Source of the DNA: Chryseobacterium taichungense
Lineage (GTDB): Bacteria; Bacteroidota; Bacteroidia; Flavobacteriales; Weeksellaceae
Direction of reading: 5' to 3'
DNA length: 64,000 nt
NCBI RefSeq assembly: GCF_900109935.1
Contig: NZ_FOBV01000002.1
Coordinates: 310,001 to 374,000, forward strand
Shown: piece after piece, positions 1 through 64,000 of the stretch
Numbering within the stretch: position 1 is the stretch's first letter
How the letters are laid out: the number at the start of each line of letters is the position of its first letter
Position numbers and translations under genes: made by a program
The notes under the pieces: generated by a model
What the model was told of the DNA's origin: nothing
The model's input: the letters and a program-made list of their open reading frames with translations, nothing else
Databases searched by the model: none

Positions 1-867
1 AAACTCAACGAAGATATGATATCTCTTGCTGGACCAATTACCAAAGACCCTTCGTTTGCGAAGGTCAAAGACCAGCCAGATCCTTTCAAATATCAGGAGG
101 GACCTTGGGCGTGGAAAAGAAACGGAATTTACTATATGGCTTACGCTTCTAAATGTTGTCCGGAAGGGATTGGTTATGCAATGGCAAAATCACCTACAGG
201 TCCTTGGAATTATGGAGGTGTAATAATGGATGGCGATCAGAGATCCAGCGGAAATCATCCCGGTATCATAGATTTCAAAGGTAAATCTTATGTTTTCGGA
301 TTCAATCATATGCTTAGAATGCAGACGATGAGCAAACATTACGAACGCCGGTCTGTTAGTGTCACAGAAATTACCTACAATGCAGATGGAACAATTCAGA
401 AGCTTCCTTTCTGGACTACGGATGGTGCGAAAAGAGTGGGTACTCTGGACCCCTATAAAAAAGTTGAAGCAGAAACGATGGCTTACAGCGAAGGTCTGAA
501 AACAGAAATGGTCACAGAATGGGAACGCAATCAACCCTATAACAGAGGCAAAAAAATCACAGACCGCGTCATCGTTACCTCAATTAACAATGGTGATTAT
601 ATTAAAATCCAGGGGGTAGATTTTTCCAAAGGCGTAAAATCTTTGGATGTGAATGTCGCTTCTCTCTATGGCGGAAAAATAGAAGTGCGTTCAGATGCTC
701 TTAAAGGGCCATTGCTGGGAGTTGTTAACGTTACAGGAAAAGGTGAGGGCGACTTATATAAAACCATTAATACACCTCTGAAAAGTATAAAAGGAATCCA
801 CGATTTATATTTTGTTTTTAAGGGGGAAAAAGACCTTTTCTATTTTGATTGGTGGAAATTTAATTAA
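1..867 (+). CDS. GH43 family glycoside hydrolase, C-terminal part (5' end outside window)
   Basis: The frame is open from base 1, so the gene starts upstream; 288 residues and the stop are visible. The fragment has the GH43 general-acid motif QEGPWAWKRNG (Glu at visible residue 33), then the NHPGIIDFKGKSY segment typical of arabinofuranosidase/xylosidase GH43 enzymes. The last ~130 residues (KVEAETMAYSEG to FYFDWWKFN) form a CBM6-like beta-sandwich. The catalytic-base and pKa-modulator Asp residues lie outside the window. It shares this layout with the two GH43 genes at 7498 and 9154 and is probably a secreted enzyme removing arabinose or xylose side chains. A 17-base gap to the next gene suggests co-transcription. 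Exact substrate is inferred from context. Confidence 0.88.
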   Translation, partial: KLNEDMISLAGPITKDPSFAKVKDQPDPFKYQEGPWAWKRNGIYYMAYASKCCPEGIGYAMAKSPTGPWNYGGVIMDGDQRSSGNHPGIIDFKGKSYVFGFNHMLRMQTMSKHYERRSVSVTEITYNADGTIQKLPFWTTDGAKRVGTLDPYKKVEAETMAYSEGLKTEMVTEWERNQPYNRGKKITDRVIVTSINNGDYIKIQGVDFSKGVKSLDVNVASLYGGKIEVRSDALKGPLLGVVNVTGKGEGDLYKTINTPLKSIKGIHDLYFVFKGEKDLFYFDWWKFN

Positions 868-884
868 ATCCAAATTTTTAAATA

Positions 885-2906
885 ATGTTGAAGACGAAAA
901 TACTTTTAATTGCTGTAACATTTTTGCTGTCGGGAAATATTTCCAAGGCGCAGTCAACCGTTTGGTTAGACCAGTTGGATTTAAGCGTGGCAACTCAGGG
1001 ACACGGTAAACCAGGCATCAATACTTCAGTTGACGGAAAACCTTTGACCATTGCCGGTGAGGTTTTCAAAAGAGGTTTTGGTACGCACGCAGAAAGTTCT
1101 TTATTGATTAAATTAAACGGTAAGGCAAAAAGCTTTTCAGCTTTGGTAGGATTGGATGACGAAATGAAAGGTCAAAATCCCGCCGTTGAATTTGAAATTT
1201 ATGGCGACAACAAAAAGCTTTGGTCAAGCGGAATAATGAAATTAGGCGATAAAGCAAAGCCTGTTTCCGTTTCGTTGGAAGGTGTAAAACAATTAGAATT
1301 AGTCGTAACAGATGGCGGAAACGGACCGTATTATGACCACGCCGATTGGGCAGATGCCAAATTTGAAACAACAGACGGTGCAAAACTGATAACATTTAAC
1401 CCGATTTCATCAGTCCCTTATATTTTAACGCCAAAACCAGCGGCAACTCCAAAAATTAATTCGGCAGGCGTTTATGGCGTTCGTCCCGGCTCACCTTTTT
1501 TGTTCAGGGTTGCAGCAACGGGTGACAGACCGATGACTTTTACGGCAAAAAATCTTCCGAAAGGTTTAACAATAGATTCCAAAACCGGAATCATCACCGG
1601 AAAAATAGATACGAAAGTAATCTATGAAGTCCTTTTATCAGCTAAAAATGCTAAAGGCTCGGTTTCCAAAAAATTAAGAATAGAAAGCGGTGACAAAATA
1701 GCTTTAACACCCACAATGGGATGGAACAGCTGGAATTGTTTCGGACACGAAGTTTCGGCCGACAAAGTAAAACGTGCCGCCGATGCTTTGGTTAAATCAG
1801 GATTGGTGAACCACGGCTGGAACTACATCAACATCGATGATTCGTGGCAATTTAACAGAGACGGAAAAGACCCGTCTTTCAAAGGTAAAATGCGTGACGA
1901 TAACGGTTATATTCTGACCAATTCCAAATTTCCGGATATGAAGGAATTAACCGATTACTTTCATTCAAAAGGACTGAAAGCAGGAATTTATTCTTCTCCC
2001 GGACCTTGGACGTGTGGCGGTTGTGCAGGAAGCTACGGCTACGAAAAACAAGATGCAGAAAGCTACGCTAAATGGGGAATCGATTATCTGAAATACGATT
2101 GGTGCAGTTACGGTGGCGTGATTGACGGTTTGCCCGATAATGACCCAAACAAAGTTTCTTCACTCAATTTTCAGGGTGGAGGAGATTTGGATAAAGGCGT
2201 AAAGCCATTTAAATTAATGGGAGATTTATTAAAAAATCAGCCTCGTGATATTGTGTACAATCTTTGTCAATACGGGATGGGCGATGTCTGGAAATGGGGA
2301 AATGATGCGGATGCGCAATCTTGGCGAACGACCAATGACATTACCGATACCTGGGCAAGTGTCAAAAATATAGCATTGGCTCAGGATAAAGCCGCACCCT
2401 ACGCAAAACCCGGCAACTGGAACGACCCCGATATGTTGGTGGTAGGCGTCGTAGGTTGGGGAAATCCACACCAGAGCCGATTGAAACCGGACGAACAATA
2501 TTTACACATCAGTCTTTGGAGCATTTTTTCTGCGCCATTACTGATTGGTTGCGACCTTGAGAAATTGGATGATTTTACTTTAAATCTTTTAACGAATGAT
2601 GAGGTCATTGCCGTTAATCAGGATGCTCTGGGAAAACAGGGCGTTTGTCTGCAGACCATTGGCGAATTGAAAATTTATGTAAAAGACCTTGAAGATGGCG
2701 GAAAAGCGGTGGCTTTTGCCAATTTCGGAAGGGAAAAAGTGGATATGTCTTACAATGATTTTAAAAAATTGGGAATTTCAGGAAATCAGGTAGTGAGAGA
2801 TATTTGGAGACAGAAAGATATTTCGAAAATCAATGCTGATACGGGAAATCTGGCTTTGGATATTCCGGCGCACGGCGTTGCTTTTTACAAATTCATTTCA
2901 AAATAA
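885..2906 (+). CDS. GH27 alpha-galactosidase with N-terminal NPCBM-type domain
   Basis: 673 residues. A signal peptide (about 1-22, ending SKA) is followed by an NPCBM-like carbohydrate-binding domain (about 25-160, with the FKRGFGTHAES stretch), a putative Ig-like linker (about 190-262) and a GH27 barrel starting at TPTMGWNSWNCFG. The catalytic nucleophile is Asp405 in KYDWC. The acid/base is probably Asp485 in TTNDITDTW, aligned with Asp231 of human alpha-galactosidase A. GNWNDPDML is also conserved. The C-terminal beta domain ends at IPAHGVAFYKF. It should release terminal alpha-galactose (or beta-L-arabinopyranose, a known GH27 side activity) from side chains. It is periplasmic or exported and sits in the same run as GH97 and GH31. 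Confidence 0.93.
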   Translation: MLKTKILLIAVTFLLSGNISKAQSTVWLDQLDLSVATQGHGKPGINTSVDGKPLTIAGEVFKRGFGTHAESSLLIKLNGKAKSFSALVGLDDEMKGQNPAVEFEIYGDNKKLWSSGIMKLGDKAKPVSVSLEGVKQLELVVTDGGNGPYYDHADWADAKFETTDGAKLITFNPISSVPYILTPKPAATPKINSAGVYGVRPGSPFLFRVAATGDRPMTFTAKNLPKGLTIDSKTGIITGKIDTKVIYEVLLSAKNAKGSVSKKLRIESGDKIALTPTMGWNSWNCFGHEVSADKVKRAADALVKSGLVNHGWNYINIDDSWQFNRDGKDPSFKGKMRDDNGYILTNSKFPDMKELTDYFHSKGLKAGIYSSPGPWTCGGCAGSYGYEKQDAESYAKWGIDYLKYDWCSYGGVIDGLPDNDPNKVSSLNFQGGGDLDKGVKPFKLMGDLLKNQPRDIVYNLCQYGMGDVWKWGNDADAQSWRTTNDITDTWASVKNIALAQDKAAPYAKPGNWNDPDMLVVGVVGWGNPHQSRLKPDEQYLHISLWSIFSAPLLIGCDLEKLDDFTLNLLTNDEVIAVNQDALGKQGVCLQTIGELKIYVKDLEDGGKAVAFANFGREKVDMSYNDFKKLGISGNQVVRDIWRQKDISKINADTGNLALDIPAHGVAFYKFISK

Positions 2907-2934
2907 TTCAGTTAGACATTCCAAATAAAAAAAA

Positions 2935-4893
2935 ATGAATCGCATCAAAAATCATATCAAAAAAAATATCTTCTCAAAAGCAATTTTGATGATGGTTTTG
3001 CTGTATTCTTATATGGCTGTTTCAGCCCGGAATTTAACGGTTGAATCACCCAACGGAAAGATTTCAGTCCAAGTTTTTAATGAAAATAGTACTGAAAATG
3101 CAAAATGGTTTTTGAAGGTAAATTATTTTAATGATGGTAAAATGACAGAAGCCATCTCGTCAATAGATTTGGGATTGATTCTTTCTGATGGTATTTCTTT
3201 TACGGATATGAAATTTCTGAAATCTTCAAAACCCTTGTTAATAAAAGAAAATTACACAATGCCTCACGGGAAATCTGCCCAAAGACATAATACGGGAAAT
3301 GAAGTTGTTTTCACATTCGAAAACAAAGAAAGGAAAAAACTGGATGTGATTATCCGTGTTTATAATGATGGGATTGCTTTCAGATATTCGTTGTCAGGAA
3401 AAGGAAGTTTTATAGTACAGGATGAATTGACTTCTTATTCTATCAATCAGGAAACTACTCGCTGGGCAGAAAAATGGAATCCTGCGAACGAAGGACTTTA
3501 TGCTTCAATGGTTGGCGAAAAAATTCAGCAGGAAGAGTGGTGTTATCCCGCATTGTTTCAGACAAAAGATAATAATTGCTGGTTTTTGCTTCACGAATCG
3601 GCTGTTGATGGCAGTTACTGCGGGTCTAAACTGAGTAATAAAGAGGATAAAAATAAATATAAAATCACCTTCCCCGACCCAAAAGACGGACGCGGAAAAG
3701 GAGAATCGTTGCCCAAAATTTCACTGCCCTGGAAATCGCCTTGGAGAGTGATTATCGTTGGAAACCTCAATGATATTGTGGCTTCTACTTTAGTTGATGA
3801 TGTTGCGCCGCCTTCCGTGATAAAAAATACGGATTGGATAAAACCGGGCGCAGTTTCCTGGAATTATTGGTCGAGTAATCACGGAACCAAAGACTTTAAA
3901 ACGGTTTGCAAATTTGCAGATTTGGCTGTTGCAATGGATTGGCCTTATACTTTACTGGATTGGGAATGGGACTCTATGGGAAATGGCGGAAATCTGGAAG
4001 ATGCTTTAAAATACATTCATTCCAAAGGGATAAAGCCTTTGATGTGGTACAATTCAGGTGGCGACCATACGTGGGTTGCTTCTACACCGAAAGACAGAAT
4101 GCTGACTCACCAAAACAGAATCGAAGAATTTACTAAACTAAAAAAACTTGGTGTTGCAGGAGTAAAAGTAGATTTCTTTGAAAGTGAGAAGCAGGATATG
4201 ATTCAATATTATCTGGACATTCTGGAAGATGCTGCCCAATTTGAAATGATGGTTTACTTCCACGGCTGCCTGGTTCCGAGAGGCTGGTCGAGAACTTATC
4301 CGAACCTCATGACTTACGAAGCCGTTCGTGGTGCGGAATGGTACAACAACGGCCCTGAATTTACGGCAACTGCGCCTGTTCATAATACGATTCTCCCTTT
4401 TACCAGAAATGTGGTCGGTTCTATGGATTACACGCCAGTAACCTTCACCAATTCACAGTTTCCGCATCTGACTTCTTATGGTCACGAGCTGGCTTTAAGT
4501 GTAGTATTTGAATCTGCATTGCAACATTTTGCCGACCGACCGGAAGGTTATTACGAATTGCCGGATGAGCCGAAGAAATTTTTAAGAGAAGTTTCGACCA
4601 GTTGGGATGAAACACGAATGTTACAAGGGTTTCCGGGAAAAGATATTGTAATAGCAAGAAGAAAAAATAATGCATGGTATATTGGAGGAATCAACGGGGA
4701 AAATATTGAAAAAAACATCAACCTTAAATTTGATTTTTTAGATAAACATAACAAGTACAAACTGAGATTAATAAAAGACGGAAAACACGATAAACAGCTT
4801 GTAACAGATGATTCTGTGATAGAAAGTACAGATTCTGTTGACGTGAAAATTTTAAGAAGAGGCGGTTTTGTAGCAGTAATTTCTCCATTGTAA
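2935..4893 (+). CDS. GH97 glycoside hydrolase, retaining (alpha-galactosidase-like) type
   Basis: 652 residues with an N-terminal hydrophobic export signal, preceded by a basic stretch (about 1-32). The N-terminal beta-sandwich begins NLTVESPNGKISVQV, and the barrel carries AGVKVDFFESEKQDM. An Asp at the nucleophile position (Asp413 in KVDFF) is the mark of the retaining GH97 branch, in which BtGH97b is an alpha-galactosidase; the inverting SusB branch lacks it. Glu462 in TYEAVRGAEW is a candidate acid/base. The gap to the GH31 gene is only 7 bases. Substrate is inferred: alpha-galactosyl decorations on xylan or xyloglucan; alpha-glucosidase activity cannot be excluded. Confidence 0.9.
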   Translation: MNRIKNHIKKNIFSKAILMMVLLYSYMAVSARNLTVESPNGKISVQVFNENSTENAKWFLKVNYFNDGKMTEAISSIDLGLILSDGISFTDMKFLKSSKPLLIKENYTMPHGKSAQRHNTGNEVVFTFENKERKKLDVIIRVYNDGIAFRYSLSGKGSFIVQDELTSYSINQETTRWAEKWNPANEGLYASMVGEKIQQEEWCYPALFQTKDNNCWFLLHESAVDGSYCGSKLSNKEDKNKYKITFPDPKDGRGKGESLPKISLPWKSPWRVIIVGNLNDIVASTLVDDVAPPSVIKNTDWIKPGAVSWNYWSSNHGTKDFKTVCKFADLAVAMDWPYTLLDWEWDSMGNGGNLEDALKYIHSKGIKPLMWYNSGGDHTWVASTPKDRMLTHQNRIEEFTKLKKLGVAGVKVDFFESEKQDMIQYYLDILEDAAQFEMMVYFHGCLVPRGWSRTYPNLMTYEAVRGAEWYNNGPEFTATAPVHNTILPFTRNVVGSMDYTPVTFTNSQFPHLTSYGHELALSVVFESALQHFADRPEGYYELPDEPKKFLREVSTSWDETRMLQGFPGKDIVIARRKNNAWYIGGINGENIEKNINLKFDFLDKHNKYKLRLIKDGKHDKQLVTDDSVIESTDSVDVKILRRGGFVAVISPL

Positions 4894-4900
4894 AAGTTTA

Positions 4901-7486
4901 ATGATGAGATTTAAAATAATAACATATTGGCTCACTGTTCTTCCCATTTTAATTTTTGGGCAGCACTACATATCCTATAGCAGAAATGCTGAAGAGGTTT
5001 CTGTAAAACTTTCTGATGGATATTTAGTCTTAAGACCTATGAACGAAAATGCGGTAAGAATACAGTTTATAAAAGAAATAAAACCGGAAGAAAATCAGTT
5101 TGTTTTCGTCAATGAAAATAGTTCTTCAGATTTTAAATTGGAAGAAAATGCTTCTTCTTTAAAACTAAAAACTAAAAATTATGCTGTTTTATTCAATAAA
5201 AAAACGGCTCAGCTTAGCTTTTTGAATGGCAATGGTAAAGTCTTACTTTCAGAAGCTGTAAATAGCCGAAAACTGATAGAAAGTACTGTCTCTTCACAGC
5301 CCTGTTATATTGCGGAGCAAAGTTTTATCACTGATAAAGATGAGCAACTTTTGGGATTAGGTCAGTTTCAGGATGGTCATTATAATTTGAAAAGTATCAG
5401 CAGGAAACTGATTCAGGTCAACAGCCAGATTGCTTTACCTTTTTTATACTCTTCAAAAGGATACGGGATTTTGTGGAATCAGTTTGGATTAACCTGGTAT
5501 AATCCGGCAGACCAATCGGTTCCTTTAGAAAAAGAAGCCGTTACTAATGGTGAGGAGAGAGAAGTCACAGGTACTTCAGGAACCATAAAAGTTTCACAGC
5601 AACAAGCCTTGCATAATGGTAAGATTTTAATTGAAAAAAGTGGAGAATATACTTTTATGCTGGATTTAGGGAACATGGATAACCGTCATTTTCTTACCAT
5701 TGATGGAAAACCTGTAATCGACCAGTCCAACCTTTGGCTTCCTCCTGCGGTGAGCACTAAAGTTTTTCTTACAAAAGGAGAACATTATTTCCAGGTGGTT
5801 TGTAAAGCCACCAACACGCCTTCATTACAATATAAATTGGCGGAGGACATGACTACATTCCGTTCACCGCACAGCAAGTCATTAGATTATATTTTGTTTG
5901 CAGGAAATAATGCAGATGAGGTTATCTCGTCTTACCGGGAAATCACGGGTAAAGTGCCAATGTTGCCCAAATGGGCTTTCGGATATTGGCAATGCAGAGA
6001 GCGATATACTTCTGCAGAGCATCTGGTAAAGACCGTAGAGGAATTTAGAAAGCGTAATTTGCCGGTAGATGTCATTGTTCAGGATTGGCAATATTGGGGA
6101 AAATATGGTTGGGGTGTACCTAAATTTGATGAACAGAATTATCCTGAGCCCGAAAAATTTATTGAAAGATTGCATCGGCTACATTCTAGATTTTCGGTAT
6201 CTGTTTGGGAAAATTTAGATAAAAAATCTGAGGTCGCCAAAGATTATGATGGACTATACATACCAGACAGTCCTTGGATTGATATTTTTAATCCGAAAAC
6301 ACAAAAAACACATTGGAATGCTTTGAACAAAAATCTTTTTCAGAATGGAGTAGATTCCTGGTGGATGGATGCAACGGAACCGGAAAATGATGCATTGGTC
6401 GGCAAAAATACTTTTTTAGGAATTGGTGAATTTTACAGACTAACGTATCCGTTTTTCGTAAGCAAAGCAGTTTACGAAGGACAGAGAGCAACTAATCCTG
6501 ATAAAAGAGTAGTTATTTTAACCAGGTCTGCATTTCCCGGGCAACAGCGGTTCGGAACCATCAATTGGTCCGGTGATATTGGCTGGGATTGGGATGCTTA
6601 CAGAAGACAAATTGTGGCTGGACTGAATTATTCCATCTCAGGGATGCCTTATTGGACAACCGATATTGGAGGATTTTTCCGTCCCGGTTCTTCCCAATAT
6701 TCTGACCCGAAATATCACGATATTTTGATGAGATGGTTTCAGTGGGGTGTTTTTAGTCCGATTTTCAGGATGCACGGTTACCAGACCGAAACAGAACCTT
6801 GGAAATATGGAGAAAAAGTGGAAAGCAATATGCGCGATTTGATGAATCTTAGATATCAATTATTGCCTTACATCTATTCTCAATCTTGGGAAATTTCAAA
6901 AAATAATTCTACCATTATGCGGCCAATGGTAATGGATTTTCACAAGGATAAAAAAGCTATTGAACAGTCTTATCAGTATATGTTTGGGAAATCTATACTG
7001 GTTACTCCTGTTATTAAACCAAATATTGAAAATTGGGAGGTTTATCTTCCAAAAGGTTATTCTTGGTATGATTTCTACACCAACCAAAAAAATGATGGAG
7101 GAAAAACTGTTTTAGCTGATGCTTCACACAATAAGATTCCGCTTTTTATAAAATCAGGTTCTATAATTCCTATTGGTAAAATAATGCAATATACTTCGGA
7201 AAAATCTAATGAGGAACTTACCATAAAAGTATATGCGGGCAATGATGGAAATTTTACACTCTATGAAGATGAAGGCGATAATTATAACTACGAAAAAGGA
7301 AAATATACCCTGATTCATTTCAAATGGAATGATAAAGTAAGAGAATTACTGATTGATAAACGTGTAGGAATTTACACAGGACAAAACAACCATAGAATTT
7401 TTAATCTGGAATTTATAGGAATCAATAAGGAAGTTATCACCCGGAAGGTCTCTTACGAAGGCAATGAACTTACCATTCAATTTTAA
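4901..7486 (+). CDS. GH31 alpha-xylosidase-type enzyme with PA14 insert
   Basis: 861 residues. A signal peptide (about 1-20) precedes the GH31 N-terminal beta domain, which is interrupted at about 222-330 by a PA14-like module (GEYTFMLDLGN to GEHYFQVV). The catalytic barrel runs from about 355 to 690: the nucleophile is Asp490 in WWMDATEPE and the acid/base Asp559 in WSGDIGWDWD. A PA14 inserted in this place is known from Cellvibrio Xyl31A, an alpha-xylosidase acting on xyloglucan oligosaccharides, so alpha-xylosidase is the best call. No endo-xyloglucanase is visible nearby, so the target could equally be alpha-xylose on complex arabinoxylan. The start could instead be the next ATG, one codon later. 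Confidence 0.9.
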   Translation: MMRFKIITYWLTVLPILIFGQHYISYSRNAEEVSVKLSDGYLVLRPMNENAVRIQFIKEIKPEENQFVFVNENSSSDFKLEENASSLKLKTKNYAVLFNKKTAQLSFLNGNGKVLLSEAVNSRKLIESTVSSQPCYIAEQSFITDKDEQLLGLGQFQDGHYNLKSISRKLIQVNSQIALPFLYSSKGYGILWNQFGLTWYNPADQSVPLEKEAVTNGEEREVTGTSGTIKVSQQQALHNGKILIEKSGEYTFMLDLGNMDNRHFLTIDGKPVIDQSNLWLPPAVSTKVFLTKGEHYFQVVCKATNTPSLQYKLAEDMTTFRSPHSKSLDYILFAGNNADEVISSYREITGKVPMLPKWAFGYWQCRERYTSAEHLVKTVEEFRKRNLPVDVIVQDWQYWGKYGWGVPKFDEQNYPEPEKFIERLHRLHSRFSVSVWENLDKKSEVAKDYDGLYIPDSPWIDIFNPKTQKTHWNALNKNLFQNGVDSWWMDATEPENDALVGKNTFLGIGEFYRLTYPFFVSKAVYEGQRATNPDKRVVILTRSAFPGQQRFGTINWSGDIGWDWDAYRRQIVAGLNYSISGMPYWTTDIGGFFRPGSSQYSDPKYHDILMRWFQWGVFSPIFRMHGYQTETEPWKYGEKVESNMRDLMNLRYQLLPYIYSQSWEISKNNSTIMRPMVMDFHKDKKAIEQSYQYMFGKSILVTPVIKPNIENWEVYLPKGYSWYDFYTNQKNDGGKTVLADASHNKIPLFIKSGSIIPIGKIMQYTSEKSNEELTIKVYAGNDGNFTLYEDEGDNYNYEKGKYTLIHFKWNDKVRELLIDKRVGIYTGQNNHRIFNLEFIGINKEVITRKVSYEGNELTIQF

Positions 7487-7497
7487 ATGAAAAGGAT

Positions 7498-8898
7498 ATG
7501 AAAAAAATACTCATTACACTTAGTCTGTTATATGGTGGCTTAAATACTTTATTTGCCCAGAATCCCGTAATCCAGACTCATTTTACACCGGACCCTGCGC
7601 CGATGGTGTACAAAAATAAGATGTATGTCTACACCGGAGACGATATTCCCGGCTATGATTTTTATTATATGACGAAATGGAGAGTATATTCTTCTGATGA
7701 TATGGTCAACTGGACCGACCACGGTTCTCCGCTTTCACTGGAATCTTTCAGCTGGGCTCGTGACAGAGCGTGGGCGGCGCAATGCATTGAACGTAACGGC
7801 AAATTCTATTGGTACATCTGCGTTCAGACAGTTGATAACAATATGGCGATTGGCGTTGCGGTATCCGACAGTCCGACAGGTCCTTTTAAAGATGCACTCG
7901 GAAAACCATTGGTGACAACAGGAACCTGGGATAATATCGACCCGACGGTTTTTATTGATGATGACGGACAAGCCTATTTATATTGGGGAAACAGCAAATT
8001 ATTTTACGTGAAGCTCAACAAAGATATGGTTTCTTATGAAGGGAAAATCACCGAAATTCCACAATCTGTAGAAGCTTTTGGAGGATTGAGACGTCCCGGA
8101 AGAAGCGATGAGGTTTTACAGAAACAGGAACATTTTAAAGATGTTTTTGTGGAAGGTCCCTGGTTCTACAAACGCAACAAGCAATATTATATGATGTACG
8201 CCGGGATGACCGACCGAACCGAATGTCTGTCTTATTCCATAAGCGATTCGCCGACCGGACCGTGGAAATATCAGGGAAAAATAATGACCGGTCAGCCGAC
8301 CAACAGTTTCACCAACCACGGCGGAATTATCGATTTTAAAGGAAAATCCTACCTGTTCTATCACACAGGATTATTGCCCGGCGCAGGAAGTTACGGAAGG
8401 TCAACGTCTATTGAAGAATTCAAATACAATCAGGATGGCAGCATCCCGAAAATTGCAATGACCAAAGAGGGCGTAAATCCCGTTGCAACACTCAATCCCT
8501 ACAAAAGAAACGAAGCGGAAACAATAGCCTGGTCAGAGAAATGCAGCACTTCCGAAAACAAAAAGACGGGAGTTTATGTTTCCGATACCAGAGTAGGTGG
8601 TTATATCAAAGTTCGTTCGGTAGATTTTGAAAAAGGTCCCTCTGAATTTTCAGCTTCAATTGCCGCAGGTGTTGACGGAGGAATTTTAGAAGTCAGATTA
8701 GATAAATTGGATGGAAATAAAATTGCCGAGATTGAAGTTCCGAGAACCGGAGGTTGGGAAGAATTTAAAACCCTGACATCAAAAATTTCAGAATCGGTTT
8801 CCGGCGTTCACGATGTATATTTTGTCTTTAAAGGTAAAAACATTACGGCAGGAAGGGTGCTTTTCAATTTCGACTATTGGAGTTTTAAAAAGAAATAA
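7498..8898 (+). CDS. GH43 arabinofuranosidase/xylosidase with CBM6-like module
   Basis: 466 residues with a signal peptide (about 1-20, ending LFAQ). The five-blade GH43 domain covers about 22-330. The catalytic base is Asp32 in TPDPAPM, the pKa modulator Asp148 in NIDPTVF and the general acid Glu219 in VEGPWFYKR. From about 335 to the end, a CBM6-like beta-sandwich (NEAETIAWSE to FNFDYWSF) follows. Start-to-stop layout matches the GH43 at 9154 closely, so the two are tandem paralogs. The likely role is removal of alpha-L-arabinofuranose from arabinoxylan or xylo-oligosaccharides. The family also contains beta-xylosidases, so specificity is open. It lies 11 bases after GH31. Confidence 0.92.
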   Translation: MKKILITLSLLYGGLNTLFAQNPVIQTHFTPDPAPMVYKNKMYVYTGDDIPGYDFYYMTKWRVYSSDDMVNWTDHGSPLSLESFSWARDRAWAAQCIERNGKFYWYICVQTVDNNMAIGVAVSDSPTGPFKDALGKPLVTTGTWDNIDPTVFIDDDGQAYLYWGNSKLFYVKLNKDMVSYEGKITEIPQSVEAFGGLRRPGRSDEVLQKQEHFKDVFVEGPWFYKRNKQYYMMYAGMTDRTECLSYSISDSPTGPWKYQGKIMTGQPTNSFTNHGGIIDFKGKSYLFYHTGLLPGAGSYGRSTSIEEFKYNQDGSIPKIAMTKEGVNPVATLNPYKRNEAETIAWSEKCSTSENKKTGVYVSDTRVGGYIKVRSVDFEKGPSEFSASIAAGVDGGILEVRLDKLDGNKIAEIEVPRTGGWEEFKTLTSKISESVSGVHDVYFVFKGKNITAGRVLFNFDYWSFKKK

Positions 8899-9063
8899 GA
8901 TAAAAATTCCCCTCCTCTGGAAATCGAGGGACGAGATTCGCCGAAACAAAAAATCAATTAATAAATATTGAGACACTGGTGGCGAAAATTCAAAGAATTT
9001 TTGACGGGGTGGTTAAAATGTTCTGTATAACAATATAAAAACTGGATTCACCCAATTATACAG

Positions 9064-9140
9064 CTTCTACAAACGTCAGCGGCTTTGTGAAACTAAAAAA
9101 AATATTTATAAAAAAACTTTGCGCACTTAGTGTTCAAAAT
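9064..9140. repeat. Intergenic element shared with 14422-14502, copy 1
   Basis: It shares AGCGGCTTTGTGA near its start and AACTTTG...ACTTAGTGTTCAAAAT at its end with the other copy. Both lie directly upstream of a glycosidase gene, in gaps that look repeat-derived. The bases before it (8899-9063) resemble a dispersed repeat with GACGGGGTGGTTA. Confidence 0.6.
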
Positions 9141-9153
9141 CAAAAAATTAAAT

Positions 9154-10530
9154 ATGAAAAAAACAATAAAAACAATACTCAATCTCTGTTTAATAGGCTA
9201 TTCGGGAATATTATTTTCTCAAAATCCCATTATTCAGACCAATTATACGGCAGACCCTGCGCCGATGGTGTATAACGACAGGCTTTATGTCTACACCACG
9301 CACGATGAGGACGATTCCACTTGGTTTGTGATGAACGACTGGAAGGTCTATTCCACCAACGATATGGTGAACTGGACCGACCACGGAAGTATTCTGAGCT
9401 ATAAAGATTTCGACTGGGCAAAACGTGATGCCTGGGCAGCGCAATGCGTGGAAAGAAATGGCAAATTCTTTATGTATGTTCCGATGTGGTCCAAAACCAA
9501 CAACAAAGGAGCGATTGGTGTTGCGGTAGGTGACAGTCCGTTTGGACCATTTCACGACCCGCTTGGAAAACCGTTGGTACAGAGCGAATGGGGCGACATT
9601 GACCCGACGGTTTTTATTGATGATGACGGTCAAGCCTATATGTATTGGGGAAATCCTAAACTTAAAATGGTTAAGCTCAATCAGGATATGATTTCCTATT
9701 CCGGCGATATTGTGGAAGTGCCAATGACCGCAGAATCTTTCGGGAAAAGGGATGGAAAAGAAAACCCTGAAAGACCGACAAAATACGAGGAAGGACCTTG
9801 GTTATATAAAAGAAAAAAATTGTATTATCTGTTTTGGCCGGGCGGTCCGCTCCCTGAATTTATCGGATATTCTACCAGCAAAAGTGCACAGGGACCGTGG
9901 AAAGACGGTGGAATCGTAATGCCAACCGAAGGAAAATCTTTCACCAACCATCCCGGAATTGTCGATTTCAGAGGAAAATCCTATTTCTTTTATCACAACG
10001 GCGCGTTGCCGGGAGGAAGCGGTTTCACAAGGTCGGTGAGTGTGGAAGAACTTAATTTTAATAAAGACGGTTCTATTTCACCCATCAAAATGACCAATGG
10101 AATTACCAAAGCCATTGCAACCGTTAATCCTTATGCTTTTAATCAGGCAGAAATGATTGCCTGGTCTGAAAATGTGAAATCTTATCAGAACAAAGAAGCA
10201 GGCGTCTTCATCAAAGCTAAAAAAAGTGGCGCTTACACCAGTGTGAAAAATGTGGATTTTGGTAAAAAAGGAGCATCAGCATTTTCGGCCAGAGTTGGAA
10301 CGACACACAACAGCGATGTGACGATGGACGTTCATTTGGACAGTATTAACGGACCGGTTATCACTACGGTAAAAGTTCCGTTGACCGGCGGAGACGACCG
10401 TTGGGAAACCGTGAAAGCCGAAGTTAAGGAAAAAGTTTCCGGTGTTCACGATGTGTATTTTGTATTTAATGGAAAAGCAGCAAAGGATATTATGTTTTTC
10501 GATTATTGGACTTTTCTTGAAAATAATTAA
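9154..10530 (+). CDS. GH43 arabinofuranosidase/xylosidase with CBM6-like module (paralog)
   Basis: I start at the ATG at 9154 because it puts the signal peptide [16 protein letters not shown] directly at the N-terminus; an upstream in-frame GTG at 9130 would add eight lysine-rich residues. The protein has 458 residues. Catalytic residues are Asp34 (TADPAPM), Asp150 (DIDPTVF) and Glu213 (EEGPWLY). A CBM6-like C-terminal domain ([10 protein letters not shown] to MFFDYWTF) follows. It is the closest visible relative of the 7498 gene, differing mainly around the substrate loops, which suggests different side-chain linkages. The 255-base gap upstream holds repeat-derived sequence. Downstream GH97 begins 2 bases after the stop. 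Confidence 0.91.
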
Positions 10531-10532
10531 TT

Positions 10533-12473
10533 ATGATTAAACTTTTTTTAAAACTATCACTCGCCTTTAGTATTCTCATTATGAATACTGTTTTTGCACA
10601 GGTTGCAGAAATCTCCAGTCCTGATGGAAAATTGAAACTGAATGTCTTTTCAGAGAATGGAAAAACGCTTTATAATGTTACTTTTCAGGGAAAAACAATG
10701 CTTGATAAATCTCCATTGGGCTTAGTCACCAATGAATCTGATTTCTCTAAAAATTTAAAATTCATTGACAGCAAAAAAGATAAGGTTTCCAAAAATTACA
10801 CCAACGAAAAAATCAAAAAATCACAAGTCAGTTATTCGGCTAATACTCTGACAGTCAATTTTACCAATGCAGATAACTTCAATATCGGAATTGAATTTCA
10901 GGTGAGTGATAATAATATAGCTTTTAGGTATGAGATTCAGTCGATGAAAGACCGTTTGAGCGCAATTGTACAATCGGAAATTACAGGTTACAGATTTCCG
11001 TCTCAAACTACAACTTTCCTTTCTCCGATGATGAAACCGATGACAGGTTTTGCAAGAACCGCTCCAAGCTACGAAAGCGGTTACAAAGCTGATGCAGAAT
11101 TAGGAAGAAAAGCCGATTATGGTTACGTTTTCCCTGGACTATTTCATATTGGAAACGACGGCTGGATTTTATTGTCTGAAACAGGAGTGAACAGTTTGTA
11201 CTGCGCTTCTCATTTGGATACGACTTCAGAAAAAAATCTTTATCAGGTTGCTTATCCGAATATGGCTGAAAACAATGGTTTCGGAAGTACCGGAGCTGCC
11301 ATTTCACTTCCGGGAAAAACACCTTGGAGAACCATCACCATTGGCGATTCTTTGAAACCGATTGTTGAAACGACGATTCCTTTTGATGTCGTAGAAGCGA
11401 TGTATGAACCTTCACAAAAATACACTTTCGGAAAATCTACCTGGAGCTGGATTCTCTGGCAGGACAACAGTATGAATTTTGAAGACCAGAGTCTCTTTAT
11501 CGATTTAGCATCAAAACTCGGTTATGAATACATTTTGATTGATGCGCTTTGGGATAAAAATATTGGAAAAGAGCAAATGAAAGACCTTATTCAGTATGCA
11601 AAATCCAAAAATGTCGGAATTCTGTTATGGTACAATTCCAACGGTGCTGCGAATGATGCACCGATGGGACCGAGAAATAAAATGAGCTCATCCATCGAAC
11701 GAAAAAAAGAAATGAAATGGCTGAAAGATATTGGTGTAAAAGGTCTGAAAGTCGACTTTTTCGGAGGCGACAAGCAGGAAACGATGCGTCTTTATGAAGA
11801 TATTCTTTCCGATGCTAATGATTTTGGATTAAAAATTATTTTCCACGGGGCAACTTTACCGAGAGGCTGGGAAGTAATGTACCCGAATTATGCAGGAAGC
11901 GAAGCGGTTTTAGCTTCGGAAATGCTTTATTTTTCAGAAGACGTCCGCAAACAGGAAGCTTTTTTCGCAACATTACATCCGTTCATCAGAAATACGGTCG
12001 GAAGTATGGAGTTTGGCGGAACTTTCCTCAACAAATATTTGACAAAATCCAACAAGGATAAAAATAAAAGATACACAACAGATGGTTTCCAGTTGGCAAC
12101 GGCCGTTTTATTTCAAAATCCGGTTCAGATGTTTGGTGTAATGCCGAATAACCTGAGCGACGCACCGAAATTCCAGCTCGATTTTATGAAAGAAGTTCCG
12201 ACGCTTTGGGACGAAACGGTGTTCATCGACGGATACCCCGGGAAATATTCCGTGATTGCCAGAAGACATCAGAATCAATGGTATGTTGCAGGTGTGAACG
12301 CTGAAAATGCTGTTCAGAAGCTTACTTTAAAACTTCCGATGCTTGCCGGAAAGTCGGTTAGGTTGATTAATGATGATTCAAAAGAGGTAACTTCTGAAAA
12401 AACAATTACTGTTGGCAAAAACGGAGAACTCAAAATAGAAATCCAATCCAAAGGCGGATTTGTAATTCATTAA
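10533..12473 (+). CDS. GH97 glycoside hydrolase, retaining type (second copy)
   Basis: 646 residues with a signal peptide (about 1-22, ending VFAQ). The N-terminal beta domain starts EISSPDGKLKLNVF. The barrel motif GLKVDFFGGDKQETM has Asp408 at the nucleophile position of retaining GH97 enzymes. FHGATLPRGWEVMYPN and the HPFIRNTVGSMEF segment match the family. It is clearly diverged from the GH97 at 2935, so it is not a recent duplication. Translational coupling with the upstream GH43 is likely given the 2-base gap. Probable activity is exo-acting alpha-galactosidase or related, in the periplasm or on the cell surface. Confidence 0.9.
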   Translation: MIKLFLKLSLAFSILIMNTVFAQVAEISSPDGKLKLNVFSENGKTLYNVTFQGKTMLDKSPLGLVTNESDFSKNLKFIDSKKDKVSKNYTNEKIKKSQVSYSANTLTVNFTNADNFNIGIEFQVSDNNIAFRYEIQSMKDRLSAIVQSEITGYRFPSQTTTFLSPMMKPMTGFARTAPSYESGYKADAELGRKADYGYVFPGLFHIGNDGWILLSETGVNSLYCASHLDTTSEKNLYQVAYPNMAENNGFGSTGAAISLPGKTPWRTITIGDSLKPIVETTIPFDVVEAMYEPSQKYTFGKSTWSWILWQDNSMNFEDQSLFIDLASKLGYEYILIDALWDKNIGKEQMKDLIQYAKSKNVGILLWYNSNGAANDAPMGPRNKMSSSIERKKEMKWLKDIGVKGLKVDFFGGDKQETMRLYEDILSDANDFGLKIIFHGATLPRGWEVMYPNYAGSEAVLASEMLYFSEDVRKQEAFFATLHPFIRNTVGSMEFGGTFLNKYLTKSNKDKNKRYTTDGFQLATAVLFQNPVQMFGVMPNNLSDAPKFQLDFMKEVPTLWDETVFIDGYPGKYSVIARRHQNQWYVAGVNAENAVQKLTLKLPMLAGKSVRLINDDSKEVTSEKTITVGKNGELKIEIQSKGGFVIH

Positions 12474-12506
12474 TATTTCATTTTAACCCGAAAAATAAAC
12501 CTCAAA

Positions 12507-14396
12507 ATGCAATCCAGAAATTTCAAATTCTCAACGGTTTTTAAAATTGTCTTTTTGATGATTGTTCTTAGCCATCAATTGTCTTTCGGGAAAATTAAAC
12601 TTCCCGATTTGGTAAGTGATAAGATGGTTTTGCAACGTGATGTCGGGCTTAAAATTTGGGGTTGGGCAGATGTTGGTGAAAATATTACCATCAAATTCCG
12701 AAATGAAACCTACAATACATCACCGGATAAAAACGGAAAATGGTCTGTCCAATTGAAACCACAGAAAGCAGGAGGACCGTTTGTGATGGAAATTAACGAA
12801 ATTACGATTCGCGATATTTTGGTGGGAGATGTCTGGCTAGCTTCCGGGCAGTCCAATATGGAAACGCCTATTGCACGGTTAACAGACCGTTTTCCGGAGA
12901 TTAATGTTTCTGATTTTAATAAAATCCGCTACTTCAAAGTTCCTACACAGAACACTGTTGAATCTGTCCGGGAAAATATAGCATCCGGCGGAAAATGGTT
13001 CACAGGGACGGCTTCTGAAGTGATGAATTGGACGGCCTTTGCGTATTTCTATGCGGTGGAAGCGTATGAACACACCAAAATTCCGCAGGGAATGCTGGTT
13101 TCCAGTTTGGGTGGTTCGGCAATTCAGAGTTGGGTCAGTCAGGAGCATCTCAAGAATTTTCCTGATGATATTATTGATAAACAGGCATTGTCAGCGCTCA
13201 ATTCTTCAAAACTGGACCAGGGAAGAAATCTTTGGAATCAAAAGGATTTTAATGACGGGAATTGGGGAAAGGCAAAAGTTCCCGGCAAATGGAAAGATAA
13301 TGGAATCCGCGCAAAAGGAACGGTCTGGTTTCGAAAAAACTTTGAACTTCCAGCCTCAATGGATGGAAAATTTGCCCGTCTGTATCTGGGAGTAATGGTG
13401 GACAGCGATTCTGTTTTTGTAAATGGAAAATTCGTAGGTTCTACTTCATACACGTATCCACCAAGGAAATATGATATTCCAGGCGGAATTTTAAAACAGG
13501 GAAAAAATACAATTGCCATCCAACTGACTTCCAATTTCGGAAACGGAGAATTTGTAGCCGATAAACCGTATAAAATTGTTGGAGATGGCGTTACCGTTGA
13601 TTTAACGGGCGAATGGAAATATAACATCGGTAGAGATACGAGCAAAGATGAAGAATATAAATCAAAACTGAAAAACCTGAGAAGCACGCCTTCCGGATTG
13701 TACAACGGAATGATTTATCCGATTCGGGATTACAAAGTTCGTGGTGCTATTTGGTATCAGGGCGAAAACAATGCCGGTCAATCAGAAGATTATGCCGGTT
13801 TGCTGAAAAATCTTATCGAAAATTGGCGGGACGTATTTCAATGGAGTCAGATGCCGTTTTTATTGGTTCAGCTTCCGAATTTTATGGAAAAAACAAACGA
13901 CCCGAATGCACCAAGCGGATGGGCAGGAATTCGTGAGGCTCAGTTTAAAACGTCACAGACGGTTCCGTACACGGCAATGAGTGTCAATTATGATATTGGA
14001 GAATGGAATGACATTCACCCTCTCAATAAAAAAGATATGGCAAAACGTCTATTTCTGGCTGCCCGAAAATTGGTGTATGGTGAAAAATTGGTAAGCAGCG
14101 GACCTGTTTTCAATTCGATGAAAGTTGAAAATTCAAATATCATCCTTTCGTTTGACAATGTTGGAAGCGGTTTGCAAAGTAAAAACGGAAACCTGAAACA
14201 TTTTGCAATTGCCGGAAGCGACAAGAAATTTGTCTGGGCTGAAGCAAGAATTAAAGGAAACACAGTCATTGTGACCAGCAAGGAAATCAAAAATCCTGTT
14301 GCAGTGCGATATGCGTGGAGCAATAATCCCGAAGATGCCAACCTACAAAATAAAGAAGGTTTGCTGGCGTCGCCATTCAGAACGGATGATTGGTAG
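12507..14396 (+). CDS. SGNH/SASA-type carbohydrate acetylesterase with inserted jelly-roll (CE20-like)
   Basis: 629 residues with an N-terminal hydrophobic signal (about 1-28). An Ig-like lead domain (LPDLVSDKMVLQRD) precedes an SGNH hydrolase with the nucleophile Ser in VWLASGQSNME, block RGAIWYQGENN and the Asp/His pair in EWNDIHPLNKKD. The hydrolase domain is split: a beta-galactosidase-like jelly-roll (about 240-375, GTVWFRKNFELP to FVADKPYKIVG) sits between the Ser block and the rest. This layout matches sialate-O-acetylesterase-type proteins and the CE20 enzymes described for xyloglucan. Here it probably removes acetyl groups from xylan or xyloglucan. A paralog lies at 37549. Confidence 0.88.
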   Translation: MQSRNFKFSTVFKIVFLMIVLSHQLSFGKIKLPDLVSDKMVLQRDVGLKIWGWADVGENITIKFRNETYNTSPDKNGKWSVQLKPQKAGGPFVMEINEITIRDILVGDVWLASGQSNMETPIARLTDRFPEINVSDFNKIRYFKVPTQNTVESVRENIASGGKWFTGTASEVMNWTAFAYFYAVEAYEHTKIPQGMLVSSLGGSAIQSWVSQEHLKNFPDDIIDKQALSALNSSKLDQGRNLWNQKDFNDGNWGKAKVPGKWKDNGIRAKGTVWFRKNFELPASMDGKFARLYLGVMVDSDSVFVNGKFVGSTSYTYPPRKYDIPGGILKQGKNTIAIQLTSNFGNGEFVADKPYKIVGDGVTVDLTGEWKYNIGRDTSKDEEYKSKLKNLRSTPSGLYNGMIYPIRDYKVRGAIWYQGENNAGQSEDYAGLLKNLIENWRDVFQWSQMPFLLVQLPNFMEKTNDPNAPSGWAGIREAQFKTSQTVPYTAMSVNYDIGEWNDIHPLNKKDMAKRLFLAARKLVYGEKLVSSGPVFNSMKVENSNIILSFDNVGSGLQSKNGNLKHFAIAGSDKKFVWAEARIKGNTVIVTSKEIKNPVAVRYAWSNNPEDANLQNKEGLLASPFRTDDW

Positions 14397-14421
14397 TTTT
14401 TATAATTAAAATGATAGTGGA

Positions 14422-14502
14422 CTTTTATAAGCGATAGCGGCTTTGTGAGTCTCAAAACAATTCTTTTTAAAATAAAAACTTTGTGAACTTAGTGTTCAAA
14501 AT
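14422..14502. repeat. Intergenic element shared with 9064-9140, copy 2
   Basis: Same conserved ends as copy 1 (AGCGGCTTTGTGA and ACTTAGTGTTCAAAAT). It sits 58 bases upstream of the GH115 start. The middle part differs in sequence and length by a few bases. Confidence 0.6.
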
Positions 14503-14560
14503 TTCAAAGTCTGACTAAAAATCAGTAAATATTAAAATAAATACTCATAAAATATTGATT

Positions 14561-17086
14561 ATGAAGACGATTTTTAACTTTTTTTCTCTTTTGATAACAT
14601 TGGTTTTTACAACGATTGTAAAGGCTGCCGACCCTTTTATTTCTTTTACTAAAACGGAAAATTCGGTTGTGTTAAAAGAGCACAATTCAGGTTTGATGCT
14701 GTTTTCGGATAACGATTCGGACAAAGGAATTCTTCGTGCAGTTGCAAATCTTCAATCTGATTTTCAAAAAATAACAGGCATTCAGCCGAATCTTATTTCC
14801 CAAAGTTCCGGAGCGAGCGGAATGCTCATCATTATTGGTGAAGCCGGGAAAAGCAAGACCATTGATGCGTTGATTAAAGCTAAAAAAATTGACGGAAATT
14901 CAATCAAAGGAAAGAATGAAAAATTTATCATTCAGAACGTCAGCAATCCATTTCCCGGCGTTTCCGAAGCAATTGTGATTGCCGGAAGCGACAAACGCGG
15001 AACAATTTACGGAATTTACGAAATGTCCCAGCAAATCGGGGTTTCACCTTGGTATTATTGGGCGGATGTTCCGGTTGAGAAAAAAGAAAATCTATACTTT
15101 AAAAAAGGAATTTATACCGACGGAGAACCTGCAGTAGAATATCGCGGAATTTTCCTGAATGATGAAGAACCTTCGCTCGGAGGATGGGCGAGAGCTACTT
15201 TTGGAGGAATCAATTCTAAATTTTACGAAAAAGTTTTTGAACTGATTTTACGAATGAAGGGTAATTACATCTGGCCAGCCATGTGGGGAAAAGCGTTTTA
15301 TGATGATGACGTTTTGAACGGACCTTTAGCCAACGAAATGGGAATCATTATGGGAACTTCGCACCACGAACCGATGGCTCAGGCTCAAACCGATTGGCAT
15401 CGATACATCAAAAAAAATAATTTGCCGAACGTCTGGGATTATTCGAAAAATGAGAAAGTTTTGCAGGAATTCTGGAAATTGGGGCTGGAAAGAAGTAAAA
15501 ACTGGGAAAAATTAGTTACAGTAGGAATGCGTGGCGACGGCGATGAAGCGATGGGAGAGGGAACCAATATTTCCTTACTTGAAAAAATTGTGAAAGACCA
15601 GCGAAAAATTATTGCTGACGTAACAGGAAAAAAAGCGGAGAAAACACCGCAGGTCTGGGCTTTGTACAAAGAAGTTCAGGATTATTATGACAAAGGAATG
15701 CGAGTTCCGGACGATGTTATTCTGTTGTTCTGTGATGACAACTGGGGCAATGTGAGAAAACTTCCGGACCTTTCAAAACCTTTACACAAAGGCGGTTACG
15801 GGATGTATTACCACTTCGATTATGTTGGTGGACCGAGAAATTCAAAATGGATTAATATCAGTCCGATTCAGAGAGTTTGGGAACAGATGAATCTTTCTTA
15901 CGAACATAATGTGGATAAGGTTTGGGTCGTCAATGTCGGGGATTTGAAGCCGATGGAATTCCCAATCAGCTTTTTCCTGGAAATGGCCTGGAATCCGAAA
16001 CAATTCAATTCAAAAAATCTTTTGGAATATACCGAAAAATGGGCAGCACAGCAATTTGGAGAAAAGTACGCCAAAGAAATTGCGGCAATGATTAATCTTT
16101 ATTCAAAATATAACCGCCGTGTAACGCCAGAAACATTAGACTGGAAAACTTACAGCCTTCAAAATTATAATGAATTTGAAACGGTTCTAAATGATTACAA
16201 GTCTTTGGCATTAGAAGCTTTACGTTTGAAAGAGAAGATTCCTGCAGAATATCAGGATGCCTATTTTCAGCTGGTTTTATATCCGATTGACGCGTGCAGC
16301 AATTTGTATGAAATGTACTACGCAGTGGCAAAAAACAAAGAATTGGCAGCTAAAAAAGATGTTAAAGCTAATGTCTATGCCGATAAAGTCAAAGAATGTT
16401 TTGATAGAAACGCTTATCTCGACAATCAGTACAACAACGTCATTGCCGGTGGAAAATGGCAGCATATGATGGACCAGATGAAGATAGGTTACAAAGCCTG
16501 GTTTGACGGAAAAGAAAATATAATGCCTGAAGTTACCCGTGTTTCCGAGTCTGAAGTTCCGAAAGAAAAAGTATTTCAGGAGAAAAACGGTTATGTTTCT
16601 ATTGAAGCTGAAAATTTTGCAAGAATGAATAATTCAGACCGAATCCATTGGGAAGTGATTCCTTATTTCGGAAAAACTAAATCCGGTGTAACAACCTTTC
16701 CTCAAAATGCTTATCCAAAAGCTGATGAAAATATTTATCTGGAGTACGATGTAAATTTTGAATCCAAAGGCGAATTTGAAGTTCAGTTGTTATTAGCTCC
16801 GACTTTGAATTTCAATCATAATAAAGGATTGCGTTATGAGATTTCATTTGATGGCGGAACTCCGCAAGTTGTCAATTTCAATGGTCATTACAAAGGGGAA
16901 TTGGGAAGATGGCAATCCGAACATATCATTAAGTCTACAACGAAACACCAGATTTCTCAACCCGGAAAACATACGTTACGATTCAAAGTACTTGAGCCGG
17001 GAATCGTGATGGAAAAAATATTGATCAATACGGGAGGTTTACAGCCTTCTTATCTGGGTGCACCCGAAAGTGAAATTCTTCACTAA
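14561..17086 (+). CDS. GH115 xylan alpha-1,2-glucuronidase
   Basis: 841 residues from the ATG at 14561; an in-frame TTG two codons earlier is less likely because the signal peptide MKTIFNFFSLLITLVF begins at this ATG. An N-terminal domain (to about 165) is followed by the GH115 core with VSPWYYWADVPV, YRGIFLNDEEPSLGGWA and the GNYIWPAMWGKAFYDDD block. A central helical region and a C-terminal beta domain (about 680-841, YVSIEAENFARMN) complete the usual GH115 architecture. It removes (4-O-methyl)glucuronic acid from internal xylose units of polymeric xylan, complementing GH67 at 43302, which acts on chain ends. Confidence 0.95.
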   Translation: MKTIFNFFSLLITLVFTTIVKAADPFISFTKTENSVVLKEHNSGLMLFSDNDSDKGILRAVANLQSDFQKITGIQPNLISQSSGASGMLIIIGEAGKSKTIDALIKAKKIDGNSIKGKNEKFIIQNVSNPFPGVSEAIVIAGSDKRGTIYGIYEMSQQIGVSPWYYWADVPVEKKENLYFKKGIYTDGEPAVEYRGIFLNDEEPSLGGWARATFGGINSKFYEKVFELILRMKGNYIWPAMWGKAFYDDDVLNGPLANEMGIIMGTSHHEPMAQAQTDWHRYIKKNNLPNVWDYSKNEKVLQEFWKLGLERSKNWEKLVTVGMRGDGDEAMGEGTNISLLEKIVKDQRKIIADVTGKKAEKTPQVWALYKEVQDYYDKGMRVPDDVILLFCDDNWGNVRKLPDLSKPLHKGGYGMYYHFDYVGGPRNSKWINISPIQRVWEQMNLSYEHNVDKVWVVNVGDLKPMEFPISFFLEMAWNPKQFNSKNLLEYTEKWAAQQFGEKYAKEIAAMINLYSKYNRRVTPETLDWKTYSLQNYNEFETVLNDYKSLALEALRLKEKIPAEYQDAYFQLVLYPIDACSNLYEMYYAVAKNKELAAKKDVKANVYADKVKECFDRNAYLDNQYNNVIAGGKWQHMMDQMKIGYKAWFDGKENIMPEVTRVSESEVPKEKVFQEKNGYVSIEAENFARMNNSDRIHWEVIPYFGKTKSGVTTFPQNAYPKADENIYLEYDVNFESKGEFEVQLLLAPTLNFNHNKGLRYEISFDGGTPQVVNFNGHYKGELGRWQSEHIIKSTTKHQISQPGKHTLRFKVLEPGIVMEKILINTGGLQPSYLGAPESEILH

Positions 17087-17343
17087 AAATCAGCAGAATA
17101 TTAATAATAATCTACGTTTTGCCTATGAAGCATTAATCTATTTCACATCTGAATTCTAAGTATCGTTTTTCAACAAAATAATGTACAGGAAGAGCTAAGG
17201 ATCTTGTAGTATAACTTTATTTACGATAGCTGCCTGAAACTTTTCAGGGTATTTTCTTGATGGTTTTTAATCATAAACTGTCTTGAAGAGGATTGTATTA
17301 TCCAAACTTTACTGAAAATTATCAAAATTAAAACTAGAACATT

Positions 17344-20085
17344 ATGAGAAAAATTTTAAACCTGATGCTTGCTCTGGCGGTAGGCATCACCTGTAATCAA
17401 TTTGCAGATGCACAGACAGCGTTGCCTGCAAAAGTAACAATCGACAAAAATATTGTGTATCAAAAGGTGACTGGCTATGGTGGTTTCGTATGCAGCCCGC
17501 AGTTTGCATACAATCACATGACTCCGGCGGAGATTCAGAAACTTTGGGGAACCGGCACAACCGACGCAGGATACAATATTTTGAGGCTATATATTCCTGA
17601 AAATCAAGCGGACTGGCCGCAGGTTTTGGCAACTGCTCAACAGGCAAAAGCAATGGGACTGATCGTTTTCGCAAGTCCATGGACAATGCCCGCGGCATGG
17701 AAAACCAACAACAATTCGAATGCAGTTTTTACGGATACCAATGGTGTGCAGCAGATCGGCTATCTGAAGCCGGAACATTATCAGGATTACGCTTTGCATT
17801 TGAACAGTTTCGTAACCTATCTGGCAAATAATGGTGTGGCGCTGGATTACATTTCAATTCAAAACGAGCCGGATGAAATGGCGCAATATGCTGGTTGTAT
17901 ATGGACGCCGACACAGATCGCAAATTTTGTAAGGGATTACGGCCAGCTCATCAACTGCAACGTCATTGCTCCCGAAAGCGTTGGTTTTACAGATAATTTT
18001 GCCAATGCCTTTTTAAATACGGCAACGATGGCCAATTTTGAAGTCTATGGCGGACACCAATATGGAAGTATGCAGTCCGTTTACAAGCAGTTTCAGGCGA
18101 ATAATAAACAGATCTGGCAGACAGAATATCTGATCAATTGGAACTCTAATGCAAGTGTTCCTGCACGTGATTTCAGCTGGTCGATTGATGGTTTTTCTTT
18201 TGCGAGAGCGGTCAACAATGCGATGCTCGGAAATGTGAACGCATGGGTACATTATGCATCCAAAAGATATTATGGAATGATGGGGGACGGTACAAACGGA
18301 ACCGTTGCAGGTGAAATGACCAAACGCGGTTACATTTTATCTCAATATGCTAAAACCACCACCAACAAAAACAGAATTGATACCAAATGGGAGGTTACGA
18401 CAGGCAGTCTGGAAGGTTCTTCCTATATTTCTCTGGATGGAAATCAGGTGACGTTAATGGTTATAAATTCTTCCTCAAACACTTATAATCTTAAGGTTGA
18501 TCTTCCTTTTTATACCAATTCTGCGAACAGCATTACTACTTCCCAAACGCAGAATATGACCTCGGCACCGCTAACCTTTACTACAGATACGTTCAGACCG
18601 CAGGTGTCTGTGGCGCCGTCTAGTGTAATGACTTTTGTGTTTACAAAAAGTGGCGACCGACCCGTTTCTAACATGACCGGAACTGAAATTCATTACAACA
18701 AAATTGAAACTTTAGCGACGACAAATCCGGCCTTTGGTACAGCATACCAGATTTCGGGGCAGACTGTGACGTTTTATAATTCAACACCGCTTTTCAGCCA
18801 GAATATGACGGCAGCAAACGGATATATTGCTTTGAATGACCGTTATAATAAATTGGTTTTAAATGTTCTAAGTTATACGACAACGCTTGGTCAGTCATCA
18901 TCAAATACGACATTGTACTATGTTGATAATGATAATGTGGTAAGAAATTACAATTATGGAAGTGTGAGTTTGCCAGCACCCGGATCCGGAAGCTTTAATC
19001 TGGTCTTTGATCTTTCGAGGGCGACGCTTCCGTTCGGATGCAAAGGGATTTTGGGTTTAAGAAGCGGAAATTACAGTTCGATCTTAACCTTAAACCTGGG
19101 TGATGTTTATTTTAATGTCGGAAACGAAAGAGCGGCAAAGTTTACCGGAGCATATACCGAGACAGACAGCAGTCTTTTAGATGCGATGGAAAACAATCAG
19201 TATACTTCACTCGATTTCCGTACGGCAACCGGCATCACGCCAACTTCAAGCTGGATCGCTGGTTCTGAGAACAAGAACAGTATTTTTTATGTTAACAGCA
19301 GTGTGGCAAATACCAATACCAATGTCATTTCAGGAACAAATTGCACCACACTGACACTTTCAGATCAGGGTAAAGATTTCCAGGTTCCGTTTAATTTTAC
19401 CGCCGCGGTAGCTTCTTACAGCAGGATTTTTAATGGATACGATGTGTTGTTATTACCTTTCGAAGCGAATATTCCTTCAGGAGTAAATGCATATCTCATG
19501 ACACCAGGTTCAGCGGCAGTTTCTTGTACCCCGCTTTCCAATACAGTTCCTGCGAACACCCCGGTTCTCGTAAATGCAACAGGAAGCTTTACTTTTACCG
19601 GTACAGGAAATGTTTCTACACCGAAGGCCATTACCGTAAATCAGATGAACGGAGTTTATCAGGCTATTAAAGTTCCTGCCAATGCCTATGTTTTAAAAAC
19701 AGAAAATGGAGTGACAGGGTTTTACAAAGTAACAGTAGGAAGCGAGCCATTGATTAATCCTTTCAGAGCTTATCTGAGCGAAGAAAATGCATATTCGGCA
19801 AGTGTTCTTCCTTTAAATTTCTCAGTTCTTTCTACAAAAGAAGAAATGACAAATAATGAATCTAAAATATATCCTAATCCTGCCAAAACAGAGATCTTTA
19901 TTGAAATAAAGAACGATGCTAAAGCTTCAGTTTTTGATTCCAAAGGAAGTCTGATCATCTCAGATTTAAAAATGAAATCAGGAAAAAACAGGATCGATAT
20001 TTCAACATTAACTTCAGGGATTTATTTCATTGAAATAGCTGATGGAAAAAATAAAATTTTAAACAGCAAATTTATTAAGCAGTAA
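17344..20085 (+). CDS. GH30 endo-xylanase-type enzyme with T9SS type A sorting domain
   Basis: 913 residues. A signal peptide (1-24, ending ADAQ) precedes a GH30 barrel with the family beta side domain (about 28-435). The acid/base is Glu175 in ISIQNEPDE and the nucleophile Glu261 in QTEYLINW. The barrel-end stretch HYASKRYYGMMG resembles the glucuronoxylan-specific GH30_8 group, but I cannot fix the subfamily by eye. About 440-830 are further beta domains of unknown role. The last ~75 residues (KIYPNPAKTEIFIEI to GIYFIEIADGKNKIL) are a T9SS type A domain, so this protein is exported to the cell surface or medium. It is the only protein here with a clear sorting domain on a catalytic unit. 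A terminator follows. Confidence 0.92.
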   Translation: MRKILNLMLALAVGITCNQFADAQTALPAKVTIDKNIVYQKVTGYGGFVCSPQFAYNHMTPAEIQKLWGTGTTDAGYNILRLYIPENQADWPQVLATAQQAKAMGLIVFASPWTMPAAWKTNNNSNAVFTDTNGVQQIGYLKPEHYQDYALHLNSFVTYLANNGVALDYISIQNEPDEMAQYAGCIWTPTQIANFVRDYGQLINCNVIAPESVGFTDNFANAFLNTATMANFEVYGGHQYGSMQSVYKQFQANNKQIWQTEYLINWNSNASVPARDFSWSIDGFSFARAVNNAMLGNVNAWVHYASKRYYGMMGDGTNGTVAGEMTKRGYILSQYAKTTTNKNRIDTKWEVTTGSLEGSSYISLDGNQVTLMVINSSSNTYNLKVDLPFYTNSANSITTSQTQNMTSAPLTFTTDTFRPQVSVAPSSVMTFVFTKSGDRPVSNMTGTEIHYNKIETLATTNPAFGTAYQISGQTVTFYNSTPLFSQNMTAANGYIALNDRYNKLVLNVLSYTTTLGQSSSNTTLYYVDNDNVVRNYNYGSVSLPAPGSGSFNLVFDLSRATLPFGCKGILGLRSGNYSSILTLNLGDVYFNVGNERAAKFTGAYTETDSSLLDAMENNQYTSLDFRTATGITPTSSWIAGSENKNSIFYVNSSVANTNTNVISGTNCTTLTLSDQGKDFQVPFNFTAAVASYSRIFNGYDVLLLPFEANIPSGVNAYLMTPGSAAVSCTPLSNTVPANTPVLVNATGSFTFTGTGNVSTPKAITVNQMNGVYQAIKVPANAYVLKTENGVTGFYKVTVGSEPLINPFRAYLSEENAYSASVLPLNFSVLSTKEEMTNNESKIYPNPAKTEIFIEIKNDAKASVFDSKGSLIISDLKMKSGKNRIDISTLTSGIYFIEIADGKNKILNSKFIKQ

Positions 20086-20118
20086 GTTATTTCAGATCAC
20101 CAGTGAAGAATTTTATTT

Positions 20119-20156
20119 GAGGCTGTCCTAAAAGTTGGACAGTCTCTTTTTTTTTT
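20119..20156 (+). terminator. Rho-independent terminator after GH30
   Basis: Stem GAGGCTGTCC / GGACAGTCTC with one mismatch and a short loop, followed directly by ten T. It sits 33 bases after the GH30 stop and separates it from the arabinose genes. Confidence 0.9.
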
Positions 20157-20174
20157 AATACCATAATGAACAGC

Positions 20175-20363
20175 CCAATCATTTAATTTAAGTCTCATTC
20201 TGAAAAGTTTAGGTCTTTTAATGATACGTTTAGGTCTTATCATTAAAAGTTTAGATCTTAAAGTTAAATTTTTAAGCATTAAACGTAAATTTTTAAACAT
20301 TAAACTTAAAATTTTAAGTCTTAGACCTAAAAATTTAAGTATCAAATATATTTTTTTAAAACT
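20175..20363. repeat. Degenerate tandem array, nine units of 21 nt
   Basis: Read from 20175 in steps of 21, each unit keeps a TTTAA or TTTAG near its middle and often ends AGTCT or GGTCT. Units 1-3 (20196-20258) and units 4-7 (20259-20342) form two sub-groups. A perfect 12-base inverted repeat (CTTTTAATGATA ... TATCATTAAAAG) spans units 2-3. It lies in the 534-base gap 20086-20619, which otherwise holds only the GH30 terminator and the GH3 promoter/operator. The minus strand is open across it and reads as a 7-residue repeat, a consequence of the 21-nt period rather than evidence of a gene. Confidence 0.85.
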
Positions 20364-20500
20364 TTAAAGCGATATTTTCAGTCTTATGGAAATAATTATC
20401 TGTTTCAAACATAAAAACATCATTCCGTTACATTTTAAACTCATTAGCGTGCTGCAATAAGAATAAACTTCTTTTTTGAAAAGAATCAATCTGAAAAATT

Positions 20501-20519
20501 AAGTGTAAACAATACATTT
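20501..20519 (+). promoter_or_regulatory. Candidate AraR operator upstream of GH3
   Basis: AAGTGT-N7-ACATTT, an imperfect dyad, ends 16 bases before the -7 box at 20536. The same half-sites with 7-base spacing occur at 25346, 34674 (opposite strand) and 35126, all upstream of arabinose-related genes. Assignment to the regulator at 33939 is inference. Confidence 0.65.
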
Positions 20520-20535
20520 ATTTAAAATAGAATCT

Positions 20536-20543
20536 TATATTTG
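20536..20543 (+). promoter_or_regulatory. Promoter -7 box of GH3/GH51 unit
   Basis: TATATTTG fits the Bacteroidota -7 consensus TAnnTTTG and lies 76 bases upstream of the GH3 start. Together with the end of the operator it belongs to a block that is repeated exactly upstream of araB. Confidence 0.7.
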
Positions 20544-20619
20544 TTTTTCTTACAAAATGATCAATCATATATTGTAATGATTAATAAATTTTAACCTTAA
20601 AATGTTTTGATTTAATCAA

Positions 20620-23247
20620 ATGAAAAAACTATTACTAAATATATCGGTTTTTATTTGTACCGTTTCTTCAGCACAGAATTTCAAATATCCCTTCCAAAAT
20701 CCCAAGCTTCCGGTCGATCAGAGAATCGAAAATCTACTCGGATTATTAACGGTGGATGAAAAAATCGGAATGATGATGGATAATTCTAAAGCCGTTCCCA
20801 GGTTGGATATTCCCGGTTACGGCTGGTGGAATGAGGCACTTCACGGCGTCGCGAGAGCGGGAACAGCAACGGTTTTTCCGCAAGCCATCGGAATGGCGGC
20901 AAGCTGGGACGTTCCCGAACATCTCAAAACTTTTGAAATGATTTCCGACGAAGCCAGAGCAAAATACAATAAATCTTTTGACGAATCTCAAAAAACTGGA
21001 CGTTACGAAGGACTTACATTTTGGACACCGAACATCAATATCTTCCGTGACCCGAGATGGGGAAGAGGCCAGGAAACTTATGGCGAAGACCCGTATCTGA
21101 CTTCCGTTTTGGGTGTTGCTGCCGTAAAAGGTTTACAGGGAAACGACCCGAAATATTTTAAAACCCACGCCTGTGCCAAACATTTCGCCGTTCACAGCGG
21201 CCCGGAATGGAACCGACACTCTTACAACGCCGAAGTTTCCAAAAGAGATTTGTATGAAACCTATCTGCCGGCTTTCAAAGCATTGGTTTTGGAAGGAAAT
21301 GTAAGGGAAGTGATGTGTGCGTACAATGCATTCGACGGACAGCCTTGTTGTGCCAACAATACTTTATTGACGGAAATTCTCCGCGGAAAGTGGAACTATG
21401 ACGGAATGGTCGTTTCCGATTGCTGGGCTTTGGCAGACTTCTACCAGAAACAATACCACGGAACACATCCTGATGAAAAAAGCACCGCTGCAGATGCTTT
21501 GAAACATTCTACAGATCTAGAGTGTGGCGATACTTATAATAACTTAAACAAATCTCTCGCAAGCGGATTAATTACCGAAAAGGACTTAGATATTTCAATG
21601 CGAAGAATTCTGAAAGGCTGGTTTGAATTGGGAATGCTCGACCCAAAATCTTCCGTTCACTGGAACTCAATTCCATATTCTGTTGTGGATTCTGAAGAGC
21701 ATAAAAAACAGGCGTTGAAAATGGCTCAGAAATCTATTGTGCTGATGAAAAATGAGAATAATGTTTTGCCTTTACATAAAAACATCAAAAAAATCGCTGT
21801 TGTCGGTCCAAACGCCGATGACGGACTGATGCAATTAGGAAACTATAATGGAACACCTTCATCCATCGTTACCATTTTAGATGGAATTAAAACTAAATTT
21901 CCAAACGCAGAAATCATTTATGAAAAAGGAACTGAAGTTGCCGATCCATCTTCCAGAACTTCGCTTTATCAAAACTTTTTAAGCCAGAAAAAAGGCGAAA
22001 AAGGAATGAAAGTAACATTTTTCAACAACAATGAATTTAAAGGAACTCCGGCTAATATTTCAGTCAACAAAGCAGGGATCAACTACAACAGTTTTGGGGG
22101 AACTCAGCTTGCCCCAAACGTTGGAAGGGAAAATACTTCGGCGATTATTTCCGGCATTTTCAAAAGTCCTTACACGGGTGATGTGATTCTTTCGCCATCA
22201 ACATCCGATGTTTACACACTTTTTGTTGATGGTAAAGAAATTGCCACAAGAAAAGGTCCCGATGCGAGACATCCTTCAGAATTTCCTGTAAAAATGGAAA
22301 AGGGCAAGGAATATAATATTGAATTACGCCACACGCAAAAAGGGAAATATGTAAGCATCACATTCGATGTGTACAGAAAAGACCCTGTGAATTTTGCTGC
22401 GGTTAGGGAAAAAGTGAAAGATGCAGATGTTATCGTTTTCGCAGGTGGACTTTCTCCAAGTCTGGAAGGTGAAGAAATGATGGTGAATGCAGAAGGTTTC
22501 AAAGGTGGTGATAAAACTTCCATCGACCTTCCAAAAGTCCAGCGTGAATTGTTAGCGGAATTAAGAAAAACCGGAAAACCAGTCGTTTTTGTACTGTGTA
22601 CGGGAAGTTCGCTTGGTTTGGAACAGGATGAAAAAAATTATGATGCATTACTGAATGCCTGGTATGGCGGACAAGCCGGAGGAACTGCGGTTGCAGATGT
22701 GTTGGCGGGAGATTACAATCCGTCAGGAAGATTGCCGATTACCTTCTACAAAAATCTGGCACAACTCGATAATAATTTATCAAAAACCAGTAAGCATCAG
22801 GGTTTTGAAAATTACGATATGCAGGGAAGAACCTACCGTTATATGACCGAAAAACCTTTGTATGCTTTCGGTCACGGGTTGAGTTATTCAAAATTTGCTT
22901 ACGGAAATGCTAAACTGAACAAAAATACCATCAATTCTAATGAAAATCTGACGATTACAGTTCCTGTTACAAACAGTTCGATCAGAGATGGAGAGGAAGT
23001 GATTCAGGTATATGTAAAAAGAAATAATGATGCTTCCGCACCAGTAAAGACTTTGAGAGCTTTTGAAAGAGTGTTGATTAAAGCGGGCGAAACAAAGAAT
23101 ATTCAGCTTACTATTTCTCAGGATTCATTCAAATTTTATGATGAAAAAGTAGATGATTTGGCTGCAAAAGCTGGAAATTACACGATTTTCTACGGCGGAA
23201 CTTCCGATGAATCCGGATTGAAAAGTATTCAAATGAAAGTTAATTAG
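20620..23247 (+). CDS. GH3 beta-xylosidase with PA14 insert
   Basis: 875 residues with a signal peptide (about 1-19, ending SSAQ). The N-terminal barrel includes YGWWNEALHGVARAG and the nucleophile Asp267 in GMVVSDCWAL. The C-terminal sandwich domain is interrupted by a PA14-like module (about 465-590, with SDVYTLFVDGKEIATRKG), and a fibronectin III-like domain ends the protein (about 785-875). The WWNEALHG motif and overall layout are those of xylan 1,4-beta-xylosidases (Bxl type), so release of xylose from xylo-oligosaccharides is expected; alpha-arabinofuranosidase side activity occurs in the family. It begins a new transcription unit with its own promoter and candidate AraR operator, and probably continues into GH51. 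Confidence 0.92.
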   Translation: MKKLLLNISVFICTVSSAQNFKYPFQNPKLPVDQRIENLLGLLTVDEKIGMMMDNSKAVPRLDIPGYGWWNEALHGVARAGTATVFPQAIGMAASWDVPEHLKTFEMISDEARAKYNKSFDESQKTGRYEGLTFWTPNINIFRDPRWGRGQETYGEDPYLTSVLGVAAVKGLQGNDPKYFKTHACAKHFAVHSGPEWNRHSYNAEVSKRDLYETYLPAFKALVLEGNVREVMCAYNAFDGQPCCANNTLLTEILRGKWNYDGMVVSDCWALADFYQKQYHGTHPDEKSTAADALKHSTDLECGDTYNNLNKSLASGLITEKDLDISMRRILKGWFELGMLDPKSSVHWNSIPYSVVDSEEHKKQALKMAQKSIVLMKNENNVLPLHKNIKKIAVVGPNADDGLMQLGNYNGTPSSIVTILDGIKTKFPNAEIIYEKGTEVADPSSRTSLYQNFLSQKKGEKGMKVTFFNNNEFKGTPANISVNKAGINYNSFGGTQLAPNVGRENTSAIISGIFKSPYTGDVILSPSTSDVYTLFVDGKEIATRKGPDARHPSEFPVKMEKGKEYNIELRHTQKGKYVSITFDVYRKDPVNFAAVREKVKDADVIVFAGGLSPSLEGEEMMVNAEGFKGGDKTSIDLPKVQRELLAELRKTGKPVVFVLCTGSSLGLEQDEKNYDALLNAWYGGQAGGTAVADVLAGDYNPSGRLPITFYKNLAQLDNNLSKTSKHQGFENYDMQGRTYRYMTEKPLYAFGHGLSYSKFAYGNAKLNKNTINSNENLTITVPVTNSSIRDGEEVIQVYVKRNNDASAPVKTLRAFERVLIKAGETKNIQLTISQDSFKFYDEKVDDLAAKAGNYTIFYGGTSDESGLKSIQMKVN

Positions 23248-23260
23248 CCCTCAGACAACG

Positions 23261-23294
23261 AAACCTTATAGGTTTTTAAAAACCTATAAGGTTT
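23261..23294. repeat. 34-base perfect palindrome (possible terminator)
   Basis: AAACCTTATAGGTTTTT and its exact reverse complement are joined with no loop, 13 bases after the GH3 stop and 32 bases before GH51. It would form a long hairpin in RNA. It may act as a partial terminator, an mRNA stabiliser or a dispersed repeat; no long T-run follows, so read-through to GH51 is plausible. Confidence 0.75.
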
Positions 23295-23326
23295 ATCAAT
23301 AAAAAATTCAACTTTTCAACTCAAAA

Positions 23327-25309
23327 ATGAAAACAAAATCCAAAATATTCGCAACCGCATTTTCTTTAAGCGTAACCTTCTTTTCGGCACAAAATGGAAA
23401 TATAAAAAAGCATTTTCTCGAATTGGACGGAACTTCCACCAACATCAAAATCCAACCAACAATGTACGGAATTTTCTTCGAGGACATCAACTTTGCGGCA
23501 GACGGCGGATTGTATGCTGAGCTCATAAAAAATCGCAGTTTCGAGTTTGACGAACCTCTGACAGGCTGGAAACAACCCAACACAAAAACATTGTCTCCGA
23601 ATCTGGATTCCGGTTTTTTGACGATTATAACCGACAAATCCAAAACCAATAAAAACTACGCAAGAATTACGGTCTGGAATGACAAAAATTATGTGCTGGA
23701 AAACGAAGGTTTCCGAGGAATTGGTTTGCATCAAGGGGAGAAATATGACTTAAGTTTCAATTTAGAAAACATTTCAGGAAATATTTCTGCCATCAATACA
23801 AGCCTGATTGATGAAAATGGAACAGTGATTTCTTCAGTTTCAACAATTATAAAAGGCAGAGGCTGGCAAAAATACAATGCTGTTTTCACACCTTCTAAAA
23901 CTGTTGAAAAAGCAAAGCTTCAAATCACTTTTACAGGAAAAGGCGTTGTGAATATGGATATGATTTCACTGTTCCCGCAAGACACCTGGAAAAACCGAAA
24001 AGGCGGTTTAAGAAAGGATTTGGTTCAAAAATTATATGATTTACAACCTGGATTTTTACGTTTTCCTGGTGGCTGTATCGTCGAAGGAAGAACCTTAGCA
24101 GAGCGATATCAATGGAAAAAGACGATTGGTAAAGTAGAAGACCGCGAAAATTTGATTAACAAATGGAACAATGGATTTGCCCACCGTCTCACTCCGGATT
24201 ATTGGCAGTCTTTCGGACTTGGCTTTTTTGAATATTTCCAGTTGGCGGAAGATTTGGGAGCAGAACCGCTTCCGATTCTCAGCTGCGGAATGGCTTGCCA
24301 ATTTAACACAGCTGAACTTGCAAAAATGGAAGATTTAGACCCTTACGTTCAGGATGCTTTGGATTTGATTGAATTTGCAAACGGTGATTCCAACACGAAA
24401 TGGGGAAAAATCCGTACTGAAATGGGACATCCGAAATCCTTTAATATGAAATTCATTGGCGTTGGAAACGAGCAGTGGGGCGCGGATTATATTGAACGCT
24501 ACAAAGTTTTTGAAAAAGCGATTCACAACAAATATCCCGACATCAAAATCATTTCCGGAAGCGGACCGTCTCCCGATGGCGAATTTTTCGATTACGGCTG
24601 GAAAGAACTTAAAAAACTGAATGCTCAGATTGTGGACGAACATTACTACAATTCCCCTGAATGGTTCTTAAAAAATGCTGACAGATACGATAAATACGAT
24701 AGAAGAGGACCAAAAGTTTTTGCCGGAGAATATGCCGCGCAATCGGTTGGTGTTGTAAAACCCGACAATAAGAACAATTGGCTGACCGCACTTTCAGAAG
24801 CTGCTTTTATGACCGGATTGGAACGCAACGCAGATGTTGTGACAATGACTTCCTACGCACCGCTTTTCGCTCACGCAGAAGGTTGGCAATGGACTCCGGA
24901 TTTGATTTGGTTCAATAATTTAAAATCTTATGCCACTCCGAATTATTACGTTCAGAAATTATTCTCCAACAACAAAGGAACGGATTTAATTAAAATCTCA
25001 GAAAACGGAAAACCGTTGAAAGGTGAGAATAATCTCTACGCATCGGCAGTTCGTGACCTTAAAAAAGGAGAAATCATCATTAAAATTGTTAATTCTAATC
25101 CTCAGGAAACTTCCGTTGAAATCAATCCGAAAAACATCAAAATGGGCAGTCGACTCACCAAAATTGTGCTGACCTCTGCAGGACTTTCCGATGAAAATAA
25201 TTTCCAATCAGAAACCATTACGCCAAAAGAGGAAACGCAGGCCATTAAAAAAGGAAAGATTTCTGTTGAAATTCCGGCAAATTCTTTAGTTATTTTGAAA
25301 ATAAAATAG
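23327..25309 (+). CDS. GH51 alpha-L-arabinofuranosidase
   Basis: 660 residues with a signal peptide (about 1-22, ending FFSAQN). A CBM4-like beta domain occupies about 100-220, and the barrel begins near GFLRFPGGCIVEG. The acid/base is Glu382 in GVGNEQWGADY and the nucleophile Glu468 in FAGEYAAQS. The C-terminal beta domain ends with VEIPANSLVILKIK. Unlike many intracellular GH51 enzymes, this one is exported, so it should free arabinose outside the cytoplasm for uptake by the symporter at 31127. It lies downstream of GH3 with only a palindrome between, and just before the araB promoter. Confidence 0.95.
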   Translation: MKTKSKIFATAFSLSVTFFSAQNGNIKKHFLELDGTSTNIKIQPTMYGIFFEDINFAADGGLYAELIKNRSFEFDEPLTGWKQPNTKTLSPNLDSGFLTIITDKSKTNKNYARITVWNDKNYVLENEGFRGIGLHQGEKYDLSFNLENISGNISAINTSLIDENGTVISSVSTIIKGRGWQKYNAVFTPSKTVEKAKLQITFTGKGVVNMDMISLFPQDTWKNRKGGLRKDLVQKLYDLQPGFLRFPGGCIVEGRTLAERYQWKKTIGKVEDRENLINKWNNGFAHRLTPDYWQSFGLGFFEYFQLAEDLGAEPLPILSCGMACQFNTAELAKMEDLDPYVQDALDLIEFANGDSNTKWGKIRTEMGHPKSFNMKFIGVGNEQWGADYIERYKVFEKAIHNKYPDIKIISGSGPSPDGEFFDYGWKELKKLNAQIVDEHYYNSPEWFLKNADRYDKYDRRGPKVFAGEYAAQSVGVVKPDNKNNWLTALSEAAFMTGLERNADVVTMTSYAPLFAHAEGWQWTPDLIWFNNLKSYATPNYYVQKLFSNNKGTDLIKISENGKPLKGENNLYASAVRDLKKGEIIIKIVNSNPQETSVEINPKNIKMGSRLTKIVLTSAGLSDENNFQSETITPKEETQAIKKGKISVEIPANSLVILKIK

Positions 25310-25345
25310 CTGTAAACTACCATTAATAAAGGAAATTTTAAAATT

Positions 25346-25364
25346 AAGTGTGATTATTACATTT
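25346..25364 (+). promoter_or_regulatory. Candidate AraR operator upstream of araB
   Basis: AAGTGT-N7-ACATTT with the same half-sites and spacing as at 20501. It ends 16 bases before the -7 box, as in the GH3 promoter. The seven spacer bases differ between the two copies except near the end, which points to selection on the half-sites. Confidence 0.68.
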
Positions 25365-25380
25365 ATTTAAAATAGAATCT

Positions 25381-25388
25381 TATATTTG
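25381..25388 (+). promoter_or_regulatory. Promoter -7 box of the araBDA operon
   Basis: TATATTTG, matching TAnnTTTG, within a 35-base block identical to the one upstream of GH3. It implies a leader of about 130 bases before araB, which contains a perfect ATGTAAT-CC-ATTACAT dyad at 25460-25475. Confidence 0.7.
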
Positions 25389-25527
25389 TTTTATCTCTTA
25401 AATAGAAAATTAAAGGATTCTTTAAGGTAAATGAAAACTTAAGGAGAAATCTTTGCAGAATGTAATCCATTACATCTGTTGTTTTAAAAAGAGCTAAAAC
25501 AAATAATCAAATAAATCACTTTCGTTA

Positions 25528-27225
25528 ATGAAAAAGTACGTTATCGGCTTAGATTATGGGACAGATTCTGTTCGAGCCGTTTTGATTGATACGGAGAATG
25601 GGGCAGAACTGGCGACTTCCGTAAGTTATTACCAAAGATGGAAAGAAGGAAAGTTCTGTAAGCCGGAAGAAAATCAATTTCGTCAGCATCCGCTAGACCA
25701 TATCGAAGGGTTGGAAAAAACCATTTCAACTGTTGTCAAAGAAAGTGGTGTTGCTCCTGAAAATATCGTCAGTATTTGTATAGATACGACAGGTTCGTCA
25801 CCGCTTCCCGTGAACAAAGAAGGAATTGCCTTATCACTTTTACCTGAATTTTCAGAAAATCCGAATGCAATGATGGTGTTATGGAAAGACCATACATCCA
25901 TCAACGAAGCTGAAGAAATCAATCATTTGGCAAGAAACTGGGGCGGCGAAGATTATACAAAATTTGAAGGTGGAATTTATTCTTCCGAATGGTTTTGGGC
26001 AAAAATTCTTCACATCAACAGAGAAGATGAAACCGTAAAAAATGCAGCATACAGCTGGATGGAGCACTGCGATTACCTTACCTTTTTACTTTCCGATAAT
26101 CAGGATTTAGCAACGTTTAAAAGAAGCCGTTGTGCAGGCGGTCACAAAGCAATGTGGCACGAATCATGGGACGGATTGCCTTCCAAAGAATTTCTCGGTC
26201 AGCTGGATTCTTCACTGGCAGAGCTTCGCGACAGATTGTATGAAAAAACCTACACCTCCGATGAAATTGCCGGAAATCTGAATGAAGAATGGGCAACAAA
26301 ATTAGGCTTAACAACCAACACCGTAATTGCTGTCGGAACTTTCGACGCTCATTCCGGAGCGGTGGGGGCAAAAGTGGAGGAAAATACGCTGATCAGAATT
26401 ATGGGAACATCTACTTGTGATATTATGGTGGCTCCCAAAGAAATCATCGGCGACAATACGGTTAAAGGGATTTGCGGACAGGTCGATGGCTCCGTGATTC
26501 CAGGCTTGATGGGATTGGAAGCAGGGCAATCTGCATTTGGCGATGTTCTGGCCTGGTACAAAGATATTCTGACCTGGCCAACTCACAATATTCTGATGAG
26601 TTCCAACGTGATTGACGACAATCAAAAGCAATTATTGAAAGACGAAATAGAAAACAATCTTATCCGCAATCTCACTTTGGAAGCGGAAAAAATTCCACTT
26701 TCGGAGGTGGTTCCGGTTGCCTTGGATTGGATTAACGGACGAAGAACGCCAGACGCCAATCAGGAACTGAAAATGGCGATCAGCAACCTTTCCTTGGGGA
26801 CAAAAGCACCGCATATTTTTAAAGCGTTGGTGAATGCGATTTGCTTTGGAGCCAAAAAAATCGTCGACCGTTTCGAAGAAGAAGGCGTAAAAATCGAAAA
26901 AGTAATCGGAATCGGAGGCGTTGCCAGAAAATCCCCTTTCATTATGCAGACGTTGGCCAACGTTCTTAATATGCCGATTGTAGTGGCGGAATCAGACCAG
27001 GCTCCGGCTTTGGGTGCAGCCATTTATGCGGCTGTTGCGGCTGGAATTTACCCGACTGTTCAGGAAGCCAGCCAGAAAATGGGCTCCGATTTCGAAGCAG
27101 AATATTTCCCACAAGTGGAAAAGGTAGAAAAATATGCTGAATTTATGAAACAATATCAGATTCTCGCAGATTTCACAGAAAACAATATCAAATCAAAGAA
27201 AAAGTTGACGGTTGACAGTTTGTAG
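25528..27225 (+). CDS. araB: Ribulokinase
   Basis: 565 residues, cytoplasmic, no signal peptide. A FGGY-family kinase: the N-terminal phosphate-binding motif is IGLDYGTDSVRAVL, the middle carries GTFDAHSGAVGAKVE and MGTSTCDIM, and the C-terminal ATP-domain has IGIGGVARKSPF with ALGAAIYAA. Length is normal for ribulokinase. It phosphorylates L-ribulose to L-ribulose 5-phosphate. The order araB-araD-araA with mutarotase and symporter downstream is a complete arabinose catabolism unit. Expression is probably controlled by the operator at 25346. Confidence 0.96.
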   Translation: MKKYVIGLDYGTDSVRAVLIDTENGAELATSVSYYQRWKEGKFCKPEENQFRQHPLDHIEGLEKTISTVVKESGVAPENIVSICIDTTGSSPLPVNKEGIALSLLPEFSENPNAMMVLWKDHTSINEAEEINHLARNWGGEDYTKFEGGIYSSEWFWAKILHINREDETVKNAAYSWMEHCDYLTFLLSDNQDLATFKRSRCAGGHKAMWHESWDGLPSKEFLGQLDSSLAELRDRLYEKTYTSDEIAGNLNEEWATKLGLTTNTVIAVGTFDAHSGAVGAKVEENTLIRIMGTSTCDIMVAPKEIIGDNTVKGICGQVDGSVIPGLMGLEAGQSAFGDVLAWYKDILTWPTHNILMSSNVIDDNQKQLLKDEIENNLIRNLTLEAEKIPLSEVVPVALDWINGRRTPDANQELKMAISNLSLGTKAPHIFKALVNAICFGAKKIVDRFEEEGVKIEKVIGIGGVARKSPFIMQTLANVLNMPIVVAESDQAPALGAAIYAAVAAGIYPTVQEASQKMGSDFEAEYFPQVEKVEKYAEFMKQYQILADFTENNIKSKKKLTVDSL

Positions 27226-27588
27226 TTGATAGAAGTTAAAGCAGAAAAGCTCCGTAGGAGCGCCCTGTTAATAGCAAATATGTAAATATTGTCATCATAA
27301 AGAGAGCCTCGTAGAGGCGACCTTTTAAATATTTACAATCATTTAAAAACCATCAACCAACAACCATCAACCAATAACTAAAATAATTATGGCAGCTTTA
27401 TCCGTCTGCAGTTTATCCTGAGCTTGTCGAAGGGCTCCCGCTTTTTTGTTCCGCTATGCTACAAAAAGAGCTCCGCTCAAGCCGGGCTGCGATTGATTCG
27501 TAGGAGAGAACCCGAAGGGTTCAATATAAATAGCCGTAGGTGAAACCTATGGATGAAAAAACAGATTTTCAAAAAATATGCAAATAAA
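27226..27588. other. araB-araD gap made of short dispersed repeats
   Basis: I see no gene in this 363-base stretch. It holds two small perfect hairpins with a GTA loop (GCTCC-GTA-GGAGC at 27249-27261 and GCCTC-GTA-GAGGC at 27306-27318), a low-complexity block of CAACCATCAACCA units (27349-27379), an AGCTTGTCGAAGGGCTCC element (27421-27438) and the two-hairpin repeat at 27508. These look like fragments of dispersed repeat families piled up inside an operon. Confidence 0.6.
27508..27553. repeat. Two-hairpin dispersed repeat, copy A
   Basis: Hairpin GAACCC-GAA-GGGTTC, a short A/T spacer, then a second hairpin CCGTAGGT...ACCTATGG. Further copies are at 28349 and 43230. This copy ends on an in-frame ATG 12 codons upstream of the likely araD start. 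Confidence 0.85.
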
Positions 27589-28287
27589 ATGAGCATCTAT
27601 AAAGAATTAAAACGAGAATGTTACGAAGCCAATATGCAGCTCGATGCATTGAAGTTGGTAGTTTACACATTCGGAAACGTAAGCGCGGTTGACCGTGATA
27701 AAGGAATCTTTGCCATCAAACCGAGCGGTGTTCCTTACGAATTACTGAAACCGGAAGACATTGTGATTTTAGATTACGATGCCAACGTGGTCGAAGGAAA
27801 TTTAAGACCATCTTCCGATACCAAAACCCACGCTTATCTCTACAAAAACTGGGAAAACATCGGCGGAATCTCACATACGCACGCTATCTATTCAGTAGCT
27901 TGGGCACAAGCGCAACTGGATATCCCGATTTTCGGAACGACACACGCAGACCATCTCACAACGGATATCCCTTGCGCACCACCGATGCACGATGATTTAA
28001 TCGAAGGCAATTATGAATACAACACCGGAATCCAGATTCTCGACTGTTTCAAAGAAAAAGATTTGTCTTACGAAGAAGTAGAAATGGTGCTCATCGGAAA
28101 TCACGGACCGTTCACTTGGGGAAAAAATGCAGACAAAGCGGTTTACAACAGCAAAGTTCTCGAAACCATCGCAGAAATGGCTTATCTCACAAGACAAATC
28201 AACCCAAATGCGCCCCGTTTGAAAGATTCACTCATCAAAAAACATTACGAACGGAAACACGGCAAAAATGCCTATTACGGACAGTAG
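27589..28287 (+). CDS. araD: L-ribulose-5-phosphate 4-epimerase
   Basis: 232 residues from the ATG at 27589, which gives the normal N-terminus MSIYKELKRECYEANMQL. An in-frame ATG at 27553 would add 12 lysine-rich residues encoded by repeat sequence. Class II aldolase/epimerase fold: zinc His residues in GGISHTHAIYSVAW and GTTHADHL, and the GNHGPFTWG motif. It converts L-ribulose 5-phosphate to D-xylulose 5-phosphate, the end of the arabinose branch before the pentose phosphate pathway. It lies between araB and araA, separated on both sides by repeat-containing gaps. Confidence 0.95.
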   Translation: MSIYKELKRECYEANMQLDALKLVVYTFGNVSAVDRDKGIFAIKPSGVPYELLKPEDIVILDYDANVVEGNLRPSSDTKTHAYLYKNWENIGGISHTHAIYSVAWAQAQLDIPIFGTTHADHLTTDIPCAPPMHDDLIEGNYEYNTGIQILDCFKEKDLSYEEVEMVLIGNHGPFTWGKNADKAVYNSKVLETIAEMAYLTRQINPNAPRLKDSLIKKHYERKHGKNAYYGQ

Positions 28288-28348
28288 TTTGGCTTCTGGC
28301 GAATGGCTTTTAGCTTTTGGCAATTGTCATCGTTCAATAGAACACTAC

Positions 28349-28394
28349 GAACCCGAAGGGTTCAACATCAGTAACCGTAGGTGAAACCTATGGA
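28349..28394. repeat. Two-hairpin dispersed repeat, copy B
   Basis: Same structure as 27508: GAACCC-GAA-GGGTTC, spacer, CCGTAGGT...ACCTATGG. It lies in the 157-base araD-araA gap, so two copies flank araD. Confidence 0.85.
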
Positions 28395-28444
28395 AAAATG
28401 AAAATAAAAATCAATTATCAATTATAAATCATCATTTATAAAAT

Positions 28445-29941
28445 ATGTTAACACCTCTCAATACGAAAGAAATCTGGTTCATCACCGGAAGCCAGCATTT
28501 ATACGGCCCTGAAACATTAGCGCAGGTTGCAGAACATTCAGCGAAAATCGTGGAAGCTTTAAACGCTTCTTCACAGATTCCTGTGAAAGTCGTTTTGAAG
28601 CCAACCGTAAAAACGACGGAAGAAATCTTTGAAACACTTACCGCTGCAAACTTCGCAAAAGACTGCATCGGAATCGTAACCTGGATGCACACATTTTCAC
28701 CCGCAAAAATGTGGATTCGCGGACTGACCGCTTTACAAAAGCCAATGTTGCATCTTCACACACAGTTCAACCAGGATATTCCGTGGTCTACAATGGATAT
28801 GGACTTTATGAACCTAAATCAGGCTGCGCACGGTGATAGGGAATTCGGATTTATGGTGAGCCGTCTTCGCAAAAATAGAAAAGTGGTCGTAGGACACTGG
28901 GCTGAAGAAAGAGTTCAAAAACAAATCGGAGAATGGAGTAGAGTTGCCGCAGGTTGGGATGATTGGCAAGGTGCGAAGTTCGCCCGTTTTGGCGATAATA
29001 TGAGATTTGTAGCCGTTACGGATGGCGATAAAGTGGAAGCGGAAACCAAATTTGGTTTTTCAGTCAATACCTGGGGAATCGGAGATTTGGTGAGCGTTGT
29101 CAATTCGATTGGCGATGGTGAAATCAAAACCTTAATTGAAGAATATGAAGCTTCTTACAAAATGGCAGAATCTCTTCTTTCCGGAGGTTCAAACAGAAAA
29201 TCTCTGGAAGTTGCTGCAAGAATTGAATTAGGTTTGGAAAAGTTCCTGAAAGATGGAAATTTCAAAGGTTTTTCAGACACGTTTGAAGACCTTCACGGCT
29301 TGGAACAATTGCCTGGAATTGCCGTTCAAAGATTAATGGAAAAAGGTTACGGTTTCGCTGGAGAAGGTGATTGGAAAACTGCCGCTTTAGTTCGTGCAAT
29401 GAAAACAATGGGACAAGGTCTTGAAGGCGGAAATGCCTTCATGGAAGATTATACTTATCATTTAAACCCTTCAAATCCTTCGATTTTAGGCTCGCACATG
29501 TTGGAAGTTGACCCTGTTTTGGCGGTTGACAAACCTTCTTGTGAAATTCATCCATTGGGAATTGGTGGAAAAGCTGATCCGGTTCGTCTGGTGTTCAATT
29601 CGAGAGGAAATATTGATTCTTTAAATGCTGCGTTGATGGACTTCGGAAATCATTTCAGACTATTAATCAATAAAACAAAAGCATTGGAAATCACCGAAGA
29701 ATTACCAAAACTTCCTGTTGCGAGAGTGCTTTGGAAACCGCTTCCTGACCTGTACACTGCAGCTGAAGCCTGGATTTTGGCAGGTGGTGCGCATCACACG
29801 TGTTACAGTGAAAACATCAGCGTGGAACAATTGGAAGATTTTGCGGAGATTGCAGGTATCGAATCGCTTGTTATCGATGAAGATACGAAAATCCGTGATT
29901 TTAAGAACACGCTTCGCTGGAATGAAATATATTATCGTTAA
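28445..29941 (+). CDS. araA: L-arabinose isomerase
   Basis: 498 residues, cytoplasmic. The start is fixed by the family N-terminus [19 protein letters not shown]. Other matches are [28 protein letters not shown], the active-site region [12 protein letters not shown] with MEDYTYHL, and the C-terminal [11 protein letters not shown]. Length is standard. It interconverts L-arabinose and L-ribulose using a divalent metal ion. It is 21 bases upstream of the mutarotase gene and is part of the same operon. Confidence 0.97.
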
Positions 29942-29962
29942 ACTTGCAAAACTTTCTCAACA

Positions 29963-31123
29963 ATGAAAAAAACAAGTATCAATCTGCTCATTCTTTTTGC
30001 CTTTTTATGTATTTTCGGCTGCAATAAAAAGGAAAATCAATCAAAAACTCAAGCGCAACCCATGGAAAACATACAGGTTTCAGATTACGGAGTTACCTCA
30101 AAAGGTGATTCTATCAAAAAATATACTTTAACCAATAAAAACGGGATGAAGCTGGAAGTCATTAACTTCGGTGGAATCATCACTTCACTTACCGCTCCTG
30201 ATAAAAAAGGAAAATATGAAGATGTCGTTTTAGGATTTACCAAGCCTGAAGATTATTTCAACGGAAATCCTTACTATTTCGGAGCATTAATTGGCCGTTA
30301 CGGAAATAGAATTGCGAATGCGAAGTTCACTTTGGATGGCAAATCGTATGACATTGATAAAAATGACGGACCAAACAGCCTTCATGGTGGAAAAGAAGGA
30401 TTCCATACCAAATTCTGGAATATCGAACCGTTGAAAGATACCAAATTTCCGACTTTGAAACTGACTTATACCAGCGCAGATGGTGAAGAAGGTTATCCTG
30501 GAAAATTAACGACAACCGTTTTCTATACTTTAACCGACGACAATGCCTTAGAAATTTCTTACGAAGCGGAAACCGATAAGCCGGCTGTTGTTAATTTAAC
30601 TCAACATTCGTATTTCAATCTTTCAGGAAATTTCTCAAAAACAATTCTTGACCACGAACTACAAATCAATGCAGATAAATTTTTACCTGTCAATGAAACA
30701 TTGATTCCTACTGGTGAGCAAAAAGCAGTAAAAGGAAGTCCATTCGATTTCACAGTTTCAAAACCTATCGGAAAAGATATCAATGCTGATGACGACCAAT
30801 TGAAAAAAGGAAAAGGTTACGACCACAACTGGATTCTGAACGGAAGCGGATTGAGAAGCATTGCCAAAGTTTATCACCCGGAATCAGGGAGAGTAATGGA
30901 AGTGTTAACCGATGAACCAGGTGTTCAGTTTTATTCAGGGAATTTCCTTGATGGAAAATTCGATGCCAAAACCGGTGGTAAAAATGAGTTAAGAACAGGT
31001 TTATGTCTGGAGACCCAGCATTTTCCGGATTCTCCGAATCAACCGAATTTCCCTTCTACAGAGTTGAAGCCGGGACAAAAATATCATTCGAAAACAATTT
31101 ATAAATTCTCAGTTAAAAAATAA
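29963..31123 (+). CDS. galM: Aldose 1-epimerase (mutarotase), lipoprotein
   Basis: 386 residues with a lipoprotein signal peptide (lipobox LCIFGC, Cys20 or nearby), so it is probably membrane-anchored in the periplasm. GalM-family residues are present: His in NSLHGGKEGFH, His in NLTQHSYFNLSG, and Glu in GLCLETQHFPDSPNQPNF. It equilibrates alpha and beta anomers of released sugars, here most likely arabinose and galactose, before transport. It sits between araA and the symporter, 3 bases upstream of the latter. The anomer preference cannot be read from sequence. Confidence 0.93.
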   Translation: MKKTSINLLILFAFLCIFGCNKKENQSKTQAQPMENIQVSDYGVTSKGDSIKKYTLTNKNGMKLEVINFGGIITSLTAPDKKGKYEDVVLGFTKPEDYFNGNPYYFGALIGRYGNRIANAKFTLDGKSYDIDKNDGPNSLHGGKEGFHTKFWNIEPLKDTKFPTLKLTYTSADGEEGYPGKLTTTVFYTLTDDNALEISYEAETDKPAVVNLTQHSYFNLSGNFSKTILDHELQINADKFLPVNETLIPTGEQKAVKGSPFDFTVSKPIGKDINADDDQLKKGKGYDHNWILNGSGLRSIAKVYHPESGRVMEVLTDEPGVQFYSGNFLDGKFDAKTGGKNELRTGLCLETQHFPDSPNQPNFPSTELKPGQKYHSKTIYKFSVKK

Positions 31124-31126
31124 AGT

Positions 31127-32854
31127 ATGGGAAATTTAGCAACTCTTGATATCATCATATTTCTGGTTTATTTTGTGGTGGTTGCAGGCTACGGAATCTG
31201 GATTTATAACAGAAAAAAATCTGCAGCAACAGGCAGTAAAGATTATTTCCTGGCGGAAGGTTCATTAACTTGGTGGGCAATCGGGGCGAGTTTAATTGCT
31301 TCTAATATTTCGGCGGAACAGTTCATCGGAATGTCCGGCGAAGGATTTTTCGTGGGCGTAGCGGTGGCTGCTTACGAATGGATTGCTGCGTTGGCTCTCA
31401 TCATTATTGCGATTTGGTTCATTCCGATTTATCTTAAAAATAAAATTTACACCATGCCGCAATTCCTGGAAACCCGTTACAACAAATCGGTTTCCCTGAT
31501 TATGGCTGTGTTCTGGCTGTTTTTATATGTAATTGTAAATTTAACCTCAATCCTTTATTTAGGTGCTTTGGCAATTGATACTTTGCTTGGCGGCGGCAGT
31601 CTGCATATCATCATGATCGGATTACTTGTAATGGCTTTGTTAATCGGTCTTGGCGGAATGAAAGTAATCGGTTACACCGACGTAATTCAGGTGGCGGTTT
31701 TGATTATCGGAGGTTTTGCCACGGTATATATGGCGCTTCAGATCGTTGACCAAAGAGTAAACGGCGCGGCGGTAGGAAATGCTTTGGCAGGCTTCAATAC
31801 ATTAATACATGAAGCACCACAACATTTTAAATTAATGCTTGATAAACCAACGACCACAACTACAACGTTGGCAATGCCTGAAAACCTGAATGTTCAGAAA
31901 TATGTCGTTCTTCCTGGATTAGCAATGTATTTTGCCGGACAGTGGATTGTAAATTTAAATTATTGGGGTTGTAATCAGTACATCACGCAAAGAGCTTTGG
32001 GAGCTGATTTGAAGACGGCGAGAACGGGGATTTTATTCGCAGGATTCTTAAAATTATTTATGCCGATTATCGTAATGCTTCCGGGAATTGCAGCTTATGT
32101 TTTATACACGAAAGGTCACTTGCCTGGTTTCAATGGAGTGAAAGACGGCGCCTATTCTGCAATATTAGGATTTTTGCCGGTTGGTCTGAAGGGTCTTGCT
32201 GTAGCGGCTTTGACGGCAGCAATCGTTGCTTCACTGGCAGGGAAAGTAAACAGTATTTCGACGATTTTCACTTTAGATATCTATAAAAAGTATTTAAAAG
32301 CTGATGCCACAGAAATTGAGATGGTAAGAACCGGACGTTGGGCAATTATTATTGCGATGTTTGTCGCTTTAGCATTTACCTGGACAGACGTTTTAGGAAT
32401 CGGCGGTGAAGGTGGATTTACCTTCATTCAGAAATATACAGGATTCATAAGTCCGGGAGTTTTTGCGATGTTCTTACTGGGAATGTTCTGGAAAAGAACG
32501 ACGGGAACTGCAGCTTTGGTAGGCGTAATTTTAGGATTCGTTCTGGCGATTTTCTTCAACAGCTTTGCTGTGGAAATTTTCGGAAAAGAAACCTGGTTAT
32601 ACACAGCTTTCACTTATGAAAAACTGGAAAATGGCGTAGTTCACACGATTACCGAAATTCCATTTTTGATTAATATGGGATGGTCATTCTTTATCACAAT
32701 TGTTGTTATGATTCTCATAAGTCTTGCCGGCCCTAAAGTGAATCCAAAAGCTTTTGTTATCGACGCTTCAATGTTCAAAGTGGATAACAGAACGTTGGTT
32801 CTGATTGTAGTAACATTACTTTTACTGACAGCACTTTATGTGAGGTTCTGGTAA
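31127..32854 (+). CDS. Sodium/solute symporter (SSS family), probable arabinose/galactose importer
   Basis: 575 residues with about 14 predicted membrane segments. SSS/SGLT-type features include IGASLIASNISAEQFIGMSGEGF near the N-terminus, the helix pair around GGMKVIGYTDVIQV, LNYWGCNQYITQRALGA and the segment SLAGKVNSISTIFTLDIYKKY. It takes up sugar with sodium across the inner membrane. Location directly after araBDA and galM makes arabinose the most likely substrate, with galactose as an alternative. A clear terminator follows, so this is the last gene of the operon. Confidence 0.9.
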   Translation: MGNLATLDIIIFLVYFVVVAGYGIWIYNRKKSAATGSKDYFLAEGSLTWWAIGASLIASNISAEQFIGMSGEGFFVGVAVAAYEWIAALALIIIAIWFIPIYLKNKIYTMPQFLETRYNKSVSLIMAVFWLFLYVIVNLTSILYLGALAIDTLLGGGSLHIIMIGLLVMALLIGLGGMKVIGYTDVIQVAVLIIGGFATVYMALQIVDQRVNGAAVGNALAGFNTLIHEAPQHFKLMLDKPTTTTTTLAMPENLNVQKYVVLPGLAMYFAGQWIVNLNYWGCNQYITQRALGADLKTARTGILFAGFLKLFMPIIVMLPGIAAYVLYTKGHLPGFNGVKDGAYSAILGFLPVGLKGLAVAALTAAIVASLAGKVNSISTIFTLDIYKKYLKADATEIEMVRTGRWAIIIAMFVALAFTWTDVLGIGGEGGFTFIQKYTGFISPGVFAMFLLGMFWKRTTGTAALVGVILGFVLAIFFNSFAVEIFGKETWLYTAFTYEKLENGVVHTITEIPFLINMGWSFFITIVVMILISLAGPKVNPKAFVIDASMFKVDNRTLVLIVVTLLLLTALYVRFW

Positions 32855-32878
32855 AATTATCATACAATAAAATAAATG

Positions 32879-32909
32879 CAGGATGCCGAAATGGTATCCT
32901 GTTTTTGTT
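32879..32909 (+). terminator. Rho-independent terminator of the ara operon
   Basis: Stem CAGGATGCC / GGTATCCTG around a GAAAT loop, followed by GTTTTTG and more T. It lies 25 bases after the symporter stop. Confidence 0.85.
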
Positions 32910-32940
32910 TAATTTTAATTCACAATTTAGAAAGAATTAA

Positions 32941-33522
32941 ATGAATGATTTTAAGGAATTGATACAGCAATATTTTGGTCCGTTGGGTTCTCAGGAACTT
33001 TCTGTTATTCAGTCTTATTTTAAAGAAGAGAAATTATGTAAAAATGAAATATTTACAAATTCCGGACAGATTTGCAACAGATTAAGCATTGTAAAATCTG
33101 GTATTTTACGTGTTTTTGCTTTGTCGGAAAATGGCAGAGAAATTACGCAATGGCTTTCCACCAAAGATTTTTTTGTTACCGAATTAATGGGGTTCTTCTT
33201 TAATCAACCCAATCGATGGACGATACAGGCTTTTACCGAAGTCGAATTACTGACCATTTCCAAAACAGATTATGTAAAACTCTGTCAGGAATTTCCAAAA
33301 TGGTTTGAAATTGAGAAACAATTTATTATTAAATGTTTTGCAATGATGGAAGACCGAATTTTTTCGCATCTTTCGATGACGGCAGAGGAACGGTACAATC
33401 AATATTTTGAGCAAAATAGGGAATTATTCCATCAGGTTCCGTTGCAGTATATTGCATCAGTTTTGGGAATGACGCCGGAAACATTCAGCAGAATCAGAAA
33501 GCGACAGGCGGAAAATTCTTGA
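32941..33522 (+). CDS. Crp/Fnr-family transcriptional regulator
   Basis: 193 residues. The N-terminal cyclic-nucleotide-binding-like jelly-roll (about 20-125) includes SIVKSGILRVFALSENGREITQW. A short helix links it to a helix-turn-helix (about 150-190, PLQYIASVLGMTPETFSRIRKRQ). There are no Cys clusters of the FNR iron-sulfur type, and the Arg that binds cAMP phosphate in CRP is not evident, so the ligand is unknown. This small class is common in Bacteroidota. It is separated from the ara operon by a terminator and may act with the downstream DUF4260 gene rather than with arabinose genes. Confidence 0.85.
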   Translation: MNDFKELIQQYFGPLGSQELSVIQSYFKEEKLCKNEIFTNSGQICNRLSIVKSGILRVFALSENGREITQWLSTKDFFVTELMGFFFNQPNRWTIQAFTEVELLTISKTDYVKLCQEFPKWFEIEKQFIIKCFAMMEDRIFSHLSMTAEERYNQYFEQNRELFHQVPLQYIASVLGMTPETFSRIRKRQAENS

Positions 33523-33579
33523 TTTTTGTCAAGCGAACATATTTTGAATTGTCAGACATTTGTCTGATAAATATTCGAA

Positions 33580-33942
33580 ATGAAAAATCTTTTGATGCTT
33601 GAAGAATTAGGACAATTTTGTCTCGCTATTTTCCTTTTCAGTCAGTTACAGTATTCATGGTGGCTTTTTCCGCTTTGCCTCTTGCTTCCAGATGTATCCA
33701 TGATTGGTTACTTAATCAGTCCTAAAATTGGAGCTTGGGTTTATAACTTTTTCCATCATAAATTGTTCGCAGTCGTTGTTTTGATTTTAGGATTTTACCT
33801 TAAAATTCAAGTTGTAGAATTTATTGGAATTATTCTATTCGCACATTCTGCGATGGACCGGATTTTCGGATACGGACTGAAATTCAACGATCATTCTAAG
33901 CATACCCATTTAGGCTGGGCCGGTAAAAAGAATGATATCTAA
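33580..33942 (+). CDS. DUF4260 small membrane protein
   Basis: 120 residues with three to four hydrophobic segments (about 8-25, 25-48, 62-82, 82-100). It matches the DUF4260 pattern with LLLPDVSMIGYL, GAWVYNFFHHK and SAMDRIFGYGLKF. Function is unknown. It lies 57 bases after the Crp-like regulator, so the two may be a unit. Its stop codon overlaps that of the convergent NrtR-type gene by 4 bases. Confidence 0.82.
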   Translation: MKNLLMLEELGQFCLAIFLFSQLQYSWWLFPLCLLLPDVSMIGYLISPKIGAWVYNFFHHKLFAVVVLILGFYLKIQVVEFIGIILFAHSAMDRIFGYGLKFNDHSKHTHLGWAGKKNDI

Positions 33943-34625
33943 ATCTTAAACATAAAACCCTCAGCAAGCTTTTTCTTATATTTACCTTCATCAAATCGGT
34001 ACAGAAATGATCCTTTTTTCGAAGATGTCATATCTTTTTCCTCTGTTTTCACAAGGATATCCAGCGCATTGATTTTACTGATGAAATTACGCTTGTCATA
34101 TTGCTCATTGAAAATGGCTTCATAAAGACTTTGAAGATCTTTCATGGTAAACTTTTCCGGTAACAGCTCAAATCCAATAGGTCTTGTAGAAGCTCTTCTT
34201 CTTAATCGTAATACTGCATCCTTCACCATTTCATTATGATCAAAAATAAGAGTAGGGAAATTCTGAAGATCAAACCATTTGGCACTGTATTTCTCATTAA
34301 TCTGAATATTTTTCTCAATATTGATTAAAGCGTAATACGAAATCGACATAATTCTGGCTGTCGGCTCCCTGTTAATTTCGGTATATGAATTGAGCTGTTC
34401 GAGATAGATGTTTTCAAGCCCGGTAAGCGTATTCAGAACGCGATTGGCCGCTTGGTCAGAGCTTTCTTTATCATCAATAAAACCGCCCATTAGCGACCAT
34501 TCTCCCAGTTTGGGTTCAAAATTTCTTTGTACAAGAAGTATTTTAAGATTTTCACCATCGAATCCGAAAATAATGCAGTCAACAGCTACTAAATGTCTGG
34601 GATATTGAGAATAATCCTGCGTCAT
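33939..34625 (-). CDS. araR: NrtR-family (Nudix plus winged-helix) regulator, probable AraR
   Basis: 228 residues. An N-terminal Nudix-like domain (about 10-140) is followed by a winged-helix DNA-binding domain (about 145-220, LPEKFTMKDLQSLYEAIF). The Nudix box is degenerate: GGFIDDKE keeps the first Glu, but the REUxEE part reads RVLNTL, so hydrolase activity is unlikely and the domain is probably a ligand sensor. Nudix-winged-helix proteins of the NrtR type are established arabinose regulators (AraR) in Bacteroides. Its position between the arabinose operon and GH127 supports the same role. A dyad of the shared operator type lies upstream of its own promoter, suggesting autoregulation. Confidence 0.8.
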   Translation of the reverse strand: MTQDYSQYPRHLVAVDCIIFGFDGENLKILLVQRNFEPKLGEWSLMGGFIDDKESSDQAANRVLNTLTGLENIYLEQLNSYTEINREPTARIMSISYYALINIEKNIQINEKYSAKWFDLQNFPTLIFDHNEMVKDAVLRLRRRASTRPIGFELLPEKFTMKDLQSLYEAIFNEQYDKRNFISKINALDILVKTEEKDMTSSKKGSFLYRFDEGKYKKKLAEGFMFKI

Positions 34626-34639
34626 CTTTATATTTTATA

Positions 34640-34647
34640 CAAAGGTA
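34640..34647 (-). promoter_or_regulatory. Promoter -7 box of araR
   Basis: On the minus strand it reads TACCTTTG, fitting TAnnTTTG, 15 bases upstream of the araR start codon, so the leader would be very short. Confidence 0.6.
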
Positions 34648-34673
34648 AAGTATTTAGTGTTACGATAATATAG

Positions 34674-34692
34674 AAATGTGTTTTTTACACTT
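34674..34692 (-). promoter_or_regulatory. Candidate AraR operator upstream of araR
   Basis: Reads AAGTGT-N7-ACATTT on the minus strand, the same half-sites and spacing as upstream of GH3 and araB. It lies 26 bases upstream of the araR -7 box, in the region where the -33 element is expected. Confidence 0.65.
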
Positions 34693-35125
34693 TTTTTCTG
34701 AAATTTTTTAGCTTGCTTAAAAATACGTCTGTTGGAAATGATTTCGGGAGAATAAAAATCCATTTTAGCGTAATTTTTATCAATAAAAAGCATTAATTGA
34801 ACATGAAATCAATGTTAAAATTATGTTAATTTTTAAATTTTTATTCAATCAATAACCAGAAAATAATTTTCAGGCCTTACTATTAAAAATACGATAAGTG
34901 GTTTTCTGAATTATTAACAATTTTAGTTAAATGTCGTGTATTCATTTTGTATACAATCATTTAAATTTACTGGTCTGATTTTCTTATCGATTAATAATCT
35001 TATTTTTTATGATAAGTTACTAAAGTTTTGTCTGTTTTAAATTGTATTTTAAATTTTCTGCTTAAACGATTTTACCTTACAAATTCTTAAAATGTTTTGT
35101 ATATAGATTCTTTCTTTTATTTTAG

Positions 35126-35144
35126 AAATGTTGAAATAACATTT
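35126..35144 (+). promoter_or_regulatory. Candidate AraR operator at GH127 start
   Basis: AAATGT-N7-ACATTT, a perfect inverted repeat ending 4 bases before the ATG. It directly follows a possible -7 box TATTTTAG (35118-35125), which is 18 bases after a TTG at 35097-35099. Binding here would block transcription start or elongation. Confidence 0.62.
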
Positions 35145-35148
35145 ATTA

Positions 35149-37536
35149 ATGAATAAAAAATTCTCCATTATAGCATTAGGTTTCGCATCGTTGACTTTCG
35201 CACAAGTGAGTCAGAAAATCCAATATTTTCCATTGCGAGATGTCAGGCTGTCGGAAAGTGTTTTCAATAAAGCCATGCAGGCGGATAAAAATTATATCCT
35301 CTCTATGGAACCCGACAGACTTTTGGCACCTTATCTCAAGGAAGCAGGCTTAAAACCAAAAGCGGAAAACTATCCGAACTGGGAAAATACAGGTCTTGAC
35401 GGCCATATCGGAGGGCATTATCTTTCGGCGTTATCACTGATGTACGCGTCAACAGGAGATCCTAAGATCAAACAGAGACTGGATTACATGATTGATGAGC
35501 TTGACCGTTGTCAGATGACGTCCGGGGAAGGTTATATTTCAGGAGTTCCTGCAGGCAAAAAAATCTGGAAAGAAATTTCAGAAGGTAACATCCGCGCTTC
35601 CAGTTTTGGACTGAATGACAGATGGGTTCCTTTATACAATATTCATAAAATGTATGCCGGGCTCCGGGATGCTTATTGGTATGCCGGAAGCGAAAAGGCA
35701 AAAAATATGCTCATTAAGCTTACCGACTGGATGGTCAATGAAGTTTCCGGACTTTCTGATGAACAGATCCAGGATATGCTTCGAAGTGAGCACGGCGGAC
35801 TGAATGAGGTTTTTGCGGATGTTTATGAAATTACAAAAGATAAAAAATACCTTAAGCTTGCCCACAGATTTTCGCATCAGGCAATTCTTAATCCTTTGCT
35901 TCTGGGAGAAGACAAACTTACAGGAATTCATGCCAATACTCAGATTCCGAAAGTAATCGGATATAAACGCATCGCCGATCTTGAAAACAACCAGCAATGG
36001 AATAATGCAGCGGATTTTTTCTGGCACAATGTTACTGAAAAAAGATCTTCCGTTATCGGAGGAAACAGCGTCAGTGAACATTTTAATCCTGTTAATGACT
36101 TCAGCAGCATGATCAAAAGTATCGAAGGTCCTGAGACCTGCAATACCTACAATATGCTAAAGCTCACAAAAGCTCTTTTTGCAACATTACCCAAGTCATA
36201 TTATATGGATTATTATGAGAAAGCGCTTTATAACCATATTCTTTCCACCGAAAATCATGATAAAGGAGGTTTTGTGTACTTCACACCGATGCGTCCCGGA
36301 CATTATCGTGTATACTCACAACCTCAGACAAGCTTTTGGTGCTGTGTCGGTTCAGGACTGGAAAATCACGCTAAATATGGTGAAATGATTTATGCACATT
36401 CAGATAATGACCTTTACGTTAATCTGTTCATTCCATCAACGGTCAAATGGGCAGACAGGAAAATTCTGATCAGACAGGAAAATAATTTTCCGGAAACTCC
36501 ATCCACCAAATTGATTGTTGATTTGGCCGGAAAGGGAAATTTCAATCTGAAACTGAGATCTCCGGAATGGGCTAATCCTTCTGAAGCAACCATTTCAATT
36601 AATGGAAAACAGCAACATGTACAGCCTGATGCCGACGGCTATTTTACTTTAACCAGAAAATGGAAAAAAGGAGATGTGATCGAAATGAATCTTCCGATGC
36701 ATCTTTCTGCAGAGCAATTGCCGGATAAATCAGATTATTACGCTTTTAAATACGGACCTGTTGTTCTTGCTGCTACATACGGAACAGAAAATCAACAGGG
36801 ATTATTAGCTGATGACAGCCGTGGAGGGCATATTGCCCACGGACCGCAAATTCCGTTAAATGATATTCCTGTTATTTTAGGAAATGGCAAGGAAGTTATT
36901 AATCACGTGAAACCGGTTAATGATAAAGATCTTACATTCAGTCTTACAGGACTTTATCCTAAGGAAAAGTTTGATAAAGCATTTCAGCTGGTTCCGTTTT
37001 ATAAAATTCAGGAAGAAAGATATATTTTGTATTGGCCACAGGCAGATCAGGATAAAATAGAAACCATCCAGAAAAAGAAAGCGGAAGAAGAGGCCGAAAC
37101 CAGAAAACTTGATCTCATCACCGCAGATAAAATTCAACTGGGTGAGCAACAGCCGGAATCTGATCATTATTTTGAAAGCAAAGATTCGAACACCGGATAT
37201 ATGGAAGACCGTCATTTCCGCGATGCTAAAGGATGGTTCAGCTACCGGATGAAAAATCCGGGCAAAAATGCTGCTTATCTGTATATTTTATATTTTGATG
37301 CTAATGCAAACCGCGCTTTGAATATAGACATTAACGGGAAAAAAGTATCTGCTAAGAAGTTTGATGGCAAAGCAGGGAATTCACCCCAGTACATGCTTTT
37401 GCCGATTCCGGAAACAGAAAAGAATAAAGAAATTCTTAGTGTAAAATTTTATACTGAAGAGCAGATGACCACTTCAAAGATCATTGAGGTACGTTTGCTG
37501 ACAAAGGATTATAATAAATCAGACACATTAAATTAA
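35149..37536 (+). CDS. GH127 beta-L-arabinofuranosidase
   Basis: 795 residues with a signal peptide (about 1-18, ending TFAQ). An alpha/alpha-barrel with NWENTGLDGHIGGHYLSAL and the zinc/active-site set Glu329 and Cys331 (GPETCNTYNM) plus Cys398 and Cys399 (FWCCVGSG) match HypBA1, in which a Cys is the nucleophile. C-terminal beta domains follow, including a charged helix near 640 (QKKKAEEEAETRKL) and a final beta-sandwich (about 690-795). It should cleave beta-linked L-arabinofuranose, found on hydroxyproline-rich glycoproteins and some arabinans; other GH127 activities exist. It starts the second enzyme run, under its own operator. Confidence 0.92.
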   Translation: MNKKFSIIALGFASLTFAQVSQKIQYFPLRDVRLSESVFNKAMQADKNYILSMEPDRLLAPYLKEAGLKPKAENYPNWENTGLDGHIGGHYLSALSLMYASTGDPKIKQRLDYMIDELDRCQMTSGEGYISGVPAGKKIWKEISEGNIRASSFGLNDRWVPLYNIHKMYAGLRDAYWYAGSEKAKNMLIKLTDWMVNEVSGLSDEQIQDMLRSEHGGLNEVFADVYEITKDKKYLKLAHRFSHQAILNPLLLGEDKLTGIHANTQIPKVIGYKRIADLENNQQWNNAADFFWHNVTEKRSSVIGGNSVSEHFNPVNDFSSMIKSIEGPETCNTYNMLKLTKALFATLPKSYYMDYYEKALYNHILSTENHDKGGFVYFTPMRPGHYRVYSQPQTSFWCCVGSGLENHAKYGEMIYAHSDNDLYVNLFIPSTVKWADRKILIRQENNFPETPSTKLIVDLAGKGNFNLKLRSPEWANPSEATISINGKQQHVQPDADGYFTLTRKWKKGDVIEMNLPMHLSAEQLPDKSDYYAFKYGPVVLAATYGTENQQGLLADDSRGGHIAHGPQIPLNDIPVILGNGKEVINHVKPVNDKDLTFSLTGLYPKEKFDKAFQLVPFYKIQEERYILYWPQADQDKIETIQKKKAEEEAETRKLDLITADKIQLGEQQPESDHYFESKDSNTGYMEDRHFRDAKGWFSYRMKNPGKNAAYLYILYFDANANRALNIDINGKKVSAKKFDGKAGNSPQYMLLPIPETEKNKEILSVKFYTEEQMTTSKIIEVRLLTKDYNKSDTLN

Positions 37537-37548
37537 AAAAGATTTTCC

Positions 37549-39459
37549 ATGAAAGTATATTGTTCTAAAATTTTATTTTTAATTATAGCCATTTTCAGTG
37601 TTTGTTTATTTGATGCTAAAGTAAAGCTTCCCGCATTGGTTTCAGACGGAATGATTCTCCAAAGGAATCAGAAACTGAAGATCTGGGGCTATGCAGATGC
37701 GGGCGAAAAGGTAAATATTAAATTTTTAAATAAAACGTATTCTACAACAGCTGATAACACAGGAAACTGGAATGTTACGCTTCCCGAGCTCAAAGCCGGC
37801 GGACCGTTTGTAATGACCATCAATGATATCACCCTTAAAGATATTTTAATTGGTGATGTCTGGGTAGCATCCGGTCAATCGAATATGGAACTTCCGATGA
37901 GAAGGCTTACGCCGCTGTACGGAGAAGAAATGAAAACCGTTAATAATCAGAATATCAGGTTTTTTACCGTTCCGCAGCAATACAATTTTAAAACTCCGCA
38001 GAATGATCTGAATGGAGGAAAATGGGAAGCAGCCAATCCGCAGACTATCCTGGACTTTTCAGGAGTTGCATATTTTTTTGCTAAAAATCTTAATGAAAAA
38101 AACAAAGTACCTGTAGGAATTATTCACACCAGTCTGGGCGGTTCTCCGGTGCAGGCATGGATGGATGCAAATTCACTAAAAAAATATCCTGAATATCTCG
38201 AAGAAGCAGAAAAATGGAAAAATGATGATTTAATTAAATCCACAGAATCCAACGAACAGTCATTAAGCAAAGCATGGTACGCAGAACTTGACCAAAGCGA
38301 TATCGGTCTGAATCAGCACTGGGAAAAATCTGATCTTGACGACTCGTCATGGAAAACTATGAATGTTCCGGGATCATGGGAAGATCAGGAAGGCCCGTTT
38401 GAAGGTTCTGTCTGGTTTAGAAAAGAAATAATTCTGCCGAAAGGTTCAGCACAAAAAACAGCTTTCCTTAATTTGGGAAGAATAAAAGATGCTGATGTTA
38501 CTTACATCAATGGAGTAAAAGTAGGAAATGTTACTTACGAATATCCTCCGAGATGGTATGATATTCCTGCCGGCGTTTTAAAGGACGGGAAAAATATGAT
38601 TACTGTAAGAGTGATCAACGGAAGCGGAAAAGGACAGTTCATTGCGGATAAACCTTATTACCTTGAAATAAGTGGCCAAAAAATCGATCTTAAAGGTCCA
38701 TGGAAATACAGAATTGGTGCTAAAATGGAAAAAATAGCTCCCGGGCAGACTTTCATCCGTTGGAAACCGACCGGACTATACAATTCGATGATCAATCCGT
38801 TGATTAACTATAAAGTGAAAGGATTTCTGTGGTATCAGGGAGAGAGCAATACCGGAAAACCTAATGAGTATGGTGATCTTTTAACGACAATGATCAACGA
38901 CTGGCGTTCCAAATGGCAGGAAAAAGATGCCCCATTCCTGATTGTTCAGCTTGCTAATTTTATGGAAGCTAAAAATCAGCCTGTGGAAAGTAACTGGGCA
39001 GAACTCAGAGACCAGCAGCGCAAAGTTTCGCTCAATGTTCCAAAATCAGGGCTTGCCGTAATTATAGACGTTGGAGAATGGAATGATATTCACCCTTTAG
39101 ATAAAAAAACAGTAGGAGACAGGCTGGCTTTACAGGCATTAAAAATTGCCGATAAAGAAGATATTATTGCAGACGGACCTGTTTATCAATCAATGAAAAC
39201 TGATGGAAATAAGATCATCCTTTCCTTCAAAAAAGGAACTGATGATTTTGCACCGGTTTCGGAATTAAAAGGCTTTGCGATCAAAGGAAGAGATGGAAAT
39301 TATCAATGGGCAAAAGCCAAAATTCAGGGTAAAAATATCATTGTGTGGAATGACGAAATAAAAGATCCGGTTTCCGTACGATATGACTGGGCAGACAATC
39401 CCGATGGAAATTTAAAAAACAAAGCCGGGCTTCCCGCTTCATCTTTTACAACAGAATAA
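37549..39459 (+). CDS. SGNH/SASA-type carbohydrate acetylesterase with inserted jelly-roll (second copy)
   Basis: 636 residues with a signal peptide (about 1-24, ending FDAK). The layout is that of the 12507 gene: lead domain LPALVSDGMILQRN, nucleophile block VWVASGQSNME, inserted jelly-roll (about 245-380, GSVWFRKEIILP to FIADKPYYLEIS), then FLWYQGESN and the Asp/His motif EWNDIHPLDKK. The two proteins are similar along their length but the loops after the Ser block differ, which suggests different acetylated substrates. It is 12 bases downstream of GH127 and upstream of the GPH symporter and GH10, so xylan deacetylation is the likely task. Confidence 0.88.
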   Translation: MKVYCSKILFLIIAIFSVCLFDAKVKLPALVSDGMILQRNQKLKIWGYADAGEKVNIKFLNKTYSTTADNTGNWNVTLPELKAGGPFVMTINDITLKDILIGDVWVASGQSNMELPMRRLTPLYGEEMKTVNNQNIRFFTVPQQYNFKTPQNDLNGGKWEAANPQTILDFSGVAYFFAKNLNEKNKVPVGIIHTSLGGSPVQAWMDANSLKKYPEYLEEAEKWKNDDLIKSTESNEQSLSKAWYAELDQSDIGLNQHWEKSDLDDSSWKTMNVPGSWEDQEGPFEGSVWFRKEIILPKGSAQKTAFLNLGRIKDADVTYINGVKVGNVTYEYPPRWYDIPAGVLKDGKNMITVRVINGSGKGQFIADKPYYLEISGQKIDLKGPWKYRIGAKMEKIAPGQTFIRWKPTGLYNSMINPLINYKVKGFLWYQGESNTGKPNEYGDLLTTMINDWRSKWQEKDAPFLIVQLANFMEAKNQPVESNWAELRDQQRKVSLNVPKSGLAVIIDVGEWNDIHPLDKKTVGDRLALQALKIADKEDIIADGPVYQSMKTDGNKIILSFKKGTDDFAPVSELKGFAIKGRDGNYQWAKAKIQGKNIIVWNDEIKDPVSVRYDWADNPDGNLKNKAGLPASSFTTE

Positions 39460-39487
39460 AATAACTTATAGAAATCAAATATTTGAA

Positions 39488-40936
39488 ATGAATAATCAGC
39501 CACAAAAAATATCGGTTATAGAAAAAGTAGGCTACAGTTTGGGCGATCTTGCTGCCAATCTTGTTTTTCAGACCCTTGTAACCTATCTCGCTTACTTTTA
39601 CACGGATATTTACGGATTAAAGGCAGAAGATGCTTCGGTAATCACGCTAATTGTAGGATTAATTGCCGGTTTCGGCTTCAATCCGATGATCGGGGCTTTG
39701 GCCGACCGTACCAGTACGAAATGGGGAAAATTTCGTCCATGGATTCTTTTTACTGCAGTTCCACTGGGGATTGCTGCTTTGCTGGCCTTCAGCACACCCG
39801 GTTTTTCTTACAAAGGAAAAATGATTTATGCAGCGGCAACTTACTCATTATTATTGCTATTATATGCTGCTAATAATTTACCTTATGCAGCACTAAGCGG
39901 TGTGATCACAGGAGATATGGGGGAAAGAAACAGTATTTCTTCATATCGTTTTGTAGCGGTGATGTTTGCCCAGTTTTTTGTTCAGGTCTTCATGTTGCCG
40001 ATCATTTTATCCGTTGGCCATGGTGATAAAGCTGCCGGTATCGAAACCGTTATGACATGGCTTGCCGTGATAGGCTCTGTGATGCTTCTGATCACATTTT
40101 TCACCACGAAAGAAAGAATTATTCCTAAACCGGAACAAAAATCTACTTTAAAAGAGGATTTAAAGGATATTTTCCAGAACAGACCATGGATTATCATGCT
40201 CACCGTTACGGCTTTTATTTTCATTACGCTGGCGATGAAAGGAGGGGCGTATGTATATTATTTTAACAATTATGTAGATGAAACATCGCTGAAAAGCTTT
40301 ATTTCTCCCATCACCTCTTTTTTCAACTCGATCGGAATGAATTTCTTCGGGGAAGATCCTAAATCAGCAGGTTTCGGATTATTTAATGCAGGAGGAATTA
40401 TTATGATGATTATTGGAATTACTTTTTCTAAAAGATTTGCGGATAAATACGGAAAGCGTGACACCTTCATTGCATCGCTTTTTATTTCTACTTTATTTGT
40501 TCTGTTCTTTATTTTTTACCCTCCGAAAGCGGTAGGGATTATGTTCCTGTCACAGATTTTACATGGATTCTTTTACGGAATCAGCACGCCTTTACTATGG
40601 GCTATGATTGCCGACGTTGCCGACTACTCCGAATGGAAAAACAACAGAAGAGCAACAGCGATTATCTTTTCTGCCATGATGGTAGGTTTAAAGGTTGGCT
40701 TAAGTATAGGAAGTTCGTTAGTAGCCCTCATTATCGGTAAATACGGATATATTTCTACGGAAGGCAGCGTAAATGTTGTTCAGCCTGAAACAGTAGCAGC
40801 GGGTGCAAAAATGTTGGTGAGTGTGTTCCCATCAATCCCTTTTTTCATCGCATGCGGACTGCTTTTATTTTACAAAATTAACAAGAAAATGGAAGTTCAG
40901 ATTGAGAAAGATCTGGCGGAAAGAAGAAAACAATAA
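39488..40936 (+). CDS. GPH-family (glycoside-pentoside-hexuronide) sugar symporter
   Basis: 482 residues with about 12 membrane helices of the major facilitator fold. GPH markers are the N-terminal KVGYSLGDLAANLVFQ, FNPMIGALADRTSTKWGKFRPWIL between helices 2 and 3, and MIADVADYSEWKNNRRATA in the second half. Such proteins import xylosides and other oligosaccharides with a cation. Its gene is 2 bases from the GH10 xylanase and close to the cytoplasmic GH43, so import of xylobiose or other short xylo-oligosaccharides is the best inference. Confidence 0.9.
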   Translation: MNNQPQKISVIEKVGYSLGDLAANLVFQTLVTYLAYFYTDIYGLKAEDASVITLIVGLIAGFGFNPMIGALADRTSTKWGKFRPWILFTAVPLGIAALLAFSTPGFSYKGKMIYAAATYSLLLLLYAANNLPYAALSGVITGDMGERNSISSYRFVAVMFAQFFVQVFMLPIILSVGHGDKAAGIETVMTWLAVIGSVMLLITFFTTKERIIPKPEQKSTLKEDLKDIFQNRPWIIMLTVTAFIFITLAMKGGAYVYYFNNYVDETSLKSFISPITSFFNSIGMNFFGEDPKSAGFGLFNAGGIIMMIIGITFSKRFADKYGKRDTFIASLFISTLFVLFFIFYPPKAVGIMFLSQILHGFFYGISTPLLWAMIADVADYSEWKNNRRATAIIFSAMMVGLKVGLSIGSSLVALIIGKYGYISTEGSVNVVQPETVAAGAKMLVSVFPSIPFFIACGLLLFYKINKKMEVQIEKDLAERRKQ

Positions 40937-40938
40937 TT

Positions 40939-42090
40939 ATGAATATGAAGCGTATTATTTTATTTAGTTTAATGACTTTGGCTGTTTCAAATGTAGGAGC
41001 CCAAAAATCTGATAATTCTCTGAAGAAAGCTTTTAAAGATAAATTTTATATAGGAACAGCCATGAGCCTTCCGCAAATTAACGGAACGGATGTGAAATCT
41101 GATCAGATTATCACTTCACAGTTTAGTTCAATTGTTGCAGAAAACTGTATGAAATCAATGTTTTTACAACCTCAGGAAGGAAAATTTTTCTTTGATGATG
41201 CCGATCGTTTTGTGTCTTTTGGTGAAAAAAACAACATGTTTATCATTGGTCATACACTGATCTGGCATTCGCAGTTGCCAAAATGGTTTTTTGTGGACAA
41301 AGATGGTAAAAATGTTTCCGCTGAAGTGCTTAAACAGCGAATGAAAAGTCATATCACCACTGTTGTTTCAAGATACAAAGGTCGTGTGAAAGGCTGGGAT
41401 GTTGTGAATGAGGCTATTATGGAAGACGGGACGTACAGAAAAAGCAAGTTTTATGAGATTCTCGGAGAAGAATTTATTCCGCTGGCTTTCCAGTACGCGC
41501 ACGAAGCCGATCCGAATGCTGAATTGTATTACAATGATTACAACGAATGGTTTCCTGAAAAAGTAAAAACGGTACTCAATATCGTTAGAAAGATGAAATC
41601 CAGAGGGATAAGAGTTGACGGTGTTGGTATGCAGACACACGTTGGTCTTGATAATCCGAAACTGGCAGAATATGAAAAAGCCCTGGTAGATTACGCTGCC
41701 GCAGGAGTAAAAGTGAATATCACTGAAATGGAAATCAGTGCATTGCCCTCACCATGGGGAACTTCTGCCAACATTTCCGACAAAGTAGAGTATGATGCAA
41801 AGATGAATCCTTACACTAAAGGTCTTCCTGAAAATGTGCAAAAGGATTGGGAAAACCGCTATCTTAGTTTTTTCCGTCTGTTCATCAAGCATCAGGATAA
41901 GATCAGAAGGGTTACGTTATGGGGTGTGACGGATAATCAATCCTGGAAAAATGATTTCCCTGTAAAAGGCCGAACTGATTATCCATTACTCTTCGAACGC
42001 AATTTTAAAGCAAAACCTGTTGTGGGAAAAATTATTCAATTAACAAAGGAAAATAATATTACTAAACCACAAAAGCCACAAAAGAAATAA
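40939..42090 (+). CDS. GH10 endo-1,4-beta-xylanase
   Basis: 383 residues with a signal peptide (about 1-21, ending VGAQ). Single GH10 domain: HTLIWHSQLPKWF, acid/base Glu158 in WDVVNEAI and nucleophile Glu263 in VNITEMEI, then the WGVTDNQSW block. There is no carbohydrate-binding module or T9SS domain. It cleaves the xylan backbone or large xylo-oligosaccharides, probably in the periplasm or at the outer membrane. An alternative start is the ATG at 40945, two codons in. It is tightly coupled to the symporter gene upstream. Confidence 0.96.
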   Translation: MNMKRIILFSLMTLAVSNVGAQKSDNSLKKAFKDKFYIGTAMSLPQINGTDVKSDQIITSQFSSIVAENCMKSMFLQPQEGKFFFDDADRFVSFGEKNNMFIIGHTLIWHSQLPKWFFVDKDGKNVSAEVLKQRMKSHITTVVSRYKGRVKGWDVVNEAIMEDGTYRKSKFYEILGEEFIPLAFQYAHEADPNAELYYNDYNEWFPEKVKTVLNIVRKMKSRGIRVDGVGMQTHVGLDNPKLAEYEKALVDYAAAGVKVNITEMEISALPSPWGTSANISDKVEYDAKMNPYTKGLPENVQKDWENRYLSFFRLFIKHQDKIRRVTLWGVTDNQSWKNDFPVKGRTDYPLLFERNFKAKPVVGKIIQLTKENNITKPQKPQKK

Positions 42091-42226
42091 TTGGAAACAG
42101 AATGATTAAAAGAACAAAAAAGCGGAATATTCCTATAATACTTTTTTGAACTTTTGAAAAACTTATTAAAAAAATAAATCTTTTGTGGTTAAAAACAAAA
42201 TCTATTATCTAAAAGTCTAAACTAAA

Positions 42227-43201
42227 ATGAACAAAGCAAAATATCTATTCCCGAAAGACTATATGGCAGATCCTTCCGTACATGTTTTCGAGGGTAAAAT
42301 TTATATCTATCCTTCCCACGACCGTGAAAGCGGAATTGAAGAAAATGACAACGGCGATCACTTCGATATGAATGATTACCACGTTTTTTCTTTAGATGAT
42401 ATAGAAAATGGAGAAATTACCGATCATGGAGTTGTACTTTCCGTGAAGGATATTCCCTGGTCGGGGAGACAGTTATGGGACTGTGATGTTGCTTTTAAAG
42501 ACGGCAAATATTATATGTATTTCCCATTAAAAGATAAAAATGATATTTTCAGAATAGGTGTTGCAGTGAGCGACAAACCGTACGGACCTTTTGTTCCCGA
42601 AAAGCATCCGATGATGGGAAGTTACAGCATTGATCCATGTATTTTTGAAGAAAACGGAAAACATTATATATATTTTGGAGGAATCTGGGGCGGACAGTTA
42701 CAACGTTACAGAAACAATAAAGCCTTGGAATCCGCAGTAATTCCTCAGGATGATGAAGCTGCCATTCCATCCAAAGTTGCTTTGTTAAGCGAAAATATGC
42801 TTGAGTTTGCCGAAGAGCCTAAAGATGTTCTTATCCTCGATGAAAACGGAAATCCTCTGCTTCATGGGGACAAACACCGCTTCTTTGAAGCTTCTTGGAT
42901 GCACAAATACAATGGCAAATATTATTTTTCATATTCAACGGGCGATACTCATTTACTATGTTATGCAACCGGTGATAATCCTTACGGACCATTTACTTTT
43001 CAGGGTGAAATCTTAACACCTGTGGTCGGCTGGACGACCCATCACAGTATTGTTGAGTTTAAAGGAAAATGGTATCTGTTCTTTCACGACAGCGTTCCAA
43101 GCGGCGGAAGAACCTGGCTTCGAAGCATGAAAGTTGTTGAACTGGAATATGATGCTGATGGTAAAATTAAAACTATTGAAGGATTGGACGAAAATCAATA
43201 A
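42227..43201 (+). CDS. GH43 beta-xylosidase/arabinofuranosidase, cytoplasmic
   Basis: 324 residues with no signal peptide, unlike the other three GH43 here. Single five-blade domain: catalytic base Asp in YMADPSVHVF, pKa modulator Asp in SIDPCIF, general acid Glu in FFEASWMHKYNG. The form with GDNPYGPFTFQG and WTTHHSIVEFKGKWYLFFHD is typical of intracellular exo-xylosidases beside GPH symporters. It should split imported xylobiose or arabinosylated xylo-oligosaccharides. The upstream 136 bases hold a TTTTGTGGTTAAAAAC-type dispersed element and no clear promoter. Confidence 0.92.
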   Translation: MNKAKYLFPKDYMADPSVHVFEGKIYIYPSHDRESGIEENDNGDHFDMNDYHVFSLDDIENGEITDHGVVLSVKDIPWSGRQLWDCDVAFKDGKYYMYFPLKDKNDIFRIGVAVSDKPYGPFVPEKHPMMGSYSIDPCIFEENGKHYIYFGGIWGGQLQRYRNNKALESAVIPQDDEAAIPSKVALLSENMLEFAEEPKDVLILDENGNPLLHGDKHRFFEASWMHKYNGKYYFSYSTGDTHLLCYATGDNPYGPFTFQGEILTPVVGWTTHHSIVEFKGKWYLFFHDSVPSGGRTWLRSMKVVELEYDADGKIKTIEGLDENQ

Positions 43202-43229
43202 ACTTTGTCAAAGTTTTCAATTATCAACG

Positions 43230-43274
43230 GAACCCGAAGGGTTCAATAACAATAGCCGTAGGTAAATCTATGGA
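43230..43274. repeat. Two-hairpin dispersed repeat, copy C
   Basis: Same structure as copies at 27508 and 28349, one base shorter, with a changed second arm (CCGTAGGTAAATCTATGG). It lies in the GH43-GH67 gap. Confidence 0.82.
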
Positions 43275-43301
43275 AAATAAAATTAATTAAAGTAAATCTA
43301 A

Positions 43302-45335
43302 ATGCAACATTTCCGAGCTTATTTTGTACTATTTCTAATAATTCCGTTAATGATCTTTGCGGAAGACGGAAGTCAGCTTTGGCTTCGCTTTCCTGCAAAA
43401 AATGGGATATCGGCAGATCAGATCATTGCTAAAGGAAACAGTCCGACTTTAAATATTGCCAGAAAAGAATTAAGCAGTCATTGGCAGGGACAAACAGTGG
43501 AGCTGAGAACTGATAAATCATTAAAAAAACTAAAGGATGGCTACACAATAAAATCCAGCCAGAATAAAATTGTAATTTCTGCCGGAAAGGAAATAGGTTT
43601 GCTGTATGGAGTATATCATATTTTAAGGCTTCAGCAGAATCAAGTTTCAACGTTAAATTTAAATATTACAGAAAAACCTTCGTACGATGTAAGAATTCTC
43701 AATCATTGGGATAATCTTGACGGAACCATCGAACGTGGTTATGCAGGGCATTCGCTTTGGAAATGGGAAGATTTACCAAATATAATTTCTCCCCGATATG
43801 AAGAATACGCATGGGCAAATGCTTCTGTCGGCATCAATTCTGTGGTATTGAACAATGTTAATGCTTCTCCCAACATGCTTCGGGAGGATTACCTGAAGAA
43901 AGTAAAAGTGCTGGCAGATATTTTCAGACCGTACGGAATCAGAGTTTATCTTTCGGTAAATTTTGCCTCACCTAAAGTATTGGGAGGAACCGAAAATTCA
44001 GATCCTTTAAATAAAAACGTTCAGAAATGGTGGAAAGATAAAGCTTCAGAAATTTATAAATTAATTCCGGACTTCGGTGGTTTTTTAGTGAAAGCCAATT
44101 CAGAAGGCCAGCCCGGACCTCAGGATTACGGGAGAACGCATGCTGACGGAGCCAACATGATGGCAGATGTCCTGAAGCCTTACGGAGGAATCGTTATGTG
44201 GAGAGCTTTTGTGTACAGCCCAAGCAAAGATGACCGTGCCAAGCAAGCCTACCTTGAATTTGTTCCTCTTGATGGGAAATTCAGGGATAATGTGATTATT
44301 CAGATTAAAAATGGACCTGTTGATTTTCAGCCTCGCGAAGCATTCAATCCGTTGTTTGGAGCATTAAAGAAAACTCCTGAAATGGTAGAATTTCAGATCA
44401 CGCAGGAATATCTGGGACAGGCTAATCATCTCGTTTATCTTGCTCCATTATTTAAAGAAACTTTGGAAAGTGATACTTATTCGAATGGCGAAGGTTCCAC
44501 AATTGCTAAAATTACCGACGGGACATTAAGACCTGCAAAAATTACGGCCATTTCCGCTGTTGCCAATATCGGAGAAGATACCAACTGGACAGGTCATCAT
44601 TTTGCACAGGCCAACTGGTATGCTTTCGGACGCCTGGCCTGGAATCATGAACTCAGCGCAGATCAGATTGCAAAGGAATGGATCACCATGACTTTTACCG
44701 ATAATGAAAAGTTTGTCAATCCTGTTAAAGAAATGATGCTCACTTCAAGAGAAACCGCTGTTGATTATATGATGCCTTTGGGTCTTCACCACATTTTTGC
44801 AGGAGGACACCACTATGGACCAGAACCCTGGGGAGATTATAAAGGAGGAAGACCTGACTGGTCGCCGGTATATTATCATCAGGCCGATAAAAATGGAGTA
44901 GGATTCGACAGAACCAAAACGGGCAGCGATGCTGTTTCTCAATATTTTCCACCGCTTAATGAGATCTATGGAAATATTAAAACCTGTCCTGAAAATCTTA
45001 TTTTATGGTTCCACCATGTTCCGTGGGACTATAAAATGAAAGACGGAAAAACCCTGTGGGAAGAACTTTGTTATAAATATGATTCAGGAGTTCATGAAGT
45101 GAGAGATTATCAGAAAATCTGGGATCAGATGGAACCTTACATCGATGAACAAAGATTTGCAGAAGTACAGTCAAAACTGAAAATCCAGTCTAAAGATGCA
45201 GTCTGGTGGAAAGATGCCTGTTTATTGTATTTCCAGACTTTTTCTCAGATGCCGATTCCTTATGAAATAGAAAGACCGGTGCATGAGCTGGAAGATCTGA
45301 AAAAAATAAAGCTCAAGATGGGCCACCATAATTAA
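43302..45335 (+). CDS. GH67 alpha-glucuronidase
   Basis: 677 residues with a signal peptide (about 1-20, ending IFAED). An N-terminal domain (SQLWLRFP to SQNKIVISAGKEIG) precedes a barrel with RILNHWDNLDGTIERGYAG, GFLVKANSEGQPGPQDYGR (Glu268 is the likely general acid) and GGIVMWRAFVYS. A helical C-terminal domain with GHHYGPEPWGDYKGGRPDWSP completes the family pattern. It removes (4-O-methyl)glucuronic acid from the non-reducing end of xylo-oligosaccharides, downstream of GH10/GH30 action. This is the last gene of the hemicellulose run. Confidence 0.96.
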   Translation: MQHFRAYFVLFLIIPLMIFAEDGSQLWLRFPAKNGISADQIIAKGNSPTLNIARKELSSHWQGQTVELRTDKSLKKLKDGYTIKSSQNKIVISAGKEIGLLYGVYHILRLQQNQVSTLNLNITEKPSYDVRILNHWDNLDGTIERGYAGHSLWKWEDLPNIISPRYEEYAWANASVGINSVVLNNVNASPNMLREDYLKKVKVLADIFRPYGIRVYLSVNFASPKVLGGTENSDPLNKNVQKWWKDKASEIYKLIPDFGGFLVKANSEGQPGPQDYGRTHADGANMMADVLKPYGGIVMWRAFVYSPSKDDRAKQAYLEFVPLDGKFRDNVIIQIKNGPVDFQPREAFNPLFGALKKTPEMVEFQITQEYLGQANHLVYLAPLFKETLESDTYSNGEGSTIAKITDGTLRPAKITAISAVANIGEDTNWTGHHFAQANWYAFGRLAWNHELSADQIAKEWITMTFTDNEKFVNPVKEMMLTSRETAVDYMMPLGLHHIFAGGHHYGPEPWGDYKGGRPDWSPVYYHQADKNGVGFDRTKTGSDAVSQYFPPLNEIYGNIKTCPENLILWFHHVPWDYKMKDGKTLWEELCYKYDSGVHEVRDYQKIWDQMEPYIDEQRFAEVQSKLKIQSKDAVWWKDACLLYFQTFSQMPIPYEIERPVHELEDLKKIKLKMGHHN

Positions 45336-45341
45336 AAAAAA

Positions 45342-45385
45342 TGAGGCAACTCTTTTTCCGTAATTTGAAAATAAGAGTTGCCTCA
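45342..45385 (-). terminator. Terminator of the minus-strand secreted-protein gene
   Basis: Perfect 13-base stem TGAGGCAACTCTT / AAGAGTTGCCTCA. On the minus strand the stem is followed by eight T. On the + strand it lacks a T-run but could still slow transcription from GH67. Confidence 0.82.
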
Positions 45386-45456
45386 TAAAAAAATAACTGT
45401 ACGTAAAATTTATCCGGGACTAATCGGATCAACTATATAAATAATTTAGTTTAAGA

Positions 45457-46053
45457 TTATTTCAGAGAAATTATCTTGTTAAAAATATTTCCATTTTCTT
45501 CTACTCGGATGATGTAGTTTTCTGAAGTATTTCGGTTAAGATCAAATGTCAAATCCAATTCCCCATTCGCAGATTGTTTAGTTTGATTATAATAACTGTT
45601 GTTTGCAAAATCCATCACAGAAATGTTCACCGGATTTTTTGTGTTGGATAAATGAAGCTTCACCATATTATCTGAAATTGTATATTCAGGTTTATTGATT
45701 ACGCTCACAGGAGTTTTATCCACTTCCATCACATTATTCTTAGTGATACTAATTCTGTACTTTTCAACTTTTGTTTCAGATTCTGCAACCAGGTAATACG
45801 TTCCTGAAGCAAATTCATTCAGATCATAAGATTTTGATACCGAATTTTCAGTGTTTAATTTTTCTGAAAATAACTCACCATCAATATCGTTATAAACAAA
45901 CAATGAAACATTTTTAGCATTTGATATTTCAAAGTTTAATGTTTTTGAATTTACATTTCCCAAAGAGATAGAAAAATCTCTGTCCTTACTCATCAAACTT
46001 GCTGAGATTAATAAGAATCCTGCAAGAAAACCAGATTTTAATAATTTATTCAT
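45457..46053 (-). CDS. Small secreted protein of two sorting-domain-like modules
   Basis: 198 residues with a signal peptide (about 1-22). I do not recognise a named family. The mature part reads as two beta modules of about 75-80 residues, each resembling the T9SS type A domain pattern: NVSLFVYNDIDGELFSE ... SGTYYLVAESETKVEKYRISI and NISVMDFANNSYYNQ ... SENYIIRVEENGNIFNKIISLK. There is no catalytic domain. It could be a cell-surface structural or binding protein; the role is unknown. It is transcribed alone, against its neighbours, with its own terminator. Confidence 0.75.
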   Translation of the reverse strand: MNKLLKSGFLAGFLLISASLMSKDRDFSISLGNVNSKTLNFEISNAKNVSLFVYNDIDGELFSEKLNTENSVSKSYDLNEFASGTYYLVAESETKVEKYRISITKNNVMEVDKTPVSVINKPEYTISDNMVKLHLSNTKNPVNISVMDFANNSYYNQTKQSANGELDLTFDLNRNTSENYIIRVEENGNIFNKIISLK

Positions 46054-46184
46054 AATGATAAGTTTTTTGTTGTTGAAAATTTATATTGCAAATCTACACC
46101 AGTAATCTTTTCGTTTCTACAATACAATTTTCACATATATGTACAATATTAACCTTTTTTGTATGTTAATTAAATATTAATTGT

Positions 46185-46192
46185 TAATTTTG
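46185..46192 (+). promoter_or_regulatory. Promoter -7 box of the AraC-type regulator gene
   Basis: TAATTTTG fits TAnnTTTG, with a TTG at 46159-46161 (23-base spacing) as the -33 element, 22 bases upstream of the ATG at 46215. Confidence 0.6.
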
Positions 46193-46214
46193 CATATATA
46201 ATAGAAGGTATAAT

Positions 46215-47087
46215 ATGAAACATTCACATCCCGCTTTTGAAGCCATAAAACCTAATATTGGCAGTAGTTTTACCAGCCTCAAATTTCTTAGGAATGAAAA
46301 TATAAAATCACATGTCTGGCATTATCATCCGGAAGTTGAGCTCATATTTGTTTGCAAAGGATCAGGAAAAAGACAGATAGGAAGTAATATTTCTTATTTT
46401 TCAGATGGCGACCTGGTACTGATTGGGAGCAATCTTCCCCATTGTGGACTCACCAATGAAAATACCAACAATGATTACGAAATGGTAATTCAGTTCAAGC
46501 CTGATTTCCTGGGAGAAAATATCTGGGAAACTCCTGAGATGCACAGAATTTCTGCTTTGCTTGAAAAATCAAAAGCCGGAATTGTTTTTGAGGAAAACAT
46601 TAAAAAAACAGTCGGAAAAAAAATTGCTGATATGCATGAAATGTCATCGTTGAACAAGCTCATCAGCTTTCTCGAAATATTGGATGAACTGGCTACTACA
46701 CAGGATTATAGAATATTAAACGCCGGAAAATATTATCTGCAGACACAGGTTGAGGATAATGAAAGAATCAACCATATTTTTAATTATGTGAAAGATCACT
46801 TCAAAGAACAGATCACCCTTGAAGAAATTGCCGATCTTGCCAATATGAAAGTGCCGTCTTTCTGCCGTTATTTTAAGAAAATTACGAATAAAACATTTAC
46901 CCAGTTCGTGAATGAATACCGAATTACGCACTCTCTGAAACTCCTTGCAGAACAGCCTTTAAGCATTACTGAAGTTTGTTTCGAATCGGGTTTCAACAAT
47001 TTCAGTTATTTTAATAAAACTTTTAAAGAATACATTAAAAAAAGTCCGTCACAGTACAGAAAAGAGTTTAATTATTTTATGGAATAA
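46215..47087 (+). CDS. AraC-family transcriptional regulator with cupin sensor domain
   Basis: 290 residues. The N-terminal cupin domain (about 20-110, WHYHPEVELIFVCKGSGKRQIG) is the usual sugar-sensing part. The C-terminal double helix-turn-helix (about 190-288) has ITLEEIADLANMKVPSFCRYFKK and ITEVCFESGFNNFSYFNKTFKEY. It has its own promoter and lies 79 bases upstream of galK on the same strand, so it may control galactose or hemicellulose genes. The effector cannot be deduced. Confidence 0.92.
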   Translation: MKHSHPAFEAIKPNIGSSFTSLKFLRNENIKSHVWHYHPEVELIFVCKGSGKRQIGSNISYFSDGDLVLIGSNLPHCGLTNENTNNDYEMVIQFKPDFLGENIWETPEMHRISALLEKSKAGIVFEENIKKTVGKKIADMHEMSSLNKLISFLEILDELATTQDYRILNAGKYYLQTQVEDNERINHIFNYVKDHFKEQITLEEIADLANMKVPSFCRYFKKITNKTFTQFVNEYRITHSLKLLAEQPLSITEVCFESGFNNFSYFNKTFKEYIKKSPSQYRKEFNYFME

Positions 47088-47119
47088 TTTCAAAGACAAT
47101 AATTGTTTATTTAAAATAT

Positions 47120-47138
47120 ACGTGTAAATTTAACACTT
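47120..47138 (+). promoter_or_regulatory. Possible AraR-type operator upstream of galK
   Basis: ACGTGT-N7-ACACTT has the GTGT-N7-ACAC core of the operator found at arabinose genes, with one outer mismatch. It lies 28 bases upstream of the galK start. It could link galactose use to the same regulator, or be chance. Confidence 0.4.
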
Positions 47139-47166
47139 ATAAATTACAGCATAAAATATTCGTATT

Positions 47167-48354
47167 TTGATCCAGGAAAAATTAATTAATGATACAAAAG
47201 AGGCTTTTAAAACTGCCTTTCAGTCAGAGCCCGAACATATCTTTCTTTCACCGGGAAGAATTAATATTATCGGTGAGCACGTTGATTACAGTGATGGTTT
47301 TGTTTTACCCGCCGCAATCGATAAGTATATTTGCTTTGCAGTAGAAAAGGTGGATTCTGAAACCTGTACTTTTTTTGCAAAGGACTTTAATGACAGTTTC
47401 AGTTTTAATATTAATGAAAAACAATCGCCTGTTGTACAAACCTGGGTCAATTATTTACTCGGTGTTTTCAATGCCATTCAGGAAGAAGGAAAGACAATCG
47501 GAGGATTACGGATTGCTTTCAGCAGTACGATACCGATGGGTTCCGGACTTTCTTCATCTGCAGCGCTGGAGTGCGGATTTGCTTTTATCCTTAATCAGAT
47601 TTTTAATCTTGATTTTTCCAAAAAAGAAATTTCATTAATTGGTCAGAAATCAGAGCATACATTCGTTGGCGTCAAATGTGGAATTATGGATCAGTTTGCC
47701 TCCGTTTTTGGAAAAGACGGAAAAGTTATTATGCTCGACTGCCATTCGCTGGATCATCAATATTTTAATGCAGATCTTGAAGGCTACAGTTTGGTATTGT
47801 TCGACAGCTGTGTGAAACATACGCATCTCACATCGGGATACAACGACAGACGTCGGGATGTTGACAATGGGAAAAAAGCTTTATGGGAAAGATTTCCACA
47901 TATTACCAGATTCCGGGATTTCAGCTTTGACATGCTTGACCAGGTGCGTGAGGAAATAGGAGAGATTTCATATAAAAGATGTCTTTATCTCCTGAAAGAA
48001 ATCAAAAGAGTAGAGCAGGCAGCACAGGCTTTGTCTGAAAATAATGCAGTTCGCCTCGGAGAACTTCTTACCGAAACCCATTCCGGACTTTCTAAAGAAT
48101 TTGAAGTCAGCTGCGATGAGCTTGATTTCCTTGTAGAACAGACCTTAAAAGAAGACGGCGTTCTCGGCGCAAGAATTATGGGCGGAGGATTTGGCGGCTG
48201 TAGCATCAATCTTATTAAAGAAGATTTTGTAGATAAAGTCATTAACACCATAAGTGAAAATTATCAGGCTGAATTTAATATTCAGATGAAAATATATCAG
48301 GTAAAAATTTCAGAAGGAACAAAAGAATACACAACCAATGAGTTCAGCATTTGA
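47167..48354 (+). CDS. galK: Galactokinase
   Basis: 395 residues, cytoplasmic GHMP kinase. The galactokinase signature LSPGRINIIGEHVDYSDG, the ATP-binding PMGSGLSSSAALE and the C-terminal GARIMGGGFGGCSINL are all present. No ATG precedes the signature in frame, so the start is a TTG at 47167 (an ATT just upstream is the alternative). It phosphorylates galactose released by the GH27 and GH97 enzymes. Its 3' end overlaps galT by 17 bases, so translation of the pair is probably coupled. Confidence 0.95.
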   Translation: MIQEKLINDTKEAFKTAFQSEPEHIFLSPGRINIIGEHVDYSDGFVLPAAIDKYICFAVEKVDSETCTFFAKDFNDSFSFNINEKQSPVVQTWVNYLLGVFNAIQEEGKTIGGLRIAFSSTIPMGSGLSSSAALECGFAFILNQIFNLDFSKKEISLIGQKSEHTFVGVKCGIMDQFASVFGKDGKVIMLDCHSLDHQYFNADLEGYSLVLFDSCVKHTHLTSGYNDRRRDVDNGKKALWERFPHITRFRDFSFDMLDQVREEIGEISYKRCLYLLKEIKRVEQAAQALSENNAVRLGELLTETHSGLSKEFEVSCDELDFLVEQTLKEDGVLGARIMGGGFGGCSINLIKEDFVDKVINTISENYQAEFNIQMKIYQVKISEGTKEYTTNEFSI

Positions 48355-49390
48355 CAGTAAGCAGCATCCGCACAGAAGATACAATCCGCTTTTGGACGAA
48401 TGGATTTTGGTTTCTCCCCAACGCGCCAAAAGGCCTTGGCAGGGACAGACTGAAAAACCTGTAGAAGCAAAGCTTCCGCAATATGATCCGGAATGCTATC
48501 TGTGTTCAGGAAATGTTCGGGTGAATGGTCAGAGAAATCCGGATTATAAAGGGGTGTATGTTTTTAATAATGATTTTGGCTCTTTGCTCAATGAAAAAGT
48601 CGAATTCTCTGAGGATCATTCAGATTTTTTTTCTCTTAAGCCGGAACGCGGAATCAACAGGGTAATCTGTTTCTCAGAAAACCATAGCTTGACATTACCT
48701 GAAATGGAGGGTGAAGATATTAAAAACGTTGTGGATACCTGGCAACAACAATATGAGGAACTTGGAAGTGAAGATTTTATCAACCACGTTCAGATTTTCG
48801 AAAATAAAGGACAGGTCATGGGTTGCAGCAATCCTCATCCGCACGGACAAATATGGGCGCAATCATCTATTCCGTCTGCAGTGGTTAGAACTCAGGAAAA
48901 TTTAAGGTTTTATTTTAAGAAAACCGGAAGATCACTTTTAGAGGACTACCTAAAAAAGGAATTGGAAGCTCGTGAAAGGATTATTCTGGAAAACGAAAGT
49001 TTTGTGGCGCTGGTTCCTTTCTGGGCGGTATGGCCTTACGAAACCATGATTATCAGCAAAAGAAAAATAGGTAATCTGCTTCAGTTTTCGGAAGAGGAGA
49101 AAATATTATTTGCAGAAATTATCAAAGATCTTACAACGAAGTATGATAATCTTTTTGAGATATCATTTCCGTATTCGGCGGGCATTCACCAATCTCCGAC
49201 AGATGGACTGGAGCATCCCGAATGGCATTTTCATATGCATTTTTATCCACCGTTGCTTCGAAGTGCTGAGGTGAAAAAATTTATGGTAGGCTACGAAATG
49301 CTTGCCGAAGCACAAAGAGACATAACTCCCGAACAGAGCGCAGAAATCCTGAAGAATCTTTCAACAGTACATTATAAATTGAGATATTAG
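48338..49390 (+). CDS. galT: Galactose-1-phosphate uridylyltransferase
   Basis: 350 residues. HIT-superfamily GalT with RRYNPLLDEWILVSPQRAKRPW, the zinc-type CYLC motif, the active site NPHPHGQIWA (central His is the uridylylated residue) and WHFHMHFYPPLLRS near the C-terminus. It exchanges UMP between UDP-glucose and galactose 1-phosphate (Leloir pathway). The ATG lies inside the end of galK. galE is not in this window. Confidence 0.96.
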   Translation: MSSAFDSKQHPHRRYNPLLDEWILVSPQRAKRPWQGQTEKPVEAKLPQYDPECYLCSGNVRVNGQRNPDYKGVYVFNNDFGSLLNEKVEFSEDHSDFFSLKPERGINRVICFSENHSLTLPEMEGEDIKNVVDTWQQQYEELGSEDFINHVQIFENKGQVMGCSNPHPHGQIWAQSSIPSAVVRTQENLRFYFKKTGRSLLEDYLKKELEARERIILENESFVALVPFWAVWPYETMIISKRKIGNLLQFSEEEKILFAEIIKDLTTKYDNLFEISFPYSAGIHQSPTDGLEHPEWHFHMHFYPPLLRSAEVKKFMVGYEMLAEAQRDITPEQSAEILKNLSTVHYKLRY

Positions 49391-49406
49391 AATTTTTAAA
49401 AAAATA

Positions 49407-49430
49407 AGAGAGCTCTAAACAGGGCTCTCT
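49407..49430 (-). terminator. Terminator between galT and the DUF2383 gene
   Basis: Stem AGAGAGC / GCTCTCT with a 10-base loop. The T-run (seven T) lies on the minus-strand side, so it mainly serves the DUF2383 gene, but it is 17 bases after galT and may help end both. Confidence 0.72.
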
Positions 49431-49457
49431 TACTTCAATGATATTATCTAATAGTCA

Positions 49458-49907
49458 TTAATTTAATTCTTCCAGATTTTCAAATCTTGCATAAGAAGAT
49501 TTCAGATGATGAAGATGGTCAGAAACGACTTGTGAGCTTTCCGGGCAAAGATCTCCGCTGTCTAATGCATCTTCATATGCATTAATCGCTGCTTTTTCTC
49601 CAAAAACAACATTTTCAAGTGTAGATTCATCTTTGTTTCCAGTGAATGAATTTTTAACATCAATCCATGCTCTGTGAACAGCTCCGGCAGTACTTGTCGT
49701 ATTATCTGCTTCACCTCCGCGTTCATTGATAAGTCTGACAAGATCAGATTTCATGGTTTGAGACTGAGAGACCATTTGATCATAATCGTTTTTTAACGCA
49801 GAATGGGTATCCCATACTTTGTCTTCAACTTTAGAAAATCCTTCAATTCTGTCATTCGTAATGTTCAGTAAATCGTTTAGTACTGAAACCGTTTTTTCGT
49901 TGTTCAT
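49458..49907 (-). CDS. DUF2383 / PA2169-type four-helix-bundle protein
   Basis: 149 residues, fully helical, ferritin-like. NDLLNITNDRIEGFSKVEDKV, VRLINERGGEADNTTSTAGAVHRAWIDVK and EKAAINAYEDALDSG are typical of the DUF2383 family. No signal peptide. Biochemical role is unknown; homologs are often linked to stress. It is transcribed away from the carotenoid operon, to which it is divergent. Confidence 0.88.
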   Translation of the reverse strand: MNNEKTVSVLNDLLNITNDRIEGFSKVEDKVWDTHSALKNDYDQMVSQSQTMKSDLVRLINERGGEADNTTSTAGAVHRAWIDVKNSFTGNKDESTLENVVFGEKAAINAYEDALDSGDLCPESSQVVSDHLHHLKSSYARFENLEELN

Positions 49908-50024
49908 ATTAAATTTTTTATTGGTGTCCCTTGTATTTTACAATAAGCATGCCTTCTCACGTTAATTTTATTTAAAATTTAAAATAAAATGTTTGGCATA
50001 AAAAATGATGATGGTTTATAGTTA

Positions 50025-50060
50025 TACTAAAATTTTATCAATTAGTATATTTATCAATTA
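50025..50060 (+). promoter_or_regulatory. Candidate operator region of the carotenoid operon
   Basis: Inverted repeat TACTAA-N11-TTAGTA (50025-50047) overlaps two direct copies of TTATCAATTA (50035-50044 and 50051-50060), 11 bases upstream of the marR-type ATG. Dyads of this size are usual MarR targets; the link is inferred. Confidence 0.4.
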
Positions 50061-50071
50061 AATTCAATATC

Positions 50072-50740
50072 ATGAATTACAGAATGACAAAAGAAGTCAT
50101 TGATCTTCTTGAACAGTTTGAAATCGAAAATACCGAAAGCTATTACCCAGCCAACATCAGTGGTTTTAAAGAATGGCTTTGTGATAAATCTTCATTTGAA
50201 AACAAACAAAAAGAAGAGCCATACTGGGAAGGAAAAGAAAATGGAAGAACTCCCGAAAGTGCTATAAGCACATTATTAGTCCATGTAAACCGATACGCTA
50301 AGACTTATTCCAAGTCTGCTATTTCAGATTCCGATTTTACCACGCAGGAAGATTTTATTTATCTTATTAATCTTAAGGCGTTCGGTAAAATGACGAAAAT
50401 GGAGCTGATCAAAAAAAACATCCATGATAAGCCTGTAGGAATGCTCATTATTACAAGACTTCTGAAGCAAGGCTGGATTGAACAGGCAGAATCTGATATC
50501 GACAAAAGAAATAAAATCATATCCATCTCAGAAAAAGGAAAAGAAGCCCTTGAGAGACAAATGAAAAAGATAAGGGAAGCTACCGACATCGTTGCCGGAA
50601 ATCTTACCTATCATGAAAAAATGGAACTCATCAGGATCCTTAATAAATTGGATCGCTTTCATTATCCCATCTTTTCCAGAAATATCGACAGCAAAGATCT
50701 GATCAAAACCGTTTACGAAGAATACTCATTTAAAAATTAA
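50072..50740 (+). CDS. MarR-family regulator of the carotenoid operon
   Basis: 222 residues, longer than the usual ~150, with an N-terminal extension of about 70 residues. The winged helix is at about 110-170 with KMTKMELIKKNI, MLIITRLLKQGWIEQ and the wing SDIDKRNKIISISEKG. It is the first gene of the operon, 2 bases before crtI, which makes control of pigment synthesis by this protein likely. The ligand or signal is unknown. Confidence 0.88.
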   Translation: MNYRMTKEVIDLLEQFEIENTESYYPANISGFKEWLCDKSSFENKQKEEPYWEGKENGRTPESAISTLLVHVNRYAKTYSKSAISDSDFTTQEDFIYLINLKAFGKMTKMELIKKNIHDKPVGMLIITRLLKQGWIEQAESDIDKRNKIISISEKGKEALERQMKKIREATDIVAGNLTYHEKMELIRILNKLDRFHYPIFSRNIDSKDLIKTVYEEYSFKN

Positions 50741-50742
50741 CT

Positions 50743-52212
50743 ATGAAAAAGAAAATTGCGGTAATAGGATCAGGATTTTCGGGGCTTTCGGCTGCAGCTT
50801 ATGCTTCAAAAGAAGGTCATGAAGTACATCTTTTTGAGAAAAATAATGATCTCGGAGGAAGAGCACGAAATTTTAAAACCGAAAATGGGTATACATTCGA
50901 TATGGGTCCCAGCTGGTACTGGATGCCCGATATTATAGAATCCTTTTTTAATGATTTCGGGAAAAAAGCCTCTGACTTTTACACGCTTGTTCCATTAGAT
51001 CCGCAATTTGAAATGGTTTTCTCCGACGGAACAATGAATATTCCTCACAACTATCAGGAGATGAAAGACCTTTTTGAGAAAACAGAACCCGGAGCCGGAG
51101 ATAAGCTCGATGCATTTATGGAAGATGCACAATACAAATATGAAGTCGGAATGCAGGATTTCGTCAATAAACCCTGCCATTCATGGTTTGAATTTGTTTC
51201 ACCCAAAATAGCCAAGAGCGCTTTGAAGCTTGATCTTCTCACCAATTTTCAGCGATTTGTGCGAAAATATTTTACTCATCCAAAACTGATTGTTTTAATG
51301 GAGTTCCCTGTTATTTTTCTGGGTGCTGCACCAAAGGATATTCCTGCGTTGTACAGTTTAATGAACTACGGAGGATATAAGTTAGGGACATGGTATCCAA
51401 TGGGCGGTTTCTCAAAAATCATCGATGCAATGAAAAATATTGCAGAAGAACAGGGAGCTCATTTTTACGTCAATGCAGATGTTGAAAAGATTAATGTAAA
51501 GGATAAAAAAGCTTCTTCATTGGTGGTAAATCAGAAGGAAATTGATTTCGATATGATCATTGCTTCTTCAGATTATCATCACACCGAAACAAAACTTCTT
51601 TCTGAGAACTACAGAAACTACAATGAAGAATACTGGAAGAAAAGAGTTTTCGCTCCTTCCTGCCTGATCTTTTATCTTGGATTTAAAGAAAAAATTCCAA
51701 ATCTCAAGCATCACACCTTATTTTTTGAAAATGATCTGGATCTTCACACGGAAGAAATTTATAAGGATAAAAAATGGCCGACAAAACCTTTGTTTTACGC
51801 CTGCTGTCCTTCAAAAACCGATGATTCCGTAGCTCCGGAAAATTGTGAAAATGTTTTTCTTCTCATGCCTGTAGCGCCGGGGATTGAAGATTCCGAAGAG
51901 ATAAGAGAACGATATTTCATGGAAATGATCTTAAGATTAGAAAAGCATACAGGTGCAACCGATCTTCTGCTGAAAATCGATTATAAAAGAAGCTATTGTG
52001 TAAAAGATTTTAAAGAAGACTATAATGCTTATCAGGGGAATGCATACGGACTTGCCAACACATTGTCCCAGACCGCCGTGCTGAAGCCATCACTCAGAAA
52101 TAAAAAAATAAAGAATCTTTTCTATACGGGGCAGCTTACCGTACCCGGACCGGGTGTACCGCCATCCATCATTTCAGGAAAAATAGCTGCAAATCAAGCC
52201 AACAAAAATTGA
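50743..52212 (+). CDS. crtI: Phytoene desaturase
   Basis: 489 residues. An N-terminal FAD-binding motif IAVIGSGFSGLSAAAYA followed by DLGGRARNFKTENGYTFDMGPSWYWMP, and the C-terminal CrtI-type signature LFYTGQLTVPGPGVPPSIISGK. It converts phytoene to lycopene through successive desaturations, acting at the membrane. The following gene overlaps or abuts (crtB start 5 bases after the stop). Confidence 0.96.
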   Translation: MKKKIAVIGSGFSGLSAAAYASKEGHEVHLFEKNNDLGGRARNFKTENGYTFDMGPSWYWMPDIIESFFNDFGKKASDFYTLVPLDPQFEMVFSDGTMNIPHNYQEMKDLFEKTEPGAGDKLDAFMEDAQYKYEVGMQDFVNKPCHSWFEFVSPKIAKSALKLDLLTNFQRFVRKYFTHPKLIVLMEFPVIFLGAAPKDIPALYSLMNYGGYKLGTWYPMGGFSKIIDAMKNIAEEQGAHFYVNADVEKINVKDKKASSLVVNQKEIDFDMIIASSDYHHTETKLLSENYRNYNEEYWKKRVFAPSCLIFYLGFKEKIPNLKHHTLFFENDLDLHTEEIYKDKKWPTKPLFYACCPSKTDDSVAPENCENVFLLMPVAPGIEDSEEIRERYFMEMILRLEKHTGATDLLLKIDYKRSYCVKDFKEDYNAYQGNAYGLANTLSQTAVLKPSLRNKKIKNLFYTGQLTVPGPGVPPSIISGKIAANQANKN

Positions 52213-52217
52213 TTACT

Positions 52218-53054
52218 ATGAAAAAACTATTTGACGAACTTTCTTATAAAGTCAGTAAAGAGACTACAAAACAATATAGTACAAGCTTTTCCCTGGGAAT
52301 TTTGGCTTTGTCATCCACGATCAGAAATCCTATCTATGCCATTTACGGCTATGTACGCTTGGCAGATGAGATTGTAGACAGTTTCCATGATTATAATAAA
52401 GAAAGATTATTAAAAAAATTCAAAGAAGAAACCTTTCAGGCGTTGGAAGACCGTATCTCACTCAATCCCATACTGCAGTCGTTCCAGGAAACGATACACC
52501 GGTACAATATTGATGATAAGCTTATTCATCAGTTCTTGAAAAGCATGGAAATGGACCTTCAGAAAATCGATTATAATTCCGATCTTTACAAAGAATATAT
52601 TCTGGGTTCCGCAGAAGTGGTAGGCCTCATGTGTCTTCAAATATTTGTAAATGGTAATAGGCAACAATATGAGAACCTTAAACCATATGCGATGATTTTA
52701 GGGTCGGCTTTTCAGAAAGTCAATTTCTTAAGAGATATGAAAGATGATTATTACACGTTAGGAAGAAGCTATTTTCCCAATCTTGATATGACTTCATTTG
52801 ACAATAACGTAAAACTATCGATAGAAAAAGAGATCGAAGAAGAGTTCAGACAGGCACTGATCGGAATTAAAAAACTTCCTGCATCCTCGAGATTCGGAGT
52901 ATATCTTGCCTACAGATATTATGTTTCTTTGTTTAAAAAGATTAAGAGAAAATCGGCTCAGACCATCATGAGCGAAAGAATCAGGATATCCAACGGTGCG
53001 AAGATCTCCTTGATGATGAGCTGTTATGTTCAGTACAAAACTTCTTTTTTATAA
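52218..53054 (+). CDS. crtB: Phytoene synthase
   Basis: 278 residues from the ATG at 52218 (a TTG at 52209 overlapping the crtI stop would add three residues). Squalene/phytoene synthase fold: first Asp-rich motif in YGYVRLADEIVDS, second in FLRDMKDDYYTLGRSYFP, plus STSFSLGILALSS near the N-terminus. It condenses two geranylgeranyl diphosphates to phytoene. Order crtI-crtB-hydroxylase-cyclase gives a full pathway to zeaxanthin. Confidence 0.95.
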   Translation: MKKLFDELSYKVSKETTKQYSTSFSLGILALSSTIRNPIYAIYGYVRLADEIVDSFHDYNKERLLKKFKEETFQALEDRISLNPILQSFQETIHRYNIDDKLIHQFLKSMEMDLQKIDYNSDLYKEYILGSAEVVGLMCLQIFVNGNRQQYENLKPYAMILGSAFQKVNFLRDMKDDYYTLGRSYFPNLDMTSFDNNVKLSIEKEIEEEFRQALIGIKKLPASSRFGVYLAYRYYVSLFKKIKRKSAQTIMSERIRISNGAKISLMMSCYVQYKTSFL

Positions 53055-53076
53055 TGACATTTATACCAGTTAAAAG

Positions 53077-53532
53077 ATGAATTCCCTAATTGTAATAGCT
53101 ACTTTTTTTGTGATGGAGGGCATGACATGGCTCATTCATAAATACATTATGCACGGCCTGCTGTGGGTGCTGCACAAAGATCATCATGACCACAGCAATG
53201 ATGGACATATGGAAAAAAACGACTACTTCTTTGTGATATTTGCTGTTCCTACCATTATTCTGATGTATTACGGAACAATCAATGGCTTTAATCATTGGTT
53301 CTATATCGGATTGGGAATTGCACTCTATGGAATGGCTTACTTTTTTGTTCACGATATTTTCATTCATCAAAGAATAAAGCTGCTAAGAAATACTGAAAAC
53401 CCTTATCTCTTAGCGATCAGACGCGCGCATAAACAACATCATAAACATACCGGAAAGGAAGAAGGAGAATGCTTCGGATTTCTCTGGGTTCCCGTCAAAT
53501 ACTTTAAAATGTACTTCAATAAAAATAAATAA
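53077..53532 (+). CDS. crtZ: Beta-carotene hydroxylase (CrtZ type)
   Basis: 151 residues with four membrane segments and the His clusters of the di-iron fatty-acid-hydroxylase superfamily: HKYIMHGLLWVLHKDHHDH, HDIFIHQR and RAHKQHHKH. The small size and position in the operon fit CrtZ, which hydroxylates both rings of beta-carotene to give zeaxanthin. The next gene starts on the base right after its stop. Confidence 0.93.
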   Translation: MNSLIVIATFFVMEGMTWLIHKYIMHGLLWVLHKDHHDHSNDGHMEKNDYFFVIFAVPTIILMYYGTINGFNHWFYIGLGIALYGMAYFFVHDIFIHQRIKLLRNTENPYLLAIRRAHKQHHKHTGKEEGECFGFLWVPVKYFKMYFNKNK

Positions 53533-54246
53533 ATGCAGCAATACATCTACCTTCTTATCAATTTTTTCACTGTTATAATATGTTTTATTTTTTCTTTTCA
53601 TCAAAAGATAAGATTTAGTAGATATTTCAGTCCGTTTCTTACTGCCTCACTGATCGTCGGTGCTGTATTTGTAGCATGGGATGCCTGGTTTACCAAAATA
53701 GGAGTGTGGTGGTTTAATGATAAATACCTTTTGGGAATACGATTATTCGGGCTACCGCTTGAAGAATTGCTTTTTTTTATCTGTATTCCTTTCGCCTGTA
53801 TTTTTACCTATTATTGTCTGGATAAATTTTTTAAGCTCGACTGGAAACCTCTTCCCCAAAAGATTTTCGTCTTAATAAGTATTTTCGGGGCATTATTGAT
53901 CAGTTCCTGGTTCTGTGACCGGATCTATACTTTTATCACTTTTCTGTCAACAGGATGCAGCCTCTCTATCCTGTATTTTATTTTGAAAGTAAAATGGATT
54001 GGAAAAGTATCCTTCGTATATCTGCTGCTGATGCCCGGATTTTTAATGGTAAATGGAATTCTTACCGGCACCGGCCTGGAATCTCCTATTGTCAATTACA
54101 ATCCTGAACATTTTATTGGATTAAGAATTTTAACGATCCCTGTTGAAGATGTCGTTTATGGCTATGAACTGATTCTTTGGAATGTTTTTCTCTTCGAATT
54201 GTTTAGAAAGAATGAAGAAAAAACTGTTGTTGAAGTGGAAGCCTGA
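53533..54246 (+). CDS. Lycopene cyclase, fused CrtYcd type
   Basis: 237 residues, membrane protein with about seven hydrophobic helices. It contains two lycopene-cyclase-type repeats, each with the conserved Pro-Glu motif: LPLEELLFFIC in the first half and IPVEDVVYGYELI in the second. This is the c/d-type cyclase family with both halves fused in one chain, rather than the FAD-dependent CrtY. It forms the rings of beta-carotene. It is the last gene of the operon; the repeat-rich gap follows. Confidence 0.9.
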   Translation: MQQYIYLLINFFTVIICFIFSFHQKIRFSRYFSPFLTASLIVGAVFVAWDAWFTKIGVWWFNDKYLLGIRLFGLPLEELLFFICIPFACIFTYYCLDKFFKLDWKPLPQKIFVLISIFGALLISSWFCDRIYTFITFLSTGCSLSILYFILKVKWIGKVSFVYLLLMPGFLMVNGILTGTGLESPIVNYNPEHFIGLRILTIPVEDVVYGYELILWNVFLFELFRKNEEKTVVEVEA

Positions 54247-54315
54247 TTCCAATACGTTTAAATCATATTTGAACAGTTAATACAATGGACCGCTGCCATT
54301 CCGCAATAGTGCGGA

Positions 54316-54915
54316 CAGGTATTTAAGCTCATCGATGAGGTTTTTTAATGTTTCCGATATGTAGCTAACCTTTCTGGAATGATAAGGAACATCTCTAACA
54401 GGTTATAGAACCTATCTGTTGCTATAAATACTACCTCCAAACGATCAAATAACGTCTCACGATACGTTATACAACCCCAAAATACACGTTCTGAACCCCG
54501 CCGGACAGGTCGCTGACGTCTCGCGATACGTTATACAACCCCAAAATACACGTTCTGAACCCCGCCGGACAGGTCGCTGACGTCTCGAGATACGTTATAT
54601 AACCCCAAAATATACGTGCTGAACCTCGCCGGACAGGTAATTAACGTCATTGGATACGTTATACAACCTGTCTGTAGCAGTGAATAACGTCTCCGGATCA
54701 TCAAATGACGTGTCTAGATAGGTGAGGAACGTCTCGCGATACGTTATATGACCCAAAATACACGTCCTGAACCCCGCCGGACAGGTAATTAACGTCATCG
54801 GATAGGTTGTATAACGTATCTGTTGCGGTGAATAAAGTGTCCGGACCAGTAAACAACGTCTCTGGATATGTTGAGAACCTGTTTAGGTCTGTTTTTAATA
54901 GATATAGATACGATA
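54316..54915. repeat. Tandem array with 21-nt units and a 64-nt higher-order repeat
   Basis: From 54316 the sequence steps in units of 21 (sometimes 22) bases with a common core of the form AAC-nTCTC-nnn-ATACGTT. Three 64-base blocks are almost identical, with TACGTTAT at 54463, 54527 and 54591 and a partly changed fourth at 54655; a diverged copy restarts near 54728. The blocks carry ACCCCGCCGGACAGGT and are more GC-rich than the surroundings. There are no unique spacers and no cas genes. Short open frames on the minus strand across the array read as 7-residue repeats and are not convincing genes. Confidence 0.85.
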
Positions 54916-54987
54916 GAAACTCCACAGCCCGGTTTTATTTAATATAAAGGTGCTTGAAAATTAAAATATATTCTCCATTCAATAGAG

Positions 54988-55003
54988 GCGGGCTTTAGCC
55001 CGC
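54988..55003 (+). terminator. GC-rich palindrome, possible terminator or dispersed hairpin
   Basis: GCGGGCTTTAGCCCGC, a perfect 16-base palindrome followed by TTTTCTT. A shorter related hairpin GGCTTTAGCC lies at 55027-55036. It may end transcription from the carotenoid operon, but such GGCTTTAGCC elements also look like dispersed repeats. Confidence 0.5.
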
Positions 55004-55256
55004 TTTTCTTACCAAATACTATATTCGGCTTTAGCCAAAATTTAAATATAAACTTTATATAAATTTAAAGCCAATTCCTTTTTTACAAATACATAATTCT
55101 TTATAAATGCGAATAATGAGTTAATAAATTTACGGTATTACGTAAAATATTTAATTCTGGTTTTTATTTAATTGATTTTAAATCAATATTTTAAATATTT
55201 AGGTTGTTTTTTGGCACTTACCAGGAAAATAATATAAACCTTTAAAATATTTTATC
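55004..55256. other. AT-rich upstream region of the 55.3-62.7 kb cluster
   Basis: No gene. It contains the second GGCTTTAGCC hairpin and a perfect inverted repeat TTTACG-N6-CGTAAA at 55129-55146, about 110 bases upstream of the next start, which is a possible operator. I could not place a convincing TAnnTTTG box. Confidence 0.5.
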
Positions 55257-56195
55257 ATGAAAAAAACTAAACCCATTATCGCAGCAGCTGTTTTATCAGC
55301 ACTTATGTTTGTTTCCTGCACGAAGACTAACAAATCAGAAAATCAATCTCAGGATGCCGCACAGACTACTGCCCAGGCAAGAGCAGAATACATCGAAGTT
55401 GAGCCTAACGTAAGACTTCACGTAACCGACCTTGGTGAAGGAAAACCGGTGGTTTTAATCCACGGATATCCGGTGAGTGATGCTTCCTGGGAGTATCAGT
55501 ATCTTCCTCTAATCAAAGCAGGATACCGTGTGATCGGGATCACTTTAAGAGGATTCGGACAGTCAGATAAACCGTATGGAAAATACAATTACGATCAGTT
55601 TGCTTCTGATATCAAAACGGTTTTAGACAAATTGGATATCAAAGATGCTACGTTAGGCGGACACTCAATGGGCGGTGCTATTGCTTTGCATTATGTGGCA
55701 AAATACAACGCTGATCACGTTAGCAAATTAGCGTTATTCGCTGCTGCAGCACCTGTTCATACCAAAAAACCGGATTATCCTTATCCATTATTTACGAAAG
55801 AAGAAATCACCAAATGGGTAGACCTTGTCAGCGTAGACAGACCTGGATTACTGAACACCATTGGTGAAAGATTCGTTTTATCTCCAACTTCTGTTTCTCC
55901 TGGTATAGGTGCATGGTTAGGTGGAATCGAAATGCAGTCATCGGCGTACGCCATGGAACAGGCATTAATTGCTTTAAGAGATGAAGATCTAAGAGGCGAT
56001 CTGCCGAAAATTAAGATTCCAACGCTTATTATGCAGGCAAAACAGGACCGAATTGTGGCCTATGCTTTAGCAGAACAAATGAATAAAGCCATCAAAGGAT
56101 CTACCTTAATTCCTTTTGAAAACAGCGGACACGCATTATTCCTGGAAGAAAGAGATAAATTCAACGCAGAACTCCTTAAGTTTTTAAAACAATAA
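55257..56195 (+). CDS. Alpha/beta hydrolase, lipoprotein (haloperoxidase/esterase-like)
   Basis: 312 residues with a lipoprotein signal (lipobox FVSC, Cys about 22). The hydrolase has the oxyanion motif VVLIHGYPVSDASW, nucleophile Ser137 in GGHSMGGA, an acid Asp in MQAKQDRIVAY and His in NSGHALFLEER. It belongs to the large chloroperoxidase/arylesterase/epoxide-hydrolase-like group; the substrate cannot be told. A terminator after the gene suggests it is at least partly a separate transcription unit ahead of the following cluster. Confidence 0.85.
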   Translation: MKKTKPIIAAAVLSALMFVSCTKTNKSENQSQDAAQTTAQARAEYIEVEPNVRLHVTDLGEGKPVVLIHGYPVSDASWEYQYLPLIKAGYRVIGITLRGFGQSDKPYGKYNYDQFASDIKTVLDKLDIKDATLGGHSMGGAIALHYVAKYNADHVSKLALFAAAAPVHTKKPDYPYPLFTKEEITKWVDLVSVDRPGLLNTIGERFVLSPTSVSPGIGAWLGGIEMQSSAYAMEQALIALRDEDLRGDLPKIKIPTLIMQAKQDRIVAYALAEQMNKAIKGSTLIPFENSGHALFLEERDKFNAELLKFLKQ

Positions 56196-56204
56196 TTAGC
56201 CCCG

Positions 56205-56237
56205 ATTGCCTGTGGCTGAGGTTGCAGGCAATTTTTT
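56205..56237 (+). terminator. Rho-independent terminator after the alpha/beta hydrolase
   Basis: Stem ATTGCCTG / CAGGCAAT with a 12-base loop, then six T, 9 bases after the stop codon. Confidence 0.85.
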
Positions 56238-56280
56238 CTTCAGATCTAAAATAAAATAATTAACAACCAATAAACTTTTT

Positions 56281-56913
56281 ATGAAACCATCAACAAAACT
56301 ATTATCTCCCGACAATCATGCTCTTGTACTGATTGATTTTGAAGGCCAGATGGCATTTGCAACTAAAAGCATCGCGATCAGTGAATTGCGAAACAACGTA
56401 GCTATCATCAGTGGAGCATCCAAAATATTCAATGTTCCGACAATCGTGACAACCGTTGCCGAGCAGAGCTTTTCAGGTCCGGTTTTTCCTGAAGTTCAGG
56501 AAGCCTATCCTATGGAAACCTCAAACTATATCGACCGTACTACCATGAATACCTGGGAAGATGAAGCGGCCTACAAAGCCATTACAGGAACTAAAAAGCA
56601 GAAGCTTGTTCTTGCCGGTTTATGGACAGGCGTTTGTATCGTAGGACCTGCCTTGTCTGCACTGGAAGAAAACTATGATGTATATGTCATTACCGATGCC
56701 TGCGGCGATGTAAGCGATGAAGCCCATGAAAGAGCAGTTCAGCGTATGATCCACGCGGGTGTGAAACCTGTGACTTCCGTACAGTATCTGCTGGAACTTC
56801 AGAGAGACTGGGCGCGTCAGGAAACCTATGTAGCAGTAACCGACCTGATGAAAAAGTACGGAGGTTCTTACGGACTGGGAATTCACTATGCTCACAATAT
56901 GCTGAATCATTAA
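56281..56913 (+). CDS. Isochorismatase-superfamily cysteine hydrolase (YcaC-like)
   Basis: 210 residues, no signal peptide. The catalytic triad pattern of the family is visible: Asp in LVLIDFEGQMAF and Cys119 in GLWTGVCIVGPAL, the latter at nearly the position of the E. coli YcaC cysteine (118). A Lys is expected from the segment before DRTTMNTWEDEA. YcaC proteins are octamers of unknown physiological substrate. It lies 15 bases upstream of the porin gene. Confidence 0.85.
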   Translation: MKPSTKLLSPDNHALVLIDFEGQMAFATKSIAISELRNNVAIISGASKIFNVPTIVTTVAEQSFSGPVFPEVQEAYPMETSNYIDRTTMNTWEDEAAYKAITGTKKQKLVLAGLWTGVCIVGPALSALEENYDVYVITDACGDVSDEAHERAVQRMIHAGVKPVTSVQYLLELQRDWARQETYVAVTDLMKKYGGSYGLGIHYAHNMLNH

Positions 56914-56928
56914 TATTTGAAAATTAAA

Positions 56929-58314
56929 ATGTTGAAGTCTTCATATTTCATATCATGCCTCTCCGGAATTTTAATGATCATCCTGTTTTCGGGAAAGCTG
57001 TCTGCACAGTCTTTTAAGCTGTTGCGCTACGATGAAAACTATGAATATCTTAAAGATTCTGCGGATACTTTTTATAATAAGGTAAAATTTCTTCCACTTA
57101 ATAATGAGAAAAATATCTATTTATCTTTCGGGGGAGAAGCAAGATATGAATATGTAGATTTCAAGAATGAAGACTGGGGCAGACTGAATATCGGACACAA
57201 TAACTTTTTTCTTCAAAGGTATGATCTGCATGCAGATCTTCATTTGGGAGAGCGTGTCAGGATATTTTCACAAGTGCGGAGTGCCTTGCAGAATGGAAGG
57301 AAAAACGGACCAAGAGGAATCGACGAAGATGAGCTGAGTATTCAGAATCTCTTTGTTGATGTTAAAGCTTTTAAAGATCAGGATAAAAATCTCGTTTTCC
57401 GTGTAGGAAGACAGGAGCTGGATTACGGTTCCGGACGATTAATATCCGTAAGGGAAGGCCCGAATGTACGGCTTTCATTTACCGGAGCTAAACTGATGTA
57501 TTACCAGAAGGATTTTTCGGTGGATGCTTTTGCGATGATGGCAGACAGCATTAACGCCGGAGTTTTTGATAATAAAATATCGAAACAGCTCAACCTTTGG
57601 GGAGCTTATTCTAAAATCATCTTTCAGAAAGCCGGAAATCTGGATATGTACTATCTGGGGATACGCAGAGATAATGCAGTTTTTGAAGCAGGAATTGCCA
57701 AAGAAAAACGACATACGCTAGGCGCACGGTTCTGGAAATACGGCGGCGGCTTTATCTATAATCTGGAAGCTGCCTACCAGTTCGGAACTTTCGGAGATAA
57801 AGCGATACGCGCATGGACGGGCTCGGTAGATCTCGGATATTTATTTGAAAATGTAAAGTTCAGGCCTAGCATTAATCTCCGCAATGATTATATCTCGGGA
57901 GACCGTACCAAAGATGACAATACGCTTCAGACTTTTAATCCTCTGTATCCGAAAGGCGGGTACTTCGGTTTCAGTCCGCAGGTCGGGCCGGTGAATCTTA
58001 TTGACATTCATCCTTACATTACGTTAGATTTTTCTTCAAAGCTTAAAATGCAGGCAGATGTGGTATTCAACTGGAGATATTCCCTAGAGGACGGTGTCTA
58101 CAGACCAAGTGGAGTCCTGAACCGGCCAGGTAGTAGCTCTGGTAAAAGGTATATCGGGACAGCATATCTTACCAATTTTACTTACAGCTTCAGCCGTTAT
58201 ATTTCATTAGTAAGCGGTATCCAGTATTTCAGGAAAGGGGCGTTCATTGAAGACATTATTCCCGGAGCCAAAAGCGGCGTGTTTTATAATATCCGTTTAG
58301 GCTTTAAATTTTAA
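56929..58314 (+). CDS. Alginate-export-type outer-membrane beta-barrel protein
   Basis: 461 residues from the ATG at 56929, chosen over a TTG at 56917 because the signal peptide MLKSSYFISCLSGILMIILF starts there. The mature chain has alternating amphipathic strands through to the terminal aromatic residue (NIRLGFKF), the mark of an outer-membrane barrel. Segments such as GEARYEYVDFKNEDWG, FRVGRQELDYGSGRLISVREGPN and GAKLMYYQKDFSVDAF match the alginate_exp family. Most relatives are anion- or solute-selective channels, not alginate exporters. Confidence 0.85.
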   Translation: MLKSSYFISCLSGILMIILFSGKLSAQSFKLLRYDENYEYLKDSADTFYNKVKFLPLNNEKNIYLSFGGEARYEYVDFKNEDWGRLNIGHNNFFLQRYDLHADLHLGERVRIFSQVRSALQNGRKNGPRGIDEDELSIQNLFVDVKAFKDQDKNLVFRVGRQELDYGSGRLISVREGPNVRLSFTGAKLMYYQKDFSVDAFAMMADSINAGVFDNKISKQLNLWGAYSKIIFQKAGNLDMYYLGIRRDNAVFEAGIAKEKRHTLGARFWKYGGGFIYNLEAAYQFGTFGDKAIRAWTGSVDLGYLFENVKFRPSINLRNDYISGDRTKDDNTLQTFNPLYPKGGYFGFSPQVGPVNLIDIHPYITLDFSSKLKMQADVVFNWRYSLEDGVYRPSGVLNRPGSSSGKRYIGTAYLTNFTYSFSRYISLVSGIQYFRKGAFIEDIIPGAKSGVFYNIRLGFKF

Positions 58315-58496
58315 TTATCACTTAAAAAAATTAACAACCTTGTTTAAGCTTTTTGTTTTAACCACAATAGTTTTTGAAAATCTTTGATTTCTATTCTTTG
58401 AGAGCTTTGTTTTATCTAAACTTTAAAATAATCTTTTGTCTCTTTTGCGGTTAAAATCAAATTAGTTTAAAAAGTAAATCACTAAAACTATTTATT

Positions 58497-59243
58497 ATGC
58501 AAAATTTAATATCAAAATATTTCGGAATCTCAAAAATATTGCTTGTAGCAGCTCTTGTAGGAGGTTCAATAACAAATTATGTTTCCGCTCAACAAACAGC
58601 AGAGGTAAAAACAGCGGTCGGTACAAAGAAAGTATGGGGAACAGTAGATGGTGTGACCATTGAAGGCTTGGTGAATGGTCCTTCTGCTGCAGTGGCAGAT
58701 CTCCAGATTGCCTGCGTTTTTGAATATACGGAAGGCGATATTTTTAAATCTCCAGCGCTTCCTGCAGAACTGAACGGGATGGTGCACTTAGATGAAGCAT
58801 TGAAAGGAATCATCACTGAAGTAAGAAAAACAGGAAAATTTAAAGGCTATGCGCTGGAAACATTACTGATGGATCCGCCAAAAGGAAGCATGGGTTCTAA
58901 AAAACTATTGCTCATCGGACTTGGCGACAGAAATAATTTCGATGCCGAATTGATGAAAAAAGTAGGAAGTGTAGCGATGAGAGAAGTATTGAGGCTGAAA
59001 GTTCAGACCGTATCATTTGCCAGCGACATTAAGGATGCCGGTATCGATTCTCCTACAGCGCTTGTTGCCGGAAATGTCGTGTTGGGTGCATTTGATGCTT
59101 ACCGTGCGCAGGCTTACCTGAATACTCAGCATGTATCCGAGAAAATGACAGTGAAGAAGCTGATCTTATTGGCCGGACCTTCATTTTTTACGGTTGCCGG
59201 TGGCGGAATTAAAGAGGCGATTGATCAACTTAATGCTAAATAA
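58497..59243 (+). CDS. Secreted protein with an isolated peptidase M17 N-terminal domain
   Basis: 248 residues with a signal peptide (about 1-31, ending VSAQ). The rest resembles only the N-terminal, non-catalytic macro-like domain of leucyl aminopeptidases (KLLLIGLGDRNNFDAELMKKVGSVAMREVLRLK, then ALVAGNVVLGAFDAYRAQAYL). The metal-binding catalytic domain is missing. It lies 2 bases upstream of the amidohydrolase gene, so it may assist that enzyme. Function unknown. The 182 bases before it contain a CTTTTGCGGTTAAAAT-type repeat element. Confidence 0.78.
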   Translation: MQNLISKYFGISKILLVAALVGGSITNYVSAQQTAEVKTAVGTKKVWGTVDGVTIEGLVNGPSAAVADLQIACVFEYTEGDIFKSPALPAELNGMVHLDEALKGIITEVRKTGKFKGYALETLLMDPPKGSMGSKKLLLIGLGDRNNFDAELMKKVGSVAMREVLRLKVQTVSFASDIKDAGIDSPTALVAGNVVLGAFDAYRAQAYLNTQHVSEKMTVKKLILLAGPSFFTVAGGGIKEAIDQLNAK

Positions 59244-59245
59244 CC

Positions 59246-61135
59246 ATGACAGCAGATCTTATTTTATATAACGGAAAAATCCACAGTTTCAGCAATGAAG
59301 CCCAGGATATTTCAGCAGTTGCCATTAAAGATGGAAAAATTATCGCGGTAGGAAATGACGGACTGACCGATCAGTTTGCTGATGAAACGACCAGAATCAT
59401 CGATCTTAAAAAGAAAAGAGTGGTGCCGGGAATCAATGATTCGCATATTCACTTAATTCGTGGCGGACTGAATTATAATCTTGAGCTAAGATGGGATGGA
59501 GTTCCATCATTAGCCGATGCATTGCGTATGCTGAAAGAACAGGTAGACCGTACGCCGTCTCCGCAATGGGTGCGCGTCGTTGGTGGCTGGTCAGAATTTC
59601 AGTTTGCGGAAAGAAGAATGCCGACGCTGGAAGAGATTAATGCGATTGCTCCCGAAACTCCTGTTTTTATTCTCCATTTGTATGACAGAGCGTTGATGAA
59701 TAGGGCTGCTTTGAAAGCAGTAGGCTATACCAAAAATACACCTGCTCCTCCCGGAGGACAGATCGAAAGAGATTCCAATGGTGAGCCGACAGGACTGATC
59801 ATCGCAACACCAAATGCCATGATTCTTTATTCAACACTGGCTAAAGGTCCCAAGCTTTCTTATGAGCATCAGCTGAATTCTACCAGACATTTTATGAAAG
59901 AGCTCAACCGTTTCGGAATAACCAGTGTTATTGATGCCGGAGGAGGTTTTCAGAACTTTCCGGATGATTACCAGGTGGTGAACGAATTGAATCAGAAGAA
60001 ACAGCTTACGGTAAGAATTGCTTATAATTTATTTACCCAAAAACCAAAAAATGAGTTTGAGGATTTCAGTGAATGGATTGATACAGTAAAACTCTATCAG
60101 GGTGATGATATGTATCGCCATAACGGGGCTGGCGAGATGTTGGTTTTCTCTGCCGCAGATTTTGAAGACTTTTTACAGCCAAGACCTGATCTTCCGGAAA
60201 ATATGGAAGAAGAATTGGAAAAGGTTGTCCGTCTTTTGGTTGAAAATCGCTGGCCTTTCAGACTGCATGCCACTTATGATGAAAGTATTACGAGGTTTTT
60301 AAATGTTTTTGAAAAGATCAATCAGGAAATTCCTTTCAATGGTCTGCCATGGATTTTTGATCATGCGGAAACGATCAGCGAAAGAAATGTTGAAAGAGTG
60401 AAAAATCTTGGTGGCGGAATAGCCATCCAAAGCAGAATGGCTTACCAGGGAGAATATTTTACCGACCGTTACGGCTCAACAGCGGCAGAAAATACACCTC
60501 CGGTAAAGAAAATGCTTGCCATGGAAGTACCGGTAGGAGGTGGTTCTGATGCTACAAGAGTTAGTAGCTATAATCCTTGGGTTTCTATGTATTGGTTAAC
60601 AGCTGGGAAAACGGTTGGCGGTCTTCAGCTCTATCAGGAATCACGGCTGGACAGAAGAACAGCGTTAGAACTTTACACCAAAGGAAGCGCATGGTTTTCT
60701 CAGGAACATCATAAAAAAGGAGATATTAAAGTAGGAATGTTTGCCGATCTGGCAGTTCTTGATAAGGATTATTTCACCATTGAGGAAGAAGATATTAAAA
60801 ATATTGAAGCGGAGATGACGGTCGTTGATGGTAACATTGTCTATGCGAAAGGAGAATTTTCATCATTTGCGCCACCGTCTGTTCCCATTCTTCCGGAATG
60901 GTCGCCTACGAATCTGTATAATGGTTATTATCCGGTAGGAGGACACATTCAGAAAGAAATTGAAAAGAATTCAAAGTCTGCTCATAAAGTACCCCTTACT
61001 TCCCAGATTCACAGTTGTGTCGGAAGTTGTGATGTCCATTCCCACAATCATGATCAGGCAAGGATGAATAATTTGCCGGTAAATAATTATCATGCGTTTT
61101 GGGGAGCTTTAGGATGTTCTTGTTTTGCCTTTTAA
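59246..61135 (+). CDS. Amidohydrolase (YtcJ-like) with Cys/His-rich C-terminal tail
   Basis: 629 residues, no signal peptide. The amidohydrolase fold starts ADLILYNGKIHSFSNEAQ and has the metal motif in VPGINDSHIHLIRGG, plus WIFDHAETIS and GGGSDATRVSSYNPW. This is the YtcJ/exoenzyme-regulatory-like branch, often annotated as acting on N-substituted amides; the true substrate is unknown. The last ~60 residues are unusual: CVGSCDVHSHNHD and the very end ALGCSCFAF hold four Cys and several His, suggesting an extra metal site. The upstream M17-type gene is 2 bases away. Confidence 0.85.
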   Translation: MTADLILYNGKIHSFSNEAQDISAVAIKDGKIIAVGNDGLTDQFADETTRIIDLKKKRVVPGINDSHIHLIRGGLNYNLELRWDGVPSLADALRMLKEQVDRTPSPQWVRVVGGWSEFQFAERRMPTLEEINAIAPETPVFILHLYDRALMNRAALKAVGYTKNTPAPPGGQIERDSNGEPTGLIIATPNAMILYSTLAKGPKLSYEHQLNSTRHFMKELNRFGITSVIDAGGGFQNFPDDYQVVNELNQKKQLTVRIAYNLFTQKPKNEFEDFSEWIDTVKLYQGDDMYRHNGAGEMLVFSAADFEDFLQPRPDLPENMEEELEKVVRLLVENRWPFRLHATYDESITRFLNVFEKINQEIPFNGLPWIFDHAETISERNVERVKNLGGGIAIQSRMAYQGEYFTDRYGSTAAENTPPVKKMLAMEVPVGGGSDATRVSSYNPWVSMYWLTAGKTVGGLQLYQESRLDRRTALELYTKGSAWFSQEHHKKGDIKVGMFADLAVLDKDYFTIEEEDIKNIEAEMTVVDGNIVYAKGEFSSFAPPSVPILPEWSPTNLYNGYYPVGGHIQKEIEKNSKSAHKVPLTSQIHSCVGSCDVHSHNHDQARMNNLPVNNYHAFWGALGCSCFAF

Positions 61136-61146
61136 ATTTAAAAATT

Positions 61147-61572
61147 ATGGAAATTTTACATAAAATTCTCTATTCAGATCTGGGATCATCATTCAACAAT
61201 GTGTCATTGCTTATCTTCAGAATACTGCTGGGATTTGAGCTTTTCAGGGTACACGGACTGAAAAAATTCAGACTGGAAAATGGGAAGAAGGAAGTTATCC
61301 CCAATCCTTTAGGTTTGCCAACGAAATTGAATGCTCTCGTGGCTTCTTTTGCCGATCTGATAGTCCCTTTTTTAATTATTCTCGGATTAGGAACGAGACT
61401 CGTGGTACTCCCGACCATTGGTGTTACGGCTATCGGATATTTCGTGGTTCACAGAAATGATTCTTTGGAAGTAAGGGACGTTCCTTACATGTACACTTTA
61501 TCTTTATTATTAATTCTTGCTTTAGGTGCAGGAACCTATTCACTTGATTATTACCTATTAAATACACTTTAA
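61147..61572 (+). CDS. DoxX-family membrane protein
   Basis: 141 residues from the ATG at 61147; an earlier in-frame start at 61099 would overlap the amidohydrolase gene. Four membrane helices with LLIFRILLGFELFRVHGLKKF and LVPFLIILGLGTRLV-like segments match DoxX. Members are inner-membrane proteins linked to redox or thiosulfate metabolism and oxidative stress in some bacteria; the role here is unknown. The Dps gene follows after 4 bases. Confidence 0.82.
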   Translation: MEILHKILYSDLGSSFNNVSLLIFRILLGFELFRVHGLKKFRLENGKKEVIPNPLGLPTKLNALVASFADLIVPFLIILGLGTRLVVLPTIGVTAIGYFVVHRNDSLEVRDVPYMYTLSLLLILALGAGTYSLDYYLLNTL

Positions 61573-61576
61573 GAAA

Positions 61577-62050
61577 ATGAAAACTTCAATCGGAATTAAA
61601 AATGAAAATTTAGCAAAAGTTGCTGAAGTATTGGTGAAAGTATTAGCGGACGAATTCGTGCTGTACACCAAAACAAGAAAAGCCCACTGGAATGTGGAAG
61701 GGCAAGACTTTTACAATAAACACTTGTTTTTTGAAGCCCAGTATCAGCAGTTGGATGGTATTGTTGATGATATGGCAGAGAGAATCAGAACACTGGGACA
61801 TTATGCACCGGCTACTCTGAGAGAATATCTTGAATTAACACACCTTTCGGAACATCATCTTGAGACTAATGACAGTCTGACGTACATCAAGGAACTTCTT
61901 TCTGATCACGAAAGCATCCTTATCCACCTTAGGGAAAATATCAATAATTTTGCTTCTGAATTTCACGATGCAGGAACCAGCGATTATATCACAGGTTTAA
62001 TGGAAACCCATGAAAAAATGGCCTGGATGCTGCGCTCACATTTAAAATAA
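61577..62050 (+). CDS. dps: Dps-family ferritin-like DNA-protection protein
   Basis: 157 residues, four helices. The ferroxidase-site region is conserved: KTRKAHWNVEGQDFYNKH and LDGIVDDMAERIRTLG. Dps forms dodecamers, oxidises and stores iron with hydrogen peroxide and often coats DNA under stress. Its presence next to DoxX and a putative metal-tailed amidohydrolase points to an oxidative- or metal-stress theme. Gaps of 4 bases on each side show co-transcription. Confidence 0.92.
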   Translation: MKTSIGIKNENLAKVAEVLVKVLADEFVLYTKTRKAHWNVEGQDFYNKHLFFEAQYQQLDGIVDDMAERIRTLGHYAPATLREYLELTHLSEHHLETNDSLTYIKELLSDHESILIHLRENINNFASEFHDAGTSDYITGLMETHEKMAWMLRSHLK

Positions 62051-62054
62051 AAAT

Positions 62055-62720
62055 ATGGAAGTAAAAACCAATATAGGCTTTGTAACGTTACTCCTGACCA
62101 TGATTGCCGGATATTGTGATACGGTAACTTTCGTATCTGCAGATGCCGTTTTTTCTGCTCACGTTACCGGCAACTTTATTGTATTTGCCTACCAGCTGAT
62201 AAAAGGATCTGAACTAAATGCATGGGTAAAGCTGTTGACTTTCCCCGTATTTATTATGGCTGTGATTACGGGCGGAAGAATGGCGTACAGATTTACCAAT
62301 CATTATTCCATTATGTTTTGGGAAGGATTGCTGTTGTTGTTGAGCGGAATTTTTGTAGCCGTATTTACGTATCTGGGAATTTTTGAAAAATGGATGATGT
62401 ATGCCGTAGCCATGGCTGCAGTCTTTGCCATGGGATTACAGAATTCATTTGGAAAACTCTATGCTAAAGAAACATATGGCCCAACAACCATGATGACCGG
62501 GAATGTGACGCAGGCTTCTCTCGATTTCGGGAATTTATTAAGAAATGGATTTAAAGACCCTGATGCTACAGCCAGTCTGAAAAAACAGATGGTAACAATC
62601 TTTGGCTTTCTTACTGGGTGTTTTCTGGGGGCATTTGCCGGAAAGCAATTCGGATTGGTTACCCTTATTGCTCCGGGAATAGGAATGCTGATCTGCTATT
62701 TTTATCACCGGAAAATTTAG
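62055..62720 (+). CDS. DUF1275 (YoaK-type) membrane protein
   Basis: 221 residues with about six membrane helices. GYCDTVTFVSADAVFSAHVTGNF, GLQNSFGKLYAKETYGPTTMMTGNVTQ and the terminal helix match the DUF1275 family, of unknown function. It ends the run of tightly spaced genes that begins at 56281. Confidence 0.87.
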   Translation: MEVKTNIGFVTLLLTMIAGYCDTVTFVSADAVFSAHVTGNFIVFAYQLIKGSELNAWVKLLTFPVFIMAVITGGRMAYRFTNHYSIMFWEGLLLLLSGIFVAVFTYLGIFEKWMMYAVAMAAVFAMGLQNSFGKLYAKETYGPTTMMTGNVTQASLDFGNLLRNGFKDPDATASLKKQMVTIFGFLTGCFLGAFAGKQFGLVTLIAPGIGMLICYFYHRKI

Positions 62721-62766
62721 CTTTAAAAATAAAAAATTAAACAGCATAATGAATTATCTTTAAAAA

Positions 62767-64000
62767 ATGAATCTCACTGCTCCCATATCTGTAAGAAAAT
62801 TTATACGCATCTTATGCCTGGTATTGTTGTTATTGCTTGGAAATATCCGGGTGACAGCACAGTCTAATGTTGATCCGCAGCAATTGGAAAAGAAAATTGC
62901 CAACGCAGCAGATGATCATCAGAAGGTCGAATTACTGATTACTTTAAGCAGTTATTATCTCAATAAGCCGGGAGAGGAAAAAGCAGATATTGAGGAAGCG
63001 GAGCGTCTTAATCTTCAGGCCGGAAAATTAAGTACGATCTTAAAATATAAAACCGGAACAGGAAAGGTAATGCTTCTTAGTGCACAAATTAACAGAGAAA
63101 AAGGGGAGCGGGAAAAAGCATTAAAACTAACAAACCAGGCACTTGCTTACGCAAAAAGAAATAATCTGCCTGTAATCACTGCTGATACCTATAAAGAACT
63201 TTGTGCTTATAAAGGCTATGAGAGGCCAGATATAGAGCAAAAAGTAAAATATCTGGAGTTGGCAATTCCACTGTATAGAAAGGGGCGGGCTGTTAAAAAA
63301 GAAGCAGATGCTTTAAAAGATCTTGCCGATTATTATGGACTTTTAGAGCAGAATCAAAAAGCATTAGGTCTTCTTGAAAATGCTGTTAGTCTATATAAGT
63401 CGATAGGTTTCAAAGAACTTCAGGGCGTTTATACGTTAATGTCGGGTAATTACGGATTATTGCAAAATGCACAATTATCTTTGCAATATGCATTGTTGGC
63501 AGAAAAAACGGCAGAAGAAGTTCAGGATCAGAGTTACCAGTGGTGTACGATTTACAACCATCTCGGTCTTGCTTATTATGACCTTCTTAAGTTTGATCTT
63601 GCTTTTGCCAATTTTGAAAAAGCTCTGAATATAGCGTTGGAAAATAAAAATATTGGTGATGTGAATGCCATTACCTATAACCTTGCGTCGCTTTACTGTC
63701 ACAAGAAAAACTACAAGGCAGCCTTGCGCACATTAAAACGTACGGAAAAGAATTTTCCTCCTACAGACGAAATCACCAAAATACGCCAGCTTTTTATATT
63801 CGCAGTATCATATTCTATGCTTAAAGAAACGGAGAAGGCGAGACCGTACTATGAGCAGCTGTTGAAAAAATACAATGAATCTGATTTGGGTCTGTTTTAT
63901 AAACTTACAGGAATCATTATTTACTTACAGCAATCTGGTCAGCCCGAAAAAACATATGCTTATCTCGAAAAATTCAGAAAATTTGCTGAGGAGTCGAATA
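62767..64000 (+). CDS. Tetratricopeptide-repeat protein, incomplete at window end
   Basis: An open frame from the ATG at 62767 to the window edge, 411 codons without a stop. A signal peptide or membrane anchor (LCLVLLLLLGNIRVTAQS) precedes at least six TPR-like helical pairs (for example AEKTAEEVQDQSYQWCTIY, GLAYYDLLKFDLAFANFEKA and AITYNLASLYCHKKNYKAAL). In this phylum, exported TPR stretches of this kind usually precede a membrane helix and a histidine kinase or a LuxR-type domain. The C-terminal part is not visible, so the class is not settled. Confidence 0.85.
   Translation, partial: MNLTAPISVRKFIRILCLVLLLLLGNIRVTAQSNVDPQQLEKKIANAADDHQKVELLITLSSYYLNKPGEEKADIEEAERLNLQAGKLSTILKYKTGTGKVMLLSAQINREKGEREKALKLTNQALAYAKRNNLPVITADTYKELCAYKGYERPDIEQKVKYLELAIPLYRKGRAVKKEADALKDLADYYGLLEQNQKALGLLENAVSLYKSIGFKELQGVYTLMSGNYGLLQNAQLSLQYALLAEKTAEEVQDQSYQWCTIYNHLGLAYYDLLKFDLAFANFEKALNIALENKNIGDVNAITYNLASLYCHKKNYKAALRTLKRTEKNFPPTDEITKIRQLFIFAVSYSMLKETEKARPYYEQLLKKYNESDLGLFYKLTGIIIYLQQSGQPEKTYAYLEKFRKFAEESN

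Follow-up and report, generated by a model that had tools for sequence, protein, structure and literature searches.

What is a long run of short tandem repeats doing behind the last gene of an operon in Chryseobacterium taichungense? The array that raises this question lies in a 64,000-nt stretch of DNA, hereafter the window, for which a sequence-only reading had reported about 28 repeat units at 54316-54915. The array is real, but that extent was too short. Segmentation into units with free ends gave a span of 54241..54937 with 33 units on the plus strand, the best-scoring orientation; segmentation from 54304 gave 29 units. Successive units are spaced by 21 nt in 26 cases, by 22 nt in five, and by 20 nt in one. 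The first unit overlaps the stop codon of a 237-aa gene (53533..54246, +), the last of an operon that the sequence-only reading called carotenoid. Relatives of this gene with 80-82% identity are found in C. cheonjiense, C. takakiae, and C. taeanense, and the host is, judged by its sequence, a Chryseobacterium-type genome. A 312-aa gene, by eye a candidate hydrolase-like gene, begins 320 bp past the array (55257..56195, +). By eye, a GC-rich hairpin followed by T's (54988..55010, +) is a possible terminator behind the array; it is absent from the output of a scan for terminator-like hairpins. As had been noted, the array is richer in GC than its surroundings, with 43% in 54316-54915 compared with 38.6% for the window and 24% just downstream.

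The array had also been described as three nearly identical 64-nt triplets, a recent homogenization over an older 21-nt period, and both parts of that description held. TRF reported adjacent near-identical blocks at 54452..54668 (+; period 64, 3.4 copies, 90% matches), each composed of 21 + 21 + 22 nt. Lag identity in 54316-54915 peaked at 64 (0.50) and then at 21 (0.44), and lag 21 was best on both sides of the homogenized part (0.44 and 0.52). These blocks are a local duplication. The array was rightly said not to be a CRISPR, its units being contiguous and divergent, with no unrelated spacers between near-identical repeats, and the arms AGGTT-ATAG-AACCT at 54400-54413 are correct by eye. 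The proposed core, AAC-nTCTC-nnn-ATACGTT, is present as one variant but is not general. The wider consensus of this type of array, which we call dialect A, is AAC[CG]TnTCCnGAnA[CG]GTTnnn, nearly a palindrome of 18 bp followed by three bases. Position 1 is almost always A (95%) and position 16 almost always T (92%). As a genome search pattern with up to three mismatches, the core did not discriminate, giving 229 + 193 matches in the own genome (that of the window, G000) versus 270 + 254 in the backward control.

Block duplication of the kind seen by TRF is compatible with the main rival to the reading that we prefer below. According to this rival, the arrays are a selfish or neutral minisatellite-like repeat that grows by local duplication and is occasionally copied to intergenic sites, with no use to the cell; gene ends would tolerate such insertions, and the near-palindrome would ease slippage. 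We consider it a serious possibility, if an unlikely one.

The sequence-only reading had left room for a local expansion with no arrays elsewhere, but other arrays exist. The own genome has five dialect-A arrays, the window array and four others. Short blastn matches in two of 58 other genomes led to full arrays (L002 and L003). A three-unit, sequence-only model matched 26 of 173 genomes of the genus, including three (G000, G018, and G024) that supplied training arrays of model R1; the genomes compared are related and hence not independent. Among the matches listed, 37 arrays were retrieved from 24 of the 26 genomes, making 38 with the window array. These have 7 to 35 units each and scores of 33-305, compared with at most 16.4 for 46 control loci (L014-L059) scanned on one strand only; L125 and L126 (seven units each) and L122 (nine units) are weak arrays. 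Matches were found in 13 of 395 genomes of an order-wide sample. Convincing arrays outside the genus were present only in G414, which belongs to a different genus of this family and has two arrays, with 14 and 9 units. The other seven outside-genus matches were single and borderline, and the six that were retrieved gave one to three units with scores of 8-26.

Presence at any one locus can be patchy, which favors the selfish or neutral view. The own genome and G111 have the array at the window locus; C. cheonjiense lacks it there, and none of 46 loci of named relatives was array-like in score. Behind coaE, the own genome has a 14-unit 21-nt array of TCTACTTCACTATGGTAACAG type (L201:17729-18023; compare L209), and G184 has a diverged array of similar type. 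These are two of the 27 genomes read at the coaE locus, and no array was present in the other 25, two of which had less than 500 bp readable.

The 21-nt periodicity exceeds what chance would give. In 464 kb of the own genome, non-coding periodicity peaks numbered five, four, and four at periods 21, 22, and 23, some of them falling in one same array. Periods 14, 20, 32, and 33 had one peak each, and the remaining periods between 13 and 33 had none. Elsewhere, 200 kb yielded one 21-nt peak in G111, one in G172, one in G002 (by eye a simple repeat), and none in G007, and 100 kb yielded one in G037 and none in G414, G308, and G048. Arrays of 23-nt pitch with palindromic cores were observed at L186:1735-1850, L191:1195-1356, and L197:5318-5571. 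The L186 array follows a gene with HU-DNA_bdg and DUF4469 domains and is itself followed by a terminator-like piece common to L191; the L186 stretch had 17 matches in the own genome and 13 in G184, with no match in eight other genomes searched. Short arrays of 22-nt pitch, each with its own palindromic core, occupy intergenic positions of the own genome at L192:5238-5370, L196:13032-13120, and L197:13544-13654. At L187:8266-8640, which has an RtcB gene on one side and a convergent gene on the other, 21-nt units form supra-units of 84 nt.

Twenty arrays lie at one shared locus, locus X, and across species their units align one by one. This locus is the 3' end of a gene for a 162-aa protein, a link that the window alone could not reveal. 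The protein had no match in Pfam or NCBIfam and no solved relative, and is slightly acidic (19 K+R and 23 D+E); a PHROGs search gave two weak matches of unknown function. A search with it returned matches in 77 of 171 genomes. All of the best 20 matches (80-100% identity) had a 21-nt array. In a consensus-free 21-nt test, nine of the next ten loci (51-67% identity) scored 0.129-0.347, every time on the 3' side of the gene, whereas off-period values at those ten loci were at most 0.091; the tenth locus, L163, scored 0.094. In an analyst-chosen sample of 20 further homologs (23-65% identity), nine scored 0.135-0.254 and 11 scored at most 0.113, and the array of the nine positive homologs was 3' in eight and 5' in L168. 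Near a 42% homolog (L172), we observed strong periodicity (0.307) with a pitch other than 21.

All three homologs in the own genome (L153, L166, and L167) carry an array, and in G414, array L164 follows a 64% homolog at a distance of 50 bp; the second array of G414, L165, had no 162-aa homolog within the stretch read. At orthologous loci, part of the linkage simply reflects vertical descent. A dialect-A array of 14 units is present in G088, which is not among the 77 genomes matching the family. In G171 (L126:4023-4170), locus X carries a seven-unit array without the 162-aa gene, and its left and right neighbors match their counterparts in other genomes with locus X; the gene may have been lost and the array may then have decayed.

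Arrays beside different paralogs differ in sequence, and the window holds a second array, of dialect B, with 10 units at 20181..20390 (+) after a terminator-like hairpin at 20119..20146 (+). A matrix built from the array beside the second paralog of the own genome (L166) found 20181-20390 as its best match in 464 kb, with 81 bits compared with 16.8 for the next match and 17.6 for the reversed control. Matrices from the ortholog arrays of G108 and G009 selected 20181-20390 as well (88 and 61 bits), and reversed matrices gave at most 23 bits in this search. The next match of the G009 matrix, in L201, had 31.7 bits, exceeding the 22.1 of its control. For the third paralog, the adjacent array had no partner in the 464-kb sample (18.1 bits, control 17.9). 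A dialect match is observed for two paralogs.

A dialect-B model (R2), trained on arrays of G000, G009, G108, and G082, gave E < 1e-7 only in those four genomes and in G184 among 171 genomes; weak matches of at most 27 bits lift the nominal tally to 113. The second paralog, which had no Pfam match, was present at an identity of at least 86% only in G000, G009, and G108. Outside the training set, dialect-B arrays numbered two in G000, one in G108, one in G009, and two in G184, and no 162-aa homolog was found in the 6.5-7 kb read around them. G111 is without both a close second paralog and strong dialect-B matches. G184 is a clear exception, with dialect-B arrays and no close paralog.

Since 21 nt correspond to seven codons, the arrays might be remnants of a gene for a heptad-repeat protein, and dialect-A ORFs of 67 and 74 aa look like heptads by eye. 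On the minus strand of dialect B (L336, L338, L339, L340, L170, and L171), one frame is open nearly throughout and reads as basic heptads. This frame had one stop in units 2-8 of seven copies versus 10.9 in column shuffles, a weak test because the shuffle mixes different unit types, and one from which one L340 unit and the copy L166 were left out. However, pN/pS was 1.20 in the open frame of dialect B and 0.70-1.28 over the six frames of two dialect-A segments from locus X, compared with 0.15 in the adjacent gene. Dialect A has stops in every frame, whereas the adjacent gene has none, and 22-nt units shift the reading frame. Coding was rejected for dialect A, which has no conserved open frame under purifying selection, and is not favored for dialect B. 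We regard a heptad remnant as highly improbable.

An array transcribed as a 3' UTR could instead work as RNA, with chains of hairpins that stabilize or terminate the mRNA. The window array does follow a final stop codon and precede the T-tailed hairpin noted by eye, and RNA folding of 54316-54915 was more stable than that of shuffles (z -2.96 for + and -1.67 for -), an excess that may be what repeated near-palindromes give. We analyzed complementarity in 595 distinct neighbor pairs of units. It was above shuffled for some inner pairs, both within units (7/10, z 4.1; 6/11, z 2.6) and between units (10/7, 11/6, and 12/5, z 3.1-3.8), but at 3/14 it fell short of shuffled for both dyad axes (z about -5.5), as it did between units at 15/2 (z -6.2) and 13/4 (z -4.9). 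The RNAalifold consensus of 15 of the 20 locus-X arrays reached -13.4 kcal/mol over about 440 nt with a covariation term of +0.7, and seven of its 35 pairs had two-sided changes. The terminator-like hairpin of the second window array precedes the array, and a search of 50000-60000 of the window gave no Rfam match near the dialect-A array. RNA hairpins are without support, given the outer pairs below shuffled and the consensus fold. The pairing pattern reads as conserved half-sites, not conserved pairing, and we judge an RNA element very unlikely.

The spacing of units is nearly fixed. Among 697 unit steps, 604 were 21 nt, 83 were 22 nt, and 10 were 20 nt; the mean of 21.10 nt corresponds to a half unit of 10.55 bp. 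Certain positions within the unit are also better conserved than others. In the locus-X arrays, scored with the register taken from one array (three were tried) and applied to the other 19, mismatch was 0.08-0.16 at phases 1, 6, and 16 and 0.21-0.25 at phase 11, compared with a mean of 0.31-0.33; the segmentation matrix was otherwise trained on arrays. When the own genome and G111 were compared at the window locus, the four phases pooled had 15/118 mismatches versus 116/492 for the rest (p = 0.009). Protection there was carried by phases 1 and 16 (0.07 each), and phases 6 (0.17) and 11 (0.21) were near the mean of 0.215 and no better. Dyad symmetry had p < 0.05 in 11 of 15 other arrays.

These results bear on the selfish or neutral view, since neutral decay would not be expected to spare the same positions in unit after unit, as is seen in the orthologous locus-X arrays. 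The same arrays have higher identity than the four-fold sites of the adjacent gene (0.69 versus 0.61, higher in 153 of 190 pairs), an excess of which base composition may be part. Small indels do occur, as expected of such a repeat. In the core of the locus-X arrays, 34 gaps against one reference comprised seven of exactly 21 nt, 13 of 1 nt, the commonest indel, and 14 of other lengths. Whole-unit indels therefore stand out, and the register is not inviolate.

Several features of the units were noted apart from this conservation. The extra base of 22-nt dialect-A units goes with particular spacers, the commonest tails being GTTATAC (14) and GTTGTAC (7), counts that include inherited and duplicated copies. 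A universal AC-N12-GT code was rejected: N12 ranked top among spacings N5-N17, yet p was below 0.05 in only four of 17 arrays (L154, L155, L159, and L180), all beside homologs of the locus-X gene. Searched as a single operator, a near-perfect palindrome had 17 sites in the own genome versus two in the backward control, and five of the 17 are inside arrays by position. Corresponding counts of sites and control were 15/2 in G111, 10/0 in G009, 5/1 in G172, 8/2 in G002, and 6/9 in G007. The 12 own-genome sites outside arrays are single near-palindromes AACSTATCCGGATASGTT with two to three mismatches; they could be lone operators or chance.

Some arrays preserve the order of their units at other loci. 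Dialect-A arrays L106/L113, L110, and L111/L114 keep the unit order of locus X together with its two 22-nt positions, and among the dialect-B arrays, colinearity with L336 was found for L338, L339, and L166 (p ≤ 0.002). Whole elements have therefore been copied, and such copies again fit a selfish or neutral repeat. No support was obtained for the window array as a colinear copy of the gene-linked array (z -0.4, and z 0.3 against the copy in the own genome) in a test of low power, which misses the same-locus pair of the own genome and G111 (p = 0.07). With this limited power, colinearity with locus X was not found for L091/L104, L092/L123, L093/L122, and L118/L119/L124, nor was colinearity of the 20181-20390 array with other dialect-B arrays (p = 0.11).

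The arrays are located mostly at gene ends. We counted 22 loci, 10 with dialect A and 12 with other own-genome arrays, two of the 12 having been picked as beside the gene family; each locus was counted once, L111 and L114 probably being one locus and L126 being placed at locus X. Ten of the 22 lie in convergent gaps, compared with 20 of 137 background gaps (p = 0.002), or nine (p = 0.006) if locus X is treated as codirectional, its arrangement being convergent in four of 20 genomes, the own among them. Divergent gaps were not significantly fewer (3/22 versus 34/137). The distance between the locus-X array end and the stop codon of the gene is 20-65 bp in 19 of 20 cases and 113 bp in one. At the left borders of locus-X arrays L090, L096, L098, L102, and L120, we observed a REP-like GC-rich piece around CCCGCTCGTG or CTGCTCGTGCCC.

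Location at gene ends and in convergent gaps would suit a topology element, that is, a BIME-like site that attracts gyrase and relieves the positive supercoiling behind transcribed genes. Passages of one study describe E. coli gyrase as drawn downstream of transcribed loci and as cleaving BIMEs, at sites with a 10.75-bp periodicity of GC (PMC6379681). In 12 dialect-A arrays, however, the A/T signal peaked at 5.25 nt (mean power 16.6), a peak that the segmentation matrix may inflate, and was lower at 10.5 nt (3.3); gyrase, moreover, would have no need of gene-specific dialects. We consider a gyrase site quite unlikely.

A DNA-binding partner is suggested because the register is nearly fixed, particular positions are better conserved, neither coding nor consistent pairing is found, and a gene family has matching dialects. 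Our best reading, held tentatively, is that these are phased arrays for cooperative protein binding at gene ends, with the paralog as the likely cognate factor. The array would be a non-coding DNA element at the 3' end of a transcription unit, and its near-palindromic units, about two helical turns apart, would lie on the same face of the DNA, where a protein could land on them cooperatively. The candidate binder would be the ~162-aa family, the genes of which mostly carry an array of their own dialect at the 3' end, with arrays of the same dialect elsewhere. Arrays would lengthen as blocks of units are duplicated locally, and some have been copied whole to other gene ends. Once bound, they may act on the transcription or topology of flanking units, for example, as an end-of-gene insulator or roadblock. 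A counterpoint to helical phasing is that the 22- and 23-nt pitch arrays of the same genome would not keep helical phase. Also against this reading are the slight acidity of the 162-aa protein and its lack of a recognized domain, the dialect-B arrays of G184, the dialect-A array of G088, the 11 homologs with no 21-nt array and the 5' position in L168, the vertical descent behind part of the linkage, the relatedness of the genomes, the near-mean phases 6 and 11 at the window locus, the 1-nt indels at locus X, and the AC-N12-GT rule reaching significance in only four of 17 arrays. Of the three options that the sequence-only reading had offered, protein binding thus appears to fit best, RNA folding lacks support, and selfish spread stays in play through the colinear copies at other loci.

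A two-component genetic system of a novel type is also conceivable, although we doubt it somewhat. Each member of a family of small proteins, which are not recognizable as transposases, would maintain, read, or spread its own array dialect, with a reference array at its own gene end and satellites elsewhere, and the pairs within one genome would be orthogonal and co-diversified.

The nearest known kind of system, as described in parts of two publications, is that of REP/BIME repeats with REP-associated tyrosine transposases (RAYT) (PMC2817692, PMC3733652). Shared features are short, near-palindromic, extragenic repeats clustered near gene ends with lineage-specific variants, and a gene beside its cognate repeats with repeats of the same type dispersed. 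Unlike REP/BIME, the present arrays are strictly head-to-tail at 21 nt, have up to 35 units, and are without conserved hairpin pairing; unlike RAYT, the linked 162-aa protein has no Pfam match and so none to a Y1 (HUH) transposase. Iterons and partition-site arrays are direct repeats about two helical turns apart beside the gene of their binding protein, whereas the present arrays are chromosomal and occur at several loci per genome, at the ends of unrelated genes. Searches of 72,556 plasmid and 50,697 phage records gave no match to the array DNA, and the plasmid records gave none to the 162-aa protein. Tandem units with block duplication also recall minisatellites and VNTRs, but the old, divergent units, near-fixed register, position-specific conservation, and dialect match with a gene family set these arrays apart. 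In type III toxin-antitoxin systems, repeats precede the toxin gene and yield an RNA antitoxin; the array here usually follows the gene. Among the matches listed in a search of the open-access literature, there was no description of such 21-nt arrays, which look like an undescribed repeat class even if selfish.

If the pairing of protein and dialect is causal, these arrays would provide orthogonal protein/DNA-array pairs within one bacterial genome. They would also offer a model for a non-coding repeat family that is tied to a gene and is not a classical transposon, and may represent new chromosomal insulators or anchors in Bacteroidota.
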